Source of the DNA: Bradyrhizobium ottawaense
GTDB lineage: Bacteria; Pseudomonadota; Alphaproteobacteria; Rhizobiales; Xanthobacteraceae
DNA: 64,000 nucleotides
Reading direction: 5' to 3'
NCBI RefSeq assembly: GCF_900099825.1
Contig: NZ_LT629693.1
Coordinates: 1,054,001-1,118,000 of the forward strand
Shown piece by piece: positions 1 to 64,000 of this stretch; position 1 is the stretch's first letter, and every line of letters starts with the position of its first letter. Below the pieces are notes generated by a model. That model was not told where the DNA came from and made no database searches. It worked only from the letters and a program-made list of their open reading frames with translations. Position numbers and translations under genes: made by a program.

Positions 1-1346
1 ACTACTATCTCGACTACGCCTTCGACGAGATGCGCAAGCTGGTCGACACCTTCCCGAAATCCTATACCGAGCGCGTCTTCGTGGTCCGCACCTCGATCGA
101 CATGAACGTGCAGCACGCCGCCGAAGAGGCGATCGAAAACCAGCTGCGCCAGTTCGGCCGCGATTATCACGCGACGCAAGCCGCGACCGTGGTCGGCGAT
201 CTCGACGGCGGCGTTCGCGCGATGGTCGGCGGCCGCGACTATGGTGCCAGCCAGTTCAACCGCGCCGTCGACGCCTACCGCCAGCCGGGCTCGTCGTTCA
301 AGCCGTATGTCTATACGACAGCACTTCTGAACGGCTTCAAGCCGACCTCGATCGTGGTCGACGGCCCGGTCTGCATCGGCAACTGGTGCCCGCAGAACTA
401 TGGCCACTCCTATTCCGGATCGGTGACGCTGACGCAGGCCATCACTCGCTCGATCAACGTCGTTCCGGTAAAACTGTCGATTGCGCTCGGCGGCAAGTCG
501 CCGAACCCGGCCAAGGTCGGCCGTGCCAAGATCGTCGAGGTGGCGCGCCGCTTCGGCCTCACGGCGCCGCTGCCGGACACGCCGTCGTTGCCGATCGGTT
601 CCGATGAGGTCACGGTGCTCGAACACGCGGTCGCCTATGCGACCTTCCCGAACAAGGGCAAGTCGGTCAAGCCGCACGCCGTGCTGGAAGTCCGTACCGG
701 CGCCGGCGACCTGGTCTGGCGCTTCGACCGCGACGGCAAGAAGCCGGTGCAAGCCATTCCCGCGTCGGTTGCCGCCGACATGGCCGGTATGATGAGCCAC
801 GTCGTCAGCGAAGGCACTGCGCGGCGGGCCGCGCTCGACGGCATCCCGACCGCCGGCAAGACCGGCACCACCAACGCCTATCGCGATGCCTGGTTCGTCG
901 GCTACACCGGCAACTTCACCTGCGCGGTGTGGTACGGCAACGACGACTATTCGCCGACCAACCGCATGACCGGCGGCTCGCTGCCGGCACAGACCTGGCA
1001 CGACATCATGGTGGTCGCGCATCAGGGCGTCGAGGTGAAGGAAATCGCAGGCATCGGCATGGGCACGAAACTGCCGCCGGCTACCACCCCCGCCACCGTC
1101 GCGGCCAATGGTGCGCCGCGGGTGCTGGAGACCAAGCCTGGACCACCGCCGGTGCTGACGCGGCGCGGCGCGGATATCCTGGTGCGCGTCGAAAAGCTGC
1201 TCGACGACGCCGGCAAGACCGCAGGCAAGACCGCGGCCACCGAACCGGCGGCGACCAAGCCGACATCCTCCAGCGCGCTGGCCTTCCCGGAGAACTATAT
1301 CGCCGCGGCAGGCGACCAGGCTCCGCCGGCGCCGCGGAAGAACTAG
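1..1346 (+). CDS. Penicillin-binding protein 1A (class A PBP), 3' part
   Basis: The reading frame is open from the first base (frame 3), so the gene starts upstream and the glycosyltransferase domain is missing from view. What remains is the transpeptidase domain that cross-links peptidoglycan in the periplasm. All three active-site motifs of the penicillin-binding family are visible: SSFK at 291-302 with the acyl-enzyme serine, SIN near 450, and KTGT near 858. The C-terminus is a low-complexity Ala/Pro/Thr tail, as is common in rhizobial PBP1A proteins. The first in-frame ATG (30) lies inside the conserved part and is not the real start. Family assignment is firm; which PBP1 paralogue it is cannot be told. 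Confidence 0.93.
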   Translation, partial: YYLDYAFDEMRKLVDTFPKSYTERVFVVRTSIDMNVQHAAEEAIENQLRQFGRDYHATQAATVVGDLDGGVRAMVGGRDYGASQFNRAVDAYRQPGSSFKPYVYTTALLNGFKPTSIVVDGPVCIGNWCPQNYGHSYSGSVTLTQAITRSINVVPVKLSIALGGKSPNPAKVGRAKIVEVARRFGLTAPLPDTPSLPIGSDEVTVLEHAVAYATFPNKGKSVKPHAVLEVRTGAGDLVWRFDRDGKKPVQAIPASVAADMAGMMSHVVSEGTARRAALDGIPTAGKTGTTNAYRDAWFVGYTGNFTCAVWYGNDDYSPTNRMTGGSLPAQTWHDIMVVAHQGVEVKEIAGIGMGTKLPPATTPATVAANGAPRVLETKPGPPPVLTRRGADILVRVEKLLDDAGKTAGKTAATEPAATKPTSSSALAFPENYIAAAGDQAPPAPRKN

Positions 1347-1348
1347 TC

Positions 1349-1394
1349 GCATGATCCGGAAAAGTGGAAGCCGGTTTTCCGGCGAGATCATGCG
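1349..1394. repeat. Dispersed palindromic repeat, family B, copy 1
   Basis: An imperfect palindrome directly behind the PBP stop codon. Outer arms are GCATGATC/GATCATGC and inner arms CCGGAAAA/TTTTCCGG. A close relative with the same architecture lies at 63218-63262, so this is a dispersed repeat and not a dedicated terminator, though the RNA could fold. A second hairpin (ATTCCGGTT/AACCGGAAT, about 1413-1432) follows before the next gene. Confidence 0.75.
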
Positions 1395-1463
1395 CAAACA
1401 AACTAAGCACCACATTCCGGTTCAACCGGAATCGGATGCAATGGTTTTGCGGAGCACTGGGTT

Positions 1464-2042
1464 TTGCGGCTGATCTTCATCACCTTGCTGGCGCTGATTC
1501 TGGCCACCGTCGTCGGCCTCGGCTCGACCTACATGACGGCAACGCGTGGCACCGATCTCGGCACGCTCACGATCGGCGCCTGGACGGCGCGGCCGAAGAG
1601 CGGCACCGCCGATGTCGATCCCTATTCGCGCGCCTCGATTGCGCGCAGCGGCGAGTTGCCGATCGGCACCGGCGACGGCATCGCCTTCTCGGCCACGTCA
1701 GACGACAAGAAGAAGCCGCTCGACGGCCGCTGCGACATCGTCGTCAGCGGCGTGACGCCGGCGGCGCGGTTCTGGACGCTGACGCTGTTCGACCGCAAGG
1801 GACATCTGGTCGCGAATTCGCTGCAGCGCTATGGCTTCACCAGCCAGGAAATCGTCCGCGGCTCCGACGGCGCCTTCGAGATCCGCGTCGCGGCGCGCTC
1901 GCGCGCCGGCAACTGGCTGCCGACCGGCGGCATCGAGCGTTACGCGCTGATGCTGCGGCTGTACGATACGCCGGTTGGCGTGGCGACACGGACGCAGCGC
2001 GACGCGCCGATGCCCTCGATAACAACGGTGGGCTGCCCATGA
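1464..2042 (+). CDS. DUF1214 domain-containing membrane-anchored protein
   Basis: A 192-residue protein with one N-terminal hydrophobic segment (residues 2-22), followed by a DUF1214-like domain, probably exported and anchored in the inner membrane. The family has no settled biochemical role. The start is TTG; GGAG about 10 bases upstream supports it, and no in-frame ATG or GTG gives a better N-terminus. The stop overlaps the next start in an ATGA (2039-2042), so the pair is translationally coupled. DUF1214 and DUF1254 proteins occur together widely, as separate genes or fused, which fits this pair. Family call by pattern recognition only. Confidence 0.8.
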   Translation: MRLIFITLLALILATVVGLGSTYMTATRGTDLGTLTIGAWTARPKSGTADVDPYSRASIARSGELPIGTGDGIAFSATSDDKKKPLDGRCDIVVSGVTPAARFWTLTLFDRKGHLVANSLQRYGFTSQEIVRGSDGAFEIRVAARSRAGNWLPTGGIERYALMLRLYDTPVGVATRTQRDAPMPSITTVGCP

Positions 2043-2656
2043 TCCGGCTGCTGTTCACGATCATCGCAGGCGTGCTGCTCGGCGGCGTGGTGCATCTCGT
2101 CAGCGTGCTGGCGCTGCCGCGCATCGCCTCCCAGGACGCCTATTCGCGCCTGACGCCGACGACCAAGCTCAATGCGGTGACGCCGTTGCCGCTCGCCGAT
2201 CCCGCCAATTCGCCGATGCCGTTCATGGACCCGGCCTTCGCCATGGCGATCTGCCGGTACGACCTGTCGGGCGGACCGATCAAGCTCACGGTGCCGGTCA
2301 GCCAGGCCTATACGTCGGTGTCGTTCTACACCCGCAACGAAGTCGCCTATTACGCCATCAACGATCGCTCGGCCGGCCGCAAGGTGATCGAACTCGACCT
2401 GATGACGGAAGCCCAGCACAACGAACTGCCCGAGGACGAGGAAGTCACCGCCGCCGACCGGCTGATCATCGACTCGCCGACCGCAACCGGGCTGATCCTG
2501 CTGAAGGCACTCGCGCCCGAGCCCGGCCTGATGCCGCAGGCGCAGGCGACGCTCGCGGCATCGAGCTGCGCTGTGCAGACCGATGCACCGCCGCCGGTCA
2601 AACAGCCCGAGCCTGCGCCGGCGCCACCAGTCCCGGCGCAACGCGGCAGGCGCTGA
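2039..2656 (+). CDS. DUF1254 domain-containing membrane protein
   Basis: Second gene of the coupled pair, starting at the ATG of the ATGA overlap. The 205-residue product has a hydrophobic N-terminal segment (about residues 3-22), a DUF1254-like middle part and a Pro/Ala/Gln-rich tail that ends in basic residues. It is probably anchored in the inner membrane with the domain outside. The upstream extension of this frame to 1364 has non-coding composition and overlaps the DUF1214 gene, so it is rejected. Function unknown. Confidence 0.8.
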   Translation: MIRLLFTIIAGVLLGGVVHLVSVLALPRIASQDAYSRLTPTTKLNAVTPLPLADPANSPMPFMDPAFAMAICRYDLSGGPIKLTVPVSQAYTSVSFYTRNEVAYYAINDRSAGRKVIELDLMTEAQHNELPEDEEVTAADRLIIDSPTATGLILLKALAPEPGLMPQAQATLAASSCAVQTDAPPPVKQPEPAPAPPVPAQRGRR

Positions 2657-2662
2657 TTCTTT

Positions 2663-2743
2663 TGTTTGACGCGTTTTCGTTACGCGAACCGGTACCCACC
2701 CACGGATCAAGTCCGAGGGCATGCTTCGCTCGAAAGCGCTATG
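2663..2743. repeat. Dispersed intergenic repeat, family A, copy 1
   Basis: Begins with TTTGACGCGTTTTC, then ACGCGAACCGG, a GGATCAAGTCCG block and a TTCGCT..GAAA..GCT end. The same blocks in the same order occur at 14486-14561. It fills the gap between DUF1254 and the convergent MBL gene and touches the end of the latter. Such elements are numerous in Bradyrhizobium chromosomes; no coding function is apparent. Confidence 0.7.
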
Positions 2744-3573
2744 GATGCACCAAGCCGCACCGGCAACGCTCGTAGTCCACGGGATCGTGGCTGCTGAAGA
2801 TCGTAACGGTGTCGCCTTGCGTTGCCTTCAGCGTCCGCAGCCGTTCCTGATTTTCGATCCGCATCGCGCGATCCATATCGGCACGGCGCTGAAACAGCCC
2901 GAGCACCAGCGGCATCTTCGGCCTAGCTTCAATCTGGCCATGGAAGAAGTAGGCGTCGCCGGCGTGCAACAGCCATTTGTCCTTGGTGCGCACGGCGATG
3001 CCGCAATGGCCGAGTGTATGCCCGGGCAACGGGATCATCAAAATATCAGGCTCGCGATCGCCGAGCGCACGCACGCCCTTGAAGCCGAACCAGTCTTCAC
3101 CGCCCTCCCCGTAGAACGCCCATTGCGGACCATGCTTCCATTGGTCGGTGATGTAGCGGCCCTTCGGCGCCGGTGTCCGATGCGACACCGCCATGTCGTG
3201 CTCGCGGCGATCGACATGCACCTTGGCGTCAGGAAAGTCCGGAATGCCGCCGGCATGATCGCGGTCGAGATGCGTCAGCAGCAGATGCCGCACATCCGAC
3301 GGGGAATAGCCGAGCGCCTTGACCTGCTGAACCGCGGTCTCGGCGGGGTCGAGCCGGGGCGTGGTCTGTCGCACCCATTTCGGTCCGAGCCGCGGCGGGT
3401 TGGCGATATCGTCGAGCCCGATGCCGGTATCGACCAGCGCCAGCCCGTCATTGGTCTCGATCAGCAGGCAGTGGCACACCATGCGCGCCCGCTGAAAAAT
3501 ACTGCCGGTGCCGTTCACCAGCCGCCGGCCGATCGGGGCACATGGTGCCGGTGTTGAGATGGTGGACGCGCAT
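2739..3573 (-). CDS. MBL-fold metallo-hydrolase with apparent N-terminal frameshift
   Basis: A metallo-beta-lactamase-fold hydrolase with the metal site THLDRDHAGG and a second histidine in LPGHTLGH. The layout resembles the lactonase-like group, but the substrate is unknown. The expected family N-terminus (MRVHHLNTGTMCP) is encoded from the ATG at 3571-3573 but sits one frame off from the rest of the protein. The switch falls at a run of four G on the + strand (3535-3538), where one extra base would explain it. The 835-base span is therefore not a multiple of three. Without the shift, translation could only begin at a TTG (3593) with an unrelated N-terminus. Either a young inactivating mutation or a sequencing error. 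It is divergent from the LysR gene, a probable regulator. Confidence 0.75.
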
Positions 3574-3624
3574 GACGAACTCCCTGGCTGCAATCAGGCG
3601 TCCTGCTTGCCATTCGCCATGTCA

Positions 3625-3664
3625 TAGGTAAAATATTGATATCTGATAGTATCGATAGTAAATA
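3625..3664. promoter_or_regulatory. Candidate LysR operator between MBL and LysR genes
   Basis: The 94-base divergent gap is AT-rich in contrast to its surroundings and holds several TATC/GATA half-sites close together (TGATATC, TGATAG, TATCGATAG). LysR regulators commonly bind such divergent gaps. The position is suggestive but no single T-N11-A box stands out. Confidence 0.35.
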
Positions 3665-3667
3665 ACT

Positions 3668-4531
3668 ATGGATATCCGCGAGCTCCGTTACTTCGCCGCC
3701 GTGTTCAGCGAGCGCAACCTGACGGCGGCGGCGAAACGCTGCTTCATCTCGCAGCCTTCGATCTCGGCCGCGATCACCCATCTGGAAGCCGAGCTCGGCA
3801 CCACGCTGTTCGTCCGCCACAAGAAGGGCATGTCGCCGACCGCATCGGCCGAGCAATTTCATGCGGCCGCCCGCCGCATCATCGACGAGGCGGACGCCGC
3901 CAAAAATCTGTTCCGGAAGCCGTCGACGCGACACGCGCTGACGCTCGGCCTGATGCGCACGCTCGACATGCCCCGAACCATCGCCTTGCTGAAGCCGTTG
4001 ACCGGCATATCCGACATCGCGCTCCGCCTCGTCGGCATCAACGAGGCCGCCGACGCGCGGATCATTTCGAAGAACATCCTCAAGCCGGGCGAGCACTTCG
4101 TTCCGCTCTGGGTCGAGCGCTATGTCGCGGCGCTGCCGCCATCGCATCCGCTGACACTGAAGGAACGGCTGCGCACGTCCGACCTGGCCGGTGTCGCCAT
4201 GATCGACCGCTGCCATTGCGAGCAGAGCGAATTCTTCGGCCGCGCGGCGTCGTCGCCGCGTCAACCAGTTGCGGCGATCGCGGAGTCGGAAGATTGGGCG
4301 ATGGCTTTGGTGGCGGCCGGTGTCGGCATCGCCATCGTCCCGGAAGGCGTGGCGCGCGGCCGTGCGGATGTCGCCGTGCGCGAGATCGACGTCGACGTGA
4401 AGCGCCAGGTCGGCCTCGCCTACAGCGCGGCGCGGCCGCTGCCGGAGGCGCTGCAGAACTTTATCGCGCAGCTAAGGCCACGGCGGCCCAAGATCCGTCG
4501 AGCCAAGACGATCGGAAAAGCGAGACGTTAG
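3668..4531 (+). CDS. LysR family transcriptional regulator
   Basis: A 287-residue LysR-type activator/repressor. The N-terminal winged helix-turn-helix shows the typical LRYFAAVFSERNLTAAA start and the PSISAAITHLEAELGTTLF recognition region (residues 4-50). The rest is the effector-binding fold, with a basic tail. It is transcribed away from the MBL hydrolase, so by the usual LysR arrangement it probably controls that gene and itself. The inducer cannot be deduced. Its stop codon overlaps the end of the convergent lipoprotein gene by four bases. Confidence 0.9.
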   Translation: MDIRELRYFAAVFSERNLTAAAKRCFISQPSISAAITHLEAELGTTLFVRHKKGMSPTASAEQFHAAARRIIDEADAAKNLFRKPSTRHALTLGLMRTLDMPRTIALLKPLTGISDIALRLVGINEAADARIISKNILKPGEHFVPLWVERYVAALPPSHPLTLKERLRTSDLAGVAMIDRCHCEQSEFFGRAASSPRQPVAAIAESEDWAMALVAAGVGIAIVPEGVARGRADVAVREIDVDVKRQVGLAYSAARPLPEALQNFIAQLRPRRPKIRRAKTIGKARR

Positions 4532-5313
4532 CCCTTCACCGTCACCGCGCGCCCGAGCACCGGCTGCGCGGCGACCGGCGGATTGGCGGTTTGGGCGGCG
4601 AGCTCGCCGATCAGCCGGTCGGCGTCGGCGGCGATGTTGTCCGGTGTCTGGATCACCAGCCGCTCCAGCGCCCAGCGATAGGACGAGATCCGCCGCTCCA
4701 GGCATTGCTGGACCCATTGCACGATCAGTGTGTTCTCTTCCATGCGGGCGACCGCATCGGCCTGTTCGCGCGCCGACAGTTCCGACACCATTTTCAGGCT
4801 GGCATTGCGCTTGCGGTCGAGTTCGATGACGCGCGACGCCGTGGCGAAGAACGGCTCGAACCGGGTAATGTCGTTGCGAACGTCCTCGATCAATTGCTGA
4901 TAGCGCGAGGTGTGCGAGCGGTGCGGCTCGTCGATCAGAGCGCGCCCATAGGTGGTGCGGTCGAACACCACCTTCTGCCGCCAGGGCGAGGGCAGCGGCT
5001 GGTAATCGCCGAACACGCTCTTCCAGGCGGGGCGCGAATGGGGCGGCTCGATCAGGGGAAACGCGAAGTCGCGGAGCTGGCGTTCGTTCTCGGTGAGCTG
5101 GAACTGCGACGGCGTCATCCCGACGCTTCCGGTTGCCTCCGCCCCGAGCCAGCGATGCATGTCGTCGTTGCGGAAATCGCCCCGGGTGCGGCCGAAATCG
5201 CCGCCGCTGCAGCCGCCAAGGAGGCTGCCAAGGGCCACGCTCACCGCCAGCAGCATGAGAGCCGGGTGTGACCGAATCCCGGCGATCCGGGTCGGATGGG
5301 GCATCTCCGGCAT
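4528..5313 (-). CDS. Conserved hypothetical lipoprotein
   Basis: A 261-residue protein with a hydrophobic N-terminal segment ending in the lipobox LGGC (about residues 32-35), so it is probably lipid-modified and held at the membrane facing the periplasm. The mature part is mostly helical and charged, without a motif I recognise. It lies 15 bases downstream of the small gene at 5329-5529 on the same strand, which suggests co-transcription. The gene ends in a short convergent overlap with the LysR gene. Confidence 0.75.
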   Translation of the reverse strand: MPEMPHPTRIAGIRSHPALMLLAVSVALGSLLGGCSGGDFGRTRGDFRNDDMHRWLGAEATGSVGMTPSQFQLTENERQLRDFAFPLIEPPHSRPAWKSVFGDYQPLPSPWRQKVVFDRTTYGRALIDEPHRSHTSRYQQLIEDVRNDITRFEPFFATASRVIELDRKRNASLKMVSELSAREQADAVARMEENTLIVQWVQQCLERRISSYRWALERLVIQTPDNIAADADRLIGELAAQTANPPVAAQPVLGRAVTVKG

Positions 5314-5328
5314 TTCAAACGTCCGTTG

Positions 5329-5529
5329 TCAGGGGCGCCGACGGCGACGGCGTCCGGGGGCTGTACCTTCTTCCGGGCCGCGTCCGTCGCCGGTCTCGCC
5401 GGCGTCGCGTTCGATCCGGACCACAGGAAGGATCAGTACGGTTCCCAGGCCATCGCGTGGAGCGCCATCCATGCTTGAGCCCAGCCGCCGCGTAACCGCA
5501 TCTGCCGGGAATTCAATGATGGTACCCAT
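5329..5529 (-). CDS. Small conserved protein with basic C-terminus
   Basis: A 66-residue protein beginning MGTIIEFPADA and ending in a run of arginines after an acidic Gly/Glu stretch. I recall similar short proteins in Bradyrhizobium but know no function. The ATG at 5529 is preferred over upstream in-frame starts because the recognisable sequence begins there. The region upstream (5530-5766) carries two CtrA-like boxes, shared with the divergent DUF2336 gene, so this gene may be cell-cycle regulated. Confidence 0.6.
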   Translation of the reverse strand: MGTIIEFPADAVTRRLGSSMDGAPRDGLGTVLILPVVRIERDAGETGDGRGPEEGTAPGRRRRRRP

Positions 5530-5600
5530 GTTGGTTCTCTCTGGTTGCCGCGCGGACATGATTTGGCCGGCGACATGCGATCATTAAGAACAAGGTATGG

Positions 5601-5615
5601 TTAATGGCTTCTTAA
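5601..5615. promoter_or_regulatory. Candidate CtrA binding box 1
   Basis: Exact match to the alphaproteobacterial CtrA consensus TTAA-N7-TTAA (TTAA TGGCTTC TTAA). It lies about 70 bases upstream of the small gene on the minus strand and 150 bases upstream of the DUF2336 gene. A second exact box is 86 bases further on, which makes chance less likely in GC-rich DNA. Confidence 0.6.
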
Positions 5616-5701
5616 TTTGCGATGGCGCCCCACCGACGAACCCGCGCTGTGTCTCATTCGACACCCGCAAAATTCACGCATTATTTCACAGGTTGTTTTC
5701 C

Positions 5702-5716
5702 TTAACCGGCTCTTAA
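5702..5716. promoter_or_regulatory. Candidate CtrA binding box 2
   Basis: Second exact TTAA-N7-TTAA (TTAA CCGGCTC TTAA), 50 bases upstream of the DUF2336 start, a position typical of CtrA-controlled promoters. Known consensus, inferred role. Confidence 0.6.
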
Positions 5717-5766
5717 AGCGCCGCGCGTAGGCTTTCGCGAAGGATGACCGAAGTCGCGTACCTGAC

Positions 5767-6744
5767 ATGACCGCAGCTCCATTATTTCCGGGTTTCGACG
5801 GGCTGATGACGCTCTCGCGTCGCGAGGGCGTCGATATTCGCCCGACCTTGCTGCGCGTGCTGACCGACCTCTACGTACAGGCGAGCGCCCATTCCTCCGA
5901 CGAGGAGCGGCAGTTCGTCGAACTGACCTCCCGCCTGATCGATCAGGTCGACGACGCCACGCGCGCGGCGGTGCGGGCGCGGCTGTCGGTCTATCCCGCG
6001 ACGCCTGCCGAAATCATGGACAAGCTCGGACTGCGGCGTTCGCATCCCGCCCAGATCGCGCCGGTCGCATCATCCATCGCCACGGCCGCACCGGAAGCCG
6101 CGCCGGTGAAGGCGCCGACGGAGGCGCAACTACGAATGGCGTCCAACCTGTCGATGCGGCCGAACGATGCCGCCGAAATCAGCGACATGTTCTTCGCCGC
6201 CGGCGCCAGCGAACGCGCGCTGATCCTGCACAATCTCTCCGACACGCCGCTGAAGGCCTCGGCCCGGATACCTGCCGCCCGCGCCACGCGCGCCATCCAG
6301 ATACTGGAGATGGCCGCGTACGCCCAGGATGCCGAAAGTTTTGCGCTCGAGATCGGCGAGGCCCTGATCCTGCCGGCGCGGATCGCGACCCAGGTGGTCA
6401 ACGATCCCGGCGGCGAGCCATTGGCTTGCGCGGCCCGTGCCCTGGACATGCCGAGTGCGGCGTTCCAGCGCGTGCTGATGTTCCTCAATCCCGAATTCGG
6501 CTCGTCCGTGAACAACGTCTATCGGCTGTCGCGGCTCTACGACCGGCTCACCGAACGATCCGCGCTGGTGATGCTGGCGGCGTGGCGCGGCTCGACCATG
6601 GCGGTGACCCGCGCCAAATACCGCCCCGCGCTGTACGACGACGAGCGAAACCGCGCCCGCGTCACCACGCCCCAGACGCGTCCGGCCGTGCAGCCCGGCA
6701 GCGCGCCGGGCATCCGTACCGGCACCGACGGTTCGAAGCGCTAG
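5767..6744 (+). CDS. DUF2336 domain-containing protein
   Basis: A 325-residue, largely helical protein of the DUF2336 family, which is confined mainly to alphaproteobacteria and has HEAT-like helical repeats. There is no signal peptide or membrane segment, so it is cytoplasmic. The tail after about residue 290 is basic and proline-rich. The biochemical role is unknown. The two CtrA boxes upstream suggest cell-cycle control. A second, longer family member lies at 54679-55785. It converges on the kinase operon with only five bases between the genes. Confidence 0.82.
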   Translation: MTAAPLFPGFDGLMTLSRREGVDIRPTLLRVLTDLYVQASAHSSDEERQFVELTSRLIDQVDDATRAAVRARLSVYPATPAEIMDKLGLRRSHPAQIAPVASSIATAAPEAAPVKAPTEAQLRMASNLSMRPNDAAEISDMFFAAGASERALILHNLSDTPLKASARIPAARATRAIQILEMAAYAQDAESFALEIGEALILPARIATQVVNDPGGEPLACAARALDMPSAAFQRVLMFLNPEFGSSVNNVYRLSRLYDRLTERSALVMLAAWRGSTMAVTRAKYRPALYDDERNRARVTTPQTRPAVQPGSAPGIRTGTDGSKR

Positions 6745-6749
6745 ACCGT

Positions 6750-7094
6750 TTAGCCCTTCGCCAGATCCAGAAAATGCCGCCCCGCCCGGTCTTCGGTCTC
6801 GACGATCCAGACGTCAGGATCGAAACGGATTTCCTTGGCGAGACGTTCTTCGACGGCCTGCTCCGGCACCGGCTGCGGGGAAGCGGACGTGAAGATACGC
6901 TCGGTCGGCCGGCTCTCGTCATAAACTGTCTGCGGCGCGGGCGCATACAGCATGGCATTGCCGTCGAGCGTGGCCACCTTGACGAACACCGCGCCGGCCT
7001 CTTCGGCGCCGCGCCTGCGCACGGCGCCGAATACGCCCTCGGTCTGGCAGCGGCGCAGATAGGCGGCCACCCATATGGCAGATTTCAATCGCAT
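6750..7094 (-). CDS. DUF1491 family protein
   Basis: A 114-residue protein of the alphaproteobacterial DUF1491 family. It has an N-terminal AAYLRRCQ block, a central beta-rich part (FVKVATLDGNAMLYAP) and a conserved DPDVWIVETEDRAG stretch near the end. Small and soluble; no function is known. It is the last gene of the apparent operon histidine kinase - peptidoglycan-binding protein - DUF1491, with 35 bases to the preceding gene. Confidence 0.85.
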   Translation of the reverse strand: MRLKSAIWVAAYLRRCQTEGVFGAVRRRGAEEAGAVFVKVATLDGNAMLYAPAPQTVYDESRPTERIFTSASPQPVPEQAVEERLAKEIRFDPDVWIVETEDRAGRHFLDLAKG

Positions 7095-7129
7095 CGTGGC
7101 GACGGTATAGGCCAGCAGTCGAGTGGAAG

Positions 7130-7834
7130 CTAGTCGATCGGGTGTCCGGTCATCGCGGTGAGTTCGCGCACCAGGCGATCGGACATCTGACCGGTCACCG
7201 GGAGCTTGCGCGCGTGCTCGAACTTCAAGATCGCGGCCTGGGTATCGGCGCCGACGGCGCCGGTCGGCTTCAACTGGCCGTAGCCATATTGGGTCAGCGC
7301 GCGTTGCACCGCTGCGACACGCCGCGCGCCTGCGGTTTGCGCAGGTGCCGGGATCGGCGCCGGCGGCCGCATCACATTGGCAGGCGCCGCGGCCGGCGCG
7401 CTGGTCGACTTGACCACGAGATTGGTCATGGCATCGGCGTTCTTGGCATCGGCGTTCTTGTCGGCGCCCCTGGGTTCGGCGGGCTTTACTTCGACCGGCT
7501 TTGATTCGACCGGTTCGGATTCAACCGGCTTGGCGGCGAGTTCGACCGGTCGCGGACGCGGCAACGGGCTTGCGGCGGCAGGTTGCGGCGCCGGCAAGTT
7601 CACGACGGTGCCGCCGAACATCGGCGACGGATGACGGCCGGCCTGCAGGAACAACGCGTTGGTGAAGATGGCGCATATGGCGGCGGCGGCCAGCAAGCCC
7701 GCGACCATGTCTTTGGGGCTGTGCAGGAGCACGCGCATGATAAGGCCGCGCTCGTCCTCGGCCTCGATCGCAACCGCCTTGGCGCCGCGGCGGCGGCGCG
7801 GCATATCTTCATCGTCGTCAATACGTCTAGGCAC
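7130..7834 (-). CDS. Peptidoglycan-binding domain membrane protein
   Basis: A 234-residue bitopic protein. It has a charged cytoplasmic N-terminus (residues 1-40), one membrane segment (about 45-66), a long Pro/Ala/Glu linker and a C-terminal PG_binding_1 domain (about 165-230, with VQRALTQYGYG and ILKFEHARKLPVTG). It should bind the cell wall from the inner membrane. The GTG start at 7834 is supported by a good AGGTGA eight bases before it. The start overlaps the end of the kinase gene by eight bases, which points to translational coupling and to a joint role in envelope or cell-cycle signalling. Confidence 0.85.
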   Translation of the reverse strand: MPRRIDDDEDMPRRRRGAKAVAIEAEDERGLIMRVLLHSPKDMVAGLLAAAAICAIFTNALFLQAGRHPSPMFGGTVVNLPAPQPAAASPLPRPRPVELAAKPVESEPVESKPVEVKPAEPRGADKNADAKNADAMTNLVVKSTSAPAAAPANVMRPPAPIPAPAQTAGARRVAAVQRALTQYGYGQLKPTGAVGADTQAAILKFEHARKLPVTGQMSDRLVRELTAMTGHPID

Positions 7835-9641
7835 TTTTCTTCACCTGATGGACTTGGTCTGGTAATCCGGATCGCAACGCCGGCTTGAGTGTCGCGATAT
7901 TGCTCGAGGGCGTCTCTGCTGGCGGCGTGAAGACCAGCGGTAGGGCCACGGCCACCGTCGTGCCCTCACCGAGCTTGCTCTGCACTTTCATGTCGCCATT
8001 GTGCAGGCCGACCAGGCCTTTCACGATCGACAGGCCGAGGCCGGTGCCTTCGTGCTTGCGCTGATAGGTCTTGCCGGCCTGAAAGAAGGGATCGCCGATC
8101 CGCTTGAGATCGTCGGCGGCGATGCCGACCCCGGTATCGGTGACGCGCAGTATCAGCCGCGGTCCCTCGACCGAAGCCTGGACCGTCACGTTGCCGCCGC
8201 GCTCGGTGAACTTGATCGCGTTGGCGACGAGGTTGAGCACGATCTGCTTGAACGCGCGAGGATCGCCGGTCATGTCAGGGAGATCTTCCGGCGCACGGGT
8301 GACGAGGTCGACGCCGTTCTCCCGCGCCTTCAGCGCCAGCAAGTTGCAGCAGTTGACCAGCGCGGCGCGTGGCGCGAACGGTTCCGGCGAAATCTCGAAG
8401 TTGCCGGATTCCATTTTGGACATGTCGAGGATGCCGTTGACCACCGACAGCAGATGCTGGCCGGAATCGTTGATCAGCTGCGCATATTCCTTGCGGCGCG
8501 CGGCGTCGATCATCAGCACGTCTTCCTGGACGATCATCTCGGAGAAGCCGATGATGGCGTTCAGCGGCGTGCGCAACTCGTGGCTCATGGTGGCGAGAAA
8601 GCGCGTCTTGGAGGCATCGGCCTGTTCGGCGGCGGTGCGTGCCAGTTCGAGCGCCTGCTCCTGGACCTTGCGGTCGGTGACATCGCGCATCACGGCGACA
8701 ACCTCGGCTTCCGCTTGAGCCTGCTCGAACGGCCGGCACCGCATCTCGACCCAGATGAAATCGGCGGAAATGTTCTGGCCGCGAACCGCGTCGCGGCGCA
8801 GACGGAACTCGACGCTGCGCGCCTCGCCGCCGCGCGCGGCATCCGACAGCGCCGTGAGATAGGCCGGGCGATCGGCGACATGGACGCGATCGAACAGGCC
8901 ATGCCCATTGAGCCGCGCCACCGATGTGCCGAGCATGGCTTCGGCCGCGGGCGAGATGAACTGCACAGCGCCGTTGCGGCTGTGCCGCGAAATCACGTCG
9001 CTCATGTGGCGCGCCAGCAACCGATAGCGGTCTTCCTCGACATAGAGCAGCGACACGCTGGTACGCGCCAGCGATTCCGCGCCAAACGCCAGCCCCGCGG
9101 CATAGAGCGTTGCCGAGGCAACGCCCGACGCCATCAGGACGCCGCGCAAGGCCGCGTTCGGTTCGGCGGCCGGCAGCAGGTCAAAATGCCCAAGCGCGAT
9201 CAACAGCGCGGCGCAGGACAACGCCAGCGTCGAGGCAAAGGTGACCACCCGGCGCGAGGCCGAGAGCGCGGCTTCCAGCGGAACGACGACCAGCCAGACC
9301 GCGGCAAAGGACTCGATGCCGCCGGTGGTCATGGCGATCATCATCACCAGACCCGCCAGAGCCAGCGACGACAGGATATGCGCGCCTTCGTAACGGCCGG
9401 TGCGCGACAGGAACCAGGACAGCAGAATCGGCGCGATCAGCCAGGCGAAGGCCGCGACCTCGATCGCCGAGGGCGCGCCGCGCATCGCCAGATAGATCGG
9501 AAACGCCGCCAGCGCGACCAGGCTGCCAAGCAGCCGCGGCGCCATGAACGCGCGATGACGCGCGCGTGTCAGCGCATCATATCGTGCGGAGGGATGCAGC
9601 AGCGCATCGAGACAATCGCGGATGATACTCAAAACAGTCAC
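7827..9641 (-). CDS. Membrane PAS-domain sensor histidine kinase (DivJ/PleC-like layout)
   Basis: A 604-residue kinase. Residues 35-190 hold several hydrophobic segments, residues 205-325 a PAS domain. Then come the H-box SHELRTPLN with phospho-acceptor His354, N-box Asn474, and nucleotide-binding DTGVGI (502-507) and GTGLGLS (532-538). There is no receiver domain. The multi-span membrane head plus single PAS resembles the alphaproteobacterial cell-cycle kinase DivJ, but this rests on layout only. The start is GTG. The kinase heads an operon with a peptidoglycan-binding protein, and the nearby DUF2336 gene has CtrA boxes, which fits the cell-cycle idea. Confidence 0.88.
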   Translation of the reverse strand: MTVLSIIRDCLDALLHPSARYDALTRARHRAFMAPRLLGSLVALAAFPIYLAMRGAPSAIEVAAFAWLIAPILLSWFLSRTGRYEGAHILSSLALAGLVMMIAMTTGGIESFAAVWLVVVPLEAALSASRRVVTFASTLALSCAALLIALGHFDLLPAAEPNAALRGVLMASGVASATLYAAGLAFGAESLARTSVSLLYVEEDRYRLLARHMSDVISRHSRNGAVQFISPAAEAMLGTSVARLNGHGLFDRVHVADRPAYLTALSDAARGGEARSVEFRLRRDAVRGQNISADFIWVEMRCRPFEQAQAEAEVVAVMRDVTDRKVQEQALELARTAAEQADASKTRFLATMSHELRTPLNAIIGFSEMIVQEDVLMIDAARRKEYAQLINDSGQHLLSVVNGILDMSKMESGNFEISPEPFAPRAALVNCCNLLALKARENGVDLVTRAPEDLPDMTGDPRAFKQIVLNLVANAIKFTERGGNVTVQASVEGPRLILRVTDTGVGIAADDLKRIGDPFFQAGKTYQRKHEGTGLGLSIVKGLVGLHNGDMKVQSKLGEGTTVAVALPLVFTPPAETPSSNIATLKPALRSGLPDQVHQVKKSA

Positions 9642-10066
9642 AGCACTCGCGCTTCGGTTTGGTCGTCGAACAGACGCGCCGGAACGCCCCCTTTATCTTC
9701 GCGCACCGTGTCAGAGCGAACTTAAGCGAACGCTAAGGCCCGGCGGCGGAGCGGAAAACACCGCGCATTCGCGGAGCTTTCGCTGCATCCGTACCCCTCA
9801 TTTGACGCGGATGGTGAACGACAGGTTTAGAGCCGCATCGATCTATGGTTTCGAAATGGTGGACGCGCCGCCCGCACGCATTTTCGGACGTTTTCGCCAT
9901 CAATCGAATATTTACACCGAATCTATTCATTCGGGTTTTTCGCGAGTTTTCAGCAAATTTTCTGCGCCTTTACCTCAATGCAAACACTTGCGGTTTATCG
10001 AGCGCTGTTAATCAGGAACCAACCTGCGGCATCTCCGCAGCAAGAAGAGACGACCGGGATCGCGAG
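9642..10066. other. Divergent intergenic region, AT-rich, with near-CtrA box
   Basis: 425 bases without a convincing gene between the kinase and DUF5330 genes. The middle (about 9890-9970) is AT-rich compared with the flanks. TTAA-GCGAACG-CTAA at 9722-9736 matches the CtrA consensus at seven of eight positions. It lies within a short direct repeat (GCGAACTTAA/GCGAACGCTAA), about 80 bases upstream of the kinase start. The short plus-strand frames here overlap the kinase start and look non-coding. Confidence 0.45.
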
Positions 10067-10459
10067 ATGTTCTTTCTGCTTCGCATGGCATTCTGGCTCG
10101 GGCTTGTGCTCGTGCTGCTGCCCAGGGACAAGACCCCTGAATCGGACAAGCTGCCGCAGATCGGCGCTTCCGAGGCCGTATCGGCCGCGACCGCTGCGGT
10201 CTCGGACGTGAGCCAGTTCTGCAAGCGCCAGCCGGCAGCCTGCGAGGTCGGCGGCCAAGCCGCGACCGTGATCGGCCAGCGCGCGCAGGAAGGCGCACGC
10301 AAGCTCTACAAGATCATCACCGACAAGAAGTCGCCGGATCACACCGGCTCGATCGGCAATGCCGACGAGGCGGAAGCCGCGACCGCCAACGCCTCGCCCC
10401 GCGACACCCTGACAGCGGACGACATGACGGTCGAATGGCAGGTTCCGCCGACGCCGTAG
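10067..10459 (+). CDS. DUF5330 domain-containing protein
   Basis: A 130-residue protein starting MFFLLRMAFWLG, with one N-terminal membrane segment followed by LPRDKTPE, a cysteine pair region (FCKRQPAACEVG) and a polar tail. The pattern matches the small alphaproteobacterial DUF5330 family, of unknown function. The open frame extends upstream to 9845, but that part is AT-rich and not family-like, so the ATG at 10067 is chosen. Confidence 0.8.
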   Translation: MFFLLRMAFWLGLVLVLLPRDKTPESDKLPQIGASEAVSAATAAVSDVSQFCKRQPAACEVGGQAATVIGQRAQEGARKLYKIITDKKSPDHTGSIGNADEAEAATANASPRDTLTADDMTVEWQVPPTP

Positions 10460-10549
10460 CCGCAAATAACGCCACGGAGCAGGTTCCATTTTCGTCGCTT
10501 TCGCGTGTCCCGCACCCTATATAGGCCTTCAGAACGGATGCAGGCCACG

Positions 10550-10981
10550 ATGACGACGATCGACGAAATCAGGGACAATTTTGCGCTGCTGGACGAGTGG
10601 GACGACCGCTACCGGTACGTCATCGAACTCGGCCGCACGCTCGATCCGATGCCGGAGGCCGAGCACTCCGCCGCCAACAAGGTCAACGGCTGCGCCAGCC
10701 AGGTCTGGCTCTCCAAGCAGCTCGACCGCGGCCCCGACAGCGAACCGCACCTGAACTATCTCGGCGACAGCGACGCGCATATCGTGCGCGGCCTGATCGC
10801 GATCCTGCTCACGCTGTATTCCGGCCGCACGCCGCAGCAGATCCTGTCGACCGACGCGATCGCCGTGTTTGACGAGTTCGGATTTCGCGAGCATCTGACG
10901 CCGCAGCGCTCCAACGGCCTGCGGTCGATGGTCGAGCGGATTCGCTCCGACGCGCGCGAGGCGCTCGCCGCGGCTTCCTGA
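10550..10981 (+). CDS. sufE: SufE family cysteine desulfuration protein
   Basis: A 143-residue SufE. It accepts sulfane sulfur from the cysteine desulfurase SufS on its conserved cysteine and hands it to the SufBCD scaffold in iron-sulfur cluster assembly in the cytoplasm. The acceptor cysteine is visible in KVNGCASQVWL (about residue 43), and the length matches the family. The ATG at 10550 opens the family N-terminus MTTIDEIRDNF. The gene stands alone here, not in a suf operon, as is common for alphaproteobacterial SufE. CCTATATAGG just upstream could be part of the promoter. Confidence 0.92.
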   Translation: MTTIDEIRDNFALLDEWDDRYRYVIELGRTLDPMPEAEHSAANKVNGCASQVWLSKQLDRGPDSEPHLNYLGDSDAHIVRGLIAILLTLYSGRTPQQILSTDAIAVFDEFGFREHLTPQRSNGLRSMVERIRSDAREALAAAS

Positions 10982-10984
10982 CGG

Positions 10985-11398
10985 CTACTTTCTCTTCCGC
11001 GCCTGCTGACCGAGGCCCATCTTCTTGGCGAGCTGCGAGCGCGCCACCGCGTAATTCGGCGCGACCATCGGATAGTCCGGCGGCAGGCCCCATTTGTCGC
11101 GATATTGCTCCGGCGTCATGTTGTATTGCGTGCGCAGGTGGCGCTTCAGCGACTTGAAGCGTTTGCCGTCCTCAAGGCAGACCAGAAATTCGGGACTGAT
11201 CGACTTCTTGACCGACACCGCGGGCTTCGCCGGTTCGAGCGGCGCATCGGTCCGGCCGCTCGAGACCCGCAGCAGGGCGGCATGAACCTGGCTGATCAGG
11301 TTCGGAATTTCCGAGGCCTGGGTCGGATTGTTGCTGAGATAGGCCGATACGATACTGGCGGTCAGTTCGACGGGCGTTTTGCCGGATGCGTCGGTCAT
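10985..11398 (-). CDS. MucR/Ros family transcriptional regulator with degenerate zinc finger
   Basis: A 137-residue MucR-type DNA-binding protein. The N-terminal half is the oligomerisation region; the C-terminal half (about residues 70-125) is the Ros-type domain. In the Ros zinc finger two Cys and two His bind zinc. Here the motif reads VCLEDGKRF...[11 protein letters not shown]: the second Cys is Asp and the last His position is Gln, so at most two ligands remain. Zinc-free relatives that keep the fold and bind AT-rich DNA are known in Mesorhizobium (Ml proteins). Such regulators control exopolysaccharide, motility and cell-cycle genes. It is convergent with sufE, separated by three bases. 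Confidence 0.9.
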
Positions 11399-11578
11399 GG
11401 CTCAACCTTCCCTAGGAATCGCGAATGTGTTTTGGGCGCGCGGGCCGGACAGTATCCGGCCGCAACTATACATCAGTGGTTTCAGATACGACTTGGCGAA
11501 TATGATCGGATTGCCGGGAATCTGACAAGAACAACGGCGTTTTATTTTCAATACGGACCGGCGCCCAAGTATTACCGT

Positions 11579-12448
11579 TCAAGGCCGCTGGTCGAGATGC
11601 GCGCGCAATTCGTCGATCGAGGCGAAGCGCATCATGCCTTCCGGCATCTGGGCCTCGATCGAACCGTCCGAATAGAGCGAATAGGCCATGCCATCGACGA
11701 CGCCCGATTTCAGCACCGTCACCGCCGGCTGATCGCCAGTGCGCGCTGGGGCGCCACTGGCCTCAGGCGCCGGTGGCGGCCGTTCGCTGCGCCGCTGCGG
11801 CGGAATGTCGCCGGCCCGCCCGCGCTCCGGCTTGGGCCAGGCATCGTCGAACGACGCCGGCGGCGGCTCGGCCGGTTCGACCGGCGGCGGCGCGTCTGCC
11901 GGGTTCGGGCGAATATCCGCCGACAGCAAATCCGGCGGCAACGGCTCGCTGGTGCGCGCCTGCGCGCGCTCGCGCTCTTTGCGCGAGGTCGACGAAAACA
12001 ACAAATTGCGCTTGGCCTTGGGCGGCGGCGCGGCGGCCTCGGCCGGTTCGGGCTCTGGCGCCGGCGGGCGATCGCGCGAGCCCGCCTCGTCCTGCCATGG
12101 CGGCGGTGGCGGCGGTTCTGCGCTCGGCGCGGCCGGCCCGTTATCACGGCTGAACAGCATGCCGCCATCGGGCACAGTATCCCGCGTTGCACCCGGCTGC
12201 AGCACCGGCCGCACCGTGATTTCCCCGCGCGGCTCAGGCATTCCGGCGCCGAGCCGGCGCGCGATGGTTTTCAGTTCCCGGACCGCCATCGCGAGCGCGA
12301 GCATGATCGCGCCGGAGCAAGCCCCCATCACGCCGGTGAGAATCAGCGTGTTGCCGAAACTGAATTCCTTGACCGGGATTCCGAAGCCGATCGCCAGCAG
12401 GCCCGCCAAAACAAGGCCAATTCCGGCAACCAACATGCTAACAACCAT
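11579..12448 (-). CDS. Conserved hypothetical membrane protein with Pro-rich linker
   Basis: About 289 residues. Two membrane segments at the N-terminus (roughly 4-25 and 34-55) are followed by a long Pro/Glu/Ala/Arg-rich linker. A short conserved-looking C-terminal module (VLKSGVVDGMAYSLYSDGSIEAQMPEG, split by me from about residue 245 on) reads like a small beta-sheet domain. ATG at 12448 is preferred to the GTG nine bases upstream. The function is unknown; I do not recognise a named family. The long antiparallel frame on the other strand is a shadow of the GC-rich linker. Confidence 0.65.
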   Translation of the reverse strand: MVVSMLVAGIGLVLAGLLAIGFGIPVKEFSFGNTLILTGVMGACSGAIMLALAMAVRELKTIARRLGAGMPEPRGEITVRPVLQPGATRDTVPDGGMLFSRDNGPAAPSAEPPPPPPWQDEAGSRDRPPAPEPEPAEAAAPPPKAKRNLLFSSTSRKERERAQARTSEPLPPDLLSADIRPNPADAPPPVEPAEPPPASFDDAWPKPERGRAGDIPPQRRSERPPPAPEASGAPARTGDQPAVTVLKSGVVDGMAYSLYSDGSIEAQMPEGMMRFASIDELRAHLDQRP

Positions 12449-12795
12449 CGAACCCACCCCCGCAGCTGCGCTCGAAATGCTCGCAATCCGCTATTGCCAC
12501 GATACCGTCATATTGTGTGCATCGCCAACGGGCAATTGCGCGCCCGGTTCCATAAACGTCGCTTTCCGCTCGCGATATTTCCACCTGCCCCGACGCGGCA
12601 TCATTCAGCTCGCGTTCAGACCCGCGGCCGTATTTCTACTAACTACCAATTGCTGCCTCTTTGCTGCATCGCATCAGGAAAATTAGCCACAATTCCCAAT
12701 TACTTGCTAAGGGAACTACGCTATATGGATCCCCGGGGAATGAGGCTCAAAAGCGCTAAAGCTGGGCCATAGGGGACACCGGGTTACCAATCGCC
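12449..12795. other. Intergenic region without recognised gene
   Basis: About 350 bases between the divergent hypothetical gene and the GT-C gene. The second half (12630-12730) is clearly more AT-rich than the flanks and probably contains promoters for one or both genes. No RNA gene, repeat or short reading frame could be supported. Confidence 0.4.
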
Positions 12796-14445
12796 ATGTC
12801 ATCCATCACGACTTCTGCCCTCGACACGCCTGCGCGGCGCTCGGTGGAGCGGACCTGCGACGACCTTGCCATGTTGATGCTGGTGGTGGTCGCTTTGATC
12901 GCAAGCCTCACGTTCCGCGACTACGGACTGGGCTGGGACGATTATACCCACGCTGAATATGCCGATCTTCTGCTGAAGATGTACGGTTCCGGATTCAGGG
13001 ATACCGGCGCACTGTCGTTCGCCAATCTCTACATGTATGGCGGCGGCTTCGACATGGCGGCCGCGCTGTTGCACAAGGTCATCCCGCTCGAACTGTTTGA
13101 AACCCGCCGGCTGCTCGGCGCCGTCGTCGGCGTGATCGGGCTTGCGGTGACGTGGCGGCTGTCGCGCCGCGTCGGCGGCTCGCTGGCAGGGCTCGCGACG
13201 CTGCTGCTGCTGGTGCTGTGCCCGACCTTCTACGGGCACATGTTCATGAACCCGAAGGACGCGCCGTTCGCGGTGGCCATGGTGATCCTGCTGCTGGGCC
13301 TGGTGCGCCTCGCCGAGGAATATCCCGCGCCCTCGCCGCGCACCATCCTGCTCGTCGGCTTCGGCGCCGGCCTTTCCATCGGCTGCCGGATTCTCGGCGG
13401 GCTGGCGCTGGTCTACGCGATGGTCGGCTTCGTGCCGCTGCTGCTGGCGGAGGCCCGCACGCAAGGGCTGCGCGAGGCCGCACATCGCTTCGCCCATGTC
13501 GTCTACGTGCTGATGCCGGGCCTCGTGTTCGGCTATCTCGTGATGGGCCTGATCTGGCCGTGGTCGATCATGGAGCCCGGTCATCCGTTCGAGGCGCTGA
13601 CCTATTTCTCGCATTTCTTCGAAAAACCCTGGAAGGAAATGTTCGACGGTGCCCTGGTATCGGTGCCGGATATGCCGTGGTCCTATCTGCCGACGCTGTT
13701 CGCGCTGCAACTTCCCGAGGTGCTGCTGGCGCTATTGACCGCAGGCGTCGTCGGCACCCTGATGTCGCTGTCGCGCATCGACGTGCCGGCCCGCCGCAAG
13801 ACCATCCTGTTGATGCTGACGCTGGCGGCGACGCTGCCGCTTCTCATCGCGATGGTGAAGCGGCCGGCGCTCTACAACGGCATCCGCCATTTCGTGTTCG
13901 TGATCCCGCCGATGACGGTACTGGCCGGCGTCGCGTTCGGCTGGGGCATGACCTGGCTGAAGCAACACGCCCGCAGCTGGCAGCCCGCCGCCCTGGCGGT
14001 TTTCTCCTTCGGCCTGCTGCTGCCGCTCAGCGAGATGATCCGGCTGCATCCGTACGAATACACCCACTTCAACCACATCGCCGGCACGGTTCGCACCGCC
14101 GACAGTCTGTTCATGCTGGATTACTGGGGCCTGGCGCTGAAGCAGGCGTCCGACGGCCTGCGCGAAGAGCTCAACGAGCGTCAGGAAGCCCCGCCGCACG
14201 GACGTAAATGGAAGGTCGCGGTCTGCGGCCCGCAGCGTCCGGCGCAGGTGGCGCTCGGCCCGGATTTCACGATCGGCTGGGACAGCCACGCCGCCGACTT
14301 CGCGATGACCTTGGGCGAGTTCTACTGCAAGGGCCTAACGGCGCCGGTACTGGTGGAAATCAAGCGCGACGACGTGGTGTTCGCGCGCGTCTATGATATC
14401 CGCGGCCGCGCCATTTCGACGCTGCTGTCGATCCCGGCGCCGTAG
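12796..14445 (+). CDS. GT-C family membrane glycosyltransferase (ArnT/PMT-like)
   Basis: A 549-residue integral membrane protein with about ten hydrophobic segments up to residue 440 and a soluble C-terminal domain. The first periplasmic loop has GLGWDDYTHAEYA, with the acidic pair expected for the metal/lipid-phosphate site of GT-C enzymes (glycosyltransferase family 39-like). A second conserved-looking loop reads FMNPKDAPF. Such enzymes transfer a sugar from a polyprenyl-phosphate carrier to lipid or protein outside the membrane; donor and acceptor are unknown here. The gene stands alone. Confidence 0.75.
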   Translation: MSSITTSALDTPARRSVERTCDDLAMLMLVVVALIASLTFRDYGLGWDDYTHAEYADLLLKMYGSGFRDTGALSFANLYMYGGGFDMAAALLHKVIPLELFETRRLLGAVVGVIGLAVTWRLSRRVGGSLAGLATLLLLVLCPTFYGHMFMNPKDAPFAVAMVILLLGLVRLAEEYPAPSPRTILLVGFGAGLSIGCRILGGLALVYAMVGFVPLLLAEARTQGLREAAHRFAHVVYVLMPGLVFGYLVMGLIWPWSIMEPGHPFEALTYFSHFFEKPWKEMFDGALVSVPDMPWSYLPTLFALQLPEVLLALLTAGVVGTLMSLSRIDVPARRKTILLMLTLAATLPLLIAMVKRPALYNGIRHFVFVIPPMTVLAGVAFGWGMTWLKQHARSWQPAALAVFSFGLLLPLSEMIRLHPYEYTHFNHIAGTVRTADSLFMLDYWGLALKQASDGLREELNERQEAPPHGRKWKVAVCGPQRPAQVALGPDFTIGWDSHAADFAMTLGEFYCKGLTAPVLVEIKRDDVVFARVYDIRGRAISTLLSIPAP

Positions 14446-14485
14446 AGCCGTTTCCGTTCCGATGGAATCCGAACGGGGCTCTACG

Positions 14486-14561
14486 CTTTTGGTTTGACGC
14501 GTTTTCCTGGCGCGAACCGGGGATCAAGTCCGGGGCAGGCTTTCGCTGGAAAATGCTCTGG
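14486..14561. repeat. Dispersed intergenic repeat, family A, copy 2
   Basis: Same ordered blocks as the copy at 2663-2743: TTTGACGCGTTTTCC, GCGCGAACCGG, GGATCAAGTCCG and TTTCGCTGGAAAATGCT. It is preceded by an inverted repeat built on GAGCC...GGCTC (about 14446-14484) directly behind the GT-C gene, which could act as a transcription barrier but lacks a T-run. Confidence 0.7.
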
Positions 14562-14657
14562 CCGGCATAACAGCCCCTCATTGCCGCCGCCTTGCCGCCG
14601 TTCCGGCGCAGGGTTAGGCTCGCCCGCGAAAATCAACATCTGCGGGAGAAACCGGCC

Positions 14658-15437
14658 ATGTCGCCAGCCGAAGCACGCTTGATAGAAGTCCCGTCCGGCA
14701 TGACGGACGCCGAGTGGAACCAGCGCGTCAACCTCGCCGCCGCCTATCGTCTGGTAGCGCTGTATGGCTGGGACGACCTGGTCGATACCCACATCTCGGC
14801 GCGCGTGCCCGGCCCCGAGCATCACTTCCTGATCAACCCCTACGGGCTGATGTTCGACGAAATCACCGCTTCCAGCCTGGTGAAGGTCGATCTCGACGGC
14901 AACCAGCTCACCGAGAGCCACTACAGCATCAACCCGGCCGGCTTCACCATCCATTCGGCGATCCATGAAGTGCGCGAAGACGCCGGCTGCGTGCTCCATC
15001 TGCACACGCCTGACGGCACCGCGGTCGCAAGCTGCATGGAAGGCCTGCTGCCGATGAACCAGACCGCGCATTTCGTCACCCACGACCTCGCCTATCACGA
15101 CTATGAAGGCGTGGCGCTGGACCACGACGAACGCCCGCGGCTGCAGAAGGACCTCGGCGACAAGAACCACATGCTGCTGCGCAATCACGGCACGCTGACG
15201 GTCGGCCGTTCGGTCGCCTCCGCCTTCGAACGCATGTATCACCTGGAGCGGGCCTGCACGATGCAGGTGCGCACCCGCATGCTGGGACCCACCGCCTATC
15301 CGGTCGAACAGGCCGTGATCGACAAGAACGAGCAGGTGTTCCACAACCCCGATCGGATGGAATTGCGCTCCACCACCCTGGTGTGGCCGCCGCTGCTGCG
15401 CAAGCTCGACCGGCTCGATCCGGGCTTCCGCAATTGA
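14658..15437 (+). CDS. Class II aldolase/adducin family protein
   Basis: A 259-residue protein of the zinc-dependent class II aldolase/adducin fold. Typical relatives are fuculose- or ribulose-phosphate aldolases and decarboxylating variants; the substrate cannot be deduced here. Metal-binding histidines are visible in LHLHTPDG (about residues 114-120) and further on in LRNHGTLTVG. The ATG at 14658 has GGAG 11 bases upstream and begins the conserved part, so the upstream in-frame ATG at 14592 is rejected. It is a single gene closed by a strong intrinsic terminator. Confidence 0.87.
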   Translation: MSPAEARLIEVPSGMTDAEWNQRVNLAAAYRLVALYGWDDLVDTHISARVPGPEHHFLINPYGLMFDEITASSLVKVDLDGNQLTESHYSINPAGFTIHSAIHEVREDAGCVLHLHTPDGTAVASCMEGLLPMNQTAHFVTHDLAYHDYEGVALDHDERPRLQKDLGDKNHMLLRNHGTLTVGRSVASAFERMYHLERACTMQVRTRMLGPTAYPVEQAVIDKNEQVFHNPDRMELRSTTLVWPPLLRKLDRLDPGFRN

Positions 15438-15492
15438 GTTTTTGGGATTTTGGTGTAGAATAGCTGCCAACATCCTCTGCACGACCGAATTC

Positions 15493-15525
15493 AAACGCCG
15501 CCCAATTCCGGGCGGCGTTTTTATT
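15493..15525 (+). terminator. Rho-independent terminator of the aldolase gene
   Basis: Perfect ten-pair stem AAACGCCGCC/GGCGGCGTTT with an eight-base loop, followed by TTATTT, 55 bases behind the class II aldolase stop codon. Confidence 0.85.
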
Positions 15526-15529
15526 TCCA

Positions 15530-15649
15530 CGTCATTGCGAGCCAACGGGTCGCGCGAATGCGCGCCCGATGACAGGCTCCGCGAAGCAATCCATTCTTTC
15601 TTTGCGCAGCGCGATGGATTGCTTCGTCGCTTCGCTCCTCGCAATGACG
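15530..15649. repeat. Inverted-repeat element (REP-like)
   Basis: Outer arms CGTCATTGCGAG (15530-15541) and CTCGCAATGACG (15638-15649) are perfect. Inner arms GCGAAGCAATCCAT and ATGGATTGCTTCG-T-CGC pair with one extra base. The whole unit folds back on itself and has no coding potential. Elements of this type are scattered widely in Bradyrhizobium genomes. Confidence 0.8.
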
Positions 15650-15674
15650 GAGGAGAGAGCGAAGCTCCCCAAGA

Positions 15675-15795
15675 CCCGTCATCCTCCGCGCATGCGGGGG
15701 ATCCAGTACGCCGCGACCTATCGCTTCCATCATCAGCGTCTCTGGAATACTGGATCACCCGCCCCAGTGCGCAATTGCGCACAAGGCGGGTGATG
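15675..15795. repeat. Second inverted-repeat element
   Basis: Immediately after the previous element, a second palindromic unit begins CCCGTCATCCTCCGCGCATG and ends in GGCGGGTGATGAC. GGATCCAGTA near the left end pairs with TACTGGATC nearer the right. It belongs to another repeat family than the neighbouring element; two different families are stacked here. Confidence 0.65.
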
Positions 15796-16612
15796 ACAGC
15801 AGTGAGCTTTCTCGCGGCGCGATGCGCCCGGAGTTTTGCTGGAAACCTTGCCCTCGAAATCAGAGGGCGCAGGGAAGACCGGGTGCGCGCTGCACCCGCG
15901 GTCTCGCGTGCGATTGTGCAAAACAAAACTGCACACGAGCATACAGGTTCAGCGGAAACACTCCGGCCTTCCCCGCGCAATGGCTTTACGGCTTATACGT
16001 GATCGTCCTGGTGACCGGCTTTCTTGCCACCATCGCTTGCGGATTGCTCCGCTCACTTGACGCCAGCACCGGGGCGTCGGACCCAAACGATTTCGCCGTA
16101 CGCAACAGCCCGTTCGTCTCGCGTGCTGTCGCGTCCACCGCCCCCTGCCCCTCGTTCGCGACGATGGCCAACGCCCCTCTGGCGGGACAGGTTGGCGGGA
16201 GTTAGACTTCTGATTTGCCCGACGCGGCAACGGAAATATTTTTACGCGAAGGGCTGGACAGACTTTTGGTGATTTGCCCGTCGGGTTGTTTTGTCGCAGC
16301 CCGGCATGAAGTTTCCGCTTGCACGGGAAGCGACACGGTCCCCGGCGAACAGAATGCGTGCTCAAAAATTCGGTCAAGAATTGGCCTCGTTTCAACCGCT
16401 GCCAGATGTCCGTTGTCGGGCGCGAAGCGGACTCAAAGGCGGACCAGGGTACGACTGCTTTTGCCGTGAACAGACATGCCGGGCCTATTAAAAAGCCAAG
16501 GGATTTGGAATGGTGTCGCCTTGCAGGGGGACATATGAAACGACCAGGTCGTCGATTTCTGCACGTGACGGTGCACCCTGACGGTCAGCACCAGTTGTTT
16601 CCCCGGGCACAG
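15796..16612. other. Repeat-derived non-coding region
   Basis: About 800 bases with no reading frame of coding quality. Blocks such as CCTCGAAATCAGAGGGCGCA, CATACAGGTTCAGCGGA and GGTGATTTGCCCGTCGGGTT resemble a composite intergenic repeat I recall from several Bradyrhizobium genomes. The part after about 16290 (CAGATGTCCGTTGTCGGG...GCGGACTCAAAGGCGGAC) resembles decayed pieces of another repeat. No transposase remnant could be translated. It marks the left edge of an accessory-looking stretch. Confidence 0.5.
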
Positions 16613-17833
16613 CTACCTGTCGACGTTGGAGAAAGCCGTTTCGAGAACATCGCCGATTGGTTGCCACGTGCGGCCGTCGAATTGAACTAGTCGCAGGTGT
16701 TCGATCGGCCGAAAGTTCCGAGGTCCCGTGCTGATTTTGATCCCAGGGAGCAAAACGGAGCCCTGGTATTCTTTGAGGGTCCCGGCCTGCTTCATGACGT
16801 TCGCGCGTGACAGGTCATTGCCGCACTGCTTGAGCACTTGTACCAGTGTCTCGGCGGCCGCGTAGCCGAAGACGGCGGCGCCATCGTCATTGCCTCCGGC
16901 CCGACCATATTTGTCAACAAACGACTGCCAGTCCTTTGTGGCTTTTCCGTCTTTCCAGGCTGGATCATCTGCATCCTTCAAGAAGGCGGCTGTAATCGCG
17001 CCCACAGCATTTTCCACGCCAGCGGGCTTTAGCGCGGTCGCAATCGACGAAGCCATATGGCTCAAAATGAACACAGGGTGCCAATTCAACTCCGCCGCTA
17101 TTCGAATTACTTTCGCTGCGTCTGCAGGCGCTCCTGCAAACACAAAAATCTCGGCTCCTGATTGCTTCAAGATCGATACGTGCGTGTCCAGATGCGCATC
17201 TGCGATATCGTACGCGATATCGACCCTGATCATACGGGCGACACTACCGAGCCCGTCTTCCAGCCCCTTGACTATTTCTCGACCGACTTGATCGTTTTGC
17301 CAAAGAGCTACAATCCTGGTTCCGGGGTAGAACGCCTGTATGTAGTTGGCGTAGATGCGCCCCTCTTCCCGAAACGAGGGCTGCCAACCCATTGTCCACG
17401 GAAACGACGATGGATCGCTCAGATGATCGTCTCCGGAGGCGATAAAAAGTTGAGGAATTTGCCTTTCATTCAAGTAGCTGCGAACGGCAAAGTTGCCCGG
17501 AGTTCCGAAAGAGCCGAACATCAACAAGACGTCGTCTTCCTCGATAAGACGGCGCGTAAGCTCTAGGGCGGTCACCGGATTGGATTTGTCATCATATGAG
17601 ATAAAGCGCACCTTACGGCCGCTAATCCCGCCGTGCTCGTTGATCATCTCAAAATACGCTGCTTCGGCTTTCCCAATCGCCCCGAAGACCTCCAAATTTC
17701 CACTATAAGGCATGAGATTGCCGATACGAATTTCAGTGTCGGTCACGCCTGGTTCGCGCACTCGCTCGGAGATCGCGCTCAAAGCAGTGAGCGCCAAGCC
17801 AATCGCAACGAGCGTTCGGACCCACGTTTGCAT
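16613..17833 (-). CDS. ABC transporter substrate-binding protein (branched-chain amino acid type)
   Basis: A 406-residue periplasmic binding protein of the Peripla_BP_6/LivK type. It has an N-terminal signal peptide (residues 1-22) and the typical start VTDTEIRIGNLMPYSGNLEVFG, then an EMINEHGGISGRKV loop. No permease or ATPase gene is near, so it is an orphan; in rhizobia such proteins often serve aromatic or amide compounds or sensing. Codon use is visibly less GC-biased than in the flanking genes, and the gene borders repeat DNA, which suggests acquisition by transfer. The ligand is unknown. Confidence 0.87.
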   Translation of the reverse strand: MQTWVRTLVAIGLALTALSAISERVREPGVTDTEIRIGNLMPYSGNLEVFGAIGKAEAAYFEMINEHGGISGRKVRFISYDDKSNPVTALELTRRLIEEDDVLLMFGSFGTPGNFAVRSYLNERQIPQLFIASGDDHLSDPSSFPWTMGWQPSFREEGRIYANYIQAFYPGTRIVALWQNDQVGREIVKGLEDGLGSVARMIRVDIAYDIADAHLDTHVSILKQSGAEIFVFAGAPADAAKVIRIAAELNWHPVFILSHMASSIATALKPAGVENAVGAITAAFLKDADDPAWKDGKATKDWQSFVDKYGRAGGNDDGAAVFGYAAAETLVQVLKQCGNDLSRANVMKQAGTLKEYQGSVLLPGIKISTGPRNFRPIEHLRLVQFDGRTWQPIGDVLETAFSNVDR

Positions 17834-17878
17834 CGGATTAACTCAATTACAAAAGCCCATCGCTTGCTGACGATTTGA

Positions 17879-18538
17879 TCAGCTGCGGGGACCTGCGATG
17901 GGCCCCATCCATGCTCTCCGACCCGGCGCGAGGACCACGACAGTCGCGCCTGGCCTCACCCGATCAAAGAGATCGATGACATCCTCGTTGGTCATGCGGA
18001 TGCAGCCGGACGATATAGCCTGGCCGATATATTCCGGTTGGTTGGTGCCGTGGATGCGGTACAGGGTGTCCTTGTTGCCCTCGTAAAGATAGAGCGCCCG
18101 CGCGCCCAACGGATTAGCCGGACCTCCGGGAACACGCGCCGGGTAAGGACCGAGCCGCGCCTGAATCTCCGGCGTCGGGATCCAATCAGGCCATTCAGCC
18201 ATACGGCCAACCGCAGCGACGCCGGAGAAGGCCATCGCTTCCTCCCCCACCGCCACGCCGTAGCGGATCGCCTTGCCTTGCGGCAGGACGTAATAGAGAT
18301 AGCGCGCGTCGGTATCGACCAGGATCGTACCCGGCGCCTCTCTGCGCGAATAGTCGACGATATGCCGACGATAGGACTCTGGGATATTTACCTGCGCATA
18401 AGGCGGATGGGCCAGTAACTGCCGGTCCCTTGGAGTCAAACTGGCATCCGTCGAGGGTGCGAGTGTCGCTTGCATGCAACCGCCGAGCGCAAGCCCGAGC
18501 AGTCCAATCAGCAACAACGTGAGCCCGGACCTCTGCAC
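17879..18538 (-). CDS. YkuD-type L,D-transpeptidase lipoprotein
   Basis: A 219-residue lipoprotein with lipobox LGGC (acylated Cys21). The YkuD catalytic domain lies in the C-terminal half, with the motif HGTN (His163) followed by SSGCIRM (nucleophile Cys179). These enzymes form 3-3 cross-links in peptidoglycan or attach proteins to it, in the periplasm. The N-terminal region resembles other rhizobial L,D-transpeptidases (YRRHIVDYSRREAPGTI). The start is GTG at 18538. It lies 45 bases upstream of the SBP gene on the same strand, but a functional link is not evident. Confidence 0.9.
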   Translation of the reverse strand: MQRSGLTLLLIGLLGLALGGCMQATLAPSTDASLTPRDRQLLAHPPYAQVNIPESYRRHIVDYSRREAPGTILVDTDARYLYYVLPQGKAIRYGVAVGEEAMAFSGVAAVGRMAEWPDWIPTPEIQARLGPYPARVPGGPANPLGARALYLYEGNKDTLYRIHGTNQPEYIGQAISSGCIRMTNEDVIDLFDRVRPGATVVVLAPGRRAWMGPIAGPRS

Positions 18539-18773
18539 CGCCGGTCCTCCAAAGCGTTATGTTGCTCCATTTGCTTCTCGAATAGTGCAGAAATCAAGGC
18601 GTCATGGAGACAACCCTGCGATAACAAGGTTGGGCGCAGCTTGGTCTCCAGCTGCAGTGTGGGATCGAAGTCCATTCGGGTCAAACTCGGTCTTCGAGCC
18701 GCGGCAGAGCTAGTTCTGTGTTCCCCCAACAGCGGACAAACGGCGATTGCATCCGCACGTCGGTTTCGTGCCA

Positions 18774-18829
18774 CCAAACGGACCCGAGCGTGTAGCCTGA
18801 CGATGTCTGCTCTTGAGGGGTAGACCGGA
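18774..18829. repeat. Dispersed repeat C, left copy
   Basis: Core CGACCCGAGCG-TGTAG..CTGACGA and CTCTTGAGGGG-TAGACCGG. It matches 19584-19639 closely, in the same orientation, so the two copies bracket the unknown membrane-protein gene. The surrounding gap (18539-18966) holds no supported gene. Confidence 0.7.
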
Positions 18830-18966
18830 AAACATTTGATCTTGCGGAGACTTCGCTTCTTGACCCACTTCGGAAGTCAGCCCTCGTCCGGCACCCCATA
18901 TGCGGCGGGGTGGTGGAACTGACGACCCTCGGATAAGCTCTGCCGCTCACAGCCACACGGTGCTTC

Positions 18967-19524
18967 ATGATGGCCCGATCTCCGCAGTCGGATACCGCGT
19001 CGGAAAGCGGGGCAGAATCCAAAGCCTCGTTCCGCGAGAAAATCAACGAAGAACTGATCGAGTTCGCCATCCTCACGATCTATCTTTACGCTTGCTTTGC
19101 GGTTGTGATCTACCTCAAAGCTGCGGTTCTGCAGGCGCAAGGTATCGCGTATGATCACCTCGGCCTTGCCGCCATCAAGGCCGCGCTCTGTGCAAAATTC
19201 ATGCTGGTAGGACGCGCCGTTCACATCGGAGAGAGATTCAAAAATCTGCCGCTCATCGTTCCGACGCTGCACAAATCATTCGTCTTCCTCTTGCTTTTGG
19301 TGGTCCTGACGCTGATCGAGGAAATTGTGGTTGGGGCGATCCACGGCGAAACGATCATGCACTCAGTTTCCGGAATTGCGGGTGGGACGCTCCGTCAGTT
19401 CGTCGCGACAATTCTCATCATATTCCTTATTCTCATGCCTTACTTTGCGTTCCGATCGCTCGGGCAGATCATTGGCGACAAAATACTGGTGCGGCTGTTC
19501 TTCGAGCGTCGTCACAGCGACTGA
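18967..19524 (+). CDS. Hypothetical membrane protein
   Basis: A 185-residue protein with a polar N-terminus and about four hydrophobic segments (roughly residues 34-55, 63-80, 98-120 and 138-160). It therefore sits in the inner membrane. Charged residues between segments (GERFKNLP, EEIVVGAIHGE) give no known motif. I do not recognise a family. It is flanked on both sides by copies of the same repeat, which suggests a small insertion unit or repeated recombination at this spot. Confidence 0.65.
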   Translation: MMARSPQSDTASESGAESKASFREKINEELIEFAILTIYLYACFAVVIYLKAAVLQAQGIAYDHLGLAAIKAALCAKFMLVGRAVHIGERFKNLPLIVPTLHKSFVFLLLLVVLTLIEEIVVGAIHGETIMHSVSGIAGGTLRQFVATILIIFLILMPYFAFRSLGQIIGDKILVRLFFERRHSD

Positions 19525-19583
19525 TGGACATCCGGGCGGCTTTTTCCTTGTGCAAATTGCATCCGGCATGCCTGTCCATGGCC

Positions 19584-19639
19584 CCAAACCGACCCGAGCG
19601 CGTAGACTGACGACACCTACTCTTGAGGGCAGAGCGGAC
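19584..19639. repeat. Dispersed repeat C, right copy
   Basis: Same core as 18774-18829 with a few substitutions (CGACCCGAGCG-CGTAGACTGACGA...CTCTTGAGGG-CAGAGCGGACA), direct orientation. Confidence 0.7.
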
Positions 19640-19765
19640 ACGCGCGCAGCGCACATGTCACCTGCTCAGTCTCCAGCTTGTGCGTGGCTGTCGTCTGCGC
19701 TGTAAGGAAACGTTTCGCGCGCGCCGCCGCGTACGCTCGCTATCCTTGAGGCAATTCCCGATCTC

Positions 19766-21004
19766 ATGACCGAAGCTCCCTCCTCCGCACCCTCGGGCCC
19801 GCGCTCCTTTGCGGCGATGCGCCACTCAGGCTTCCGTGCGCAGTTCATCACCTATGTGTTCTCGATGATGGCCGACAATATCGAGCATGTGATCAGCTAC
19901 TGGGTGGTGTTTCAGAAATTCCATTCGCCGGCGCTCGGCGGCTTTGCCGTGCTGTCGCATTGGTTGCCGTTCCTGCTGTTCTCGGTGGCGTCGGGCGCGC
20001 TGGCCGAACGCTTCGATCCGCGCCGCGTGATTCAGGTCGGCATGGGCCTGTTCATTATTGCCTCGCTGGCCTGGGGCTATTTCTTCATCACCGACAGCTT
20101 GCAGATGTGGCAGGCGATGGTGATCCTGGTGATCCATGGCTGCGCCGGGGTGCTGTGGCAGACGCCTAACCAGATGCTGATCTACGACATCGTCGGCCCG
20201 CACGATCTGGCGAGCGCGGTGCGGCTGAACGCGATGGCGCGCTATCTCGGGATCCTGGTCGGCCCCGCCGTCGGCGGCGTGATCCTGCTCGCGCTCGGAC
20301 CGGCGCACGGCATCATGTTGAACACGATCTTCTATCTGCCGCTGGTGTTGTGGCTGGTGAAGGCGCCCTACGGTCCGCGTTTTCGCAAGGGCACACCGCC
20401 GCCGCGCCGGGCCGTGCGCGGACTGGCCGACATCGTCAACACCATCCGCGACGTCAGGCAGCATACCGTGATCGTTTCAATGACGGTGCTCGCCGGCGCG
20501 GCGTCGTTCTTCGTCGGCAATGCCTATAGCTCGCAGATGCCGGGCTTCGCCGCCGAACTCGGCCATGGCGACCCCGGCGTGTCCTACAGCATGCTACTGG
20601 CGGCCGACGCCGCCGGTGGGCTGCTGGCCGGCCTGGCGCTGGAGGGGCGCAACATGATGCCGCCGCGGCCGCGCACGGCCATCATCCTCGCGCTGCTATG
20701 GGGCGTCGCGCTGACGGTGTTCGCGCTCTCGCATAGTTACGTGCTGGCGCTGTGCTTCCTGCTCGCCGCCGGCTTCCTCGAACTGTCGTTCAACGCGATG
20801 GCGCAGAGCCTGGTCCAGATCAATGCCCCACCCGACATGCGCGGCCGCGTCATCGGCCTGTTCAACATGGCAAGCCTCGGCTTGCGCGCCTTCAGCGGCA
20901 TCTCGGTCGGCCTGCTTGGCAGCCTGATCGGCATTCACTGGTCGCTGGCGCTGTCCGCCCTGGCGACCATGATCGTGGCGCGATGCTTGCTGGCGGTGCA
21001 GTGA
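19766..21004 (+). CDS. MFS transporter (EntS-like, MFS_3)
   Basis: A 412-residue major facilitator with about twelve membrane segments. Conserved MFS pieces are visible: ALAERFDPRRVIQVGM after segment 2 (motif A-like) and NQMLIYDIVGPHDLASAVRLNAMARYLG, typical of the MFS_3/enterobactin-exporter group. This group exports siderophores or other small compounds by proton exchange. The substrate is unknown; no biosynthetic genes are adjacent. It ends 46 bases before the DUF1993 gene on the same strand. Confidence 0.85.
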   Translation: MTEAPSSAPSGPRSFAAMRHSGFRAQFITYVFSMMADNIEHVISYWVVFQKFHSPALGGFAVLSHWLPFLLFSVASGALAERFDPRRVIQVGMGLFIIASLAWGYFFITDSLQMWQAMVILVIHGCAGVLWQTPNQMLIYDIVGPHDLASAVRLNAMARYLGILVGPAVGGVILLALGPAHGIMLNTIFYLPLVLWLVKAPYGPRFRKGTPPPRRAVRGLADIVNTIRDVRQHTVIVSMTVLAGAASFFVGNAYSSQMPGFAAELGHGDPGVSYSMLLAADAAGGLLAGLALEGRNMMPPRPRTAIILALLWGVALTVFALSHSYVLALCFLLAAGFLELSFNAMAQSLVQINAPPDMRGRVIGLFNMASLGLRAFSGISVGLLGSLIGIHWSLALSALATMIVARCLLAVQ

Positions 21005-21050
21005 GATATGCTACACTGACAAAGCGACTTACAAGGCACGGAAGGACGCC

Positions 21051-21578
21051 ATGTATCATCACGTGATTGCACAATGCGCGCAGAACCTGAAGAACCTGGA
21101 AAACTGTCTCGACAAGGCCGAGCAATACGCGACCGCGAAGAAGTTCGACATCAGCGTGCTCCTGAACAGCCGCCTTGCGCCTGACATGCAGCATTTCATT
21201 TATCAGGTCCAAAGCGCCTGCGATTACGTCAAGGGCGCCGCCGCCTGGCTTTCAGGCCAGACGCCGCCCAGGCACGAGGATAAGGAGCAGACAATCGACG
21301 AACTGCGCGCCCGCATACGCAAGACCATAGCCTTCGTCGAAAGCGTGAACGAAGCGCAATACGCCGACGCAAGCGAGCGCGAAGTCAAGCTCTCCTGGGC
21401 GCCCGGCAAGATCATCCGCGGCGAGGATTACCTGCTGCAGATGACCATCCCCAACGTCTACTTCCATATCGCGATGGCCTACGCCATTCTGCGTCACAAC
21501 GGCGTAGACGTCGGCAAGATGGATTTCCTGGGTTCTATCAATCTGGTCGATGCCCGATCGGTCCGCGCGGTCGATTGA
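21051..21578 (+). CDS. DUF1993 domain-containing protein
   Basis: A 175-residue soluble protein matching the DUF1993 family, a helical-bundle group of unknown function related in shape to DinB-like proteins. Typical blocks are LAPDMQHFIYQVQSACDYVKGAAA and YFHIAMAYAILRHNGVDVGKMDFLG at the C-terminus. A good ribosome site (GGAAGGA) precedes the ATG. It may be co-transcribed with the MFS gene. Confidence 0.85.
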   Translation: MYHHVIAQCAQNLKNLENCLDKAEQYATAKKFDISVLLNSRLAPDMQHFIYQVQSACDYVKGAAAWLSGQTPPRHEDKEQTIDELRARIRKTIAFVESVNEAQYADASEREVKLSWAPGKIIRGEDYLLQMTIPNVYFHIAMAYAILRHNGVDVGKMDFLGSINLVDARSVRAVD

Positions 21579-21704
21579 AGCGACCGTCTGGCTCAGGCGG
21601 CACCGTCCCCCATCCGCCTACAATTGAACCAACCTGGAACCGGAACGATACGAAGCAGCGGGCTTTACCTCTTCAGAGATCGAACTCAACCGAAGAGTTA
21701 GCCA

Positions 21705-21905
21705 ATGGACACCCTACCCGTGGATCGCGCGCTGAGCATATACGGCGCCCTGGCAGACCATTCCGAGATGAAAGGCGCCCGCGAGCGTCTTTCAAGGCAC
21801 CTGATGCAGCTCTACATCGAGGGTGAAAAGAACCCGCACCGCCTGACGGTGCACGGGCTTTCATACCTTCGCGAGCTGGATCGGAAAAACGACCTGCGGA
21901 ACTGA
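21705..21905 (+). CDS. Small conserved hypothetical protein
   Basis: A 66-residue, charged, helical protein (MDTLPVDRALSIYGALAD at the start, LTVHGLSYLRELDRKN near the end) with no signal or membrane segment. I recall close relatives as single genes in Bradyrhizobium; the function is unknown. A gap of 126 bases without features separates it from the DUF1993 gene. Confidence 0.65.
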   Translation: MDTLPVDRALSIYGALADHSEMKGARERLSRHLMQLYIEGEKNPHRLTVHGLSYLRELDRKNDLRN

Positions 21906-21933
21906 AGCCGGAAAACGTGAGCCTTCGGCTCCA

Positions 21934-22173
21934 TCATCCCTTTTGAGCCTGCCGCTGCTTGCGCAGCGAGTTGCGTCGCGTGATTCGTGCCCTCGCGGCC
22001 CGGACCGCGTCGGTTCTGGTCGATTTCGCCTTCGGCAGCGATGCTTTGAGGCGATCGGCATCGTTCGACCCGGGCACGGGCGAAAGCAACGGCACCGGCA
22101 TCGGCATCGTCGCGCTGCGGTCGACCGGCTGCATGCTCATTGGACCGGTGTATCGGGGTTTGCGTTTTTGCAT
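21934..22173 (-). CDS. Possible small basic protein
   Basis: A 79-residue frame starting MQKRKPRYTGPMSMQP and ending in a strongly basic segment (ARARITRRNSLRKQRQ). Composition is plausible for a real small protein, but I recall no family with certainty and the frame continues upstream. Other frames here are equally open, so support is weak. Confidence 0.35.
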   Translation of the reverse strand: MQKRKPRYTGPMSMQPVDRSATMPMPVPLLSPVPGSNDADRLKASLPKAKSTRTDAVRAARARITRRNSLRKQRQAQKG

Positions 22174-22356
22174 GCGGGCAAAACGCGCTGATGCCGAATT
22201 TGTTCGATTGGGTTGACCGAGCTTGTTCGGAACCGCTCCCCCGCCTGCGCTCGACAAAGGTGACGAGATGAAAAGTTCCATCGTCTGCCATGAATAAGCT
22301 GCCTTAACCGGTGCAACCTATGCGCCTGTCGCGGTTTGTTTTACGGGAGAACGCGC

Positions 22357-22872
22357 GTGAGCCGCATACTGAAACCATTTGTGTTCGTCTTGGCCGGCAT
22401 CTACTTCCTGGTGGATGCTGCCGTCTGGCTGCTCGCCAAACCCGTCATTCGATGGCTATCGGGCCATTGGATTTTCGACAGGTTGCGGACCTGGGTCATG
22501 TCGCTGGGCCGATATCCCACGCTGGCGCTGTTTGTCGTCCCGGTTCTCATTCTAGAACCCGCCAAGCCGTTCGCGGCCTATCTGACCGCAACGGGCCACA
22601 TGGTCATCGGGTTGATCATCCTTGGCGTCGCCGAGGTTCTCAAGCTCGTGCTGATTGAACGGCTTTTTTGCATCAGCCGCGACAAGCTCATGTCGATTCG
22701 AGCCTTCGCGTGGTGCTACGCGAAGCTTCAACAAATCCGCAGCTGGGTCGAATCTCTCGGCGCATGGCGGCTCGCGCGGCGCCTGGTCCTGATCGCGAGG
22801 CGAACCATGCGTCGATACGTCCTCGCCTACCAATCGGAAGAGCGGGAACACGTCTCCTGGCAGTCGCGCTGA
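22357..22872 (+). CDS. Conserved inner-membrane protein
   Basis: A 171-residue protein with about three hydrophobic segments (residues 5-25, 46-65 and 78-97), then a basic, amphipathic C-terminal region and an acidic end. GTG at 22357 is chosen because GGGAGA sits seven bases upstream; the ATG at 22336 lacks a site. The function is unknown. It lies 42 bases upstream of the AI-2E-type permease, so the two may be expressed together. Confidence 0.7.
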   Translation: MSRILKPFVFVLAGIYFLVDAAVWLLAKPVIRWLSGHWIFDRLRTWVMSLGRYPTLALFVVPVLILEPAKPFAAYLTATGHMVIGLIILGVAEVLKLVLIERLFCISRDKLMSIRAFAWCYAKLQQIRSWVESLGAWRLARRLVLIARRTMRRYVLAYQSEEREHVSWQSR

Positions 22873-22914
22873 CCGGGCTGCGATATTCGCGTGCCATCCT
22901 CCTAGAAAGTTTCC

Positions 22915-24906
22915 ATGAGCTTGATCACCAGGAAGATCACCAACGGCCGCACGACGGACGAGCTGATGGCCTTGCTGAGTGCTGTCGCGTGCTCGATCCT
23001 GGCGGCCCTGTTCATTGCTGCGCTGTATTTCGGCCGGCAGATATTCGTCCCCATCGCGCTTGCGATTCTTCTCAGCTTCGTTCTCGGACCGCCGGTCGGA
23101 CTGTTGCAGCGCGCCCGGGTTCCCCGTGGCCTGGCGGTTGTGGGCGTCGTCCTTCTGGCGTTCTCGGTCATTTTCGGCCTCGGTAGCCTGATCGCAAACC
23201 AGTTGAGCCAGTTGGCCGGAGACCTTCCGGTCTATCAGTCGACGATGCGGGAGAAGATCAAGTCGGTGCGCGGCGTCACCGCGAGCAGCGGCACGCTCGA
23301 GCGGGCGGCCGACATGCTCCAGGAGTTGAGCCAGGAGCTCGACCGGCCAAAGGATGACAAGTCGGGCCGGGGAGCGATCTCGCGTCTCGGCATTCCCAAT
23401 GGGGCCGGAACGACCCTGCCCATCCCCGTCGAAGTCCGTCAACCCGACCCGGGCGCGCTGGAAAATCTGCGAACCCTGATCGCGCCCTTGCTCAATCCGC
23501 TTGCGACCACCGGCATCATCATCATCTTCGTGATCTTCATCCTGATCCAGCGCGAGGATCTTCGAAACCGGCTGATCCGGCTTGCGGGCTCGCATGATCT
23601 GCAACGAACCACCGCGGCGCTGGACGATGCCGCGACACGTCTCAGTCGGCTGTTTCTCGCCCAGTTGACGATCAACGCAACCTTCGGCGTGATTATCGCG
23701 GCCGGACTTACCTTCATTGGCGTTCCCAGTGCGATCCTCTGGGGCATTCTGGCGGCCGTGTTGCGGTTCGTTCCCTACATCGGCTCGGCGATCTCGGCGG
23801 CATTTCCGCTTGCGCTGGCGGCGGCCGTCGATCCCGGCTGGTCGATGCTGGCATGGACGCTCGCGCTTTTTCTGGGGGTCGGGCCGATCGTCAGCCAGGT
23901 CATCGAGCCCCTGGCCTACGGTCAGAGCACCGGATTGTCTCCCGTCGCCATCGTCGTCTCGGCCACGTTCTGGACGGCGCTGTGGGGTCCGATCGGGCTG
24001 GTGCTGGCAACGCCGTTGACGGTCTGCCTGGTCGTGCTGGGACGGCATGTCGAGCGGCTCGAATTTCTCGACGTGATTTTTGGCGACAGGCCCGCGCTCT
24101 CACCGCCGGAGATGTTCTACCAGCGGATGCTTGCCGGCGATCCGACCGAGGCCGCAGGCAAGGCAGAGGAATTCCTGAAAGAAAAATCGCTGTCTTCGTA
24201 TTTTGACGAGGTCGCGCTCAAGGGGCTTCTGCTGGCACAGGCCGATGCCAGGCGCGGCGCGCTCGACCAGCCGCGCATGACCAAGATTCGCGACGCGGTG
24301 ACCGAGTTTGCCAGCGACCTTTCCACCCAGGACGATTCGATACCCGAAGTGACCTCGCCTACCATGGATGCGGAGGCCGCGGCCGCGGTCGAAACCGTCC
24401 CCGATGCGGCGATCTCCAGCAATTTACCGGTCGTGCAGAAAGCCGATCTTCCGCTCGACTGGCAGGGAGAATATCCGGTGCTCTGCCTGGCCGGACGCAC
24501 CCCGCTCGACGAAGCGGCAGCCGTGCTGTTTGGACAGCTCGCCAACGCGCACGGCCTGGCCGCGCGGGTTGAGTCTGCGGACGCACTTTCGACGACCAAT
24601 ATCTCAAAACTGGAGACAGCGGGCGTCGCCATCGTCTGCTTGTCGTACCTCGACGCCAGCAGTCCAGCCCATATGCGCTACTCGGTTCGGCGTCTTCGTC
24701 GCAAATTACCGAAGACCACTATCATGCTCGGTTGTTGGGCCGAAAATATCGACAAGGAATCACTGGAAGAGCTCCGCGAGGTCGCCAAGGCCGACACCGC
24801 TGCAGGGAGCTTGCGTGAGGCCATGATGATCTGCCGAACCAGTGCCGGCGTGCAGGAACCCGATGGACTGCCGAACCACGTTACCGCGGCCGTCAGGATT
24901 GCGTAG
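22915..24906 (+). CDS. AI-2E family (PerM-type) permease with long C-terminal extension
   Basis: A 663-residue protein. The first 365 residues are the AI-2E/PerM permease with about eight membrane segments and the usual blocks (GRQIFVPIALAILLSFVLGP, TINATFGVIIAAGLTFIGVP, LRFVPYIGSAIS, EPLAYGQSTGLSP). Most family members end there. About 300 further residues follow: a helical part, then an alternating beta/alpha segment (PVLCLAGRTPLDEAA, VAIVCLSYLDASSP, TIMLGCWAEN) that reads like a Rossmann or B12-binding-like fold without the cofactor motif. The family exports diverse small molecules or ions; the substrate is unknown. The extension is probably cytoplasmic and regulatory. Confidence 0.87.
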   Translation: MSLITRKITNGRTTDELMALLSAVACSILAALFIAALYFGRQIFVPIALAILLSFVLGPPVGLLQRARVPRGLAVVGVVLLAFSVIFGLGSLIANQLSQLAGDLPVYQSTMREKIKSVRGVTASSGTLERAADMLQELSQELDRPKDDKSGRGAISRLGIPNGAGTTLPIPVEVRQPDPGALENLRTLIAPLLNPLATTGIIIIFVIFILIQREDLRNRLIRLAGSHDLQRTTAALDDAATRLSRLFLAQLTINATFGVIIAAGLTFIGVPSAILWGILAAVLRFVPYIGSAISAAFPLALAAAVDPGWSMLAWTLALFLGVGPIVSQVIEPLAYGQSTGLSPVAIVVSATFWTALWGPIGLVLATPLTVCLVVLGRHVERLEFLDVIFGDRPALSPPEMFYQRMLAGDPTEAAGKAEEFLKEKSLSSYFDEVALKGLLLAQADARRGALDQPRMTKIRDAVTEFASDLSTQDDSIPEVTSPTMDAEAAAAVETVPDAAISSNLPVVQKADLPLDWQGEYPVLCLAGRTPLDEAAAVLFGQLANAHGLAARVESADALSTTNISKLETAGVAIVCLSYLDASSPAHMRYSVRRLRRKLPKTTIMLGCWAENIDKESLEELREVAKADTAAGSLREAMMICRTSAGVQEPDGLPNHVTAAVRIA

Positions 24907-24931
24907 CGGGATGCGGCGTGACGAATTTATT

Positions 24932-25147
24932 TCATCCGGCCCCAGGCACCCCGTGCGAGCTATTCTTGGCCTTCTTTGCAGGCTGCACTGTAAGGCGAAG
25001 TGCCACGTTCGCGGAGCCATCGAATGTCTCAAGCAGATGGTCGCACGTCAGGCACCGGAACTCGCCGAGGGTCCCGGGTTTCGATTGCAACTCGATGCGC
25101 CGATAGCCAGCGTGGCACTCCGGGCAAGTGACGTCTGACTTCTTCAT
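24932..25147 (-). CDS. Small zinc-ribbon-like protein
   Basis: A 71-residue protein with CPEC at residues 8-11 and CLTC at residues 32-35, a spacing typical of a zinc ribbon, followed by a short beta strand region and a basic tail. Likely cytoplasmic; target unknown. ATG at 25147 opens the conserved part; the frame upstream is non-coding. It ends 25 bases past the convergent permease gene. Confidence 0.72.
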   Translation of the reverse strand: MKKSDVTCPECHAGYRRIELQSKPGTLGEFRCLTCDHLLETFDGSANVALRLTVQPAKKAKNSSHGVPGAG

Positions 25148-25314
25148 GCCGGTCAAATTAACACCGGGCGCGCGGCTATTCCAGCCCGTTTCGGGCGGCG
25201 GCATTGAATGACGAGTTTCAATAATTTGATCGACGAAACAGGCGGTTGCGGTATGACGAAGGCTGAAATGCCGCCAGCCTCCAACGTGAAGGCCGGCGGC
25301 GAAATCAGGCGGCG

Positions 25315-26034
25315 TCAGGCAGCTGCCATTTTGCCGCTCACGCCCTTCGCCGCCTCGGCAATGAGCGCTGCCACGGTCTCCGGCTGCGAAATGTAGATGG
25401 CGTGGCTGCCGGCCGCCTCGGCGACAACAGCACCAGCGCGCGTTGCCATCTGACGCTGCGCGGGCGGCGGAATCATCCTGTCCTCGGTCGCAACCAAATA
25501 CCAGCTCGGCTTGGTCTTCCAGGCGGGCTCGCTGATCGCACCGGCGAGAGCGTTGACGCCCCACGGCACCTGAGAGTCCGCCAGGAAAGCAGCCTTGGCT
25601 TCACTGACGTCGGCTGCAAACGAAGCACGGAATTTCGATTTGTCGAGGAACAGATAGCCGTTCACGGGTGGCAAGATCGGCGGGACCGGCGCGCCGGGCG
25701 GCGGATTCTGGATGAGGGACTGAACGGACTCGCCCTTATCCGGAGCAAACGCCGTGATGTAGACCAGCCCCGCGACCTTCGGGTCGGTGCCGGCTTCGGT
25801 GATGACGACGCCGCCGTAGGAATGACCGACCAGCACAACCGGCCCTTGCACCTGAGCGATCGCGAGCCGGGTGGCGGCCACGTCGTCCGACAAGGATGTC
25901 GTCGGGTTCTGGACGACGGTGACGTTGTAGCCGTCCTTCTTCAAACCGTTGTAGACGCCTTCCCAACCTGCGCCGTCAACGAAGCCGCCGTGCACGAGGA
26001 CGATGCTTACCGGTGATGCCGAAACTTCAGCCAT
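25315..26034 (-). CDS. Alpha/beta hydrolase
   Basis: A 239-residue hydrolase of the alpha/beta fold. The oxyanion loop is LVHGGFVDGAGW, the nucleophile elbow GHSYGG (about residue 71), and the catalytic histidine is probably GSHAIY near residue 210. It matches the esterase/EstC-like group often annotated for small esters; the substrate is unknown. There is no signal peptide. It is divergent from a LysR gene, which probably regulates it through the shared upstream region. Confidence 0.88.
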   Translation of the reverse strand: MAEVSASPVSIVLVHGGFVDGAGWEGVYNGLKKDGYNVTVVQNPTTSLSDDVAATRLAIAQVQGPVVLVGHSYGGVVITEAGTDPKVAGLVYITAFAPDKGESVQSLIQNPPPGAPVPPILPPVNGYLFLDKSKFRASFAADVSEAKAAFLADSQVPWGVNALAGAISEPAWKTKPSWYLVATEDRMIPPPAQRQMATRAGAVVAEAAGSHAIYISQPETVAALIAEAAKGVSGKMAAA

Positions 26035-26114
26035 GGTGGTTCTCCCTTCGAGGTTGCTCTGTGCGAGCGATGCGCACTTGGTGTGCCCGGGTTTTTACTT
26101 GCCAGATTTCGATG

Positions 26115-26161
26115 TAGCTGATTAGTTCCATTTGTTGGCCATACCCCTAGGTATTCAGCTA
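26115..26161. promoter_or_regulatory. Nested inverted repeats at the LysR start (candidate operator)
   Basis: TAGCTGA (26115-26121) pairs with TCAGCTA (26155-26161), and inside lies ATACC-N4-GGTAT (26141-26154). The right half touches the LysR ATG. The position between divergent genes fits an autoregulatory LysR site. Confidence 0.45.
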
Positions 26162-27138
26162 TGCCTCAGACGAAATGGACCGATCGGATCGGGCGCCGCG
26201 TCAAGCTGCGCGACCTCCATATTGCGCTCGCGGTCGCAGAAGCCGGGAGCATGACCCGGGCGGCGGAAGAGCTGGCCGTGTCCTATCCGGTGGTGTCCAA
26301 GACGGTTTCGGATCTGGAGCATACGCTGGGCGTCAAGCTGTTTGACCGGAGTGTTTCAGGGGTCGAGCCGACGCACTACGGACGCGTGCTGCTTGAATCC
26401 GGAGTGGCGGTGTTCGACGAGATGCGCAAGGGATTGCAGCAGATCGAGTCCATCAAACAGCCGGATGCAGGCGAGCTGCGGATCGGGTCGTCGATCGTTA
26501 CCGATGCCGGTTTGCTTCCGGCGATTATCGAGCAATTTTCGCAGGAGTTACCGCGCGCCACGCTGCACGTGCTGCACGTGCTGCACGAAAACATTGCGGT
26601 TCAGCAATATCACAATCTGCGCCATCGAAAGGCCGAGCTCGTGTTCGGGCGGCTTCCCGCCACGATGACCGAACCTGACCTGGTTGCGGAACCGTTATTT
26701 GACGAGCCGAATGTGATCGTCGCGGGATCGGACAGCCGCTGGGCGAGGCGGCGAAACTTGACGCTGGCCGATCTGATCGGAGAGCCATGGGTATTGGCGG
26801 AGCCCGGCAGTCTGGCGCGGTCGCTGCATGAAGAGGCCTTTCGAGGCAGCGGACTTGAAGTTCCGTCCGCGAAGGTCCTGACGGTATCGCTCCATCTTCA
26901 CCTGCGCCTGATCGAAACCGGGCGCTGGCTTGGCCTCATCCCCGCTTCCGTCATGCGCTTTGGCGACAAGCGAATGCATCTCAAGGTTTTGCCGATCAAG
27001 GTGCCGTCACCTCCGGCGCCGGTCGGGCTCATCACCGTCAAGCGACGCACGCTGACTCCGCTGGCACAGCGCTTTATTGAATGCACCCGCAAAGTCGTCA
27101 GCTCGGAGACGGCGCGCGCGTCGACCCGGCGCCGTTGA
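26161..27138 (+). CDS. LysR family transcriptional regulator
   Basis: A 325-residue LysR regulator. The winged helix-turn-helix spans about residues 14-75 (LRDLHIALAVAEAGSMTRAAEELAVS, then VSKTVSDLEHTLG, split by a proline), and the rest is the co-inducer domain. A nine-base unit (CTGCACGTG) is repeated in tandem at 26563-26587, giving the odd LHVLHVLHEN in the effector domain. The divergent alpha/beta hydrolase is the likely target. The inducer is unknown. Confidence 0.9.
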   Translation: MPQTKWTDRIGRRVKLRDLHIALAVAEAGSMTRAAEELAVSYPVVSKTVSDLEHTLGVKLFDRSVSGVEPTHYGRVLLESGVAVFDEMRKGLQQIESIKQPDAGELRIGSSIVTDAGLLPAIIEQFSQELPRATLHVLHVLHENIAVQQYHNLRHRKAELVFGRLPATMTEPDLVAEPLFDEPNVIVAGSDSRWARRRNLTLADLIGEPWVLAEPGSLARSLHEEAFRGSGLEVPSAKVLTVSLHLHLRLIETGRWLGLIPASVMRFGDKRMHLKVLPIKVPSPPAPVGLITVKRRTLTPLAQRFIECTRKVVSSETARASTRRR

Positions 27139-27214
27139 TTTCCATTTCGGTTGGCTGATCCGTCTCTACTTGCCTGCCTCGGCTTCTGACGACGACCGCT
27201 ATGGGTCCATGCCG

Positions 27215-28546
27215 TCAACCCATCACTACCTTGGGCAGCAGCATGGCAATGCCCGGGAAAAAGCAGATCAACGCGACCGCGATGATCATGATGCCCACAA
27301 AAGGCAGCGTCCCCCACATCACATCGCGAAACGGAATATCCGGCGCGATGTTTCCGATGACGAAGAGGTTGAGGCCGACGGGCGGGTGAATCAGCCCCAT
27401 CTCCATGACGATCGTCATCACGACGCCGAACCAGATCAAATCGAAGCCGGCATTGCGGAGCGGCGGCAGAATGATCGGCGCGGTCATCAGGATAATGCTC
27501 GCCGGCGGCAGGAAAAAACCGAGCACGACGACCATCAGCAGAATAGCCATCAGCAGCAACCACGGCGACAGATGGCCGGCGACGATCCATTCGGCCGCAC
27601 TCTGGGAGATATGGAGATAGCTCATCACCATCGAATACAGCAGCGACATGCCGACGATCATCAGCAACATCGTCGATTCACGAACCGACGCAACGAGCAG
27701 CGGACGCAGATCCGAGTAGCGCCACGCGCCGTAGATGATCGCGATCAGCGCGAGCGCCAGAACGGAGCCAAGTCCCGCCGTCTCGCCCGGGCTTGCAAAT
27801 CCGCCGTACAGGGCCCCCATCACGCCGAGCAAAAGGATGAGGAACGGCAGAATCCTGGGTAATGCCGACATGCGCTGCGCCATCGTATAGCTATCCCGGC
27901 GCAGGATCGGATGTTCGACGCCGGCAGTAGCGGCGTCGCGATACTCCTTGCGAAAGCGCAGCACGGCGTAGACAGCGAACATGCCGCTCAGCAACAGACC
28001 GGGCCCAAGGCCCGCCAAAAACAGGCGCCCGAGCGACTGTTCCGCCGCCACCGCATAGAGAATCATGGTGATCGATGGCGGCAGCAGGATTCCCAGCGTA
28101 CCCCCGGCGGCGATGATGCCGGCGGCAAAACCCGGTGAATAGCCACGCCGCCGCATTTCAGGAATTCCGGCGCTGCCGATCGCCGAACAGGTGGCGGCGC
28201 TCGACCCTGCCATCGCGGCAAACAGCGTACAGGCGACGACGTTAGCGACACCGAGACCACCGGGCACGCGGTTGAGCCAGACATAAAGCGCATTATACAG
28301 ATCGGCGCCGGCCCGCGAGCGCCCGATCGCCGCGCCCTTGAGAACAAACAGCGGGATGGTCAGCAACGTAATGTTGGCGATCTCCTGATAGACGTTCTGT
28401 GCCACCGTGCCGAGCGACGCCAGCGGCATGAAGCCGATCATGAAGGCGACCGCGACCGCACCAAGCGCGAATGCGATCGGTACGCCGGCAAACAGGACCA
28501 CCAGGGTGACGCCGCCGTAGAGCAGGCCGATGACAAGCGGGCTCAT
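27215..28546 (-). CDS. TRAP transporter large permease subunit (DctM type)
   Basis: A 443-residue membrane protein with about twelve or more membrane segments and the DctM family blocks (FAGVPIAFALG, LTIPLFVLKGAAIG, AMAGSSAATCSAIGSAGIPEM, GGTLGILLPPSI, ASIILMTAPIILPP). It carries the sodium-driven transport channel for an organic acid. ATG at 28546 overlaps the DctQ stop in an ATGA. Together with the next two genes it forms a complete TRAP system; substrate unknown. Confidence 0.93.
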   Translation of the reverse strand: MSPLVIGLLYGGVTLVVLFAGVPIAFALGAVAVAFMIGFMPLASLGTVAQNVYQEIANITLLTIPLFVLKGAAIGRSRAGADLYNALYVWLNRVPGGLGVANVVACTLFAAMAGSSAATCSAIGSAGIPEMRRRGYSPGFAAGIIAAGGTLGILLPPSITMILYAVAAEQSLGRLFLAGLGPGLLLSGMFAVYAVLRFRKEYRDAATAGVEHPILRRDSYTMAQRMSALPRILPFLILLLGVMGALYGGFASPGETAGLGSVLALALIAIIYGAWRYSDLRPLLVASVRESTMLLMIVGMSLLYSMVMSYLHISQSAAEWIVAGHLSPWLLLMAILLMVVVLGFFLPPASIILMTAPIILPPLRNAGFDLIWFGVVMTIVMEMGLIHPPVGLNLFVIGNIAPDIPFRDVMWGTLPFVGIMIIAVALICFFPGIAMLLPKVVMG

Positions 28547-29058
28547 GCGTCGGCCCCTCGCCTGCGGCACAACGCCTGGACCAGTTGCACCAGGAATCGC
28601 AGCGCTAACAGGCTCATGCCAACAGTCATCATGGAATAGGGAAACCAGAGCGGCGGCGCCCAGGCCGAGTCGGTCACGCGACCGTCTTCAACCGCTTCCA
28701 TCAGCAACAGCCACGACTGCCAGGCAAAGAAAGCGCAGAACAGGAAGCAAATGATGTCGGAGACGATCTTGCGAATCCGCTCGACCGGCTTGGGCAAAAA
28801 TCCCCGGATGGCCTCGATTGCAATGTGCCCGCGCACCGACTGCACGTAAGGCGCCGACAGGAAGGTTGCGCCGGCCAGCAGAAACACGGCCATCTCATCC
28901 TGCCAGTCGGTCGAGGAATGCAGGAGATAGCGAACCGCAATCGAGTGGGTCAGCACCAGTCCGGCAGCGATCGTGGCCACGGCGCAGGCCGCGATCAGAG
29001 CGCGGTCGATCCTGTCGAGGACACGAACAAGCACGCTCAAAAGACTTGGACTGCGCAT
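28543..29058 (-). CDS. TRAP transporter small permease subunit (DctQ type)
   Basis: A 171-residue protein with four membrane segments and the DctQ hallmark around WQDEMAVFLLAGATFLSAPYVQSVRGHIAIEA, here quoted in part (WQDEMAVFLL, VRGHI). It is the helper subunit between binding protein and channel. The ATG at 29058 is chosen; the open frame upstream overlaps the binding-protein gene. It is 23 bases downstream of DctP and overlaps DctM by four bases. Confidence 0.9.
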   Translation of the reverse strand: MRSPSLLSVLVRVLDRIDRALIAACAVATIAAGLVLTHSIAVRYLLHSSTDWQDEMAVFLLAGATFLSAPYVQSVRGHIAIEAIRGFLPKPVERIRKIVSDIICFLFCAFFAWQSWLLLMEAVEDGRVTDSAWAPPLWFPYSMMTVGMSLLALRFLVQLVQALCRRRGADA

Positions 29059-29081
29059 CGCGATTGGCTTCGGCGGCTCCG

Positions 29082-30104
29082 TCAAACCTCCTCCGCCATC
29101 TTCAGGAACCGCGCGGTGTTCGGCGTTCGCGCCGCGAAATCCTTCCACGCACTGTCGCGCGCCAGGTCGCGCCATTGATCGAGCGCGGCCTGATCCATTT
29201 CGTTCACGGTCGCTCCCGCCTTGGCATAGACGTCGGACAGCCGCTTGTCGTCCGCCTTCGATTGCTCAAGACCGAACGGCTCGATCGCCTCGCCCACTTC
29301 CAGAATGATCTTTTGCAGGTCCGGCGACAGGCTGTCGAACACGGTCTTGGACATCAGGATCGGTTCGAACACGAAGAAGAAGCTGCGGCCGCCCGCGGAA
29401 GTCAGTCCCTTGCTGAGTTCCTCGAGCTTGAACGAGATCAGGCTGCTGGTGCTGGTGACCGCGGCGTCAATCGCGCCGGTCTGCATGGAAATGTAGATTT
29501 CATTGGAGGGCATGTTGCTGGTGGCGGCACCGGCCGCCTTGAACATCATGTCCATCTCGCGGCTGCCGCCCCTGATCTTCAGCCCTTTGGCATCTTCGGG
29601 TTTCACGATCGGCTTTCCACGCGTCGCGATGCCGCCGGACTGCCACATCCAGGTGATGATCTTGACGCCCTTGGCCTCGAGGATGGCGTTAAGTTCCTTG
29701 CCGATCGGCGCCGTCTTCCATCGATAGGCCTGTTCATAGCTGGAGATGACCGCCGGCATGAAGGTGATGTTCAACTCGGGAATCTCACCGCCCGCATAGG
29801 TCGTCGGATACAGACTGAGATCGAGAGCGCCCTTCTTCAGCGCATCGAACTGCGCAAAGGTCTTCATCAAGGACGAGTTCGGGTAGACCTCGAACTTCAG
29901 CGCGCCGTTGGAGCGCTGCTCGACGCCTTCGGCAAGTTTGCGGCAAAGCCGGTCGCGGAAGTCGCCCCCATCGGGGCCCGAGCCGGGAAATTGGTGCGAA
30001 ATCTTCAGCGTCCGCGTATCGGCGCGCGCGATACCGGACAATCCCAGCAGGGCCGGCGCGGCAATGGCGCCGAGTGCAGTGCGGCGGGAAATTCCTCGGC
30101 TCAT
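29082..30104 (-). CDS. TRAP transporter solute-binding protein (DctP type)
   Basis: A 340-residue periplasmic binding protein. The N-terminus carries a twin-arginine-like signal (SRRTALGAIAAPALLG). The mature part shows the DctP fold, with the carboxylate-binding arginine expected in KGLKIRGGSREM (about residue 176) and YISMQTGAIDAAVTS downstream. It captures an organic acid and delivers it to the DctQM permease. First gene of the operon, divergent from an acyl-CoA dehydrogenase, which hints at a carboxylate that is used as a CoA thioester. Confidence 0.92.
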   Translation of the reverse strand: MSRGISRRTALGAIAAPALLGLSGIARADTRTLKISHQFPGSGPDGGDFRDRLCRKLAEGVEQRSNGALKFEVYPNSSLMKTFAQFDALKKGALDLSLYPTTYAGGEIPELNITFMPAVISSYEQAYRWKTAPIGKELNAILEAKGVKIITWMWQSGGIATRGKPIVKPEDAKGLKIRGGSREMDMMFKAAGAATSNMPSNEIYISMQTGAIDAAVTSTSSLISFKLEELSKGLTSAGGRSFFFVFEPILMSKTVFDSLSPDLQKIILEVGEAIEPFGLEQSKADDKRLSDVYAKAGATVNEMDQAALDQWRDLARDSAWKDFAARTPNTARFLKMAEEV

Positions 30105-30307
30105 CTGTATCCTCCTTATGGCTGATTTTTTTATTGGTATTTTGATCGGCTATTCAAATCGTCTTGGCAAGGTCTTCCGGCAGCAGAGCCCGGCTCCCTG
30201 TTCGCATGCCCCTGCCCCCGACCGGTTGCCCGTATCGGATCCTTACGTCTATATACCGCGCCCCCGGCAGCGCTTTGCGCCGGAGATCGACCGGAGTATC
30301 CGTATCC

Positions 30308-31468
30308 ATGACTGAGCGAGCCGACGCCATTGCCGCCAAGATCGAGGCATTCGTCCGCACCGAGGTGATCCCCTACGAGAAGGATCCGCGGACGGGTCCG
30401 CACGGCCCGAGCGACGAACTGGTGCTGGAACTGCGCGACAAGGCCCGCAAGGCCGGCGTCCTGACGCCGCATATCCTCCCCGATGGATCGCATCTCACGC
30501 AACGCGAGACCGCGACGGCGCTGATCAAATCCGGGCTGTCGCCGTTAGGCCCGATTGCCTGCAATACGATGGCGCCCGATGAAGGCAATATGTATCTGCT
30601 CGGCAAGGTCGGGAGCGCGGAGCAGAAGGCGCGCTTCCTGGAGCCGCTGGTGTCGGGCAAGGCGCGTTCGGCGTTCTTCATGACCGAACCGGCAGATGAA
30701 GGCGGCGCAGGATCCGATCCATCGATGATGCAGACCACCTGCCGGCTGGACGGCAATCACTGGGTCATCAACGGGCGCAAGAAGTTCATCACCGGAGCCG
30801 AAGGCGCCCGGGTCGGCATCGTCATGGCCAAGTCGGACGACGGCGCCTGCCTGTTCCTGGTCGATCTGCCGGATCCCGCGATCCGCACCCTGCGCGTGCT
30901 GGATACGATCGACAGTTCGATGCCCGGCGGACATGCCGAGATCGATCTCGAGAACCTTCGCGTATCCGCCGACCAGATGCTCGGCGCCTCCGGCGACGGG
31001 TTCAAATACGCGCAAATCCGCCTCAGCCCCGCGCGTCTGTCGCATTGCATGCGCTGGCTGGGCCTCGCCATCCGCGCCAACGAGATCGCCACCGACTACG
31101 CCTGCCGCCGCCATGCGTTTGGCAAAGCATTGGTCGATCACGAAGGCGTCGGCTTCATGCTGGCGGAAAATCTGATCGATCTCAAACAGTCGGAACTGAT
31201 GATCGACTGGTGCGCCAGCGTACTCGACACCGGCTCGCTCGGCACTGCGGAAAGTTCGATGGCCAAGGTTTCGGTGTCGGAAGCGCTGATGCGGGTCGCC
31301 GATCGCTGCGTCCAAGTGATGGGCGGGACGGGAGTCTCGACCGAAACCATCGTCGAGCAGGCGTTTCGCGAGATCCGCGCCTTCCGCATCTATGATGGCC
31401 CGACCGAAGTCCACAAATGGTCGCTGGCCAAAAAGATCAAGCGCGACTGGAAAGCCGAACATCATTGA
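30308..31468 (+). CDS. Acyl-CoA dehydrogenase family protein (ACAD10/11-like)
   Basis: A 386-residue flavoenzyme. FAD-binding blocks are visible (FFMTEPADEGGAGSDPS, WVINGRKKFITGA, QVMGGTGVS), and the C-terminal signature is YDGPTEVHKWSLAKK. In the classic enzymes the catalytic base is the Glu of YEG; here the position is Asp (about residue 363), as in the ACAD10/11 group that prefers unusual or hydroxylated acyl chains. It oxidises an acyl-CoA at the alpha-beta bond in the cytoplasm. The ATG at 30308 starts the family sequence; the upstream frame is spurious. Divergent from the TRAP operon (gap 30105-30307). Confidence 0.88.
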   Translation: MTERADAIAAKIEAFVRTEVIPYEKDPRTGPHGPSDELVLELRDKARKAGVLTPHILPDGSHLTQRETATALIKSGLSPLGPIACNTMAPDEGNMYLLGKVGSAEQKARFLEPLVSGKARSAFFMTEPADEGGAGSDPSMMQTTCRLDGNHWVINGRKKFITGAEGARVGIVMAKSDDGACLFLVDLPDPAIRTLRVLDTIDSSMPGGHAEIDLENLRVSADQMLGASGDGFKYAQIRLSPARLSHCMRWLGLAIRANEIATDYACRRHAFGKALVDHEGVGFMLAENLIDLKQSELMIDWCASVLDTGSLGTAESSMAKVSVSEALMRVADRCVQVMGGTGVSTETIVEQAFREIRAFRIYDGPTEVHKWSLAKKIKRDWKAEHH

Positions 31469-31692
31469 AGCGCACGGGCGTGACGCCTCAAACGCGAGGG
31501 CGGCGATGCCTTCCGTTCACATCGGCGCCAGGCCGGATGCCAGCCTGGCGTTCAACTGGTCGCGGCAACACATTCCCGGAAGTCGCCAGATGAATCGATA
31601 GAGCCTGGTTTCCAGGGTGAGCAGAACGCATCATTAATCTTTTGCTCAAACATTACAGGTCCAGCACCCGATGTCTGACAGTGCCGCGCACC

Positions 31693-31914
31693 ATGAAGCA
31701 ATCAGAGGCGAAGCGTCTCATCATTGAAGCATGGGACCGATGGATGCAAAAGCACGCTTTGAACGCAGATGACGTCACGGGCAGAGAGTCGCTAAAATTT
31801 TTCATCGAGCTACAGGATTTAAAATCGCCGCTCCTCAACTTTCAGACACGGGGGCGCGACAAGTGGCGGATCATGCACGGCTGGCTGGTGAGCGAGGCCC
31901 GCGTCCGGCCATGA
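31693..31914 (+). CDS. Small conserved hypothetical protein
   Basis: A 73-residue protein (MKQSEAKRLIIEAWDRWMQKH at the start), Trp-rich, charged and helical, without signal or membrane segment. The ATG at 31693 is preferred to an upstream start at 31642, which adds residues of poor quality. The preceding gap (31469-31692) contains nothing I can name. Function unknown. Confidence 0.55.
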   Translation: MKQSEAKRLIIEAWDRWMQKHALNADDVTGRESLKFFIELQDLKSPLLNFQTRGRDKWRIMHGWLVSEARVRP

Positions 31915-31980
31915 GCGCGGGAACTTCCTGTGTCGCGCGGGCAACGCCTTCGCGGCTTTCGCCCGCGGAACCGACTTTAG

Positions 31981-32096
31981 GACTCCCCAACTTTTCCTGC
32001 AGACTATAGCGTCCAGTCATTCGATCGGCGGGCTGGGGCGTAGCCTGATGTCAAATCTCAGCGCTACAGGAAGACCGCCTTCGGGCGGTCTTTTTG
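31981..32096 (+). ncRNA. Candidate small RNA or structured 3' end
   Basis: Between the small gene and the convergent peptidase gene lies a compact structured block: a hairpin GTAGC-CTGA/TCAG-C-GCTAC (32040-32067), immediately followed by a strong intrinsic terminator (32071-32096). A CTATAG near 32005-32010 could be a -10 element. It may be an independent small RNA, or only the long 3' untranslated end of the gene at 31693-31914. Confidence 0.35.
32071..32096 (+). terminator. Rho-independent terminator
   Basis: Nine-pair stem AAGACCGCC/GGCGGTCTT closed by a TTCG tetraloop, with T residues following in the plus direction only. No T-run exists on the minus side, so it does not serve the convergent M20 gene as an intrinsic terminator. 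Confidence 0.85.
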
Positions 32097-32173
32097 CTTG
32101 TACAAAGCCGGTGTGATCAAATCCGTCTGTTGCGGCGCCTGTTGCGCGCGACGAAATAAATGGTTGATCCGCC

Positions 32174-33577
32174 CTACTTCCCCGCCTCCGCGAAGGCGTC
32201 GAGGATCCGCGCCCAGGAGCGGATGCCCTTGTGAAAGCTCTTGAGGTCGTACTTCTCGTTCGGCGAATGGATGTTGTCGTCCTCGAGGCCGAAGCCGACC
32301 ATCACGGTGTCGAGGCCGAGCGTGCGCTTGAAGTCGGCGACGATCGGGATCGAGGCGCCTGAGGCGATCAAGAGCGCTTCCTTGCCCCACTCGTCCGTCA
32401 GCGCGCGCTTGGCCGCCGCCAGCGGCTTCATGTTCCAGTCAAGCGCGATCGCCGGCGCGTTGGAGTGGTCGATGAATTCGGCCGTGCAATCGCCCGGCAG
32501 CCGCGACGTGACATAGTCGCGGAAGGCCTTTCGGATCCGGTCGGGGTTCTGTCCCTCGACCAGCCGGAACGAAACCTTGGCGGAAGCTTCCGCCGGGATC
32601 ACGGTCTTGGAGCCCTCACCGGTATAGCCGCCGATGATGCCGTTGATGTCGCAGGTCGGACGCGAGGACACCTGTTCGATCAGGAGGCGGTCCTTCTCGC
32701 CGGCCGGGATCGAAAGGCCGATCGGCTTCAGGAACGACTCCGGCGTCAGGTTGAGCTTCTTCCACTGCGCCAAAATATCCGGCGGCAGGTCCTTCACGCC
32801 GTCGTAGAATCCGGGAATGGTGATGTGGCCGTTGTCGTCGTGCAGGGCGCCCAGAATGTTGGTCAGCACCCGGATCGGGTTGCGCGCGCCGCCGCCGAAG
32901 ATGCCGGAATGCAGGTCGCGGTTGGCGGCCTTGATCTTGACCTCGTCATAGACGAGGCCGCGAAGGGCGGTGGTGATCGCCGGCGTGTTCTGGTCCCACA
33001 TGCCGGTGTCGCACACCAGCGCAAAGTCGGCCTTGAGGTCGCCCTTGTTGGCTTCGAGGAACGGCACGAAATTCTTCGATCCGACTTCTTCCTCGCCCTC
33101 GATGACGATGGTGATGTCGACCGGCAGCGACCCGGTCACCGATTTCCAGGCGCGGCAGGCCTCGACGAAGGTCATCAACTGTCCCTTGTCGTCCTCGGCG
33201 CCGCGCGCGACGATGATCTTGCGGCCGTCGGCGTGATCGGTGACGACGGGCTCGAACGGCGGGCGGTGCCACAGATTGAGCGGATCGACCGGCTGCACGT
33301 CATAGTGACCGTAGAACAGCACATGCGGCCGGCCGTCGGTCGAGCCGTTCATTTTGGCGACGATCGCCGGATGTCCAGCCGTCGGCCTGACCTCCGCGGC
33401 AAAGCCGAGTGTCGCGATGTCCCTGGCCAGATGATCGGCGGCGGCCTTGCAATCGCCGGCAAAGGCCGGATCGGCCGAGATCGACTTGATCCGCAGCAGC
33501 GCGAACAGACGCTCCAGGCTGTTGTCGAAATCGGCGTCGATGCGGTCGAGAACCGGCTGAAGTTTTGCGTTGGACAT
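32174..33577 (-). CDS. M20 family metallopeptidase (dipeptidase)
   Basis: A 467-residue zinc peptidase of the M20/CNDP-like group. Metal ligands are visible: His and Asp in GHYDVQP (about residues 97-103), the acidic pair with the general base in EGEEEVGS (about 165-172), Asp in CDTGMWD, and the final His in DNIHSPNEKYD near residue 440. A dimerisation lid domain lies in between. It hydrolyses dipeptides or related amides in the cytoplasm. ATG at 33577 opens the family sequence. It follows the GT87 gene by 37 bases on the same strand. Confidence 0.92.
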   Translation of the reverse strand: MSNAKLQPVLDRIDADFDNSLERLFALLRIKSISADPAFAGDCKAAADHLARDIATLGFAAEVRPTAGHPAIVAKMNGSTDGRPHVLFYGHYDVQPVDPLNLWHRPPFEPVVTDHADGRKIIVARGAEDDKGQLMTFVEACRAWKSVTGSLPVDITIVIEGEEEVGSKNFVPFLEANKGDLKADFALVCDTGMWDQNTPAITTALRGLVYDEVKIKAANRDLHSGIFGGGARNPIRVLTNILGALHDDNGHITIPGFYDGVKDLPPDILAQWKKLNLTPESFLKPIGLSIPAGEKDRLLIEQVSSRPTCDINGIIGGYTGEGSKTVIPAEASAKVSFRLVEGQNPDRIRKAFRDYVTSRLPGDCTAEFIDHSNAPAIALDWNMKPLAAAKRALTDEWGKEALLIASGASIPIVADFKRTLGLDTVMVGFGLEDDNIHSPNEKYDLKSFHKGIRSWARILDAFAEAGK

Positions 33578-33614
33578 GGCTTGTTCCCTGGCTGTGGGCG
33601 CGGTTTTTTGGGCG

Positions 33615-34949
33615 TCAGGTTTTAGCTTGCCCGGACGCCGGAGGCAAAGCACCGGCAGCGTCCGCAAGCGGCGGATTCAGGATGTGCCAGACCAGCCCCG
33701 CCACCAGCAGGACCGTGGCCGCGAGATTGTTGCCGTAGGCCTGCAGATCGTTCGGGAACACCGGCAACGACAGGCACATCAGCAAACCCGCCACGGCCAG
33801 CAATAGCCATGTGCCGGTCCTGACCTTGGCGCGCGGATCGTAGGCGGCCCGATGGATCAGAACGGTCATCGGGAAGAACAGCCACATGAAGTAATACTGG
33901 CGCGCCAGCGGCGTCGCCGCCGTCATCAGGCAGAACAGGATGCCGATTTCCTCGGCATCCGACCGTTCCGTCCGGCGCGAAGCCTTTGGCATGACTGCGA
34001 CATAGCCGAGCCCGATCAGAAGCGAGATCACCAGCACCAAAAGGTTCGCGGTCTTGAAATCGAGATTGACGATATTCATGGTGCGGACGGGTTTGGCCGG
34101 ATTGTCCTGGTTGTAATTGATCGGCCGCGTCAGCCGGTGCGTCATCGCGATGATCGACTGGTTGACCCACGACCAGTTCTGCTCGTCGCGCTGTCCGAAC
34201 CCCTTCTCCGAACTCGACCCCACCATGCCCTGGTACCAGGTCTTCAATTCATGGGCGTTGCGCTCGAAGCCGCGGAACGGCGCCGGCAGCACGAACAGAA
34301 ACACGCCGATAAAAACCAGCATGCTCGCGGCCGCCGCCCACTGCCTACGCCAGACCAGATACGGCAACACCGCGACTGGAAACACCTTGATCGCGGTGGC
34401 GAGCGCGAACATGCTCCCCGCCATCCAGTTGCGGTTGTCCCGCAACAGCCAGAAGCCGTACAGCATCAGCGCCAGCAGCACGAGGTTCGGCTGCCCGAGG
34501 TCGAACATGTCGAAGACAAAGGTGACGGTGACGAAGCCCGGCAGTGCGAACAGCCACGGGCCCGGTGTGCGCCCCGATCCCGTCATTGCATTGGCGAACT
34601 GCGCGGTCATCCACCAGGCGACGACATTGAGCAGCGACAGGCAGAGATAGAGCGGTATCTTGCCGAAGAAGCTCGGTATCGCCAGCAGCACCGCCGACAG
34701 CGGCGGATAGATGAATTCGAAATAATCGGTAGGGTTATCCGGATAGAGATTTTTGCCTTGCAGCACCTGCTGCCCGGCCCAGAACCACAGCGGATAGTCC
34801 TTGCTCTTGCCATGGCCCCAGATTTCCGGGACCAGCACGTCGGCCGTCAGCGCCACGCAGCAGAGCAGAAACAGGATATCGATCGGCGCCCGCAGCGATG
34901 GCCATCTCAGCGCGGGTCCGTTCCGGAAGTCGGAAGAATCTTTGGACAT
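33615..34949 (-). CDS. Glycosyltransferase family 87 (DUF2029) membrane protein
   Basis: A 444-residue membrane protein with about ten hydrophobic segments, matching GT87. The first large loop has DYPLWFWAGQQVLQGKNLYP and EFIYPPLSAVLLA, typical of the group, which is related to polyprenyl-phosphate-mannose-dependent mannosyltransferases. It should glycosylate a lipid or polymer outside the membrane. The start codon shares one base with the stop of the HerA-like gene (TGATG), so the two are translationally coupled. Acceptor unknown. Confidence 0.87.
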   Translation of the reverse strand: MSKDSSDFRNGPALRWPSLRAPIDILFLLCCVALTADVLVPEIWGHGKSKDYPLWFWAGQQVLQGKNLYPDNPTDYFEFIYPPLSAVLLAIPSFFGKIPLYLCLSLLNVVAWWMTAQFANAMTGSGRTPGPWLFALPGFVTVTFVFDMFDLGQPNLVLLALMLYGFWLLRDNRNWMAGSMFALATAIKVFPVAVLPYLVWRRQWAAAASMLVFIGVFLFVLPAPFRGFERNAHELKTWYQGMVGSSSEKGFGQRDEQNWSWVNQSIIAMTHRLTRPINYNQDNPAKPVRTMNIVNLDFKTANLLVLVISLLIGLGYVAVMPKASRRTERSDAEEIGILFCLMTAATPLARQYYFMWLFFPMTVLIHRAAYDPRAKVRTGTWLLLAVAGLLMCLSLPVFPNDLQAYGNNLAATVLLVAGLVWHILNPPLADAAGALPPASGQAKT

Positions 34950-36577
34950 CAGCGCCGCAGCAACCCGCCGAGCGCGCCCCGCACCAGCGCGCGGCCGACC
35001 GAGCCGCCGAGCGCGCCGCCGACCGACTTGCCGAGATCGGCCACGACGCCGCCGACCACCTTGTTGGTGACGGTGCGGGTGACGTTCCTGGCGATGATCT
35101 GGCCGGTCGACATCCTGCCGCGCGAAACATTGGTGCCGAAGATGGTGCCGACGATCGCGCCGATCTGGCCGAGGATTCCACCACCGCCTCCGCCGCCGCC
35201 ATCCGATCCATCCGGATGCGCCGCCGTTCCGGCGATGCGCTTCTGGATCATCTCATAGGCGGACTCGGCGTCGATCGCGGTGTCGTATTTGCCCTTCACC
35301 GGGCTGTTGTTCATGATCGCCTTGCGTTCGTCCGGCGTGATCGGCCCGATCCGCCCGGTCGGCGGCCGGACCATGATGCGCTCGACCATCGCCGGCGTGC
35401 CGCCGCCCTCGAGGAACGACACCAGCGCCTCGCCCTTGCCGAGCTCCATGATGACACGGGCGGTATCGAGCTTCGGGTTGGGCCGGAAGGTTTGCGCCGC
35501 GGCTTGGACCGCCTTCTGGTCGCGCGGGGTGAAGGCGCGCAGCGCATGCTGGACGCGGTTGCCCATCTGCGCGAGCACTTTGTCCGGCACGTCGATCGGG
35601 TTTTGCGTGACGAAATAGACGCCGACGCCCTTGGAGCGGATCAGGCGGACCACCTGCTCGATCTTGTCCATCAGCGCCTTCGGCGCATCGGTGAACAACA
35701 GATGCGCCTCGTCGAAAAAGAACACCAGTTTGGGTTTGGGCAGGTCGCCGGCCTCCGGCAGCTCTTCGAACAGCTCAGACAGCATCCACAACAGGAAGGT
35801 GGCGTAGAGCCGCGGGCTCTGCATCAGCTTGTCCGCGACCAGGATATTGACCATGCCGCGGCCGTCGCTGTCGGTTCGCATGAAATCCTTCAGCGTCAGC
35901 GCCGGCTCGCCGAAGAATTTGGCGCCGCCCTGGTTTTCCAGCACCAGAAGCTGGCGCTGGATGGTGCCGACGGTCGCCTTGGTGACGTTGCCGTAGCCCT
36001 GCGCGGCCTTCCGGATCGACGCCAGCGGGTCCTCGCCGTCATCGGGGCCCCTCTTGCCGGTATCGGGCACGATCGCATCGAGCAGCGCCCGCATGTCCTT
36101 CATGTCGATCAGCGTCAGGCCGCTTTCATCCGCAACACGGAATGCGACGTTGAGCACGCCTTCCTGCACGTCATTGAGATCGAGCATCCGCGACAGCAGC
36201 AGCGGCCCCATTTCGGTGACGGTGGCGCGGACCGGGTGGCCCTGCTCGCCGAACACGTCCCAGAACACGGTCGAGAACTGGTCGGGCTGGAAGGTCAGGC
36301 CCATGTCGCCGGCCCGCTTGACGATAAAGTCCTTGGCCTCGCCGATTTCGGAGATCCCGGAGAGGTCGCCCTTGATGTCGGCGGCGAAAACGGGAACGCC
36401 GGCACGCGCAAAACCTTCCGCCATCACCTGCAACGACACCGTCTTGCCGGTTCCGGTCGCGCCGGTGACAAGACCATGCCGATTGGCGAGTGCGAGCGTC
36501 AGCCAGGCTGCTTCGTCACCCTTGCCGATAAAAATCTTCTCGTCGGTGTCGGCCGTCTTGTTATCGGAGGTCGCCAT
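34949..36577 (-). CDS. HerA-like ATPase (DUF853 helicase family)
   Basis: A 542-residue P-loop ATPase of the HerA/FtsK superfamily, DUF853 branch. Walker A is GATGTGKT (residues 39-46) and Walker B FFFDEAH with DEAH at 289-292; QNPIDVPDKVLAQMGNRVQHALRAF follows as in relatives, here cited by its first part. The C-terminus is a Gly-rich stretch and a hydrophobic, Gly/Val-rich tail that may touch the membrane. The cellular role is not established; DNA-processing functions are inferred for the family. ATG at 36577 has AGAGGCG upstream. First gene of an operon with GT87. Confidence 0.9.
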   Translation of the reverse strand: MATSDNKTADTDEKIFIGKGDEAAWLTLALANRHGLVTGATGTGKTVSLQVMAEGFARAGVPVFAADIKGDLSGISEIGEAKDFIVKRAGDMGLTFQPDQFSTVFWDVFGEQGHPVRATVTEMGPLLLSRMLDLNDVQEGVLNVAFRVADESGLTLIDMKDMRALLDAIVPDTGKRGPDDGEDPLASIRKAAQGYGNVTKATVGTIQRQLLVLENQGGAKFFGEPALTLKDFMRTDSDGRGMVNILVADKLMQSPRLYATFLLWMLSELFEELPEAGDLPKPKLVFFFDEAHLLFTDAPKALMDKIEQVVRLIRSKGVGVYFVTQNPIDVPDKVLAQMGNRVQHALRAFTPRDQKAVQAAAQTFRPNPKLDTARVIMELGKGEALVSFLEGGGTPAMVERIMVRPPTGRIGPITPDERKAIMNNSPVKGKYDTAIDAESAYEMIQKRIAGTAAHPDGSDGGGGGGGGILGQIGAIVGTIFGTNVSRGRMSTGQIIARNVTRTVTNKVVGGVVADLGKSVGGALGGSVGRALVRGALGGLLRR

Positions 36578-36934
36578 CACATCGCCTCTTCGCATGCATC
36601 AGGGAGGTTCGGTTGCCCGTCGACACAATCATATCGCATCCCTGCCGTCGATTGAAACCGTTGGCGGGATATCTACGACGCCCCAGAGCCCGCGCGTCTC
36701 ATACTTTTTTCCGAGCCAAGTCCTTTTTTCCGAGCCAAGTCGCAAAACCGGTGGCGCGGTGCGGCAAATGAGCGTGAATCCGGAGCCCACTCTTGCATTG
36801 CTGCAACACTTGCGGCGCGATCTAGAACCAAAGTCGCCTTGGTGTGTGCGGATCGCTTGTATTTCACATCGTGGACGCTCAAGATCATTTTACAAGTACG
36901 CGACCCGGTAAAACCGGCTGAGGGCGGGGGCCAT
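36578..36934. other. Intergenic region with 19-base tandem duplication
   Basis: 357 bases between divergent genes. The unit CTTTTTTCCGAGCCAAGTC occurs twice without a gap (36704-36722 and 36723-36741). The rest carries no supported gene; promoters of the HerA-like gene and of the DUF2267 gene should lie here. Confidence 0.7.
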
Positions 36935-37300
36935 ATGGACGAATTGATTGGAACGCTGGCCAACAAGGCCGGCATTGACGACGCTGTCGCGGAAAAAACC
37001 ATCGGCATCGTTCTGGGTTTCCTCCGCAACGAGGGCCCTTCCGACAAGGTTCAGGCTCTGATCGACCAGATCCCGGGTGCCGAAGCCGCGATCGCAGCCT
37101 CGAGCAGCAACAGCGGCCTCTCCAGGCTAATGGGCGGCGGCCTGATGGCGCTCGGTACCAAGTTGATGGCGCTTGGCCTCGGCATGAACCAGATTCAGAA
37201 CGTCGCGCGTGAACTTTTTCGGTTCGGCCGCGACAAAATCGGAGCGGAGAAAATGGGCGAGATCATCTCGGGGACACCGGGCCTTAGCCAGTTCGCCTAA
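36935..37300 (+). CDS. DUF2267-like domain protein
   Basis: A 121-residue protein starting MDELIGTLANKAGIDDAVAEK, with GIVLGFLRNEGPSDKVQALIDQIPGAE (cited in part) and a glycine-rich middle (MGGGLMALGTKLMALGLG). It matches the small DUF2267/DUF937-like rhizobial group; the role is unknown. The ATG at 36935 follows GAGGGCGGGGG and starts the recognisable sequence. Probably cytoplasmic or membrane-associated through the Gly/Leu segment. Confidence 0.75.
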   Translation: MDELIGTLANKAGIDDAVAEKTIGIVLGFLRNEGPSDKVQALIDQIPGAEAAIAASSSNSGLSRLMGGGLMALGTKLMALGLGMNQIQNVARELFRFGRDKIGAEKMGEIISGTPGLSQFA

Positions 37301-37354
37301 AGCACCCTTTCTGACGCAGGTCCGGCTTCAGCACATTCTATTGCATCGAGTAAC

Positions 37355-37762
37355 ATGACATATCCCCTCTCCGCGATCGAAGGCCTTAGCGCCTACTCCG
37401 CCTCGAAGCTGAAATCGCTCGGCATTCGTACCACCGATGCGCTGCTCGAAGCCGCTCGCACCGTCAAGGGACGCAAGGCGCTCGCAACCAAGACCGGGAT
37501 CAGCGAGCAGCAGCTGCTCGAATGGGCCAACTTCTCCGACTACATGCGCATTCCCGGGATGGGCAAGGCCAAGGTCGGGCTGGTGCGCGCGGCCGGCGTC
37601 ACCACCGTGCGTGAATTGGCGCTGCGCAATCCGGCACGGCTGGCCCAGAACATCAAAGACGTCAACACCAAGCGCCGGCTGGTCCGCGTGCTGCCCTCGG
37701 AAAGATCGGTCGAGCAACTGATCGAGCAGGCGCGCAAGCTGGCGCCGAAAATCAGCTACTGA
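37355..37762 (+). CDS. DUF4332 domain-containing protein
   Basis: A 135-residue protein built of two helix-hairpin-helix-like repeats (IEGLSAYSASKLKSLGIRTTDALL and MRIPGMGKAKVGLVRAAGVTTVREL). This is the DUF4332 pattern related to the DNA-binding HhH fold of ligases and RNA polymerase alpha. Nucleic-acid binding is likely but the partner is unknown. It lies 54 bases downstream of the DUF2267-like gene and 82 upstream of folP. Confidence 0.82.
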   Translation: MTYPLSAIEGLSAYSASKLKSLGIRTTDALLEAARTVKGRKALATKTGISEQQLLEWANFSDYMRIPGMGKAKVGLVRAAGVTTVRELALRNPARLAQNIKDVNTKRRLVRVLPSERSVEQLIEQARKLAPKISY

Positions 37763-37844
37763 GAGCTGAAAAGCCGCTCGGGCTAGCGTCCACGGCCCCC
37801 TCTCCTGCCTTGACTCGCTGACGCGGACCGCGCAAAGCCACCGC

Positions 37845-38723
37845 ATGATCGCAACCATTTCCAGACCCGCCAGGGAGCCGAACGCGGCGGCCGGGCCGAC
37901 CGGAGATTCCGTGCTGTCAGCGCTGCTGTCCCGCTCCTATCCAGCCGTGATGGGCGTCCTGAACGTGACGCCCGATTCCTTCTCGGACGGCGGGCAGTTT
38001 GCAGCCCCCGAGCGCGCGCTGGCGCAGGCCCGCAAGATGGTCGCCGAGGGCGCCGACATCATCGACATCGGCGCCGAATCCACCCGGCCCTATGGCTCGG
38101 AGCCGATCGGCGCCGAGGAAGAGTTGAACCGCCTGCGCGAGGTGCTGCCCGAGGTCGTAGCACTGGACGTTCCGGTATCGATCGACAGCATGAAATCATC
38201 GGTCGTGGCCTGGGCGCTCGACCAGGGCGCCCGCATCGCCAACGACGTCTGGGGCCTGCAGCGCGACCCCGATATGGCCGGCCTCGTCGCGGCGCGCCGG
38301 GTGCCCGTCATCATCATGCACAACCGCGACCGCGCCGATCCCGCCATCGACATCATGAAGGATGTCGCGGACTTCTTCGCCCGCTCGCTCGAGACAGCCG
38401 CCAGGGCCGGAATTTCACCAGACAATATCGTGCTCGACCCCGGCATCGGTTTCGGCAAGACGCCGGAGCAGAGCATGACGGTGCTGGCGCGGCTCAGTGA
38501 ACTCGCCTCATCGGGCCTGCCGCTGCTGGTCGGAGCCTCGCGCAAGCGCTTCATCAGCACGGTGACGCCGTCGGAGCCGCATCAGCGGCTCGGCGGCTCG
38601 ATTGCCGCGCATCTGGTCGCGGCCCAGAACGGGGCGCGGATCATCCGGGCCCATGACGTCGCGGAAACCGTCCAGGCGCTGCGCGTCACGGCGGCCATCA
38701 GGGAATTCGGAAAGCAGAAATGA
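37845..38723 (+). CDS. folP: Dihydropteroate synthase
   Basis: A 292-residue enzyme that joins 6-hydroxymethyl-7,8-dihydropterin diphosphate and p-aminobenzoate to dihydropteroate in folate synthesis; the target of sulfonamides. The TIM-barrel motifs are plain: GVLNVTPDSFSDGG (about residues 37-50), IDIGAESTRP, SIDSMKSSV, LDPGIGFGK, LVGASRKRFI and IRAHDVAE. The N-terminal 35 residues are an extension of low conservation. The stop overlaps folB in an ATGA, so folP-folB-folK form one operon. Confidence 0.97.
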   Translation: MIATISRPAREPNAAAGPTGDSVLSALLSRSYPAVMGVLNVTPDSFSDGGQFAAPERALAQARKMVAEGADIIDIGAESTRPYGSEPIGAEEELNRLREVLPEVVALDVPVSIDSMKSSVVAWALDQGARIANDVWGLQRDPDMAGLVAARRVPVIIMHNRDRADPAIDIMKDVADFFARSLETAARAGISPDNIVLDPGIGFGKTPEQSMTVLARLSELASSGLPLLVGASRKRFISTVTPSEPHQRLGGSIAAHLVAAQNGARIIRAHDVAETVQALRVTAAIREFGKQK

Positions 38724-39091
38724 CCGATACGATCTTCATCACCGGCGTCGTGATTCATGCCCGCCATGGCGTGATGGAACATGAGACCGAAGTCGGCCAG
38801 CGCTTCGTGATCGATCTCGAGCTCGCTGCCGATCTGTCGGAATCCTCGCACACCGATCGCCTCGCCGACACCGTGTCCTATTCCAACGTGGTCGCGACCG
38901 CGACCGCGGCGTTCAAGCATACCAACTACAAGCTCCTGGAGCGCGCGGCCGGCGCCGTTGCCGAGGCGGTGCTGGCGGCATTTCCGCGCGTCAGCGCAGT
39001 CAAGGTCACCGTGCACAAGCCGCACGCGCCGATCGCCGCGATCTTTGAGGATGTCGGCGTCGTGCTAACCCGCAAGCGGCAAGCGCCCTGA
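38720..39091 (+). CDS. folB: Dihydroneopterin aldolase
   Basis: A 123-residue enzyme converting 7,8-dihydroneopterin into 6-hydroxymethyl-7,8-dihydropterin and glycolaldehyde. The conserved start GVVIHARHGVMEHETEVGQRF, the SYSNVV region, the LLERAA block and the ending VTVHKPHAPI all match, and the length is normal. It is translationally coupled to folP by the ATGA overlap and lies one base before folK. Confidence 0.96.
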   Translation: MTDTIFITGVVIHARHGVMEHETEVGQRFVIDLELAADLSESSHTDRLADTVSYSNVVATATAAFKHTNYKLLERAAGAVAEAVLAAFPRVSAVKVTVHKPHAPIAAIFEDVGVVLTRKRQAP

Positions 39092-39092
39092 T

Positions 39093-39584
39093 ATGGCTGA
39101 TGTGCTGATCGCGCTCGGTGGCAATGTCGGCGACGTTCGCACGACATTCGGCAAGGCAATTTCCAACATCTGCGGCATGACGCAGGCGGCCCTCGTGGCG
39201 CGGTCGTCGGATTACGCCACGCCGCCCTGGGGCGACGAGGCGCAGGATACCTTTGTCAACGCCTGCATCGAAATCGACACCAGCCTCGACCCGCATGCGC
39301 TGTTGTTCACGCTGCACAAGATCGAGAAGAAGTTCGGCCGCGACCGCGCCCATGAGCGGCACTGGGGCCCGCGCACCCTCGACCTCGATCTGATCGCTTA
39401 TGACGACGTCAAAATCGACAAACCCGAGCTGACGCTGCCGCATCCAAGGCTGTTCGAGCGCGCCTTCGTGCTGGTGCCGCTCGCCGAGATTGTGCCCGAC
39501 CGTATCATTGCGGGACGCCGCGTCGCCGAGGCATTGGCCGGGCTTTCGACCGAAGGTATCCAGCGGTTACCGGACCTCGATTGA
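39093..39584 (+). CDS. folK: 2-amino-4-hydroxy-6-hydroxymethyldihydropteridine pyrophosphokinase
   Basis: A 163-residue HPPK that transfers diphosphate from ATP to 6-hydroxymethyl-7,8-dihydropterin. Hallmarks are IALGGNVGD at the start, the pterin-site region QDTFVNACIEIDT, and the signature RHWGPRTLDLDLIAYDD with the two magnesium-binding Asp, followed by LPHPRLFERAFVLVPLAEI. It completes the three consecutive steps of the folate branch encoded here. 84 bases separate it from the mutase gene. Confidence 0.97.
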   Translation: MADVLIALGGNVGDVRTTFGKAISNICGMTQAALVARSSDYATPPWGDEAQDTFVNACIEIDTSLDPHALLFTLHKIEKKFGRDRAHERHWGPRTLDLDLIAYDDVKIDKPELTLPHPRLFERAFVLVPLAEIVPDRIIAGRRVAEALAGLSTEGIQRLPDLD

Positions 39585-39668
39585 CCCAAAACAACCGTTT
39601 GGCTTGGCGGTCGCCCCGTGGCAATTTCCGGCCCGACACAGGAAGCGCTTCAGGGAACGATGGGCCGG

Positions 39669-41531
39669 ATGACCACGACAGATGAGCTGAAATTGGCCGC
39701 GGATTTTGCCCCGGCAACCTACGACGACTGGCGCAAGCTGGTCGACGGGGTGCTGAAGGGCGCGCCGTTCGAGAAACTGGTCAGCAAGACCGCCGACGGA
39801 TTGAAGATCAATCCGATCTATCGCCGCGCGGAAGGTGCCGCGCCGGTCGCCGGCCGCGCCGCCGCCGCACCCTGGCAAGTCCTGCAGCGGATCGATCATC
39901 CCGATGCCAAGGCGGCCAATGCACAGGCGCTGCACGATCTGGAAAACGGCGCCACCGGGCTTGCGCTGGTCTTCCCCGGCTCCAATGCCTCCCATGGCTT
40001 CGGGCTGGAGCCGACGGCGGAAGCCGTCGAACAGGTGCTCGACAGCGTCTTCCTCGATGCCGGCATCGGCATCGAACTTCAGGTTGGTCCGCAGTCGCGG
40101 ATGGCCGCCATTCATGTCGCCGAATATATCAAGCGAAGGGGTCTCGATCCTGCGGCCTGTGACATCCGCTTCGGTCTTGATCCGCTCGGGGCCTGCACCG
40201 CGTGGGGCCGCAGCCCCTTCACGTGGGCCGAGATCGTGCCGGCGTTGTCGAACGCCGTCCGCGGCCTTGCCGCGATGGGCTTCAGGGGTCCGTTCGTTGC
40301 CGCCGATGGGCGGTTGATTCACAATGCCGGCGGATCGGAAGTGCAGGAGCTGGCCTTCGTGCTCGCGTCCGGCGTCGCCTATCTGCGCGCGATCGAAGCC
40401 TCCGGCGTGGCGCTGGAAGATGCGCAAGGCATGGTCTATGCGCGGCTTGCCGCCGATGCCGATCAATTCCTGACGCTGGCGAAATTCCGCGCGCTGCGGC
40501 TGTTGTGGGCGCGAATCGAAGCGGCCTGCGGTCTTGCGCCGAAGCCGCTGTTCGTCGCCGCCGACACCGCATGGCGGATGCAGACACAGCGCGATCCCTA
40601 CGTGAACATGCTGCGCGCGACGATGGCGACCTTCTCCGCCGGGCTCGGCGGCGCCAACGCCATCACCGTGTTGCCGCATACGCTGGCGCGCGGCCTGCCC
40701 GACCCGTTTGCCAGACGTGCCGCGCGCAACACCCAACTGGTGCTGCTGGAAGAATCCAACCTCGCAAAGGTGTCCGATCCGGCCGCCGGCTCCGGCGGCA
40801 TCGAGACATTGACCAGGCAGCTTTGCGAAGCCGCCTGGAAGCTGTTCCAGGAAATCGAAAAGGCCGGCGGCCTGTTCGCCTCGCTCGAACAAGGCCTGCT
40901 CCAGCGCAAGGTGGCCGCCACGCGGGCGGTGCGCGAAACCAATATTGCCAAACGACGCGACGTGCTGACCGGCGCCAGCGAATTTCCGAACCTGCACGAG
41001 GCCGACGTCGCGGTGCTGGAGGCGCGGCCGGTGGTGCTGCCGCCCTATGGCGAGCCGAAAATCAAGTTCGGCGGACTGCCGCCGATGCGGCTGGCGGCGC
41101 CGTTCGAAGCCTTGCGCGACAAGTCGGACGCGCGGCTCAAGGCCAAGGGGGCGCGGCCCAAAATATTCCTCGCCAATCTCGGAACGGCTGCCGACTTCAC
41201 CGCGCGCGCCGCCTTTGCCAAGAGCTTTTTCGAAACCGGCGGCATCGAGGCGCTCGACACCGAGGGCTTTGCCGATCCGGCCGCCCTTGCCGCGGCGTTC
41301 AAGGCATCCGGCGCGGACACGGCGTGTCTGTGTTCATCCGACAAGGTCTATGGCGGGCACGCTGTCGCGGCGGCCCAGGCCCTTAAAGCGGCCGGCGCCC
41401 AACATATCTATCTGGCAGGCCGGCCCGGCGAGCAGGAGGAAGCGCTGCGCGGCGCAGGCGTCGGCGATTTCATCTTCGCCGGCGGCGATGCGCTGGCGAT
41501 GCTGAAGGATGCCTGGCAGCGGATGGAGTGA
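39669..41531 (+). CDS. mutA: Methylmalonyl-CoA mutase small subunit
   Basis: A 620-residue small (beta) subunit of the B12-dependent mutase that interconverts methylmalonyl-CoA and succinyl-CoA. It has the mutase TIM-barrel (TWAEIVPALSNAVRGL, RDPYVNMLRATMATFSAGLGGANAI in part) and a C-terminal flavodoxin-like domain. That domain lacks the DxHxxG cobalamin motif (the corresponding stretch reads FLANLGTAADF), as expected for the non-catalytic subunit. The start is uncertain between 39660 and 39669; the latter gives the family N-terminus MTTTDELKL. It works with the large subunit at 42041. Confidence 0.94.
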   Translation: MTTTDELKLAADFAPATYDDWRKLVDGVLKGAPFEKLVSKTADGLKINPIYRRAEGAAPVAGRAAAAPWQVLQRIDHPDAKAANAQALHDLENGATGLALVFPGSNASHGFGLEPTAEAVEQVLDSVFLDAGIGIELQVGPQSRMAAIHVAEYIKRRGLDPAACDIRFGLDPLGACTAWGRSPFTWAEIVPALSNAVRGLAAMGFRGPFVAADGRLIHNAGGSEVQELAFVLASGVAYLRAIEASGVALEDAQGMVYARLAADADQFLTLAKFRALRLLWARIEAACGLAPKPLFVAADTAWRMQTQRDPYVNMLRATMATFSAGLGGANAITVLPHTLARGLPDPFARRAARNTQLVLLEESNLAKVSDPAAGSGGIETLTRQLCEAAWKLFQEIEKAGGLFASLEQGLLQRKVAATRAVRETNIAKRRDVLTGASEFPNLHEADVAVLEARPVVLPPYGEPKIKFGGLPPMRLAAPFEALRDKSDARLKAKGARPKIFLANLGTAADFTARAAFAKSFFETGGIEALDTEGFADPAALAAAFKASGADTACLCSSDKVYGGHAVAAAQALKAAGAQHIYLAGRPGEQEEALRGAGVGDFIFAGGDALAMLKDAWQRME

Positions 41532-41533
41532 AC

Positions 41534-41998
41534 ATGACCGAGGCAAGCAAAACCGTTCTGACCGGCGGCTGCCAGTGCGGCGCGATTCGCTTTGCCGTAT
41601 CAGGCGCGCCGGCCAGGATCAGCATCTGTCATTGCCGGATGTGCCAGAAAGCCTCGGGCGCGCCGTTCGCCTCGTTTGCCGATATCGAACATGCGGACTT
41701 TAGCTGGACCCGCGGCCAGCCGGCCGCGTTCAAATCCTCCTCGATCGCCGAGCGCGACTTCTGCCGGGATTGCGGCACGCCATTGAGTTTCCGCCGCATC
41801 GACGGCCCCCGGATCGAGATCATGACCGGCACCTTCGACCGGCCCGACCGGCTGGTTCCGACCCGGCAATATGGAACCGAATCCCGGCTCGGCTGGGTGG
41901 TCGGCATCTCCAACCTGCCGAGCCAGACGACCACACAGAATTACGGTCCGGAAAAGATGGGCGGGATCGTCAGCCACCAGCACCCGGATCATGATTAG
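41534..41998 (+). CDS. GFA (CENP-V/glutathione-dependent formaldehyde-activating) domain protein
   Basis: A 154-residue zinc protein of the GFA/CENP-V fold. The cysteine pattern is complete: GGCQCG, CHCRMC and CRDCGT. Named after formaldehyde-activating enzyme, but most family members have no proven reaction. It begins three bases after the mutase small-subunit stop with GGATGGAG as ribosome site, and 42 bases before the large subunit. It therefore sits inside the mutase operon. Whether it serves the mutase pathway or is a passenger is open. Confidence 0.9.
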   Translation: MTEASKTVLTGGCQCGAIRFAVSGAPARISICHCRMCQKASGAPFASFADIEHADFSWTRGQPAAFKSSSIAERDFCRDCGTPLSFRRIDGPRIEIMTGTFDRPDRLVPTRQYGTESRLGWVVGISNLPSQTTTQNYGPEKMGGIVSHQHPDHD

Positions 41999-42040
41999 AG
42001 TTGGTGAGCATCGACCGCCACATATGCTAGAATGGGTACC

Positions 42041-44197
<2,157 letters not shown>

Positions 44198-44216
44198 TTG
44201 GGGTGATAGGCTGACG

Positions 44217-44246
44217 TCTTCGAATGCCTACGGCATTCGTCGAACC
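44217..44246. other. Hairpin behind the mutase gene
   Basis: CGAATGCC (44221-44228) pairs perfectly with GGCATTCG (44232-44239) around a TAC loop, and flanking TTCGA/TCGAA extends it. There is no T-run, so it is either a repeat remnant or an RNA-stabilising 3' structure. Confidence 0.5.
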
Positions 44247-44312
44247 TTGCGCGTAACTCATGCGACAAATGATCGAAAGCGCATCTCATCACCTCATCGC
44301 GATTATTGCTCC

Positions 44313-45092
44313 ATGAACTTGATACTCCGAACCTGCCTGACGATTTCTCTCGCAAGCTTGGCGTTCTCCGCCCTCGCCGCCGAACCCAAGCCCGACTTCA
44401 ACCTCAAGACCAAATTGATCAAGGCCAGCGTTTCGCTCGACGTCAAGATCAAGGCCGATGCGGCGCTCGCCGCCGACTGCCTGACCGAAGGCAAGGCGTG
44501 GGTGGCGGGGTACAGCGTTGACGCCGACAAGGAGCGCAAGCAGTTTCCGCAGATGTTCCGCAACGGCGCCTGGTCCGTCGACCGCAAGTACGAGACGCGC
44601 TCGGTGGTCGACGGGCACTATGTCAGCATCGTCAGGTCCGACTACACGGACACCGGCGGCGCGCACCCGAATTCCGACGTCAACACCATCCTGTGGGATT
44701 CCGCCGCCAACAAGCGCATCAGCATCCGCCCCTTCTTCACCGAGACCGCCGATGGCGGCCCGACCATGAAGGCGATGGTCAAGGCCGTGCTGGCTTCGTT
44801 GACGGTGGAGAAGAAAAAGCGCGATGCCGGCGAGACCGCGACCGACGAATGGTTCAAGATCGTCGAGCCCAAACTGCTGAAGATCGGCGCGGTGACCTTG
44901 GCACCCTCGACCGTGTCAGGCAAGAGCTCCGGCCTGACCTTCCACTATCCGCCCTATGCAGTCGGCCCCTATGCCGAAGGCGAGTACGTCGCCTCCGTGC
45001 CTTGGGAAAGCCTGAAGCCCTATCTGACGCCGGAAGGCGCCAAGATCTTTGGCGGAGCGCGGCCCAAGGGCGACGACGACGGGCAGCAATAA
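44313..45092 (+). CDS. Exported DUF3298 domain protein
   Basis: A 259-residue protein with a clear signal peptide (residues 1-22, ending LAFSALAAE), so secreted to the periplasm. The mature part shows the PdaC-like/DUF3298 pattern: YETRSVVDGHYVSIVRSDYTDTGGAHP (in part), then TILWDSAANKRISIRPFF and FHYPPYAVGPYAEGEYVASVPW (in part). Homologues include lipoproteins and domains of peptidoglycan deacetylases; the exact role is unknown. ATG at 44313 starts the signal. The upstream extension of the frame is spurious. Confidence 0.83.
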   Translation: MNLILRTCLTISLASLAFSALAAEPKPDFNLKTKLIKASVSLDVKIKADAALAADCLTEGKAWVAGYSVDADKERKQFPQMFRNGAWSVDRKYETRSVVDGHYVSIVRSDYTDTGGAHPNSDVNTILWDSAANKRISIRPFFTETADGGPTMKAMVKAVLASLTVEKKKRDAGETATDEWFKIVEPKLLKIGAVTLAPSTVSGKSSGLTFHYPPYAVGPYAEGEYVASVPWESLKPYLTPEGAKIFGGARPKGDDDGQQ

Positions 45093-45098
45093 GGCCTC

Positions 45099-45560
45099 TC
45101 ACGCGGCAAGGCGGCCCAGCGAGCGTTCGAGCGAACGGGTCCAGTCCGGAATCCAGGACTGAAACAGTTGATGCCAGCGATCGGCATCGCCAGGTGCGGT
45201 ATCCAGCGTCACCGCCCATTCGATAAAGGTGCGGTTGCCCTCGACGACCGGAATGAGGTGCATCGTGCCCTCATAACCTGTCGGCGCCGGCGCCAGCCCT
45301 GCCGGAAACGGCAACGGCTCGATGCCGGCATAGGTCAGCGCGTGCTGCGCGTCGGAATGGCTGGCCAGCCGCTGCCGCACCCAGTTGCCGAGATAGCAGA
45401 AGCGCCTGACTGGGCCGACTTCGTCGCCCCTTCGATCGTCCTCGATCACGCTCTCGGAGACCCCGTCGATATAGGCCGGGTAATTGTTGAAATCGCGGAT
45501 CAGCGCCCACACGGTCTCCAGGGGATAATCGAGCACGGCGCTGTAATAGGCTTTTGTCAT
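45099..45560 (-). CDS. SRPBCC family protein
   Basis: A 153-residue protein of the START/Bet v1-like (SRPBCC) fold, with YSAVLDYPLETVWALIRDFNNYP at the start (cited in part), a central beta-sheet and the amphipathic C-terminal helix WIPDWTRSLERSLGRL. This fold binds hydrophobic ligands; the ligand is unknown. It is encoded against the surrounding genes, between the mutase and meaB. ATG at 45560; the longer upstream frame overlaps the meaB leader and is rejected. Confidence 0.85.
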   Translation of the reverse strand: MTKAYYSAVLDYPLETVWALIRDFNNYPAYIDGVSESVIEDDRRGDEVGPVRRFCYLGNWVRQRLASHSDAQHALTYAGIEPLPFPAGLAPAPTGYEGTMHLIPVVEGNRTFIEWAVTLDTAPGDADRWHQLFQSWIPDWTRSLERSLGRLAA

Positions 45561-45717
45561 GTTCGGCTCCGGAGGTTCGCCCCGCCTCGCGGAACGCTGC
45601 CCGGATGGTGATGCCTCGGCGGCGCCGAGCCCACCCGATTCCCGAGTGTAAAAATCGATGGGGATGGCGGGGCTGGACGCCTCTCGCCTGCGACCTCCCG
45701 CCGTTGTAAACCAAGCC

Positions 45718-46704
45718 ATGACCCTGCCGAAGACCCCCGACATCGATAAGCTCGCCAAAGACCTCCGCGCTGGTTCCCGCGCGGCGCTGGCGCGCGCGAT
45801 CACGCTGATCGAAAGCCGCAGGGGCGATCACCAGGCCGCCGCGCGCGACCTGGTGCAGGCGCTGTTGCCCGACACCGGTACGGCGATCCGGGTCGGCATT
45901 ACCGGCTCGCCCGGCGTCGGCAAATCCACCACCATCGATGCGCTCGGCATGTTCCTGATCGAACGCGGTCACAAGGTCGCGGTGCTCGCGGTCGACCCGT
46001 CCTCGGCCCGCACCGGCGGCTCGATCCTCGGCGACAAGACCCGGATGGCGCTGCTGGCGAATTCCGAGAACGCCTTTATCCGCCCGTCGCCCTCCTCCGG
46101 CACGCTTGGCGGGGTGGCCGCAAAAACCCGCGAGGCGGTGCTGTTGTGCGAGGCCGCCGGCTTCGACGTCGTGCTGGTGGAAACCGTCGGCATCGGCCAG
46201 TCCGAGACCGCGGTTTGCGACATGACCGATTTCTTCCTGGCGCTGATGCTGCCGGGCGCCGGCGACGAACTGCAGGGCATCAAGAAGGGCCTGGTCGAAC
46301 TCGCCGACATGATCGCGATCAACAAGGCCGACGGCGACAACGTCAAGCGCGCCAATCTGGCGGCAGCCGAATATCGCGGCGCGCTGCATATTCTCAGCCC
46401 CCGCTCGGAGCATTGGCACCCGCCCGTCCTGACCTATTCGGCGCTGACCGGCACCGGCATGGACGAACTCTGGCAGAAAATTCTCGATCACCGCACCGCC
46501 ATGAGCGCCTCCGGCGAATTCGCCGCACGTCGGCGCGAGCAGCAGGTGAAATGGATGTGGTCGATGCTGGAGCAGCGGATGATGGCCCGCCTGCGCTCCG
46601 ACGCCACGATCCGCGCCAGGGTGAAGAAGACCGAGGCCGAGGTTGCCGACGGCCGGATCACGCCGGCGCTCGCTGCCGAGCAGATCGCGGAGATGTTGCG
46701 GTGA
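45718..46704 (+). CDS. meaB: Methylmalonyl-CoA mutase-associated GTPase MeaB
   Basis: A 328-residue G3E-family GTPase that guards methylmalonyl-CoA mutase: it gates delivery of adenosylcobalamin and helps remove damaged cofactor. Walker A is GSPGVGKST (about residues 63-71), followed by VDPSSARTGGSILGDKTRM (cited in part), the switch ETVGIGQSE and the guanine motif NKAD. ATG at 45718 begins the conserved part. It lies 1.5 kb downstream of the mutase and overlaps pcp in a GTGA. Confidence 0.95.
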   Translation: MTLPKTPDIDKLAKDLRAGSRAALARAITLIESRRGDHQAAARDLVQALLPDTGTAIRVGITGSPGVGKSTTIDALGMFLIERGHKVAVLAVDPSSARTGGSILGDKTRMALLANSENAFIRPSPSSGTLGGVAAKTREAVLLCEAAGFDVVLVETVGIGQSETAVCDMTDFFLALMLPGAGDELQGIKKGLVELADMIAINKADGDNVKRANLAAAEYRGALHILSPRSEHWHPPVLTYSALTGTGMDELWQKILDHRTAMSASGEFAARRREQQVKWMWSMLEQRMMARLRSDATIRARVKKTEAEVADGRITPALAAEQIAEMLR

Positions 46705-47348
46705 GCGACAAGCTTCGCATTCTCGTCACCGGTTTCGGCCCGTTTCCCGGCGCGCCCTGGAATCCGACGCAACCGCTGGTGGCGCGGCTGACGCGGCTGC
46801 GGCGCCCGGCTTTCGCCGACGTCGAACTGTCCCATCACATTTTTCCCGTGACCTACAAGGCGGTCGATCGCGAATTGCCGCTCGCCCTCGCACAACACCA
46901 GCCGCACGCGCTGCTGATGTTCGGCCTCGCCTCACGCACCGGCTATGTCAGGATCGAAACCCGCGCCCGCAACGCCGTCACCATGCTGTGGCCCGACGCG
47001 TCGCAAGCCCGCTCGCGCAAGGGATCGATCGAGGGCGGCGCCGATGCAAAAATGTTCGGGCCGCACACCGCCAAATTGCTCCGTGCGGCTGACGGCAGCG
47101 GTCTCGACGCCCGCGCCTCGCGCGACGCCGGAAGCTATCTCTGCAATTACCTGAGCTGGCGCGCGATCGAGGCCGTGGAAGCCGACAACGGCCCCCGCCT
47201 CGCCGCCTTCGTTCACATCCCGCCGCTGGCGCGCCCTGGCTCCCCACGCCGCAAGGGCTTTCCGCGCATCACGCTGGAAGAGCTGGTCGATGCCGGCGAG
47301 GCGATGCTGCTGGAGATGGTGAGATTGGCAAGGCGGGCAACTTCGTAG
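46701..47348 (+). CDS. pcp: Pyroglutamyl-peptidase I family protein
   Basis: A 215-residue cysteine peptidase of family C15 that removes N-terminal pyroglutamate. The N-terminus ILVTGFGPFPGAPWNPTQ is diagnostic, the nucleophilic cysteine lies in SYLCNYLSW (about residue 150), and a histidine follows in FVHIPPLA. The GTG start overlaps the meaB stop in a GTGA, so the two are coupled. The usual catalytic Glu region (RIETRARN) is present. The substrate in vivo is unknown; some rhizobial members are divergent. Confidence 0.87.
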   Translation: MSDKLRILVTGFGPFPGAPWNPTQPLVARLTRLRRPAFADVELSHHIFPVTYKAVDRELPLALAQHQPHALLMFGLASRTGYVRIETRARNAVTMLWPDASQARSRKGSIEGGADAKMFGPHTAKLLRAADGSGLDARASRDAGSYLCNYLSWRAIEAVEADNGPRLAAFVHIPPLARPGSPRRKGFPRITLEELVDAGEAMLLEMVRLARRATS

Positions 47349-47436
47349 GGTGGGCAAAGCGAAGCGTGCCCACCAGCGCGCGTGCAACGAAGAAGATCGG
47401 TGGGCACGGCGCAAGTGCGCCTTTGCCCACCCTACG
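47344..47436. repeat. Inverted-repeat element with GTGGGCA arms
   Basis: Outer arms CGTAGGGTGGGCAAAG (47344-47359) and CTTTGCCCACCCTACG (47421-47436) are perfect over 16 bases; inner CGTGCCCACC and GGTGGGCACG pair again. The left arm includes the stop codon of pcp. A known type of dispersed element in Bradyrhizobium and relatives. Confidence 0.82.
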
Positions 47437-47554
47437 GATTCCGCACCCGACATTAACCCTACCCCGAACAATCACCCTGTTCCGTCGGCGCATTCACCAT
47501 GCGCCGCCGCATTTCCGCTGTACGTATCGATGGACGAACACAGGGTCATCCATC

Positions 47555-48925
47555 ATGGACGTCAACCGCCGCCATCTGATTGGAGCATCCGCCGTCGGCG
47601 TCGCCGGCGCGCTCGCCATGTCGCCCGATGCCGCACGCGCGGCGCCGCTGACGTCGGCGCTCGGGCGCGACGTGACGCAATATGGCGTGCGTCCCGGCAG
47701 CCCTGATGACCAGACCAGAAATCTGCAGCGTGCGATCGACGAGGCCGCACGCGCGCAAGTGCCGCTGGCGCTGCCGCCCGGCGTCTACCGCACCGGAATG
47801 TTGCGCCTGCAAAACGGATCGCAACTGATCGGCGTGCGCGGCGCGACCAAATTTCTGTTCAACGGCGGCGCCTCGATGTTGCAGGGCGAAGGCACTAACA
47901 GCATCGGTCTGCACGGCCTCACGCTCGACGGCGGCGGCATTCCGCTGCCGACGCGACGCGGCCTCGTGCATTGTCTCGGCGGACGCGACGTCCGCATCAT
48001 CGATTGCGAGATCACCGCAAGCGGCGGCAACGGCGTCTGGTTCGAACAGGTCTCCGGCGATATCTCTGGCAACATTTTTGCGAAGATGGCGACCACCGCG
48101 GTGGTGTCGTTCGATGCGCTCGGCCTGATCGTCTCGCGCAACACCATTTCCGATACCAACGACAACGGCATTGAAATCCTGCGCACCGCGATCGGTGACG
48201 ACGGCACGCTGGTCGCGGACAACCGCATCGAGGACATCAAGGCCGGCCCCGGCGGCTCCGGCCAGTATGGCAACGCCATCAATGCGTTCCGCGCCGGCAA
48301 TGTGATCGTGCGCGGCAACCGCATCAAAAATTGCGATTATTCCGCGGTGCGCGGCAATTCGGCGTCCAACATCCAGATATCCGGCAACAGCGTCAGCGAC
48401 GTCCGTGAAGTCGCGCTCTATTCGGAATTCGCGTTCGAGGGCGCCGTGATCGCCAACAACACGGTCGATGGCGCCGCCGTCGGCGTCTCCGTCTGCAATT
48501 TCAACGAGGGCGGCCGCATGGCCGTCGTGCAGGGCAACATCATCCGCAACCTGCTGCCGAAACGGCCGATCGGCACCGCGCCGGACGACGATGCCGGCGT
48601 CGGCATCTATATCGAGGCGGATTCGTCCGTGACCGGCAACGTGATCGAGAATGCGCCGTCATTCGGGATCGTCGCCGGCTGGGGCAAATATCTCCGCGAC
48701 ATCGCCATCACGGGCAATGTGATCCGCAAGGCCTTTGTCGGCATCGGCGTTTCCGTGGTGCCGGGCGCGGGCACGGCGCTGGTCAACAACAACATGATTT
48801 CGGAGACGCCGCGCGGCGCCGTGGTCGGGCTCGATCACGCCCGCGCCGTGACGACCGACCTGTCGGCCGAAGGCGCCCAGCGCTATGCGCAGGTCGTGGT
48901 CGGCACCAATGCAGTGCGGCGCTAG
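47555..48925 (+). CDS. TIGR03808 family Tat-exported beta-helix protein
   Basis: A 456-residue protein. The N-terminus is a twin-arginine signal (MDVNRRHLIGASAVGVAGA, cleaved near residue 28). The rest is a right-handed parallel beta-helix of the pectate-lyase superfamily with many N-x-I/V repeats (GNIFAKM, RNTISDTNDNG, GNRIKNC, GNVIRKA). This matches the TIGR03808 family of Rhizobiales; no activity is known. The ATG at 47555 directly precedes the Tat motif, so the longer upstream frame is rejected. It is convergent with the TIGR03809 gene, with which it commonly occurs. Confidence 0.9.
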   Translation: MDVNRRHLIGASAVGVAGALAMSPDAARAAPLTSALGRDVTQYGVRPGSPDDQTRNLQRAIDEAARAQVPLALPPGVYRTGMLRLQNGSQLIGVRGATKFLFNGGASMLQGEGTNSIGLHGLTLDGGGIPLPTRRGLVHCLGGRDVRIIDCEITASGGNGVWFEQVSGDISGNIFAKMATTAVVSFDALGLIVSRNTISDTNDNGIEILRTAIGDDGTLVADNRIEDIKAGPGGSGQYGNAINAFRAGNVIVRGNRIKNCDYSAVRGNSASNIQISGNSVSDVREVALYSEFAFEGAVIANNTVDGAAVGVSVCNFNEGGRMAVVQGNIIRNLLPKRPIGTAPDDDAGVGIYIEADSSVTGNVIENAPSFGIVAGWGKYLRDIAITGNVIRKAFVGIGVSVVPGAGTALVNNNMISETPRGAVVGLDHARAVTTDLSAEGAQRYAQVVVGTNAVRR

Positions 48926-48946
48926 TTTTCGTCGCCTCTTGATCTG

Positions 48947-49447
48947 CTACAGCGCGTTGCGCAGCAGCGGATAGCGTTCCTGTATCCTGTCGAGATCGAG
49001 CGGCGGCAGGGTCATGTCGTCGAAGTCGGGCGCGTCGGACACGGATGACGTCTCATCCGTGTCGAGCAGCTGGATCTCGAGCGCCACCAGCACATCATGG
49101 GGAATCTCGCGCAGCGGCTCGACCACGATCGGCGCCGGTTCGGACGGCAGCAAGGCTGCCTGCTCGCCGATCTCGTCATGACGCGGCACTGCCGGGCGCT
49201 TGCCGCGCAGGCCGCTCAGATCGATCGCCAGATGGTCTGGGGCGGCTTCGCGCGCCATGAGATCGCGCCAGGTCTCGACGGCAGCCTTGGCTTCCTGGAT
49301 GTTTTCGAGGAATGCCCGCTCGGTGTGAAACCGGCGCCAGCGCCCGGTCTCGAACAGGTCTGTGAGGTATTCCAGCCGCCGCTCAGCGAGGTTGCACCAC
49401 CGCGCGACGGTATCGCGGCCACTCGCCACGTCTCGAAGATGTGTCAT
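48947..49447 (-). CDS. TIGR03809 family protein
   Basis: A 166-residue soluble protein with the start VARWCNLAERRLEYLTDLFETGRWRRF (cited in part) and a conserved helical block ENIQEAKAAVETWRDL, as in the TIGR03809 family. The second half is acidic and ends in LPPLDLDRIQERYPLLRNAL, which looks like a short conserved peptide. The family name and the TIGR03808 family were defined as genomic neighbours; the joint function is unknown. Confidence 0.87.
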   Translation of the reverse strand: MTHLRDVASGRDTVARWCNLAERRLEYLTDLFETGRWRRFHTERAFLENIQEAKAAVETWRDLMAREAAPDHLAIDLSGLRGKRPAVPRHDEIGEQAALLPSEPAPIVVEPLREIPHDVLVALEIQLLDTDETSSVSDAPDFDDMTLPPLDLDRIQERYPLLRNAL

Positions 49448-49942
49448 GAACCAGCCCGTTGGAAGAAAGACGGACGCAGACGCAACCGAGACGAATCAAT
49501 CGAATGTGACAGTGTTATTCTGTGGAAAACTACTCGCTTGTCCAGAGCGCGAGCATCGTCAACGCATTTCAACCGAGAAAATCCGCACTAATACGGGGTT
49601 TTTCGCCCCCGCCCCAGTCAAGCCGCACAGCCGCATGGCCACGTTGCGCAAGGCCCCGCGGCAACTTCACTGAGCAAGGTAAAGGAAGTGTTAACGCACC
49701 GCGCCGGATCGGGCGCGGGCCACCTTTCGCGAAAAAGCTCGCTGAAAATGAAAGACCCGTCCGGGGGGACAACCGGACGGGTCAAGCCATAAAGGCGCTT
49801 GGGGTGGATGGGCGCTCGCGCACATTATAGCCGATGGGGAGAGATAACCGCTCCCACATTCATTAGTCGCAGCACCGTTGCCGGACGTTCAAAACCCCGG
49901 ACGATTTTTTTAAGGATTTGTTCGGAGCGGACGGGCCGAAAA
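49448..49942. other. Intergenic region between TIGR03809 and S8 protease genes
   Basis: About 495 bases without a supported gene. The part near 49448-49600 should contain the TIGR03809 promoter. The middle holds the strong hairpin listed separately, and 49900-49920 has a seven-T run. The short plus-strand frames have poor composition. Confidence 0.5.
49754..49783 (-). terminator. Strong hairpin, probable terminator of the ECF-protease operon
   Basis: Eleven perfect pairs GACCCGTCCGG/CCGGACGGGTC with an eight-base loop. On the minus strand the stem is followed by TTTCATTTTC, which fits an intrinsic terminator about 160 bases behind the S8 protease stop. Confidence 0.5.
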
Positions 49943-51700
49943 TCACCGCGCGCCGGTGCGATTGGCGTCGTTTGCGGCCGATTTATCCGATGACAGCGAC
50001 GGCGCGGAATCGTTCAGCGCCCTGCTCACGGAAGCGTTATCGGGAGCCGCAGCGGGTGCCGGCGCTTTTTCGCCGGCCGGCTTCGGCGACGCCGCAGCCA
50101 TCGGAACCTGTGGCGCATCGACGACGGCCGTGACCGCGGCGAAGGCGTCGGCCTCGCCTGCCCCGAACAGATCGTCGCGGCCGGGGGCGCCGAGGTCGCG
50201 CGCGGTCTTTGTCAGGATGGCGCGAACATCGTTCGGCTTCAATGCCGGGTTGCGCTCGATGATCAGGGCCGCGATGCCGCTGACATAGGCGGCGGAAAAC
50301 GAGGTGCCCGACGTGATCTGGTATTTCTCGTCCGGCGCGGGCAGGAAAATATCCGCACCGGGGGCTGCGATGGCGATGTGGTTGCCGCGGTTCGACGCCG
50401 CAAACAGCCTGTCCTGCGCGTCGGTGCCGCTGACCGCGATCACGTTCGGATTGGCGGCGGGATAGAGCGGCGGCGACTTGGCTCCGGCATTGCCGGCGGC
50501 GGCAACCAGCAGGATGCCGCGGGCCGCGGTCGCGGCAATGCCGCGCTCGATCATCGGATCCTTCGAGCCGGCAAAGCTCATGTTGACGATCTGCGCGCCG
50601 TGCTCGACCGCATAGTCGAGGCCCTTGAGGATGACATAGGAGTTGCTTTCCGCCGCGCCCGACGCACTGCCGAACGCGCGGATCGCCAGCAGCCGCGCCT
50701 CCGGCGCGCTGCCCATCAGCCGGCCATGCGCCACGATCGCGCCGGCAATGCCGGTGCCGTGGACATGCGGGCCTTCCTTGCTGCCGAGCGCATCAAAACT
50801 GTCGGCGACCGAATTGGCGAGTTCCGGATGTTTGGCGTCGATGCCGGAATCGATCACCGCGATGGTGACGTTCATGCCGCGCGCCAGCGTGTGCGCCTGC
50901 GGCAACCGAAGCTGGGCGACCGCGTATTGTGCGGGATCGCCCTCGGTCAGCGTCTTCTTCTGGTCCTGCAGCACGTAGCGGAAATTGGGCTGCACCGACT
51001 TCACCCTGGTGTCGGCGGCGAACTCCCGCCGCACCGCGTCCGCCGGCCGGCGGTCGATGATGCGGAACAGGCCGACGGTGCCGCCGACCAGCGGGAAATT
51101 CTGCGATGCGATCCGCTCCAGCCCGTGGCTGCGCGCCAGGAGGTCGGCGTCCGCAAGCGACATCGCGCCGTCGATCTCGGCCACGAATTCATTCTGCACC
51201 GTGCGCAGATCGATCGCGGCGGCCGCCGGATTATTGCCCGATCCGCCGCCGCTCTTTTTGGAGGCGACGCCGCTGCCGCCGCCGCTTCCGACAAGGTTCA
51301 ACGGGCGGTCGAAGCATTCGCCGTCCGGACCGCGATTGGCATATTCGCAAACCGGATAGAGGTTGGGTGAATAGCGCAGATACGGCGTGCTCGAGCCGAC
51401 GCCGACAGGGCGGTTCACTCGCATGACCGAGGTGCCGCCGACACCGGCCGGCGGCGTGCGCGCGACGCCGACGGAGTTGACGCCAACGCCGCCGCGGCCC
51501 GCAATGGTTGGGTTGATGCGCGGAGCCACCGTCGGATTGATCGAGGGGATCCGCGAGTCGATGTGGAGGCTCGGCGTGCGCATGATGCTTTGCGCATGAA
51601 CCGTCGCCGTACCGGAAAGCGCGAACGGCAACATAGCCGCAGCCAGAAGCAGCGCCGCGCACCGCGTCATCCTGCGCCAATTCACGCCATCGTCGACCAT
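49943..51700 (-). CDS. Exported S8 (subtilisin-like) serine protease
   Basis: A 585-residue secreted protease. A signal peptide (about residues 10-37) is followed by a low-complexity Asn/Pro/Gly region and a Gly/Ser linker. Next comes a propeptide-like domain (about 170-245: FVAEIDG, GLFRIIDRRP, VKSVQPNFRY), then the subtilase domain with Asp284 in VIDSGID, His314 in HVHGTGIAG, oxyanion Asn in AAGNAG and Ser467 in SGTSFSAA. A Pro/Ala tail closes it. Last gene of the operon sigma - anti-sigma - protease, 50 bases after the anti-sigma. It should act in the periplasm or outside. Start at 51700 chosen; a start ten residues later is possible. Confidence 0.92.
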   Translation of the reverse strand: MVDDGVNWRRMTRCAALLLAAAMLPFALSGTATVHAQSIMRTPSLHIDSRIPSINPTVAPRINPTIAGRGGVGVNSVGVARTPPAGVGGTSVMRVNRPVGVGSSTPYLRYSPNLYPVCEYANRGPDGECFDRPLNLVGSGGGSGVASKKSGGGSGNNPAAAAIDLRTVQNEFVAEIDGAMSLADADLLARSHGLERIASQNFPLVGGTVGLFRIIDRRPADAVRREFAADTRVKSVQPNFRYVLQDQKKTLTEGDPAQYAVAQLRLPQAHTLARGMNVTIAVIDSGIDAKHPELANSVADSFDALGSKEGPHVHGTGIAGAIVAHGRLMGSAPEARLLAIRAFGSASGAAESNSYVILKGLDYAVEHGAQIVNMSFAGSKDPMIERGIAATAARGILLVAAAGNAGAKSPPLYPAANPNVIAVSGTDAQDRLFAASNRGNHIAIAAPGADIFLPAPDEKYQITSGTSFSAAYVSGIAALIIERNPALKPNDVRAILTKTARDLGAPGRDDLFGAGEADAFAAVTAVVDAPQVPMAAASPKPAGEKAPAPAAAPDNASVSRALNDSAPSLSSDKSAANDANRTGAR

Positions 51701-51750
51701 GGGACCTCGGCTTACTCGGGCGCGCAATTCGGTTTTCGGGCTTGCCCGCG

Positions 51751-52464
51751 TTACGGTGTCGCCACCGCAAGACTGACGATCTTCTCACCCTGCAGCCTGT
51801 TCATCAGGCTTGCGACTTCGTCCTTGCCCATCGCCTTGCTGCCGAATTGCAGCCGGAACATGCCGCCCTTGGCGCCGTCGACGATCGAGGCCTGATAGGT
51901 GTCGAGCAGCGCCGTGATGTCGGCAATGCGCGCTTCCGGCGCAAACCGCACCAGCGCGCGCGGCGGCGCGATCGAACTGCCGAGATCGCGGGTAATGGGA
52001 CCGGAAGAAGGTTCGTTCAGGCTGAGCGAAGCGGTCTGGAACGAAGCGGTCTGGTTCTTGACCAGCACGGCGCCGATCAGGCCGGCCTGCAACAGCAGCG
52101 CCAAAGCGCCGAGACTGGCCGACCAGGCCAGCGTCCGCGGCGACAGGCTTGCAAAGAATTCGGAAACCCGCGCGGAAAGATTGACCGACGCCGACGGCTT
52201 GCGCACGGGCTCTCCGTCGATCGCGGCGAACAGCTTGGCCATGGCGCGCGCGGACGGCGCACCGAGGCTCTCGTTGAGGTGAATGGTCTCGGCGTATTCC
52301 TCGCGGATCACGGCGTATTGCCGGGCAAGCTCGGGATCGCTGGCCAGCGCTTCGTCGACACGGCGCACATCGCGTGCGTTCAAGGTGCCGGCCGCATGGA
52401 ACGGCAACAGCAACTCGATTTCGCTGGGCTCTTGATCCAGCATTTTCTTGCTCGCTGCCATCAT
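51751..52464 (-). CDS. Membrane anti-sigma factor with I9-like periplasmic domain
   Basis: A 237-residue bitopic protein. The N-terminal cytoplasmic part (residues 12-65) has the helical anti-sigma pattern (LLLPFHAAGTLNARDVRRVDEAL, in part) without a zinc HxxxCxxC motif. One membrane helix lies at about 112-135. The outer C-terminal domain (168-235) reads strand-helix-strand-helix-strand (ALVRFAP, ITALLDTYQ, GMFRLQF, EVASLMNRL, KIVSLAV), which resembles subtilase propeptides/inhibitor I9. ATGA overlap with the sigma gene. It should hold the sigma factor inactive at the membrane. The fold comparison is by eye. Confidence 0.8.
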   Translation of the reverse strand: MMAASKKMLDQEPSEIELLLPFHAAGTLNARDVRRVDEALASDPELARQYAVIREEYAETIHLNESLGAPSARAMAKLFAAIDGEPVRKPSASVNLSARVSEFFASLSPRTLAWSASLGALALLLQAGLIGAVLVKNQTASFQTASLSLNEPSSGPITRDLGSSIAPPRALVRFAPEARIADITALLDTYQASIVDGAKGGMFRLQFGSKAMGKDEVASLMNRLQGEKIVSLAVATP

Positions 52465-53108
52465 GGCCAACCTCGCTCTATGCCGACTGCTTTGAGGAGT
52501 TCGGCCAATTTCTTGCGCGCATAAAACAGGCGCGTCTTCACGGTGTTCTCCGGAATGCCCACGATCTCGGCCACTTCTTCCACGGACTTCTCGTGGTAGT
52601 AGACGAGATCGACGATCTCCCGGTGCTCTGGCGAAAGCGCGGTCATGCACTTGCGCAACGCTTCACTCGTATCTTTCTTCTGCGCCACCACTTCCGGATC
52701 GTCGGACGTGTCCTCGATCGCGTTCGCGGTCTCGTCGTCCAGTCCAACGTCCTTGCGACGCCGCAGCGCCGACAGGGCCTTGAACCGCGTAATCGCCAGC
52801 AGCCAGGTGGTAACGGCGGATCGGCCTTCGAACTTGCCAGCCTGACGCCATACATCGAGAAAAACCTCGCTGATGAGGTCTTCCGCAACCTGTTCGTCCC
52901 TGACGAGCCGAAGCCCGAAACGGAACACCCTGACATGGTGCCTTCCGTACAGCACCTGCATCGCGAGCCGGTCGCCTTGAGCGATCCGAGCGATCAGAAC
53001 TTCGTCTGAAGCCGCCTGTGTCGCACTCAATGGCCGTCTCGCAAGGTTGGTCGGATGGGGGAGGCTGGCGGTTCGACGGGGGAAGCAAGATTCTTCACAA
53101 TACGGCAA
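52461..53108 (-). CDS. ECF sigma factor (sigma-70 family)
   Basis: An RNA polymerase sigma factor of the ECF class, up to 215 residues. Region 2 spans VLYGRHHVRVFRFGLRLVRDEQVAEDLISEVFLDVWRQ (cited in part) and region 4 LSPEHREIVDLVYYHEKSVEEVAEI followed by IPENTVKTRLFYARKKL. The exact start is unclear: no ATG precedes region 2, so a TTG at 53108 or further inside must be used. It is coupled to the anti-sigma by an ATGA and is probably released when the anti-sigma is inactivated. Target promoters unknown. Confidence 0.9.
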   Translation of the reverse strand: MPYCEESCFPRRTASLPHPTNLARRPLSATQAASDEVLIARIAQGDRLAMQVLYGRHHVRVFRFGLRLVRDEQVAEDLISEVFLDVWRQAGKFEGRSAVTTWLLAITRFKALSALRRRKDVGLDDETANAIEDTSDDPEVVAQKKDTSEALRKCMTALSPEHREIVDLVYYHEKSVEEVAEIVGIPENTVKTRLFYARKKLAELLKAVGIERGWP

Positions 53109-53261
53109 TGTCCGGATTGCATGTGTGATCTACCCCACATAAGCGGATTTACCGGCACGGGTGCCGGCGTAAACGGACGAAATCCCCAAATTGGTACCAT
53201 AATACGGAAATACTTTCCTAAAGCTGGCGCCATCAGCGGCGACCTTACCAAGGCTTGGGTC

Positions 53262-53297
53262 CCAAGGCAGCATCCAAGGCAGCACTCAAGCCAGCAT
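53262..53297. repeat. 12-base tandem repeat, three units
   Basis: CCAAGGCAGCAT, CCAAGGCAGCAC and TCAAGCCAGCAT follow each other directly in the divergent gap (53109-53472) between the sigma and diguanylate cyclase genes. The rest of the gap shows no gene. Confidence 0.7.
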
Positions 53298-53472
53298 CTG
53301 CTTACAGCCAGCGGCCCCGCGCAAGGGTCCGCAAGCTCCCGGACCGGCGGATTTTCCGTTGCGAAACAGCGCAATGGCAGGTGTTTTAACGGATCAGAAT
53401 CGGTCCCAAAAGATACCAAACCTAAAGGCTTTCCCACTTAGATTTTTCGCCGGTTCCACCAACGGCGAGACC

Positions 53473-54615
53473 ATGGGCACCGCTGCGTCCTCATTCGTGA
53501 ATCCGGCCGAACTGGAAGGCGTCGGTCCCCAGCTGACGGCGAAGGCACGGTCGCGCCGCGCCAGGCAGCGCCGCGGGATTCTGGCGATGATCGGCGGCAG
53601 CTATGTCATCGATGCCGGGGTGCTGCTGCTGTTCGCGCAGGCCGGCACCATCCCGGCGACGGTCGGCCCGGCCTACGCGGCTTGCGGCCTGGTCCTGGTC
53701 GCCCTCTTCCTCATCATTTCGGAACTCGGCATCAACGACCGTTTCGCGGATCACTATCTCGTCGCGCCGCAGGCGACCGCCTGCATGCTGACCGCGCTGG
53801 CGTTCACCTGGATCGCGCCGGAAGTCGGTGCGATGTTCCTGTGCACGCTGTTCATCGTGTTCAGCTTCTCGTCGCTGCGTTCGACGCCGCGCCAGACCAT
53901 GGTGATCTGGACGGCGATGACGATCGGCCTGGCCGGGCTGTTCCTTCTGACCGACAAGCCTATTTCGATGCCGCATGGCAACTACCTCGAACGCTTCGGC
54001 ACCATGCTGGTGCTGGTGCTTTCCATCGGGCGCTGCATGTTCCTGGGGATCTTCTCCAGCTCGATGAAGCACTCGCTCTATCAGAGCGGGCTGAAACTCA
54101 AGGAAGCCTACAAGCGGATCGAGGAGCTCGCCGAACTCGACGAACTCACCGGCTCGTACAACCGCCGCTGCATCATGCGGATGCTCGACGAGGAAATCGC
54201 GCGGGCGGCCCGCAGCGGCGCGCCCTGCTCGATCGCGCTGATCGACCTCGACTGGTTCAAGCGCATCAACGATGCCTTCGGTCACCCGACCGGCGACGAG
54301 GTGCTCCGGACGTTCGCCATTACCATGTTCGCCAACATCCGCGCCAACGATCGGTTCGGACGCTATGGCGGCGAGGAATTCCTGCTGGTGCTGCCCGACA
54401 TGGACACATCAGGCGCCGTGCGCGCGCTCGACCGGCTGCGTGCGATTATTTCCGATCTCGACTGGAGCGCATTCTCGCCCGGCATGAAGGTGACGATTTC
54501 CGGCGGCGTCGCGACGCTGAAGCAAAACGAGACGCCCGACACATTCCTCGCGCGCGCCGACAGCGCGCTCTATGCAGCCAAGGCGCGGGGACGCAACCGC
54601 ATCACCCACGCCTGA
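53473..54615 (+). CDS. Diguanylate cyclase (GGDEF) with membrane sensor region
   Basis: A 380-residue enzyme making the second messenger cyclic di-GMP from two GTP. About six membrane segments (residues 35-195) form an uncharacterised sensor region. A short coiled linker leads into the GGDEF domain with the catalytic motif GGEEF at 299-303. The inhibitory I-site RxxD is present as RAND (290-293) with the same spacing as in PleD, so product inhibition is expected. ATG at 53473 is chosen; upstream starts lie in non-coding sequence. Divergent from the ECF sigma operon. Confidence 0.92.
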   Translation: MGTAASSFVNPAELEGVGPQLTAKARSRRARQRRGILAMIGGSYVIDAGVLLLFAQAGTIPATVGPAYAACGLVLVALFLIISELGINDRFADHYLVAPQATACMLTALAFTWIAPEVGAMFLCTLFIVFSFSSLRSTPRQTMVIWTAMTIGLAGLFLLTDKPISMPHGNYLERFGTMLVLVLSIGRCMFLGIFSSSMKHSLYQSGLKLKEAYKRIEELAELDELTGSYNRRCIMRMLDEEIARAARSGAPCSIALIDLDWFKRINDAFGHPTGDEVLRTFAITMFANIRANDRFGRYGGEEFLLVLPDMDTSGAVRALDRLRAIISDLDWSAFSPGMKVTISGGVATLKQNETPDTFLARADSALYAAKARGRNRITHA

Positions 54616-54678
54616 TTTGATCGATTTCAGATCCGGGGATGGAGAATCCGTCACCGGCCTTTGCTCCAGGATAGAGTC

Positions 54679-55785
54679 ATGAGTTCGAAGTCCGCTATCT
54701 CCCCCGGCAATCTGCTCGACGAGCTGCAGGCCACGCTCGCGCACGGGACCGTTGCCCGCCGGGTCGAGACCCTGCGCCGGGTGACCGATCTCTTCATCAA
54801 CGGCGCGGTGGACTATTCGGACGAACAGATCGGATTGTTCGACGACGTCTTCCAATTCCTGATCGACCACATCGAAACATCAGCCAAGACGCTGCTGGCC
54901 AACCGCCTCGCCCCGATCGACACCGCGCCGCCGCTGACGATCCGGGCGCTGGCCTTCGACGACGTGATCGAGGTCGCCGGTCCGGTGCTGTCGCAGTCGG
55001 CGCGGCTCGACGACACGACCCTGATCGAGAACGCGCGCAGCAAGAGCCAGGAGCATTTGATGGCGATCTCGACCCGCAAGGTCCTGAGCAGCGCCGTCAC
55101 CGACGTGCTGGTCCAGCGCGGCAATGACGAGGTGATCGAGAGCACCGTCTACAATCCCGGCGCGGAATTCACCGAGCGCGGCTTCACCCGTCTGGTCAAC
55201 CGTGCCGATGGCGACGACAATCTGGCGACCTGCATCGGGCTGCGTCCGAACATTCCGCGCCATCTCTATCTGAAGCTGCTGGCGAAGGCCTCCGACACCG
55301 TGCGGCAGCGGCTTGAAGCCGCCAATCCGGAGCAGGCGGACCAGGTGCCGACCGCGGTCAGGGAAGCGACGCGGCGGGCGCGATCGGCGTCTTCGGCCAT
55401 CACCAGGAACACCGAGGTCGCGCACGCGCTGGTCAAGTCGCTCTACGAGGACGGCCGGCTCGACGAATTCCAGGTGGCGAGATTCGCCGAGGCCAGCAAG
55501 TTCGACGAAGCCAATGCCTCGATCGCGGCGCTCGCCAACGTGCCGGTGGCGGTGGCCGAGAACATGATGATCGAGACCCGGGCCGAAGGCGTGATGATCC
55601 TGGCGAGGGTCGCCGGATTGTCGTGGTCGACCGTGCGGACCATCATCAACATGCGCGACGACCTATCCGGCGGGGAACCGACCGATATGGCGGCCTGCAA
55701 GGATACCTACGAACGGCTGCGGCCGTCGACCGCGCAGCAGGTGCTGCGCTTCCATCGCATGCAACAGAACGCGCCGGCGACGTGA
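54679..55785 (+). CDS. DUF2336 domain-containing protein (second copy)
   Basis: A 368-residue helical protein of the DUF2336 family, related to the one at 5767-6744 but longer and closer to the typical form (LLDELQATLAHGTVARRVETLRRVTDLF, in part; MMIETRAEGVMILARVAGLSWSTV, in part). Soluble, no signal. Some family members sit beside c-di-GMP or stress genes; here it follows the diguanylate cyclase by 63 bases on the same strand, which may be an operon. Function unknown. Confidence 0.87.
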   Translation: MSSKSAISPGNLLDELQATLAHGTVARRVETLRRVTDLFINGAVDYSDEQIGLFDDVFQFLIDHIETSAKTLLANRLAPIDTAPPLTIRALAFDDVIEVAGPVLSQSARLDDTTLIENARSKSQEHLMAISTRKVLSSAVTDVLVQRGNDEVIESTVYNPGAEFTERGFTRLVNRADGDDNLATCIGLRPNIPRHLYLKLLAKASDTVRQRLEAANPEQADQVPTAVREATRRARSASSAITRNTEVAHALVKSLYEDGRLDEFQVARFAEASKFDEANASIAALANVPVAVAENMMIETRAEGVMILARVAGLSWSTVRTIINMRDDLSGGEPTDMAACKDTYERLRPSTAQQVLRFHRMQQNAPAT

Positions 55786-55822
55786 ACTGCTCACCCTCCC
55801 TCCGGGCGGGTGAAAACCAAAA

Positions 55823-56467
55823 TCAAAACCTGAGTACCCTCGATCCGGCGAGAGCCCCAATCGCCGTCACCAGTGCGGTCGAGAGCGTGTACCAGGTCGC
55901 CACGAACAGCGGTGAATCGTCCGTGCAATGCGATGCGTAGAGCGTCGCCGCCAGGCCCGCCGAGGCGAGGCCGGCGATGGCGCCGGCAATGGCCGGCCGC
56001 GCCGTCGCACCCTGGCGCAGGCCGATCAGCGCGCCGGCCAGCAAGGGCAATGACATCAGCGGAATGGCGCACATGCAGGCCCGCGAATTGTTGCCGACCA
56101 GCCGTGTCATGACAGGCAACCGCTGCGGCATCATCATCTCGCCGCCAATTCCCGCGGTGAGAATCCCGGCCGGGATCAGCAGCAGCCAGCCAAAGCCCCG
56201 CAGCGAGGCTTCCGGCCGCGACAGATGCAGACTGACGGCGATCGCAGCAGCCGCCAGCGCCAATGTCACCGCGAATTTCAGATCGAAGAACGGGTTGCGC
56301 ATCGCGGTCATCACGTCCGGCCTGATGCCGAGTTCGGTGAAGAACATCAGCAGCGAGACCGGCGCCGCAGCGAGCAGCGCCAGCATCAGCGCGTAGCCGA
56401 CCGGGCGCGCACGGTGTGCGTTGTCGGCCGCGAGCGTTCGAATGAGCTGATCGGTATCCATTCTCAT
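55823..56467 (-). CDS. NrsF (DUF1109) family anti-sigma factor
   Basis: A 214-residue membrane protein with six hydrophobic segments. This is the NrsF/DUF1109 family, which inhibits SigF-type ECF factors in Caulobacter and relatives (OsrA plays this role in Bradyrhizobium). Conserved cysteines are seen in the CMC pair of the segment-4 region and in SHCTDDSP near the C-terminus; in studied members such cysteines respond to oxidants or metals. ATGA overlap with the sigma gene ensures matched synthesis. The usual targets (methionine sulfoxide reductase and DoxX/DUF692 genes) are not next to it. Confidence 0.9.
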   Translation of the reverse strand: MRMDTDQLIRTLAADNAHRARPVGYALMLALLAAAPVSLLMFFTELGIRPDVMTAMRNPFFDLKFAVTLALAAAAIAVSLHLSRPEASLRGFGWLLLIPAGILTAGIGGEMMMPQRLPVMTRLVGNNSRACMCAIPLMSLPLLAGALIGLRQGATARPAIAGAIAGLASAGLAATLYASHCTDDSPLFVATWYTLSTALVTAIGALAGSRVLRF

Positions 56468-57009
56468 TGTTCCCGTAACTTCGCCGTCAGGCTGGTCAGC
56501 CCGCGGTGCAGCGCCACCCGCACCGCACCTTCGCTCATCGAAAATTTCGCCGCCGTATCCTTGATCGAGGCGCTGTCGACCGCGATCGACTGCAGCACGT
56601 CGCGCTGGCGGGCCGGCAACGACTGCAGTTGCGCGGCGACCTCGCTCGCCGAAGCCGTCTCGACCGGCGTCTCGCCGGGAAGCACCTCGGCGAAATCGTC
56701 GATATCGACGAAGATGCGCCGGCCGCGGCGGCGCAGCGCATCGATCAGCTTGTTGCGGGCGATCGCAAACAGCCACGGGGCAAACGGGGCGCTGGCGTCC
56801 CAGGTGTGCCGCTTCAAATGGACCGCCAGCAAAATGTCCTGCACGATGTCCTCGGATTGATCGACCGGTTGTCCTGCCCGCGCCAAACCACGACGCGCCG
56901 CCGCGCGGAGCACCGGCGTGACGGCCTTGAGCAGGCGATGATACGCCGCACTATCGCCTGCGATGGCCGACCGCATCAGGCCGGTCCATTCGTCATCCCG
57001 TTCGCGCAC
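56464..57009 (-). CDS. ECF sigma factor (SigF-like, paired with NrsF)
   Basis: A 181-residue ECF sigma factor. Region 2 is seen in DIVQDILLAVHLKRHTWDASAPFAPWLFAIARNKLIDALRR (cited in part), region 4 in LPARQRDVLQSIAVDSASIKDTAAKF plus MSEGAVRVALHRGL. It matches the SigF/EcfF group that answers oxidative or metal stress. The GTG at 57009 is preferred because GGAG lies six bases upstream and the product then begins like relatives (RERDDEWTGLM). Its own candidate promoter lies just upstream. Confidence 0.9.
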   Translation of the reverse strand: MRERDDEWTGLMRSAIAGDSAAYHRLLKAVTPVLRAAARRGLARAGQPVDQSEDIVQDILLAVHLKRHTWDASAPFAPWLFAIARNKLIDALRRRGRRIFVDIDDFAEVLPGETPVETASASEVAAQLQSLPARQRDVLQSIAVDSASIKDTAAKFSMSEGAVRVALHRGLTSLTAKLREQ

Positions 57010-57028
57010 GCGCGCTCCTACCCTGCAA

Positions 57029-57053
57029 TTCGGTCGATCTTTCAAATTGTTAC
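57029..57053 (-). promoter_or_regulatory. Candidate SigF-type autoregulatory promoter
   Basis: On the minus strand GTAACA (57053-57048) and CGAA (57032-57029) are separated by 15 bases, close to the GTAAC-N16-CGAA pattern of SigF-type ECF promoters. It is 20 bases upstream of the sigma start. Autoregulation is common for ECF factors. Confidence 0.45.
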
Positions 57054-57065
57054 ATCGGAAGCCGT

Positions 57066-57085
57066 GGATCACGAAGTCGTGATCC
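57066..57085. repeat. Perfect 9-base inverted repeat upstream of the sigma promoter
   Basis: GGATCACGA (57066-57074), AG, TCGTGATCC (57077-57085). It lies 13 bases upstream of the candidate -35 element, where an activator or repressor could bind. The remaining gap up to 57364 has no supported gene. Confidence 0.6.
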
Positions 57086-57364
57086 AAAGCCCCGCGTCAA
57101 AGACCCGGGCACGGCCATCCCGGAATCGGGACCGCCAGCCTGGAGACCGGCAGGCTCATACCATCGATTGCCCCCGCTCGCACCCGTGGCCGCGGCCTTC
57201 GCGCTGTCGCGGAAAATCCGCCCGGCGAAAAATGCCGCGCGCCGCAACGGCGTTGCCCTGCTTTTGCCCAGTGTTGCCCGAAGATTCCCTTTTTCTGCCG
57301 CGCTGCGGACACGCGGCGAGGTCTCATTTCGCCATCGGGAGCGGGCAAATGGGGAGATTGCCAA

Positions 57365-58018
57365 ATGATGATCAAAGCCAGTGGGCGCTCGGCGTTGATA
57401 GTCGCGGCCGGACTTTTTGTGTGTTTCGCCGGCCCGTTGCGGGCACAGGCTGCCGGCGGCGATAGCGCGGCCGCGTCGAAATCGGAAACTGCGGCGCCCG
57501 ACAAGTCCGTCCGGCATAGCGCGCGTCACTGGAAGCGCTACGCGCACCGGAAGTATACCCGCACCGCCGCCAAATCCGCCGAGAGCAGCAAGGCCGCCGA
57601 ACAGGACGTCGCCGACGCCGGTAATGGCGGCTCTGCCACGATCCCGGCATCAGTTGCCAACGCCAACGCGCAAATGACCTACACCAGTGCCCTCGCCGAC
57701 AGCGCGAGCGCGATGACGGCCAAGGCCAACACCGTGCTGCTGGCTTCGGCGGACAAGCAGGCCGACGCCCAAGCTCCCGCCGACACCGCGGTGGTTGCTT
57801 CCGATCAGCTCAATGACGTCGATCGCGCCCTGCAGGAGACGCCCGCCAAGCAGCAGACCGTCGCCATGGCCTCGGCCAAGGCGGCCACCCCTACGCCCGC
57901 GTTGGCCGCAGCCAGTGACAGCTCCACCTGGGATCAGACCTCGCTGATCGGAAAGATCTTCATTGCCTTCGGCGCCCTGCTGACAATGGCTTCCGCCGCG
58001 CGCATGTTCATGGCCTGA
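57365..58018 (+). CDS. Exported hypothetical protein with C-terminal membrane anchor
   Basis: A 217-residue Ala-rich protein. A signal peptide (residues 1-29), a basic stretch (RHSARHWKRYAHRKYTR), a long Ala/Ser/Lys low-complexity region and a C-terminal hydrophobic segment (about 192-214, IGKIFIAFGALLTMASAARM) can be seen. It should span the periplasm from the inner membrane or be anchored by its tail. I know no function. Strong GGGGAGA ribosome site. Divergent from the SigF-like gene; regulation by it is possible but unproven. Confidence 0.65.
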   Translation: MMIKASGRSALIVAAGLFVCFAGPLRAQAAGGDSAAASKSETAAPDKSVRHSARHWKRYAHRKYTRTAAKSAESSKAAEQDVADAGNGGSATIPASVANANAQMTYTSALADSASAMTAKANTVLLASADKQADAQAPADTAVVASDQLNDVDRALQETPAKQQTVAMASAKAATPTPALAAASDSSTWDQTSLIGKIFIAFGALLTMASAARMFMA

Positions 58019-58130
58019 CCCGCCCGCGCGGGACACGCCGGCGCACGTTCCGGACGCGGCGTTGCACCCACTTGATGCCCATCCCGCCAGCGGGCACATT
58101 GCCCGCGAAATCGGCTAACCGGGGTGGATC

Positions 58131-58910
58131 ATGACGACGTTCGAATACATCATTGTCGAGAGCAAGGGCGCTGTCGGCGTCATCACGTTGAATCGGCCGA
58201 AAATGCTCAACGCGCTGTCGTTCGGCGTGTTTGGCGAGATCGCCGCGGCCGTCGACGACCTCGAGGCCGACGACAAGATCGGCTGCATCCTGCTGACCGG
58301 CAGCGAAAAGGCCTTTGCGGCCGGCGCCGACATCAAGGAAATGCAGCCGAAGACCTTCATCGACATGTTTTCCAGCGACTTCGCCTCGATTGGCGGCGAC
58401 CGCGTCGCACGATGCCGGAAACCGACGATTGCGGCCGTCAGCGGCTACGCGCTCGGCGGCGGCTGCGAACTCGCGATGATGTGCGACATCATCATTGCCT
58501 CCGACACCGCGAAATTCGGCCAGCCCGAAATCACGCTCGGCACCATCCCCGGCATCGGCGGCACCCAGCGGCTGACGCGCGCGATCGGCAAATCCAAGGC
58601 GATGGACCTCTGCCTGACCGGCCGCATGATGGACGCAGCCGAAGCCGAGCGCTCGGGCCTGGTCAGCCGCGTCGTGCCGGCAGACAAGTTGATGGAAGAG
58701 GCATTGGCGGCAGCGGAAAAGATCGCCGCGATGTCGCGTCCTGCCGCCGCGATGGCCAAGGAAGCCATCAACCGCGCCTTCGAGACGCCGTTGTCGGAAG
58801 GCATGAGCGTCGAGCGCAACCTGTTCCATTCGACCTTCGCGCTGGAAGACCGCGCCGAAGGCATGGCGGCGTTCATCGAGAAGCGCAAGCCGGTGAACAA
58901 GAACAGGTAG
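58131..58910 (+). CDS. Enoyl-CoA hydratase
   Basis: A 259-residue crotonase that hydrates trans-2-enoyl-CoA in fatty-acid beta-oxidation. The oxyanion loop [15 protein letters not shown] and the second loop [16 protein letters not shown] are typical. The two catalytic glutamates are the Glu of GGGCEL and the one in FGQPEI. Length and blocks match the short-chain enzyme (FadB1/EchA group). It is a single gene followed by an inverted repeat element. Possible partners are the acyl-CoA dehydrogenase and acetyl-CoA hydrolase-like genes in this window, though they are not in one operon. Confidence 0.94.
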
Positions 58911-58925
58911 GGGCGCGCGTAACAT

Positions 58926-59048
58926 ACCGTCGTCCCCGCGAACGCGGGGACCCATACGCCGCGGCGGTTGTTGTGCGAATGGTCTCAGCCACCGTGCGTC
59001 ATCGGTAGATCACGCGGTATGGGTCCCCGCGTTCGCGGGGACGACGGT
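58926..59048. repeat. Element with 32-base perfect inverted repeats
   Basis: Left arm 58926-58957 begins ACCGTCGTCCCCGCG and is repeated without mismatch, inverted, at 59017-59048. Each arm is itself palindromic around CCCCGCG-AA-CGCGGGG. The 59 bases between the arms are unrelated to either. The right arm ends in the stop codon of the convergent gene. A dispersed REP-type element of this lineage; it may also block read-through between the convergent genes. Confidence 0.88.
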
Positions 59049-60910
59049 TACGAAGCCCTGCTCCGCGCCAGCGCCGCAGTGACCAGCGCGCGATAGGCGC
59101 GCTCGGCTAGCGTGGTCGGGCGGTCGAGCCCGAGCCGCGCCAGGCATTCGCGGTCGGCGGCATCGGGCGGGCGCGACATTCCCTGCCACAGCAAAGCAGG
59201 CAATTTCAGCGGCGTGCGCTGCGCCTCCTGCAGCACCTGCAAGGCCGGGATCAGCCGCTGCTCGACCTCGGTGAAATCGCTGCCGAACGGGAACGACGGC
59301 AGCAGGCCGGCCTCGCGCGCGGGCTTCAACGCCGCCGCGATCCGGTCCGAAAAATTCTCGCGATGGTCAGCCGGAATTTCAAAACCTTTCGGCAGCTTGC
59401 CGGCATCCTTGGCAATTTTTGCCAGCTCGTTCTGGAAACGGGAATCCGTGACCTGCAGCATCGCCGCGATGGTCTCGGCGTCGGACTTTCCCCTGGTGTC
59501 GGCGACACCGTATTCGGTGACGAAGACGTCGCGCAGATGCCGCGGAATGGTCTCATGACCGTAATTCCAGCGGATGTTGGACTGCGTCCCCTCGCCGGCC
59601 TGCCGCGTCGCTTCCAGCGCCAGGATCGAGCGCGCGCCCTGCAGCGCGAACGCCTGCGCCACGAAATTGTACTGGCCGCCGACGCCGCTGACGACCTGAC
59701 CGTCTTCGAGGCCGTCGGAGACCGCAGCCCCCATCAGGGTCGCCATCATCACGTTGTTGACGAAGCGAGCATCGACCCGCGCGCGGCGTTTTGCAACCTC
59801 ATCCCCATAGAGCTCGTTGGTGAACGACACCGGCATCATCTGGATCCGCGCAATCTGATCGGGCGGCATCTCGCGCAGCGCACGATAGAACGATTTCGGT
59901 CCGAGGAAAAACGCGCCGTGCAGCATCACGCCGTCGACCTCGCGCTTGAGAATGCCGGCCTCGATCAGGCCGAGAAACGCCTCGAACAGCATTTCGCTGA
60001 CGCCATAGAGCCCCTTCTCGAACGGCCCGGTCTGCAAACCCGCGAGCTGTTCGGTCCCCGGCGCGAGCCGCTTCATGATGGCGTGGAACTGGCTGTTGTC
60101 GCGGTGACGGACGATCAGGCCTTGCGCCAGCGCGTCGCCGACCTGCCCGATGCCGATCTGCAATGTGCCGCCGTCGGGAACGAGTCCCGCCGCATGCAGC
60201 CCGATGGCGTATTTCGTGTCGCTGATCGGTTCGGCCGGCGGCGCGAACAGCGGAAAATCCGTCGCCGGGCTGTCGAGCACCGCGGAAAATTCATTGCCCG
60301 GCAGGTCGCCGAGGCCCGGCATGAACGGCAATTCGGAATTGACCTGGCCGATCAGTCTGAACGACGCGCGGCCTTCAGCGCGGGCGCGCAGGATATCGAG
60401 CGTGGTGTCGGTGTTGCAGCTCAGGCTGTAGCGCGCCGCGCCGTCGACCACGCGCTTTGCCACCAGTTGGGTGACGACATTGAGCCCGCGCGACAACAGA
60501 TAGGAGGACGCATGGGTATAATTCGCCGAGATATAGTGCTGCTGCGCGTACGGCACGCGCAGCCACCTCCCGGCCAGAAAGAAAAACTCGATCACCTGGA
60601 TATTCGGCGGCAGCGCCCCCGCATGCAGCGCGCCGGCATAGGTCAGGTCCGGATAGCCGCCGAACAGCCGGTCGATCACCGGGCCGATAAAGCGCTTCTC
60701 AAGCAAACTGGCGGGCTTCGGCTTTTCCAGCGTCAACGCGGAAAAGAACGTCAGGTTGATCGAGCGATCGGCGGCGGCGCGGGCGTAGAGCGCGTTGATG
60801 ACATGGTTGGCCTTGCCGAGCCCAAGCGGCAATCCGACCACGAGGTTGGTGCCGACATCACGGATGATGTCCTCCGCGATCGCTTCAGGGTCGGAAAACA
60901 GCTTTGGCAT
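59048..60910 (-). CDS. Acetyl-CoA hydrolase/transferase family protein
   Basis: A 620-residue protein of the CoA-transferase family I/acetyl-CoA hydrolase group. It has NLVVGLPLGLGKANHVINAL near the N-terminus, a middle GTLQIGIGQVGDALAQGL and a C-terminal domain with SGVGGQYNFVAQAF and VTEYGVADTRGKSD. It moves CoA between acyl groups or releases acetate; the substrate is not deducible. It is longer than bacterial acetyl-CoA hydrolases of about 500 residues, with extra C-terminal helices. Single gene, convergent with the enoyl-CoA hydratase. Confidence 0.87.
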   Translation of the reverse strand: MPKLFSDPEAIAEDIIRDVGTNLVVGLPLGLGKANHVINALYARAAADRSINLTFFSALTLEKPKPASLLEKRFIGPVIDRLFGGYPDLTYAGALHAGALPPNIQVIEFFFLAGRWLRVPYAQQHYISANYTHASSYLLSRGLNVVTQLVAKRVVDGAARYSLSCNTDTTLDILRARAEGRASFRLIGQVNSELPFMPGLGDLPGNEFSAVLDSPATDFPLFAPPAEPISDTKYAIGLHAAGLVPDGGTLQIGIGQVGDALAQGLIVRHRDNSQFHAIMKRLAPGTEQLAGLQTGPFEKGLYGVSEMLFEAFLGLIEAGILKREVDGVMLHGAFFLGPKSFYRALREMPPDQIARIQMMPVSFTNELYGDEVAKRRARVDARFVNNVMMATLMGAAVSDGLEDGQVVSGVGGQYNFVAQAFALQGARSILALEATRQAGEGTQSNIRWNYGHETIPRHLRDVFVTEYGVADTRGKSDAETIAAMLQVTDSRFQNELAKIAKDAGKLPKGFEIPADHRENFSDRIAAALKPAREAGLLPSFPFGSDFTEVEQRLIPALQVLQEAQRTPLKLPALLWQGMSRPPDAADRECLARLGLDRPTTLAERAYRALVTAALARSRAS

Positions 60911-61008
60911 CGATGTTCCGTCTGGCGCGACGCGCCGAATGGCTGATGGGATGGAGGAATCAACGACCGCGGTTGAAGTTATGACACATCAAGCGGCGTG
61001 GGTTGGAA

Positions 61009-61863
61009 TTACTGGCGCAGCAAGATCTCCGCCAGCGCTCTCACATTGGCCGAGCCTGCGCCCTTGCGCCAGATCAGAACGGTCTGCGCACAATTCTCCT
61101 TCTTCGCCAGGGTGTGAACGCTGAGGCGTTTTCGCTCCGGAAACGTCGTCAGCACGCTTTTGGGGATGAGCGATATTCCCATGCCCGCGACGACGCAGCC
61201 GAGGATGGCGTGATAGGACGCCAGCTCGATGGTGCGCTCGGGCATCTCCTGACGGCTGGCGTAAAAATCCTCGAGCCGCTTTCGATGCGGGCAGCCATGT
61301 TCGAACACCAGCACGCTGCGCGGCAGCCTGCCCTTACGGCCGATCGGCGGATGATTGGCGGGCGCCACGATCACCATTTCCTCGTCGAAGGCAAAGCTCT
61401 TCTCGAACGGCAGGTCCGCAATCGGCTCCGCGACCAGTGCGGCGTCGAGTTCGCCGGCCAGGATGGCGCTCCCCAGCACGACGGGATTGCCGGTGCGCAG
61501 TTCCAGAACCACCCCGGGGTGCCGCCGGTGGTATTCGCTGAGCAGCCCCGGCAATCGCACGGCCGCCGTGCTCTCCATCGCACCCAGCCGAAACGTGCCG
61601 CGCGGCCGTTCGTCATGCACGGCGCCGCGCGCTTCCTCGGCCAGCGCGAGCAGGCGCTCGGCATAACCCAGCAACACCTGACCGGCCGGCGCGAGGTGCA
61701 GCCGCTTGCCCTCGCGGATGAACAGCGTGACGCGCAGATCGTCCTCGAGCTGGCGGATGCGGGTCGTCACGTTGGACTGAACGCGGTGCAACCGCTCGGC
61801 GGCGCGCGTCACGCTGCCTTCGTGAACAACCGTGCTGAAGATCAGGAGATCGGACAGGTCCAT
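61009..61863 (-). CDS. LysR family transcriptional regulator
   Basis: A 284-residue LysR regulator: helix-turn-helix at about residues 3-60 (LLIFSTVVHEGSVTRAAERLHRVQSN, in part; TRIRQLEDDLRVTLF), then the effector domain (GSAILAGELDAALVAEPI). It is similar in type to the PtrR/YnfL group. It is divergent from the DUF1330 and GST genes and probably regulates them. An inverted repeat typical for LysR lies in the shared gap. Confidence 0.9.
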   Translation of the reverse strand: MDLSDLLIFSTVVHEGSVTRAAERLHRVQSNVTTRIRQLEDDLRVTLFIREGKRLHLAPAGQVLLGYAERLLALAEEARGAVHDERPRGTFRLGAMESTAAVRLPGLLSEYHRRHPGVVLELRTGNPVVLGSAILAGELDAALVAEPIADLPFEKSFAFDEEMVIVAPANHPPIGRKGRLPRSVLVFEHGCPHRKRLEDFYASRQEMPERTIELASYHAILGCVVAGMGISLIPKSVLTTFPERKRLSVHTLAKKENCAQTVLIWRKGAGSANVRALAEILLRQ

Positions 61864-61907
61864 TCATCTCTCCGGGAGATCAATAACATCAGAATTATTC
61901 ATTTTAT

Positions 61908-61922
61908 GGGATTTGATATCCC
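61908..61922. promoter_or_regulatory. Candidate LysR operator
   Basis: GGGAT-N5-ATCCC, a perfect interrupted palindrome of 15 bases in the divergent gap between the LysR and DUF1330 genes, in an AT-rich setting. Spacing fits LysR binding. Confidence 0.5.
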
Positions 61923-61992
61923 GCGTAAAGATCACGGTATGCCGGCGACACGCCCTGCCGTCGCCGCCGATTGCCAGCAAAGGAGAATTGCC

Positions 61993-62283
61993 GTGTCAAA
62001 AGCCTATTGGATCGTGCGCGTCTCGGTGCGCGACGAACAGCGATATCCCGAATACCTCGCAGCCGCTGCGCCGGCGTTCCAGAAGTTCGGTGCGAAATTC
62101 ATCGTGCGCGGCGGCGCGTTCGAGGCGATGGAAGGAAATTCCCGGGAGCGAAACGTCGTGGTCGAGTTCAGCGATCGCGCGACGGCGGAAGCCTGCTACC
62201 GCAGCCCGGAATACCAGAGCGCGAAGGCCATCCGTCAGAAATATGCCGACGCCGACTTCATCATCATCGACGGCGCGGCCTGA
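61993..62283 (+). CDS. DUF1330 domain-containing protein
   Basis: A 96-residue protein of the DUF1330 family (dimeric alpha-beta barrel fold, like small monooxygenases): YWIVRVSVRDEQRYPEYL at the start, FIVRGGAFEAMEG in the middle and AIRQKYADADFIIIDG at the end. Its reaction is unknown. The GTG at 61993 has AGGAGAA nine bases upstream. First gene of a probable operon with the GST, 31 bases apart, under the divergent LysR. Confidence 0.88.
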   Translation: MSKAYWIVRVSVRDEQRYPEYLAAAAPAFQKFGAKFIVRGGAFEAMEGNSRERNVVVEFSDRATAEACYRSPEYQSAKAIRQKYADADFIIIDGAA

Positions 62284-62314
62284 GGCCCTTCTCTCCTTCG
62301 ACGGAAACATCGCC

Positions 62315-62935
62315 ATGCTCAGACTGTACTACACCGCCGATACCTGCTCGCTGGCGTCGCACATCGCGCTCAACGATGCCGGCGCCGAATACACGACGGT
62401 GCGGATCAGCTTCGCCGCTGAGGAGCAGCGCAAGCCGGAATACCTGGCGATCAATCCGAAAGGCCGCGTTCCCGCGCTGGTCACCGACAGGGGCGTTTTG
62501 ACGGAAACGCCGGCCATACTCGCCTTCATTGCGCAGAGTTATCCGAAAGCCCGCATGGCGCCGCTGGACGACCCGTTCCGGTTGGCGCAAGTGCAGGCCT
62601 TCAACCTCTATCTCTGTGCGACCCTGCATGTGGCTCATTCTCACCGCATGCGCGGGTCCCGCTGGGCCGATGAAGCCGCCTCGATCGCGGACATGCAACG
62701 CAAGGTGCCGGAGAGCGTCGGTGCCTGCTACCGGCTGATCGAGGACAGCTTGCCGGCAGGGCCATGGGTGATGGGCGAGGCCTACACGATCTGCGACCCC
62801 TATCTGTTTACGATGGCGCAATGGATGGAGGCAGACGGCGTGGACCCTGCCCGGTTTCCGAAGGTCAGCGATCACCGTCGCCGGATGTCCGAACGGCCGC
62901 AGGTTCGCGCCACCATCGAAGAGGAACTGACATGA
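62315..62935 (+). CDS. Glutathione S-transferase family protein
   Basis: A 206-residue glutathione transferase. The N-terminal thioredoxin-like domain holds LYYTADTCSLASHIALNDAGA (cited in part; the TCSLA motif near residue 10 is typical of the bacterial beta-class-like group), NPKGRVPAL with the cis-proline, and LTETPAILAFIA. The C-terminal helical domain includes the GEAYTICDPYLF hallmark. It conjugates or reduces electrophiles with glutathione in the cytoplasm. Likely co-expressed with DUF1330. Confidence 0.92.
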   Translation: MLRLYYTADTCSLASHIALNDAGAEYTTVRISFAAEEQRKPEYLAINPKGRVPALVTDRGVLTETPAILAFIAQSYPKARMAPLDDPFRLAQVQAFNLYLCATLHVAHSHRMRGSRWADEAASIADMQRKVPESVGACYRLIEDSLPAGPWVMGEAYTICDPYLFTMAQWMEADGVDPARFPKVSDHRRRMSERPQVRATIEEELT

Positions 62936-63217
62936 ACCTGACAACCCGCGCTCCGCCCGGTGCGATCGGCCACTCCAGTCACATCTGACGCATGATCTTT
63001 CGGATTGGTCGCGCGGCTTTCCGTCGCGCGAGGGCGACGATTCGCCGCCAAATTCGCGAGGCCCGGCTGACGGGAGCCCGGCCGGTAGGTCTTGCATGCA
63101 ACACCTTGCCACGAAAGGTCGGAAAGTGCGCAGGTTATGCACCGGACGGTTTGCCTGTGGCGACGCCGCCGCCTAAACAGGGAGTGTTGGGATCGTCGGC
63201 GGGGGCGGACGGTCCGA
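62936..63217. other. Intergenic region with repeat traces
   Basis: A stretch of about 280 bases without a supported gene. GCATGATCTTTCGGATTGG near 62990 resembles a damaged left half of repeat family B. The remainder is GC-rich and featureless to me. Confidence 0.4.
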
Positions 63218-63262
63218 GCGTGATCCGGAAAAGTGGATACCGGTTTTCCGGAGAGATCACGC
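63218..63262. repeat. Dispersed palindromic repeat, family B, copy 2
   Basis: Outer arms GCGTGATC/GATCACGC, inner arms CCGGAAAA/TTTTCCGG, followed by CAAAAAAG. Same architecture and most bases as 1349-1394, with compensated changes in the outer arms (T-A to C-G type), which keeps the fold. Confidence 0.78.
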
Positions 63263-63328
63263 TCAAAAAAGAAGGATAGAGCGGGAGGGCTGAAGGGCCA
63301 TCCCGCGCTGGGTTGGTTGCGGGATCAA

Positions 63329-64000
63329 ATGGTTAGGCGTGCCGCTAGGGTTGGCCACGTGGGAAGGCGCGTGCTCCGAGCGGGCATTTGTCTTGGCGTG
63401 GTGGCATGCGTCGCGTTTGCCGCGCCGGCTGCCCGCAGCGAGGGCCTCCCTGAAGCGCTGGCCAAGGCCTATCAGAGCAATCCGCAACTCAATGCCGAAC
63501 GGGCGCGCCAGCGCGCCACCGACGAGAACGTGCCGCAGGCTTTGTCGGGTTATCGGCCGCAAATCATCGCCAGCCTCTCCGCCGGCCTCCAGGCGGTCCG
63601 CAACCTGCTGCCCGACAATACGTTCCAGTCTGCGACCCTGAAGCCCTGGACCATCGGGGTCACCGTGACCCAGACGCTGTTCAATGGCTTCAAGACCGCC
63701 AACAGCGTGCGCGTGGCGGAACTGCAGGTCCGTTCCGGCCGCGAAGCCCTGCGCAATGTCGGGCAAGGCGTGCTGCTCGACGCCGTCACCGCCTACACGA
63801 ATGTGCTGGCCAACCAGTCGCTGGTCGAAGCACAGCGCTCCAACGTCGCATTCCTGCGCGAGACGCTCGGCATTACCCAGAAGCGGCTCAATGCCGGCGA
63901 CGTCACGCCGACCGACACGGCGCAGGCCGAAGCACGCCTCAGCCGCGGTCTGGCCGATCTCAACGCCGCCGAAGTCAGTCTTGCCATCAGTCAGGCGACC
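63329..64000 (+). CDS. tolC: TolC family outer-membrane channel, 5' part
   Basis: The frame from ATG 63329 is open to the window end, so the gene continues beyond it. The product starts with a basic signal peptide (about residues 1-37, GICLGVVACVAFAAPAARS). The TolC fold follows: LPEALAKAYQSNPQLNAERA at the start of the first helix, YRPQIIASLSAG, VTQTLFNGFKTANSV, and the long helices around YTNVLANQSLVEAQRSN and GITQKRLNAGDVTPTD (cited in part). It matches the type I secretion outer-membrane protein group, which joins inner-membrane exporters to the outside. Partners are not in view. Confidence 0.92.
   Translation, partial: MVRRAARVGHVGRRVLRAGICLGVVACVAFAAPAARSEGLPEALAKAYQSNPQLNAERARQRATDENVPQALSGYRPQIIASLSAGLQAVRNLLPDNTFQSATLKPWTIGVTVTQTLFNGFKTANSVRVAELQVRSGREALRNVGQGVLLDAVTAYTNVLANQSLVEAQRSNVAFLRETLGITQKRLNAGDVTPTDTAQAEARLSRGLADLNAAEVSLAISQAT

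Follow-up and report, generated by a model that had tools for sequence, protein, structure and literature searches.

For many membrane anti-sigma factors neither the site-1 protease nor the signal is known, and the locus described here raises the question of whether an exported subtilase encoded beside such a factor could make the first cut in it. The window (the whole 64,000-nucleotide stretch of Bradyrhizobium ottawaense DNA that was analysed) contains genes for an ECF sigma factor, a membrane anti-sigma factor and an S8 protease, all on the minus strand (Table 1). A sequence-only reading had described this three-gene operon, an ATGA overlap of the first two genes and an S8 gene 50 bases downstream, and the sequence confirms each: the sigma stop and anti-sigma start share 52461-52464, and 50 bases separate the anti-sigma stop (51751) from the S8 ATG (51700). 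The single membrane helix and outer domain that it saw in the anti-sigma factor also hold, as judged only by hydropathy. Because no other protein of the 8.34-Mb genome matches PF00082 and the same arrangement is seen in at least two classes, we consider it more than a chance association.

Table 1. Features of the sigma/anti-sigma/S8 operon, in window coordinates
Feature	Coordinates	Strand	Remarks
Conserved block TCCGTATTATGGTACC	53193..53208	-	upstream of operon; possible promoter element
CRP/FNR-like palindrome TGTGGGGTAGATCACA	53124..53139	-	upstream of operon; largely kept in aligned Bradyrhizobium loci
ECF sigma factor, PRK12515 subfamily	52461..53030	-	probable 189-aa form from TTG 53030
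Membrane anti-sigma factor, 237 aa	51751..52464	-	
Cytoplasmic anti-sigma domain, residues 1-105 (approximate)	52150..52464	-	sub-threshold matches and conserved LLPWY..GTL block
Predicted transmembrane helix, residues 117-135	52060..52116	-	hydropathy only
Juxtamembrane motif FQTASL, residues 142-147	52024..52041	-	conserved; proposed site-1 cleavage site
Pseudo-prodomain tail, residues 168-237	51754..51963	-	profile and model comparison
Exported S8 subtilase	49943..51700	-	from ATG 51700
Signal peptide, ORF residues 10-45, ends VHA	51593..51700	-	by inspection of sequence
Own prodomain of S8, ORF residues 176-249	50981..51202	-	β-α-β-β-α-β in model; relatives match PF22148
Putative self-cleavage site YVLQ↓D, ORF residues 251-255	50963..50977	-	inferred from position at prodomain end
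S8 catalytic domain, ORF residues 267-527; Asp293, His323, Ser476	50147..50929	-	

The sigma factor matches NCBIfam PRK12515 at 6.1e-104. Its mechanical ORF extends to TTG 53108 and, because the family match begins at residue 28 of that ORF and several Bradyrhizobium relatives have a sigma ORF of 189 aa, translation probably starts at TTG 53030. The N-terminal domain of the anti-sigma factor matches NCBIfam NF052375 at 7.1e-07 with 29.5 of 100 bits, far below the cut-off, and PF13490 is likewise sub-threshold (0.077); some of the 120 relatives listed carry the source name 'anti-sigma factor RsiW', and the helix residues in Table 1 are renumbered from a longer ORF. The protease, with its Asp/His/Ser triad and subtilisin fold, belongs to peptidase family S8: it matches PF00082 at 2e-46, and the three catalytic columns are invariant among 48 aligned S8 sequences. 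Of the two upstream elements, the palindrome is a putative CRP/FNR-like motif. A genome scan with the conserved block found an exact match only at the operon and two more with one mismatch, and a regulon guess built on the block was dropped, the operon's own copy being the only exact match.

What kind of domain, then, does the anti-sigma factor expose outside the membrane? The models of its tail (pLDDT 83) and of the protease's own prodomain share the order β-α-β-β-α-β, the ferredoxin-like arrangement of PF22148. This family is the fervidolysin-type subtilase prodomain, which normally precedes the catalytic domain in the S8 chain and is then cleaved off; the tail makes up the C-terminal end of the anti-sigma factor and so lies outside the S8 chain. 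Fold alone was rejected as proof of kinship: the ferredoxin-like fold is widespread, and unrelated proteins, ribosomal S6, ACT, Lrp and NikR domains among them, reach scores like those of propeptides, so that it is the sequence profiles that decide. Of 42 tails, 11 match PF22148 at E ≤ 1, the best at 4.4e-6, and of 42 operon-protease prodomains 22 match it, the best at 9.8e-8; neither the tail nor the protease prodomain of the window itself matches a Pfam family. Profile-profile alignment of tail and prodomain gives P 7.6e-6 and a probability of 84%, against P 0.047-0.68 and probabilities of 0.1-1.1% for five control segments. Furthermore, among the 43 anti-sigma factors (50 given) matched by the prodomain profile, the best match falls inside the tail in 40 (40% expected by length). 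Against the kinship, the tail profile scores the operon S8 prodomains weakly (best E 0.023), with 19 of 26 best matches correctly placed (24% expected). Run on other genomes, this profile detects domains within S8 proteins as well as small free-standing proteins; all four of these that were scanned against Pfam match PF22148, three under its cut-off. PDB sequence searches returned nothing related with the tail profile and only weak rows with the prodomain profile, including a subtilisin-like protease, the PC1 prodomain standing at E 0.26. To judge from these profiles, the tail is related to subtilase prodomains without being one itself. The sequence-only reading had likened the tail to a subtilase propeptide, had seen a propeptide-like domain of similar order in the protease and had named the comparison of the two structures as a check beforehand; PF22148, the profile alignment and the identical order of modelled elements bear it out on these points.

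The association of such tails with S8 genes is old. An S8 gene lies within 3 kb of 70 of the 79 assessable tail-bearing anti-sigma loci, as against 7 of 30 anti-sigma loci without a detected tail, in a table of 117 loci of which two have no anti-sigma ORF and six are unassessable at contig ends. The tail-bearing loci with S8 span at least two proteobacterial classes, so that the three-gene linkage that the sequence-only reading proposed to look for in relatives is conserved beyond the window's own order. The Fisher p of 1e-10 for this linkage ignores relatedness, several rows coming from one genus; in an earlier table, where the flanks of 20 control loci were short, p was 0.05, and longer flanks were then taken for those 20. 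All seven tail-negative loci with S8 were counted as negative despite doubts. By eye, three of them (L249, L251 and L252) seem to have a divergent tail, and a fourth (L184) is cut off before the tail. The S8 gene is downstream in most loci and upstream of sigma in L165 and L166; in L174 and L275 it is the anti-sigma gene that has the opposite strand. Nine of the 79 tail-bearing loci have no nearby S8 gene; neighbours were inspected for L262, L265 and L266 of these nine, plus L268 outside the table, and L265 has a caspase-family gene in place of S8.

A further element of the anti-sigma factor is its conserved juxtamembrane motif, whose resemblance to the putative self-cleavage site of the protease is new here; neither the motif nor the short end of the tail appears in the sequence-only reading. 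The S8 site lies eight residues from the last prodomain strand in 48 of 50 clades, and the first residue of the anti-sigma motif is aromatic in 40 of 50. The pairing of the two sites was followed in a first set of 131 operons, reduced to 129 by dropping L184 (contig end) and L194 (other anti-sigma type), one of the 129 having a gap at the site column, and in an added set, for which 32 of the 40 loci L262-L301 were kept, L276-L280 (not sigma/anti-sigma loci) and L299-L301 (tail undetected) being left out; 23 of the 32 have S8, and removal of four near-duplicates left 19 clades. The added sequences had been viewed, and matching pairs noted by eye, before the formal test, which used the statistic of the first clades, sites placed by automatic alignment and nine position sets; sites that appear misaligned by eye (L270 and the S8 site of L142) were retained.

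Scored with a leave-clade-out profile of the S8 site, the anti-sigma motif comes out on top in 14 of 31 clades (0.3 expected) and, for aromatic starts only with the aromatic unscored, in 13 of 29 (5.0 expected); without the aromatic the median rank is only in the top 20%, the shared aromatic carrying much of the resemblance. Sites of true partners are more alike than shuffled ones both in the 31 first clades (p 0.0025) and in the 19 added clades (z 4.6, 0 of 20,000 shuffles). The signal is significant neither under the strictest control, a swap with the nearest relative (25 cases for and 18 against co-variation, p 0.18), nor among the 20 clades of the order to which the window belongs (z 0.96, p 0.18), and P2′ alone shows no co-variation among the nine position sets scored. 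The site pair ranked 2 of 397 and 2 of 118 in a first scan of alignment segments (31 first clades) and 3 of 44,486 segment pairs in the larger one, where its in-register neighbours rank 2 and 6, two off-register neighbours score 2.6 and 3.2, the top rank goes to an unrelated pair and other unrelated pairs reach 4.7-4.8 versus 5.2. At the level of sequence, it is partly supported that FQTASL resembles YVLQ↓D and co-varies with it.

The account that we favour, at not quite an even chance, is that the pseudo-prodomain recruits the operon S8 protease for the initial cut of the anti-sigma factor, whereby sigma is freed. The proposal of the sequence-only reading that the anti-sigma factor may be bound or cut by this protease is thus partly supported, in that it agrees with the homology and with the newly noticed motif. 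The anti-sigma factor would keep sigma held in the cytoplasm, and its periplasmic tail would capture the mature S8 on the prodomain-binding face; the protease would then cut at the juxtamembrane motif, a mimic of its own self-cleavage site, leaving a membrane stub that would be degraded by the usual proteases within the membrane and in the cytoplasm, with the signal presumably running from protease to sigma. The docking face is assumed, because the layout of the S8 model is unlike that of pro-subtilisin (rmsd 19 Å over 379 columns), which made the model unusable for reading off the docking. A docked protease could act because most tails are too short to plug the active site: in 38 of 50, that of the window among them, the chain ends before the plugging stretch, and 12 of 50 are long enough to reach the site. 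MEROPS I9 inhibitors fill active-site subsites with their C-terminal residues; the window's tail and 37 of the 49 others stop before the P1-equivalent position. By its title, PDB entry 3a3o is a propeptide without its last five residues, complexed with subtilisin. In this scheme the S8 protease could take over the site-1 cut from DegS, probably with a continuing need for an intramembrane protease and Clp; that the switch departs from the RseP/DegS route, as the sequence-only reading proposed, has at most an even chance. More tentatively, and distinctly below an even chance, the anti-sigma factor may be a 'pseudo-zymogen', a prodomain copy joined to a membrane-side mimic of the self-cleavage site, with the two sites co-evolving and the specificity of protease maturation reused as the sigma trigger; with that one specificity as trigger, the cell would therefore read completed maturation of its exported protease. 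On this reading the caspase-family gene of the single locus L265 suggests that the receptor can re-pair with other proteases.

Subtilase prodomains usually inhibit their protease and aid its folding. The main rival, which we regard as unlikely, builds on this role (PMC6993865, PMC10580911): like a stand-alone I9 inhibitor or a chaperone, but tethered, the tail would keep the protease bound and inactive at the membrane, and the anti-sigma factor, uncut, would sense free versus occupied protease. It shares the homology and linkage evidence with recruitment for cutting, and the 12 longer tails suit it, but the other 38, including the window's, are too short to fill the active site, and the juxtamembrane motif with its likeness to the self-cleavage site is left unexplained. 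Shared ancestry without contact, in which a tail derived from a prodomain has turned to a different ligand or to dimerisation and the operon simply has the protease among its regulated products, is improbable: the nine tail-bearing loci without nearby S8, the caspase-family gene of L265 and the non-significant strict control fit it, but a linkage kept in at least two classes despite changes of gene order and strand, together with the co-variation in the added clades, does not. Signal peptidase needs a less variable distance from helix to site than is seen here, where the motif starts 5 to 18 residues past the predicted helix across 31 clades, and is therefore disfavoured as the cutter. It is very improbable that the motif serves another protease, be it signal peptidase, which makes the site-1 cut in RsiP (PMC8844934), or a DegS-type enzyme, with S8 as downstream effector: the small residues in the motif fit loosely, but co-variation with the site of the partner S8 is not what one would expect of a generic protease.

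Recruitment of the operon protease for a first cut has partial counterparts among known systems. SPRING displaces the inhibitory prodomain of the subtilase S1P and so licenses the first of two cuts, which helps to release a membrane-bound transcription factor in SREBP signalling, and SPRING itself contains an S1P cleavage site (PMC11231238). As in the proposed switch, a partner licenses a subtilase for the first cut of a membrane-bound regulator; that system is eukaryotic, however, with cofactor and substrate as separate proteins, whereas the proposed mimic here is part of the anti-sigma factor and homologous to the prodomain, any displacement by it being putative. POIA1, solved with subtilisin (PDB 1v5i), and the propeptide-like inhibitor of malaria SUB1 (PMC6993865) resemble the tail as prodomain-type proteins encoded apart from a subtilase, but they are inhibitors, and the tail is fused to a membrane anti-sigma factor, mostly without the active-site stretch. 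In the RseA/DegS/RseP and RsiV/RsiP routes a membrane anti-sigma factor is likewise degraded by proteases acting in order, the first of them outside the cytoplasm, but the passages cited describe neither an operon-encoded subtilase nor a prodomain-like outer domain (PMC8103513, PMC4183432, PMC8844934). ECF54 sigma factors also have conserved subtilase-domain proteins in their genetic context, but are proposed to act without an anti-sigma factor (PMC8999054). RpoE6 (ECF26) of Sinorhizobium meliloti is a rhizobial ECF sigma factor adjoining a serine protease gene that it activates; that gene is divergent, however, and the passages cited (PMC6180224) give no family for the protease and describe no prodomain-like tail. 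A literature text search, with the main ECF classification outside its scope, gave no account of such a switch among the matches listed.

At this locus the gene order, the domain that tail and protease have in common and the likeness of the two sites together point to a candidate protease, a candidate receptor domain and a candidate cut site. In many proteobacteria the kinship of the tail with the prodomain of the neighbouring protease suggests that this protease may flip the switch. If true, this would be a bacterial counterpart to the prodomain displacement of human S1P signalling and would provide a modular coupling of a maturing protease to transcription.

The C-terminal periplasmic tail of the membrane anti-sigma is, as judged by profile comparison, a relative of subtilase prodomains. 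When the 85 C-terminal residues of each of 42 anti-sigmas and the prodomain regions of their 42 neighbouring proteases were aligned separately and the two profiles compared, 68 columns aligned with a P value of 7.6e-6 and a probability of 84%; control segments (four from S8 catalytic domains and the anti-sigma domain) gave P values of 0.047-0.68 and probabilities of 0.1-1.1%. Scanned singly against Pfam, 11 of the 42 tails and 22 of the 42 protease prodomains matched PF22148, the family of fervidolysin-type subtilase prodomains, at E<=1 (best 4.4e-6 and 9.8e-8, respectively), and the window's own tail and prodomain returned no Pfam match in these individual scans. On the operons' own S8 proteins the tail profile scored weakly (best E 0.023), with 19 of its 26 best matches in the prodomain region versus the 24% expected. 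AlphaFold2 models give tail and protease prodomain a common b-a-b-b-a-b order, a fold uninformative by itself because comparable scores come from other ferredoxin-like domains.

When genomes were searched with a distant anti-sigma profile, S8 proteins at loci L276-L278 and small stand-alone proteins at L279 and L280 were also picked up. A Pfam scan of L276, L278 and both L280 proteins matched PF22148 in each, above the cut-off in L278 only. The L278 protein has two PF22148 stretches, the better of which (3.5e-22) is C-terminal, at residues 709-784, after the catalytic domain. The small L280 protein (PF22148 6.4e-4, under the cut-off) lies directly upstream of an S8 gene, has a lipoprotein-like N-terminus by eye and could possibly be a free propeptide-type inhibitor.

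The linkage to S8 genes is old. Anti-sigma relatives occur in 36 of 150 genomes of the window's order, its own among them, and in 45 of 398 of the phylum, while a profile of distant members found them in 80 of 337 in the window's class and 82 of 321 in a different class of the same phylum (that of genome G289), many of these matches being the anti-sigma domain alone. Among 117 loci taken from these searches, an S8 gene lies within 3 kb at 70 of 79 assessable tail-bearing anti-sigma loci versus 7 of the 30 at which no tail was detected. Its position is usually downstream, or upstream of the sigma gene in L165 and L166; in L174 and L275 the anti-sigma is on the opposite strand. Neighbours were viewed in three of the nine tail-bearing loci without a near S8 gene: carAB adjoins in L262 (L263 and L264 belong to the same family, f358), the next large ORF in L266 is a radical SAM gene, and in L265 the gene that follows 14 bases downstream is of the caspase family (C14), carries a Sel1 repeat and takes the place of an S8 gene. 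In the S8 proteins of L171 and L177 the oxyanion-hole stretch reads AAFDPS or GAVPPD where AAGN is usual, so the oxyanion-hole asparagine seems to be replaced, with Asp/His/Ser kept.

Some 3 kb upstream of the operon and on the same strand lies a second ECF sigma gene, followed by an NrsF-type anti-sigma, and several Bradyrhizobium loci have a further sigma ORF at a similar distance. A palindrome upstream of the operon, which from its sequence we take to be of CRP/FNR-like type, is largely kept across the aligned Bradyrhizobium loci.

Coordinates of features in the window and at related loci
Feature	Location	Position	Strand	Detail
Second ECF sigma gene	window	56467-57087	minus	
Second ECF sigma and NrsF-type anti-sigma pair	window	55826-57087	minus	anti-sigma matches PF06532, 9.1e-55
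CRP/FNR-like palindrome	window	53124-53139		TGTGGGGTAGATCACA
S8 protein	L278	1211-3589		two PF22148 stretches
Small stand-alone protein, S8 gene	L280	2057-4044		
Tail-bearing anti-sigma, caspase-family gene	L265	1961-3978		

Between membrane helix and tail, most anti-sigma relatives carry a motif of roughly [FY]-x-[TL]-[AL]-[SG] (FQTASL in the window), which starts 5-18 residues past the predicted helix (31 clades), opens with an aromatic residue in 40 of 50 clades and stands a short linker away from the tail (5-22 residues, median 9.5). The proteases have a stretch of roughly [YF]-x-L-[QS]-x just past the last prodomain strand, 8 residues from it in 48 of 50 clades, which we infer to be their self-cleavage site. 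The motif resembles this site in sequence: ranked by an S8-site profile with the clade in question left out, it came first in 14 of 31 clades versus 0.3 expected. With the aromatic unscored, it came first among aromatic starts in 13 of 29 clades versus 5.0 expected, and its median rank over all positions was the top 20%; much of the likeness is thus the shared aromatic, since the ranking drops when that residue is left out.

The two sites also seem to co-vary. In the first 31 clades, similarity to the own partner exceeded that in shuffles, with p 0.0012 as first aligned and 0.0025 on re-alignment, and in 19 added clades, whose pairs had been viewed by eye before the formal test, z was 4.56 (0/20,000 shuffles). 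Protease sites and motifs match, for example, in FATLTH/YTTLTS, FRPAGN/YQPAGI, YRPMGL/YQPLGA and LEAAST/LVAASG; the poorly matching pairs include YRLQGE/ITPLAG and YGLHQG/PTTAKI. Among 44,486 window pairs the site pair ranked third (z 5.2), with in-register neighbours second and sixth and two off-register neighbours at 2.6 and 3.2; an unrelated pair came first (5.48), and others reached 4.7-4.8. Controls for relatedness were mixed. Co-variation was kept under shuffling confined to taxonomic groups (z 4.5), borne by 15 clades from other orders of the class (z 4.46) and 15 from other classes of the phylum (z 2.63); it was absent within the window's own order (20 clades, z 0.96) and not significant on swapping with the nearest relative (25 to 18, p 0.18). 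We regard it as moderate evidence.

In subtilase prodomains, the last residues fill the active site. Of 50 tails, 38, among them the window's, end short of that position, so that the tail seems better suited to docking than to plugging the active site. PDB entry 3a3o, by its title a complex between subtilisin and a propeptide without the five C-terminal residues, suggests by analogy that a docking element of this kind remains able to bind the protease. The binding, cutting and subsequent membrane steps that we infer are as follows: the tail would dock the operon's S8 protease, the docked protease would cut the nearby motif, an imitation of its own cleavage site, and membrane events would follow. 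In the predicted model of the S8 protease, its own prodomain is not placed as in pro-subtilisin. That the tail recruits this protease for the first cut in the anti-sigma has, in our estimate, a little under an even chance; that the anti-sigma is a pseudo-zymogen of the protease, with co-evolving cleavage sites, is a more tentative proposition.

The nearest analogy is SPRING, which displaces the S1P prodomain (PMC11231238). Among the literature matches listed, from a collection with few subscription papers, none describes a prodomain-like anti-sigma tail or an S8 protease that acts on the anti-sigma of its own operon; the 2021 ECF reclassification, outside that coverage, may well note the S8 neighbour. 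Two genomes, G828 (loci L267 and L268) and G1031 (L262 and L269), each carry two tail-bearing anti-sigmas, one with an adjoining S8 gene and one without, which poses the question of whether one protease would serve two switches.
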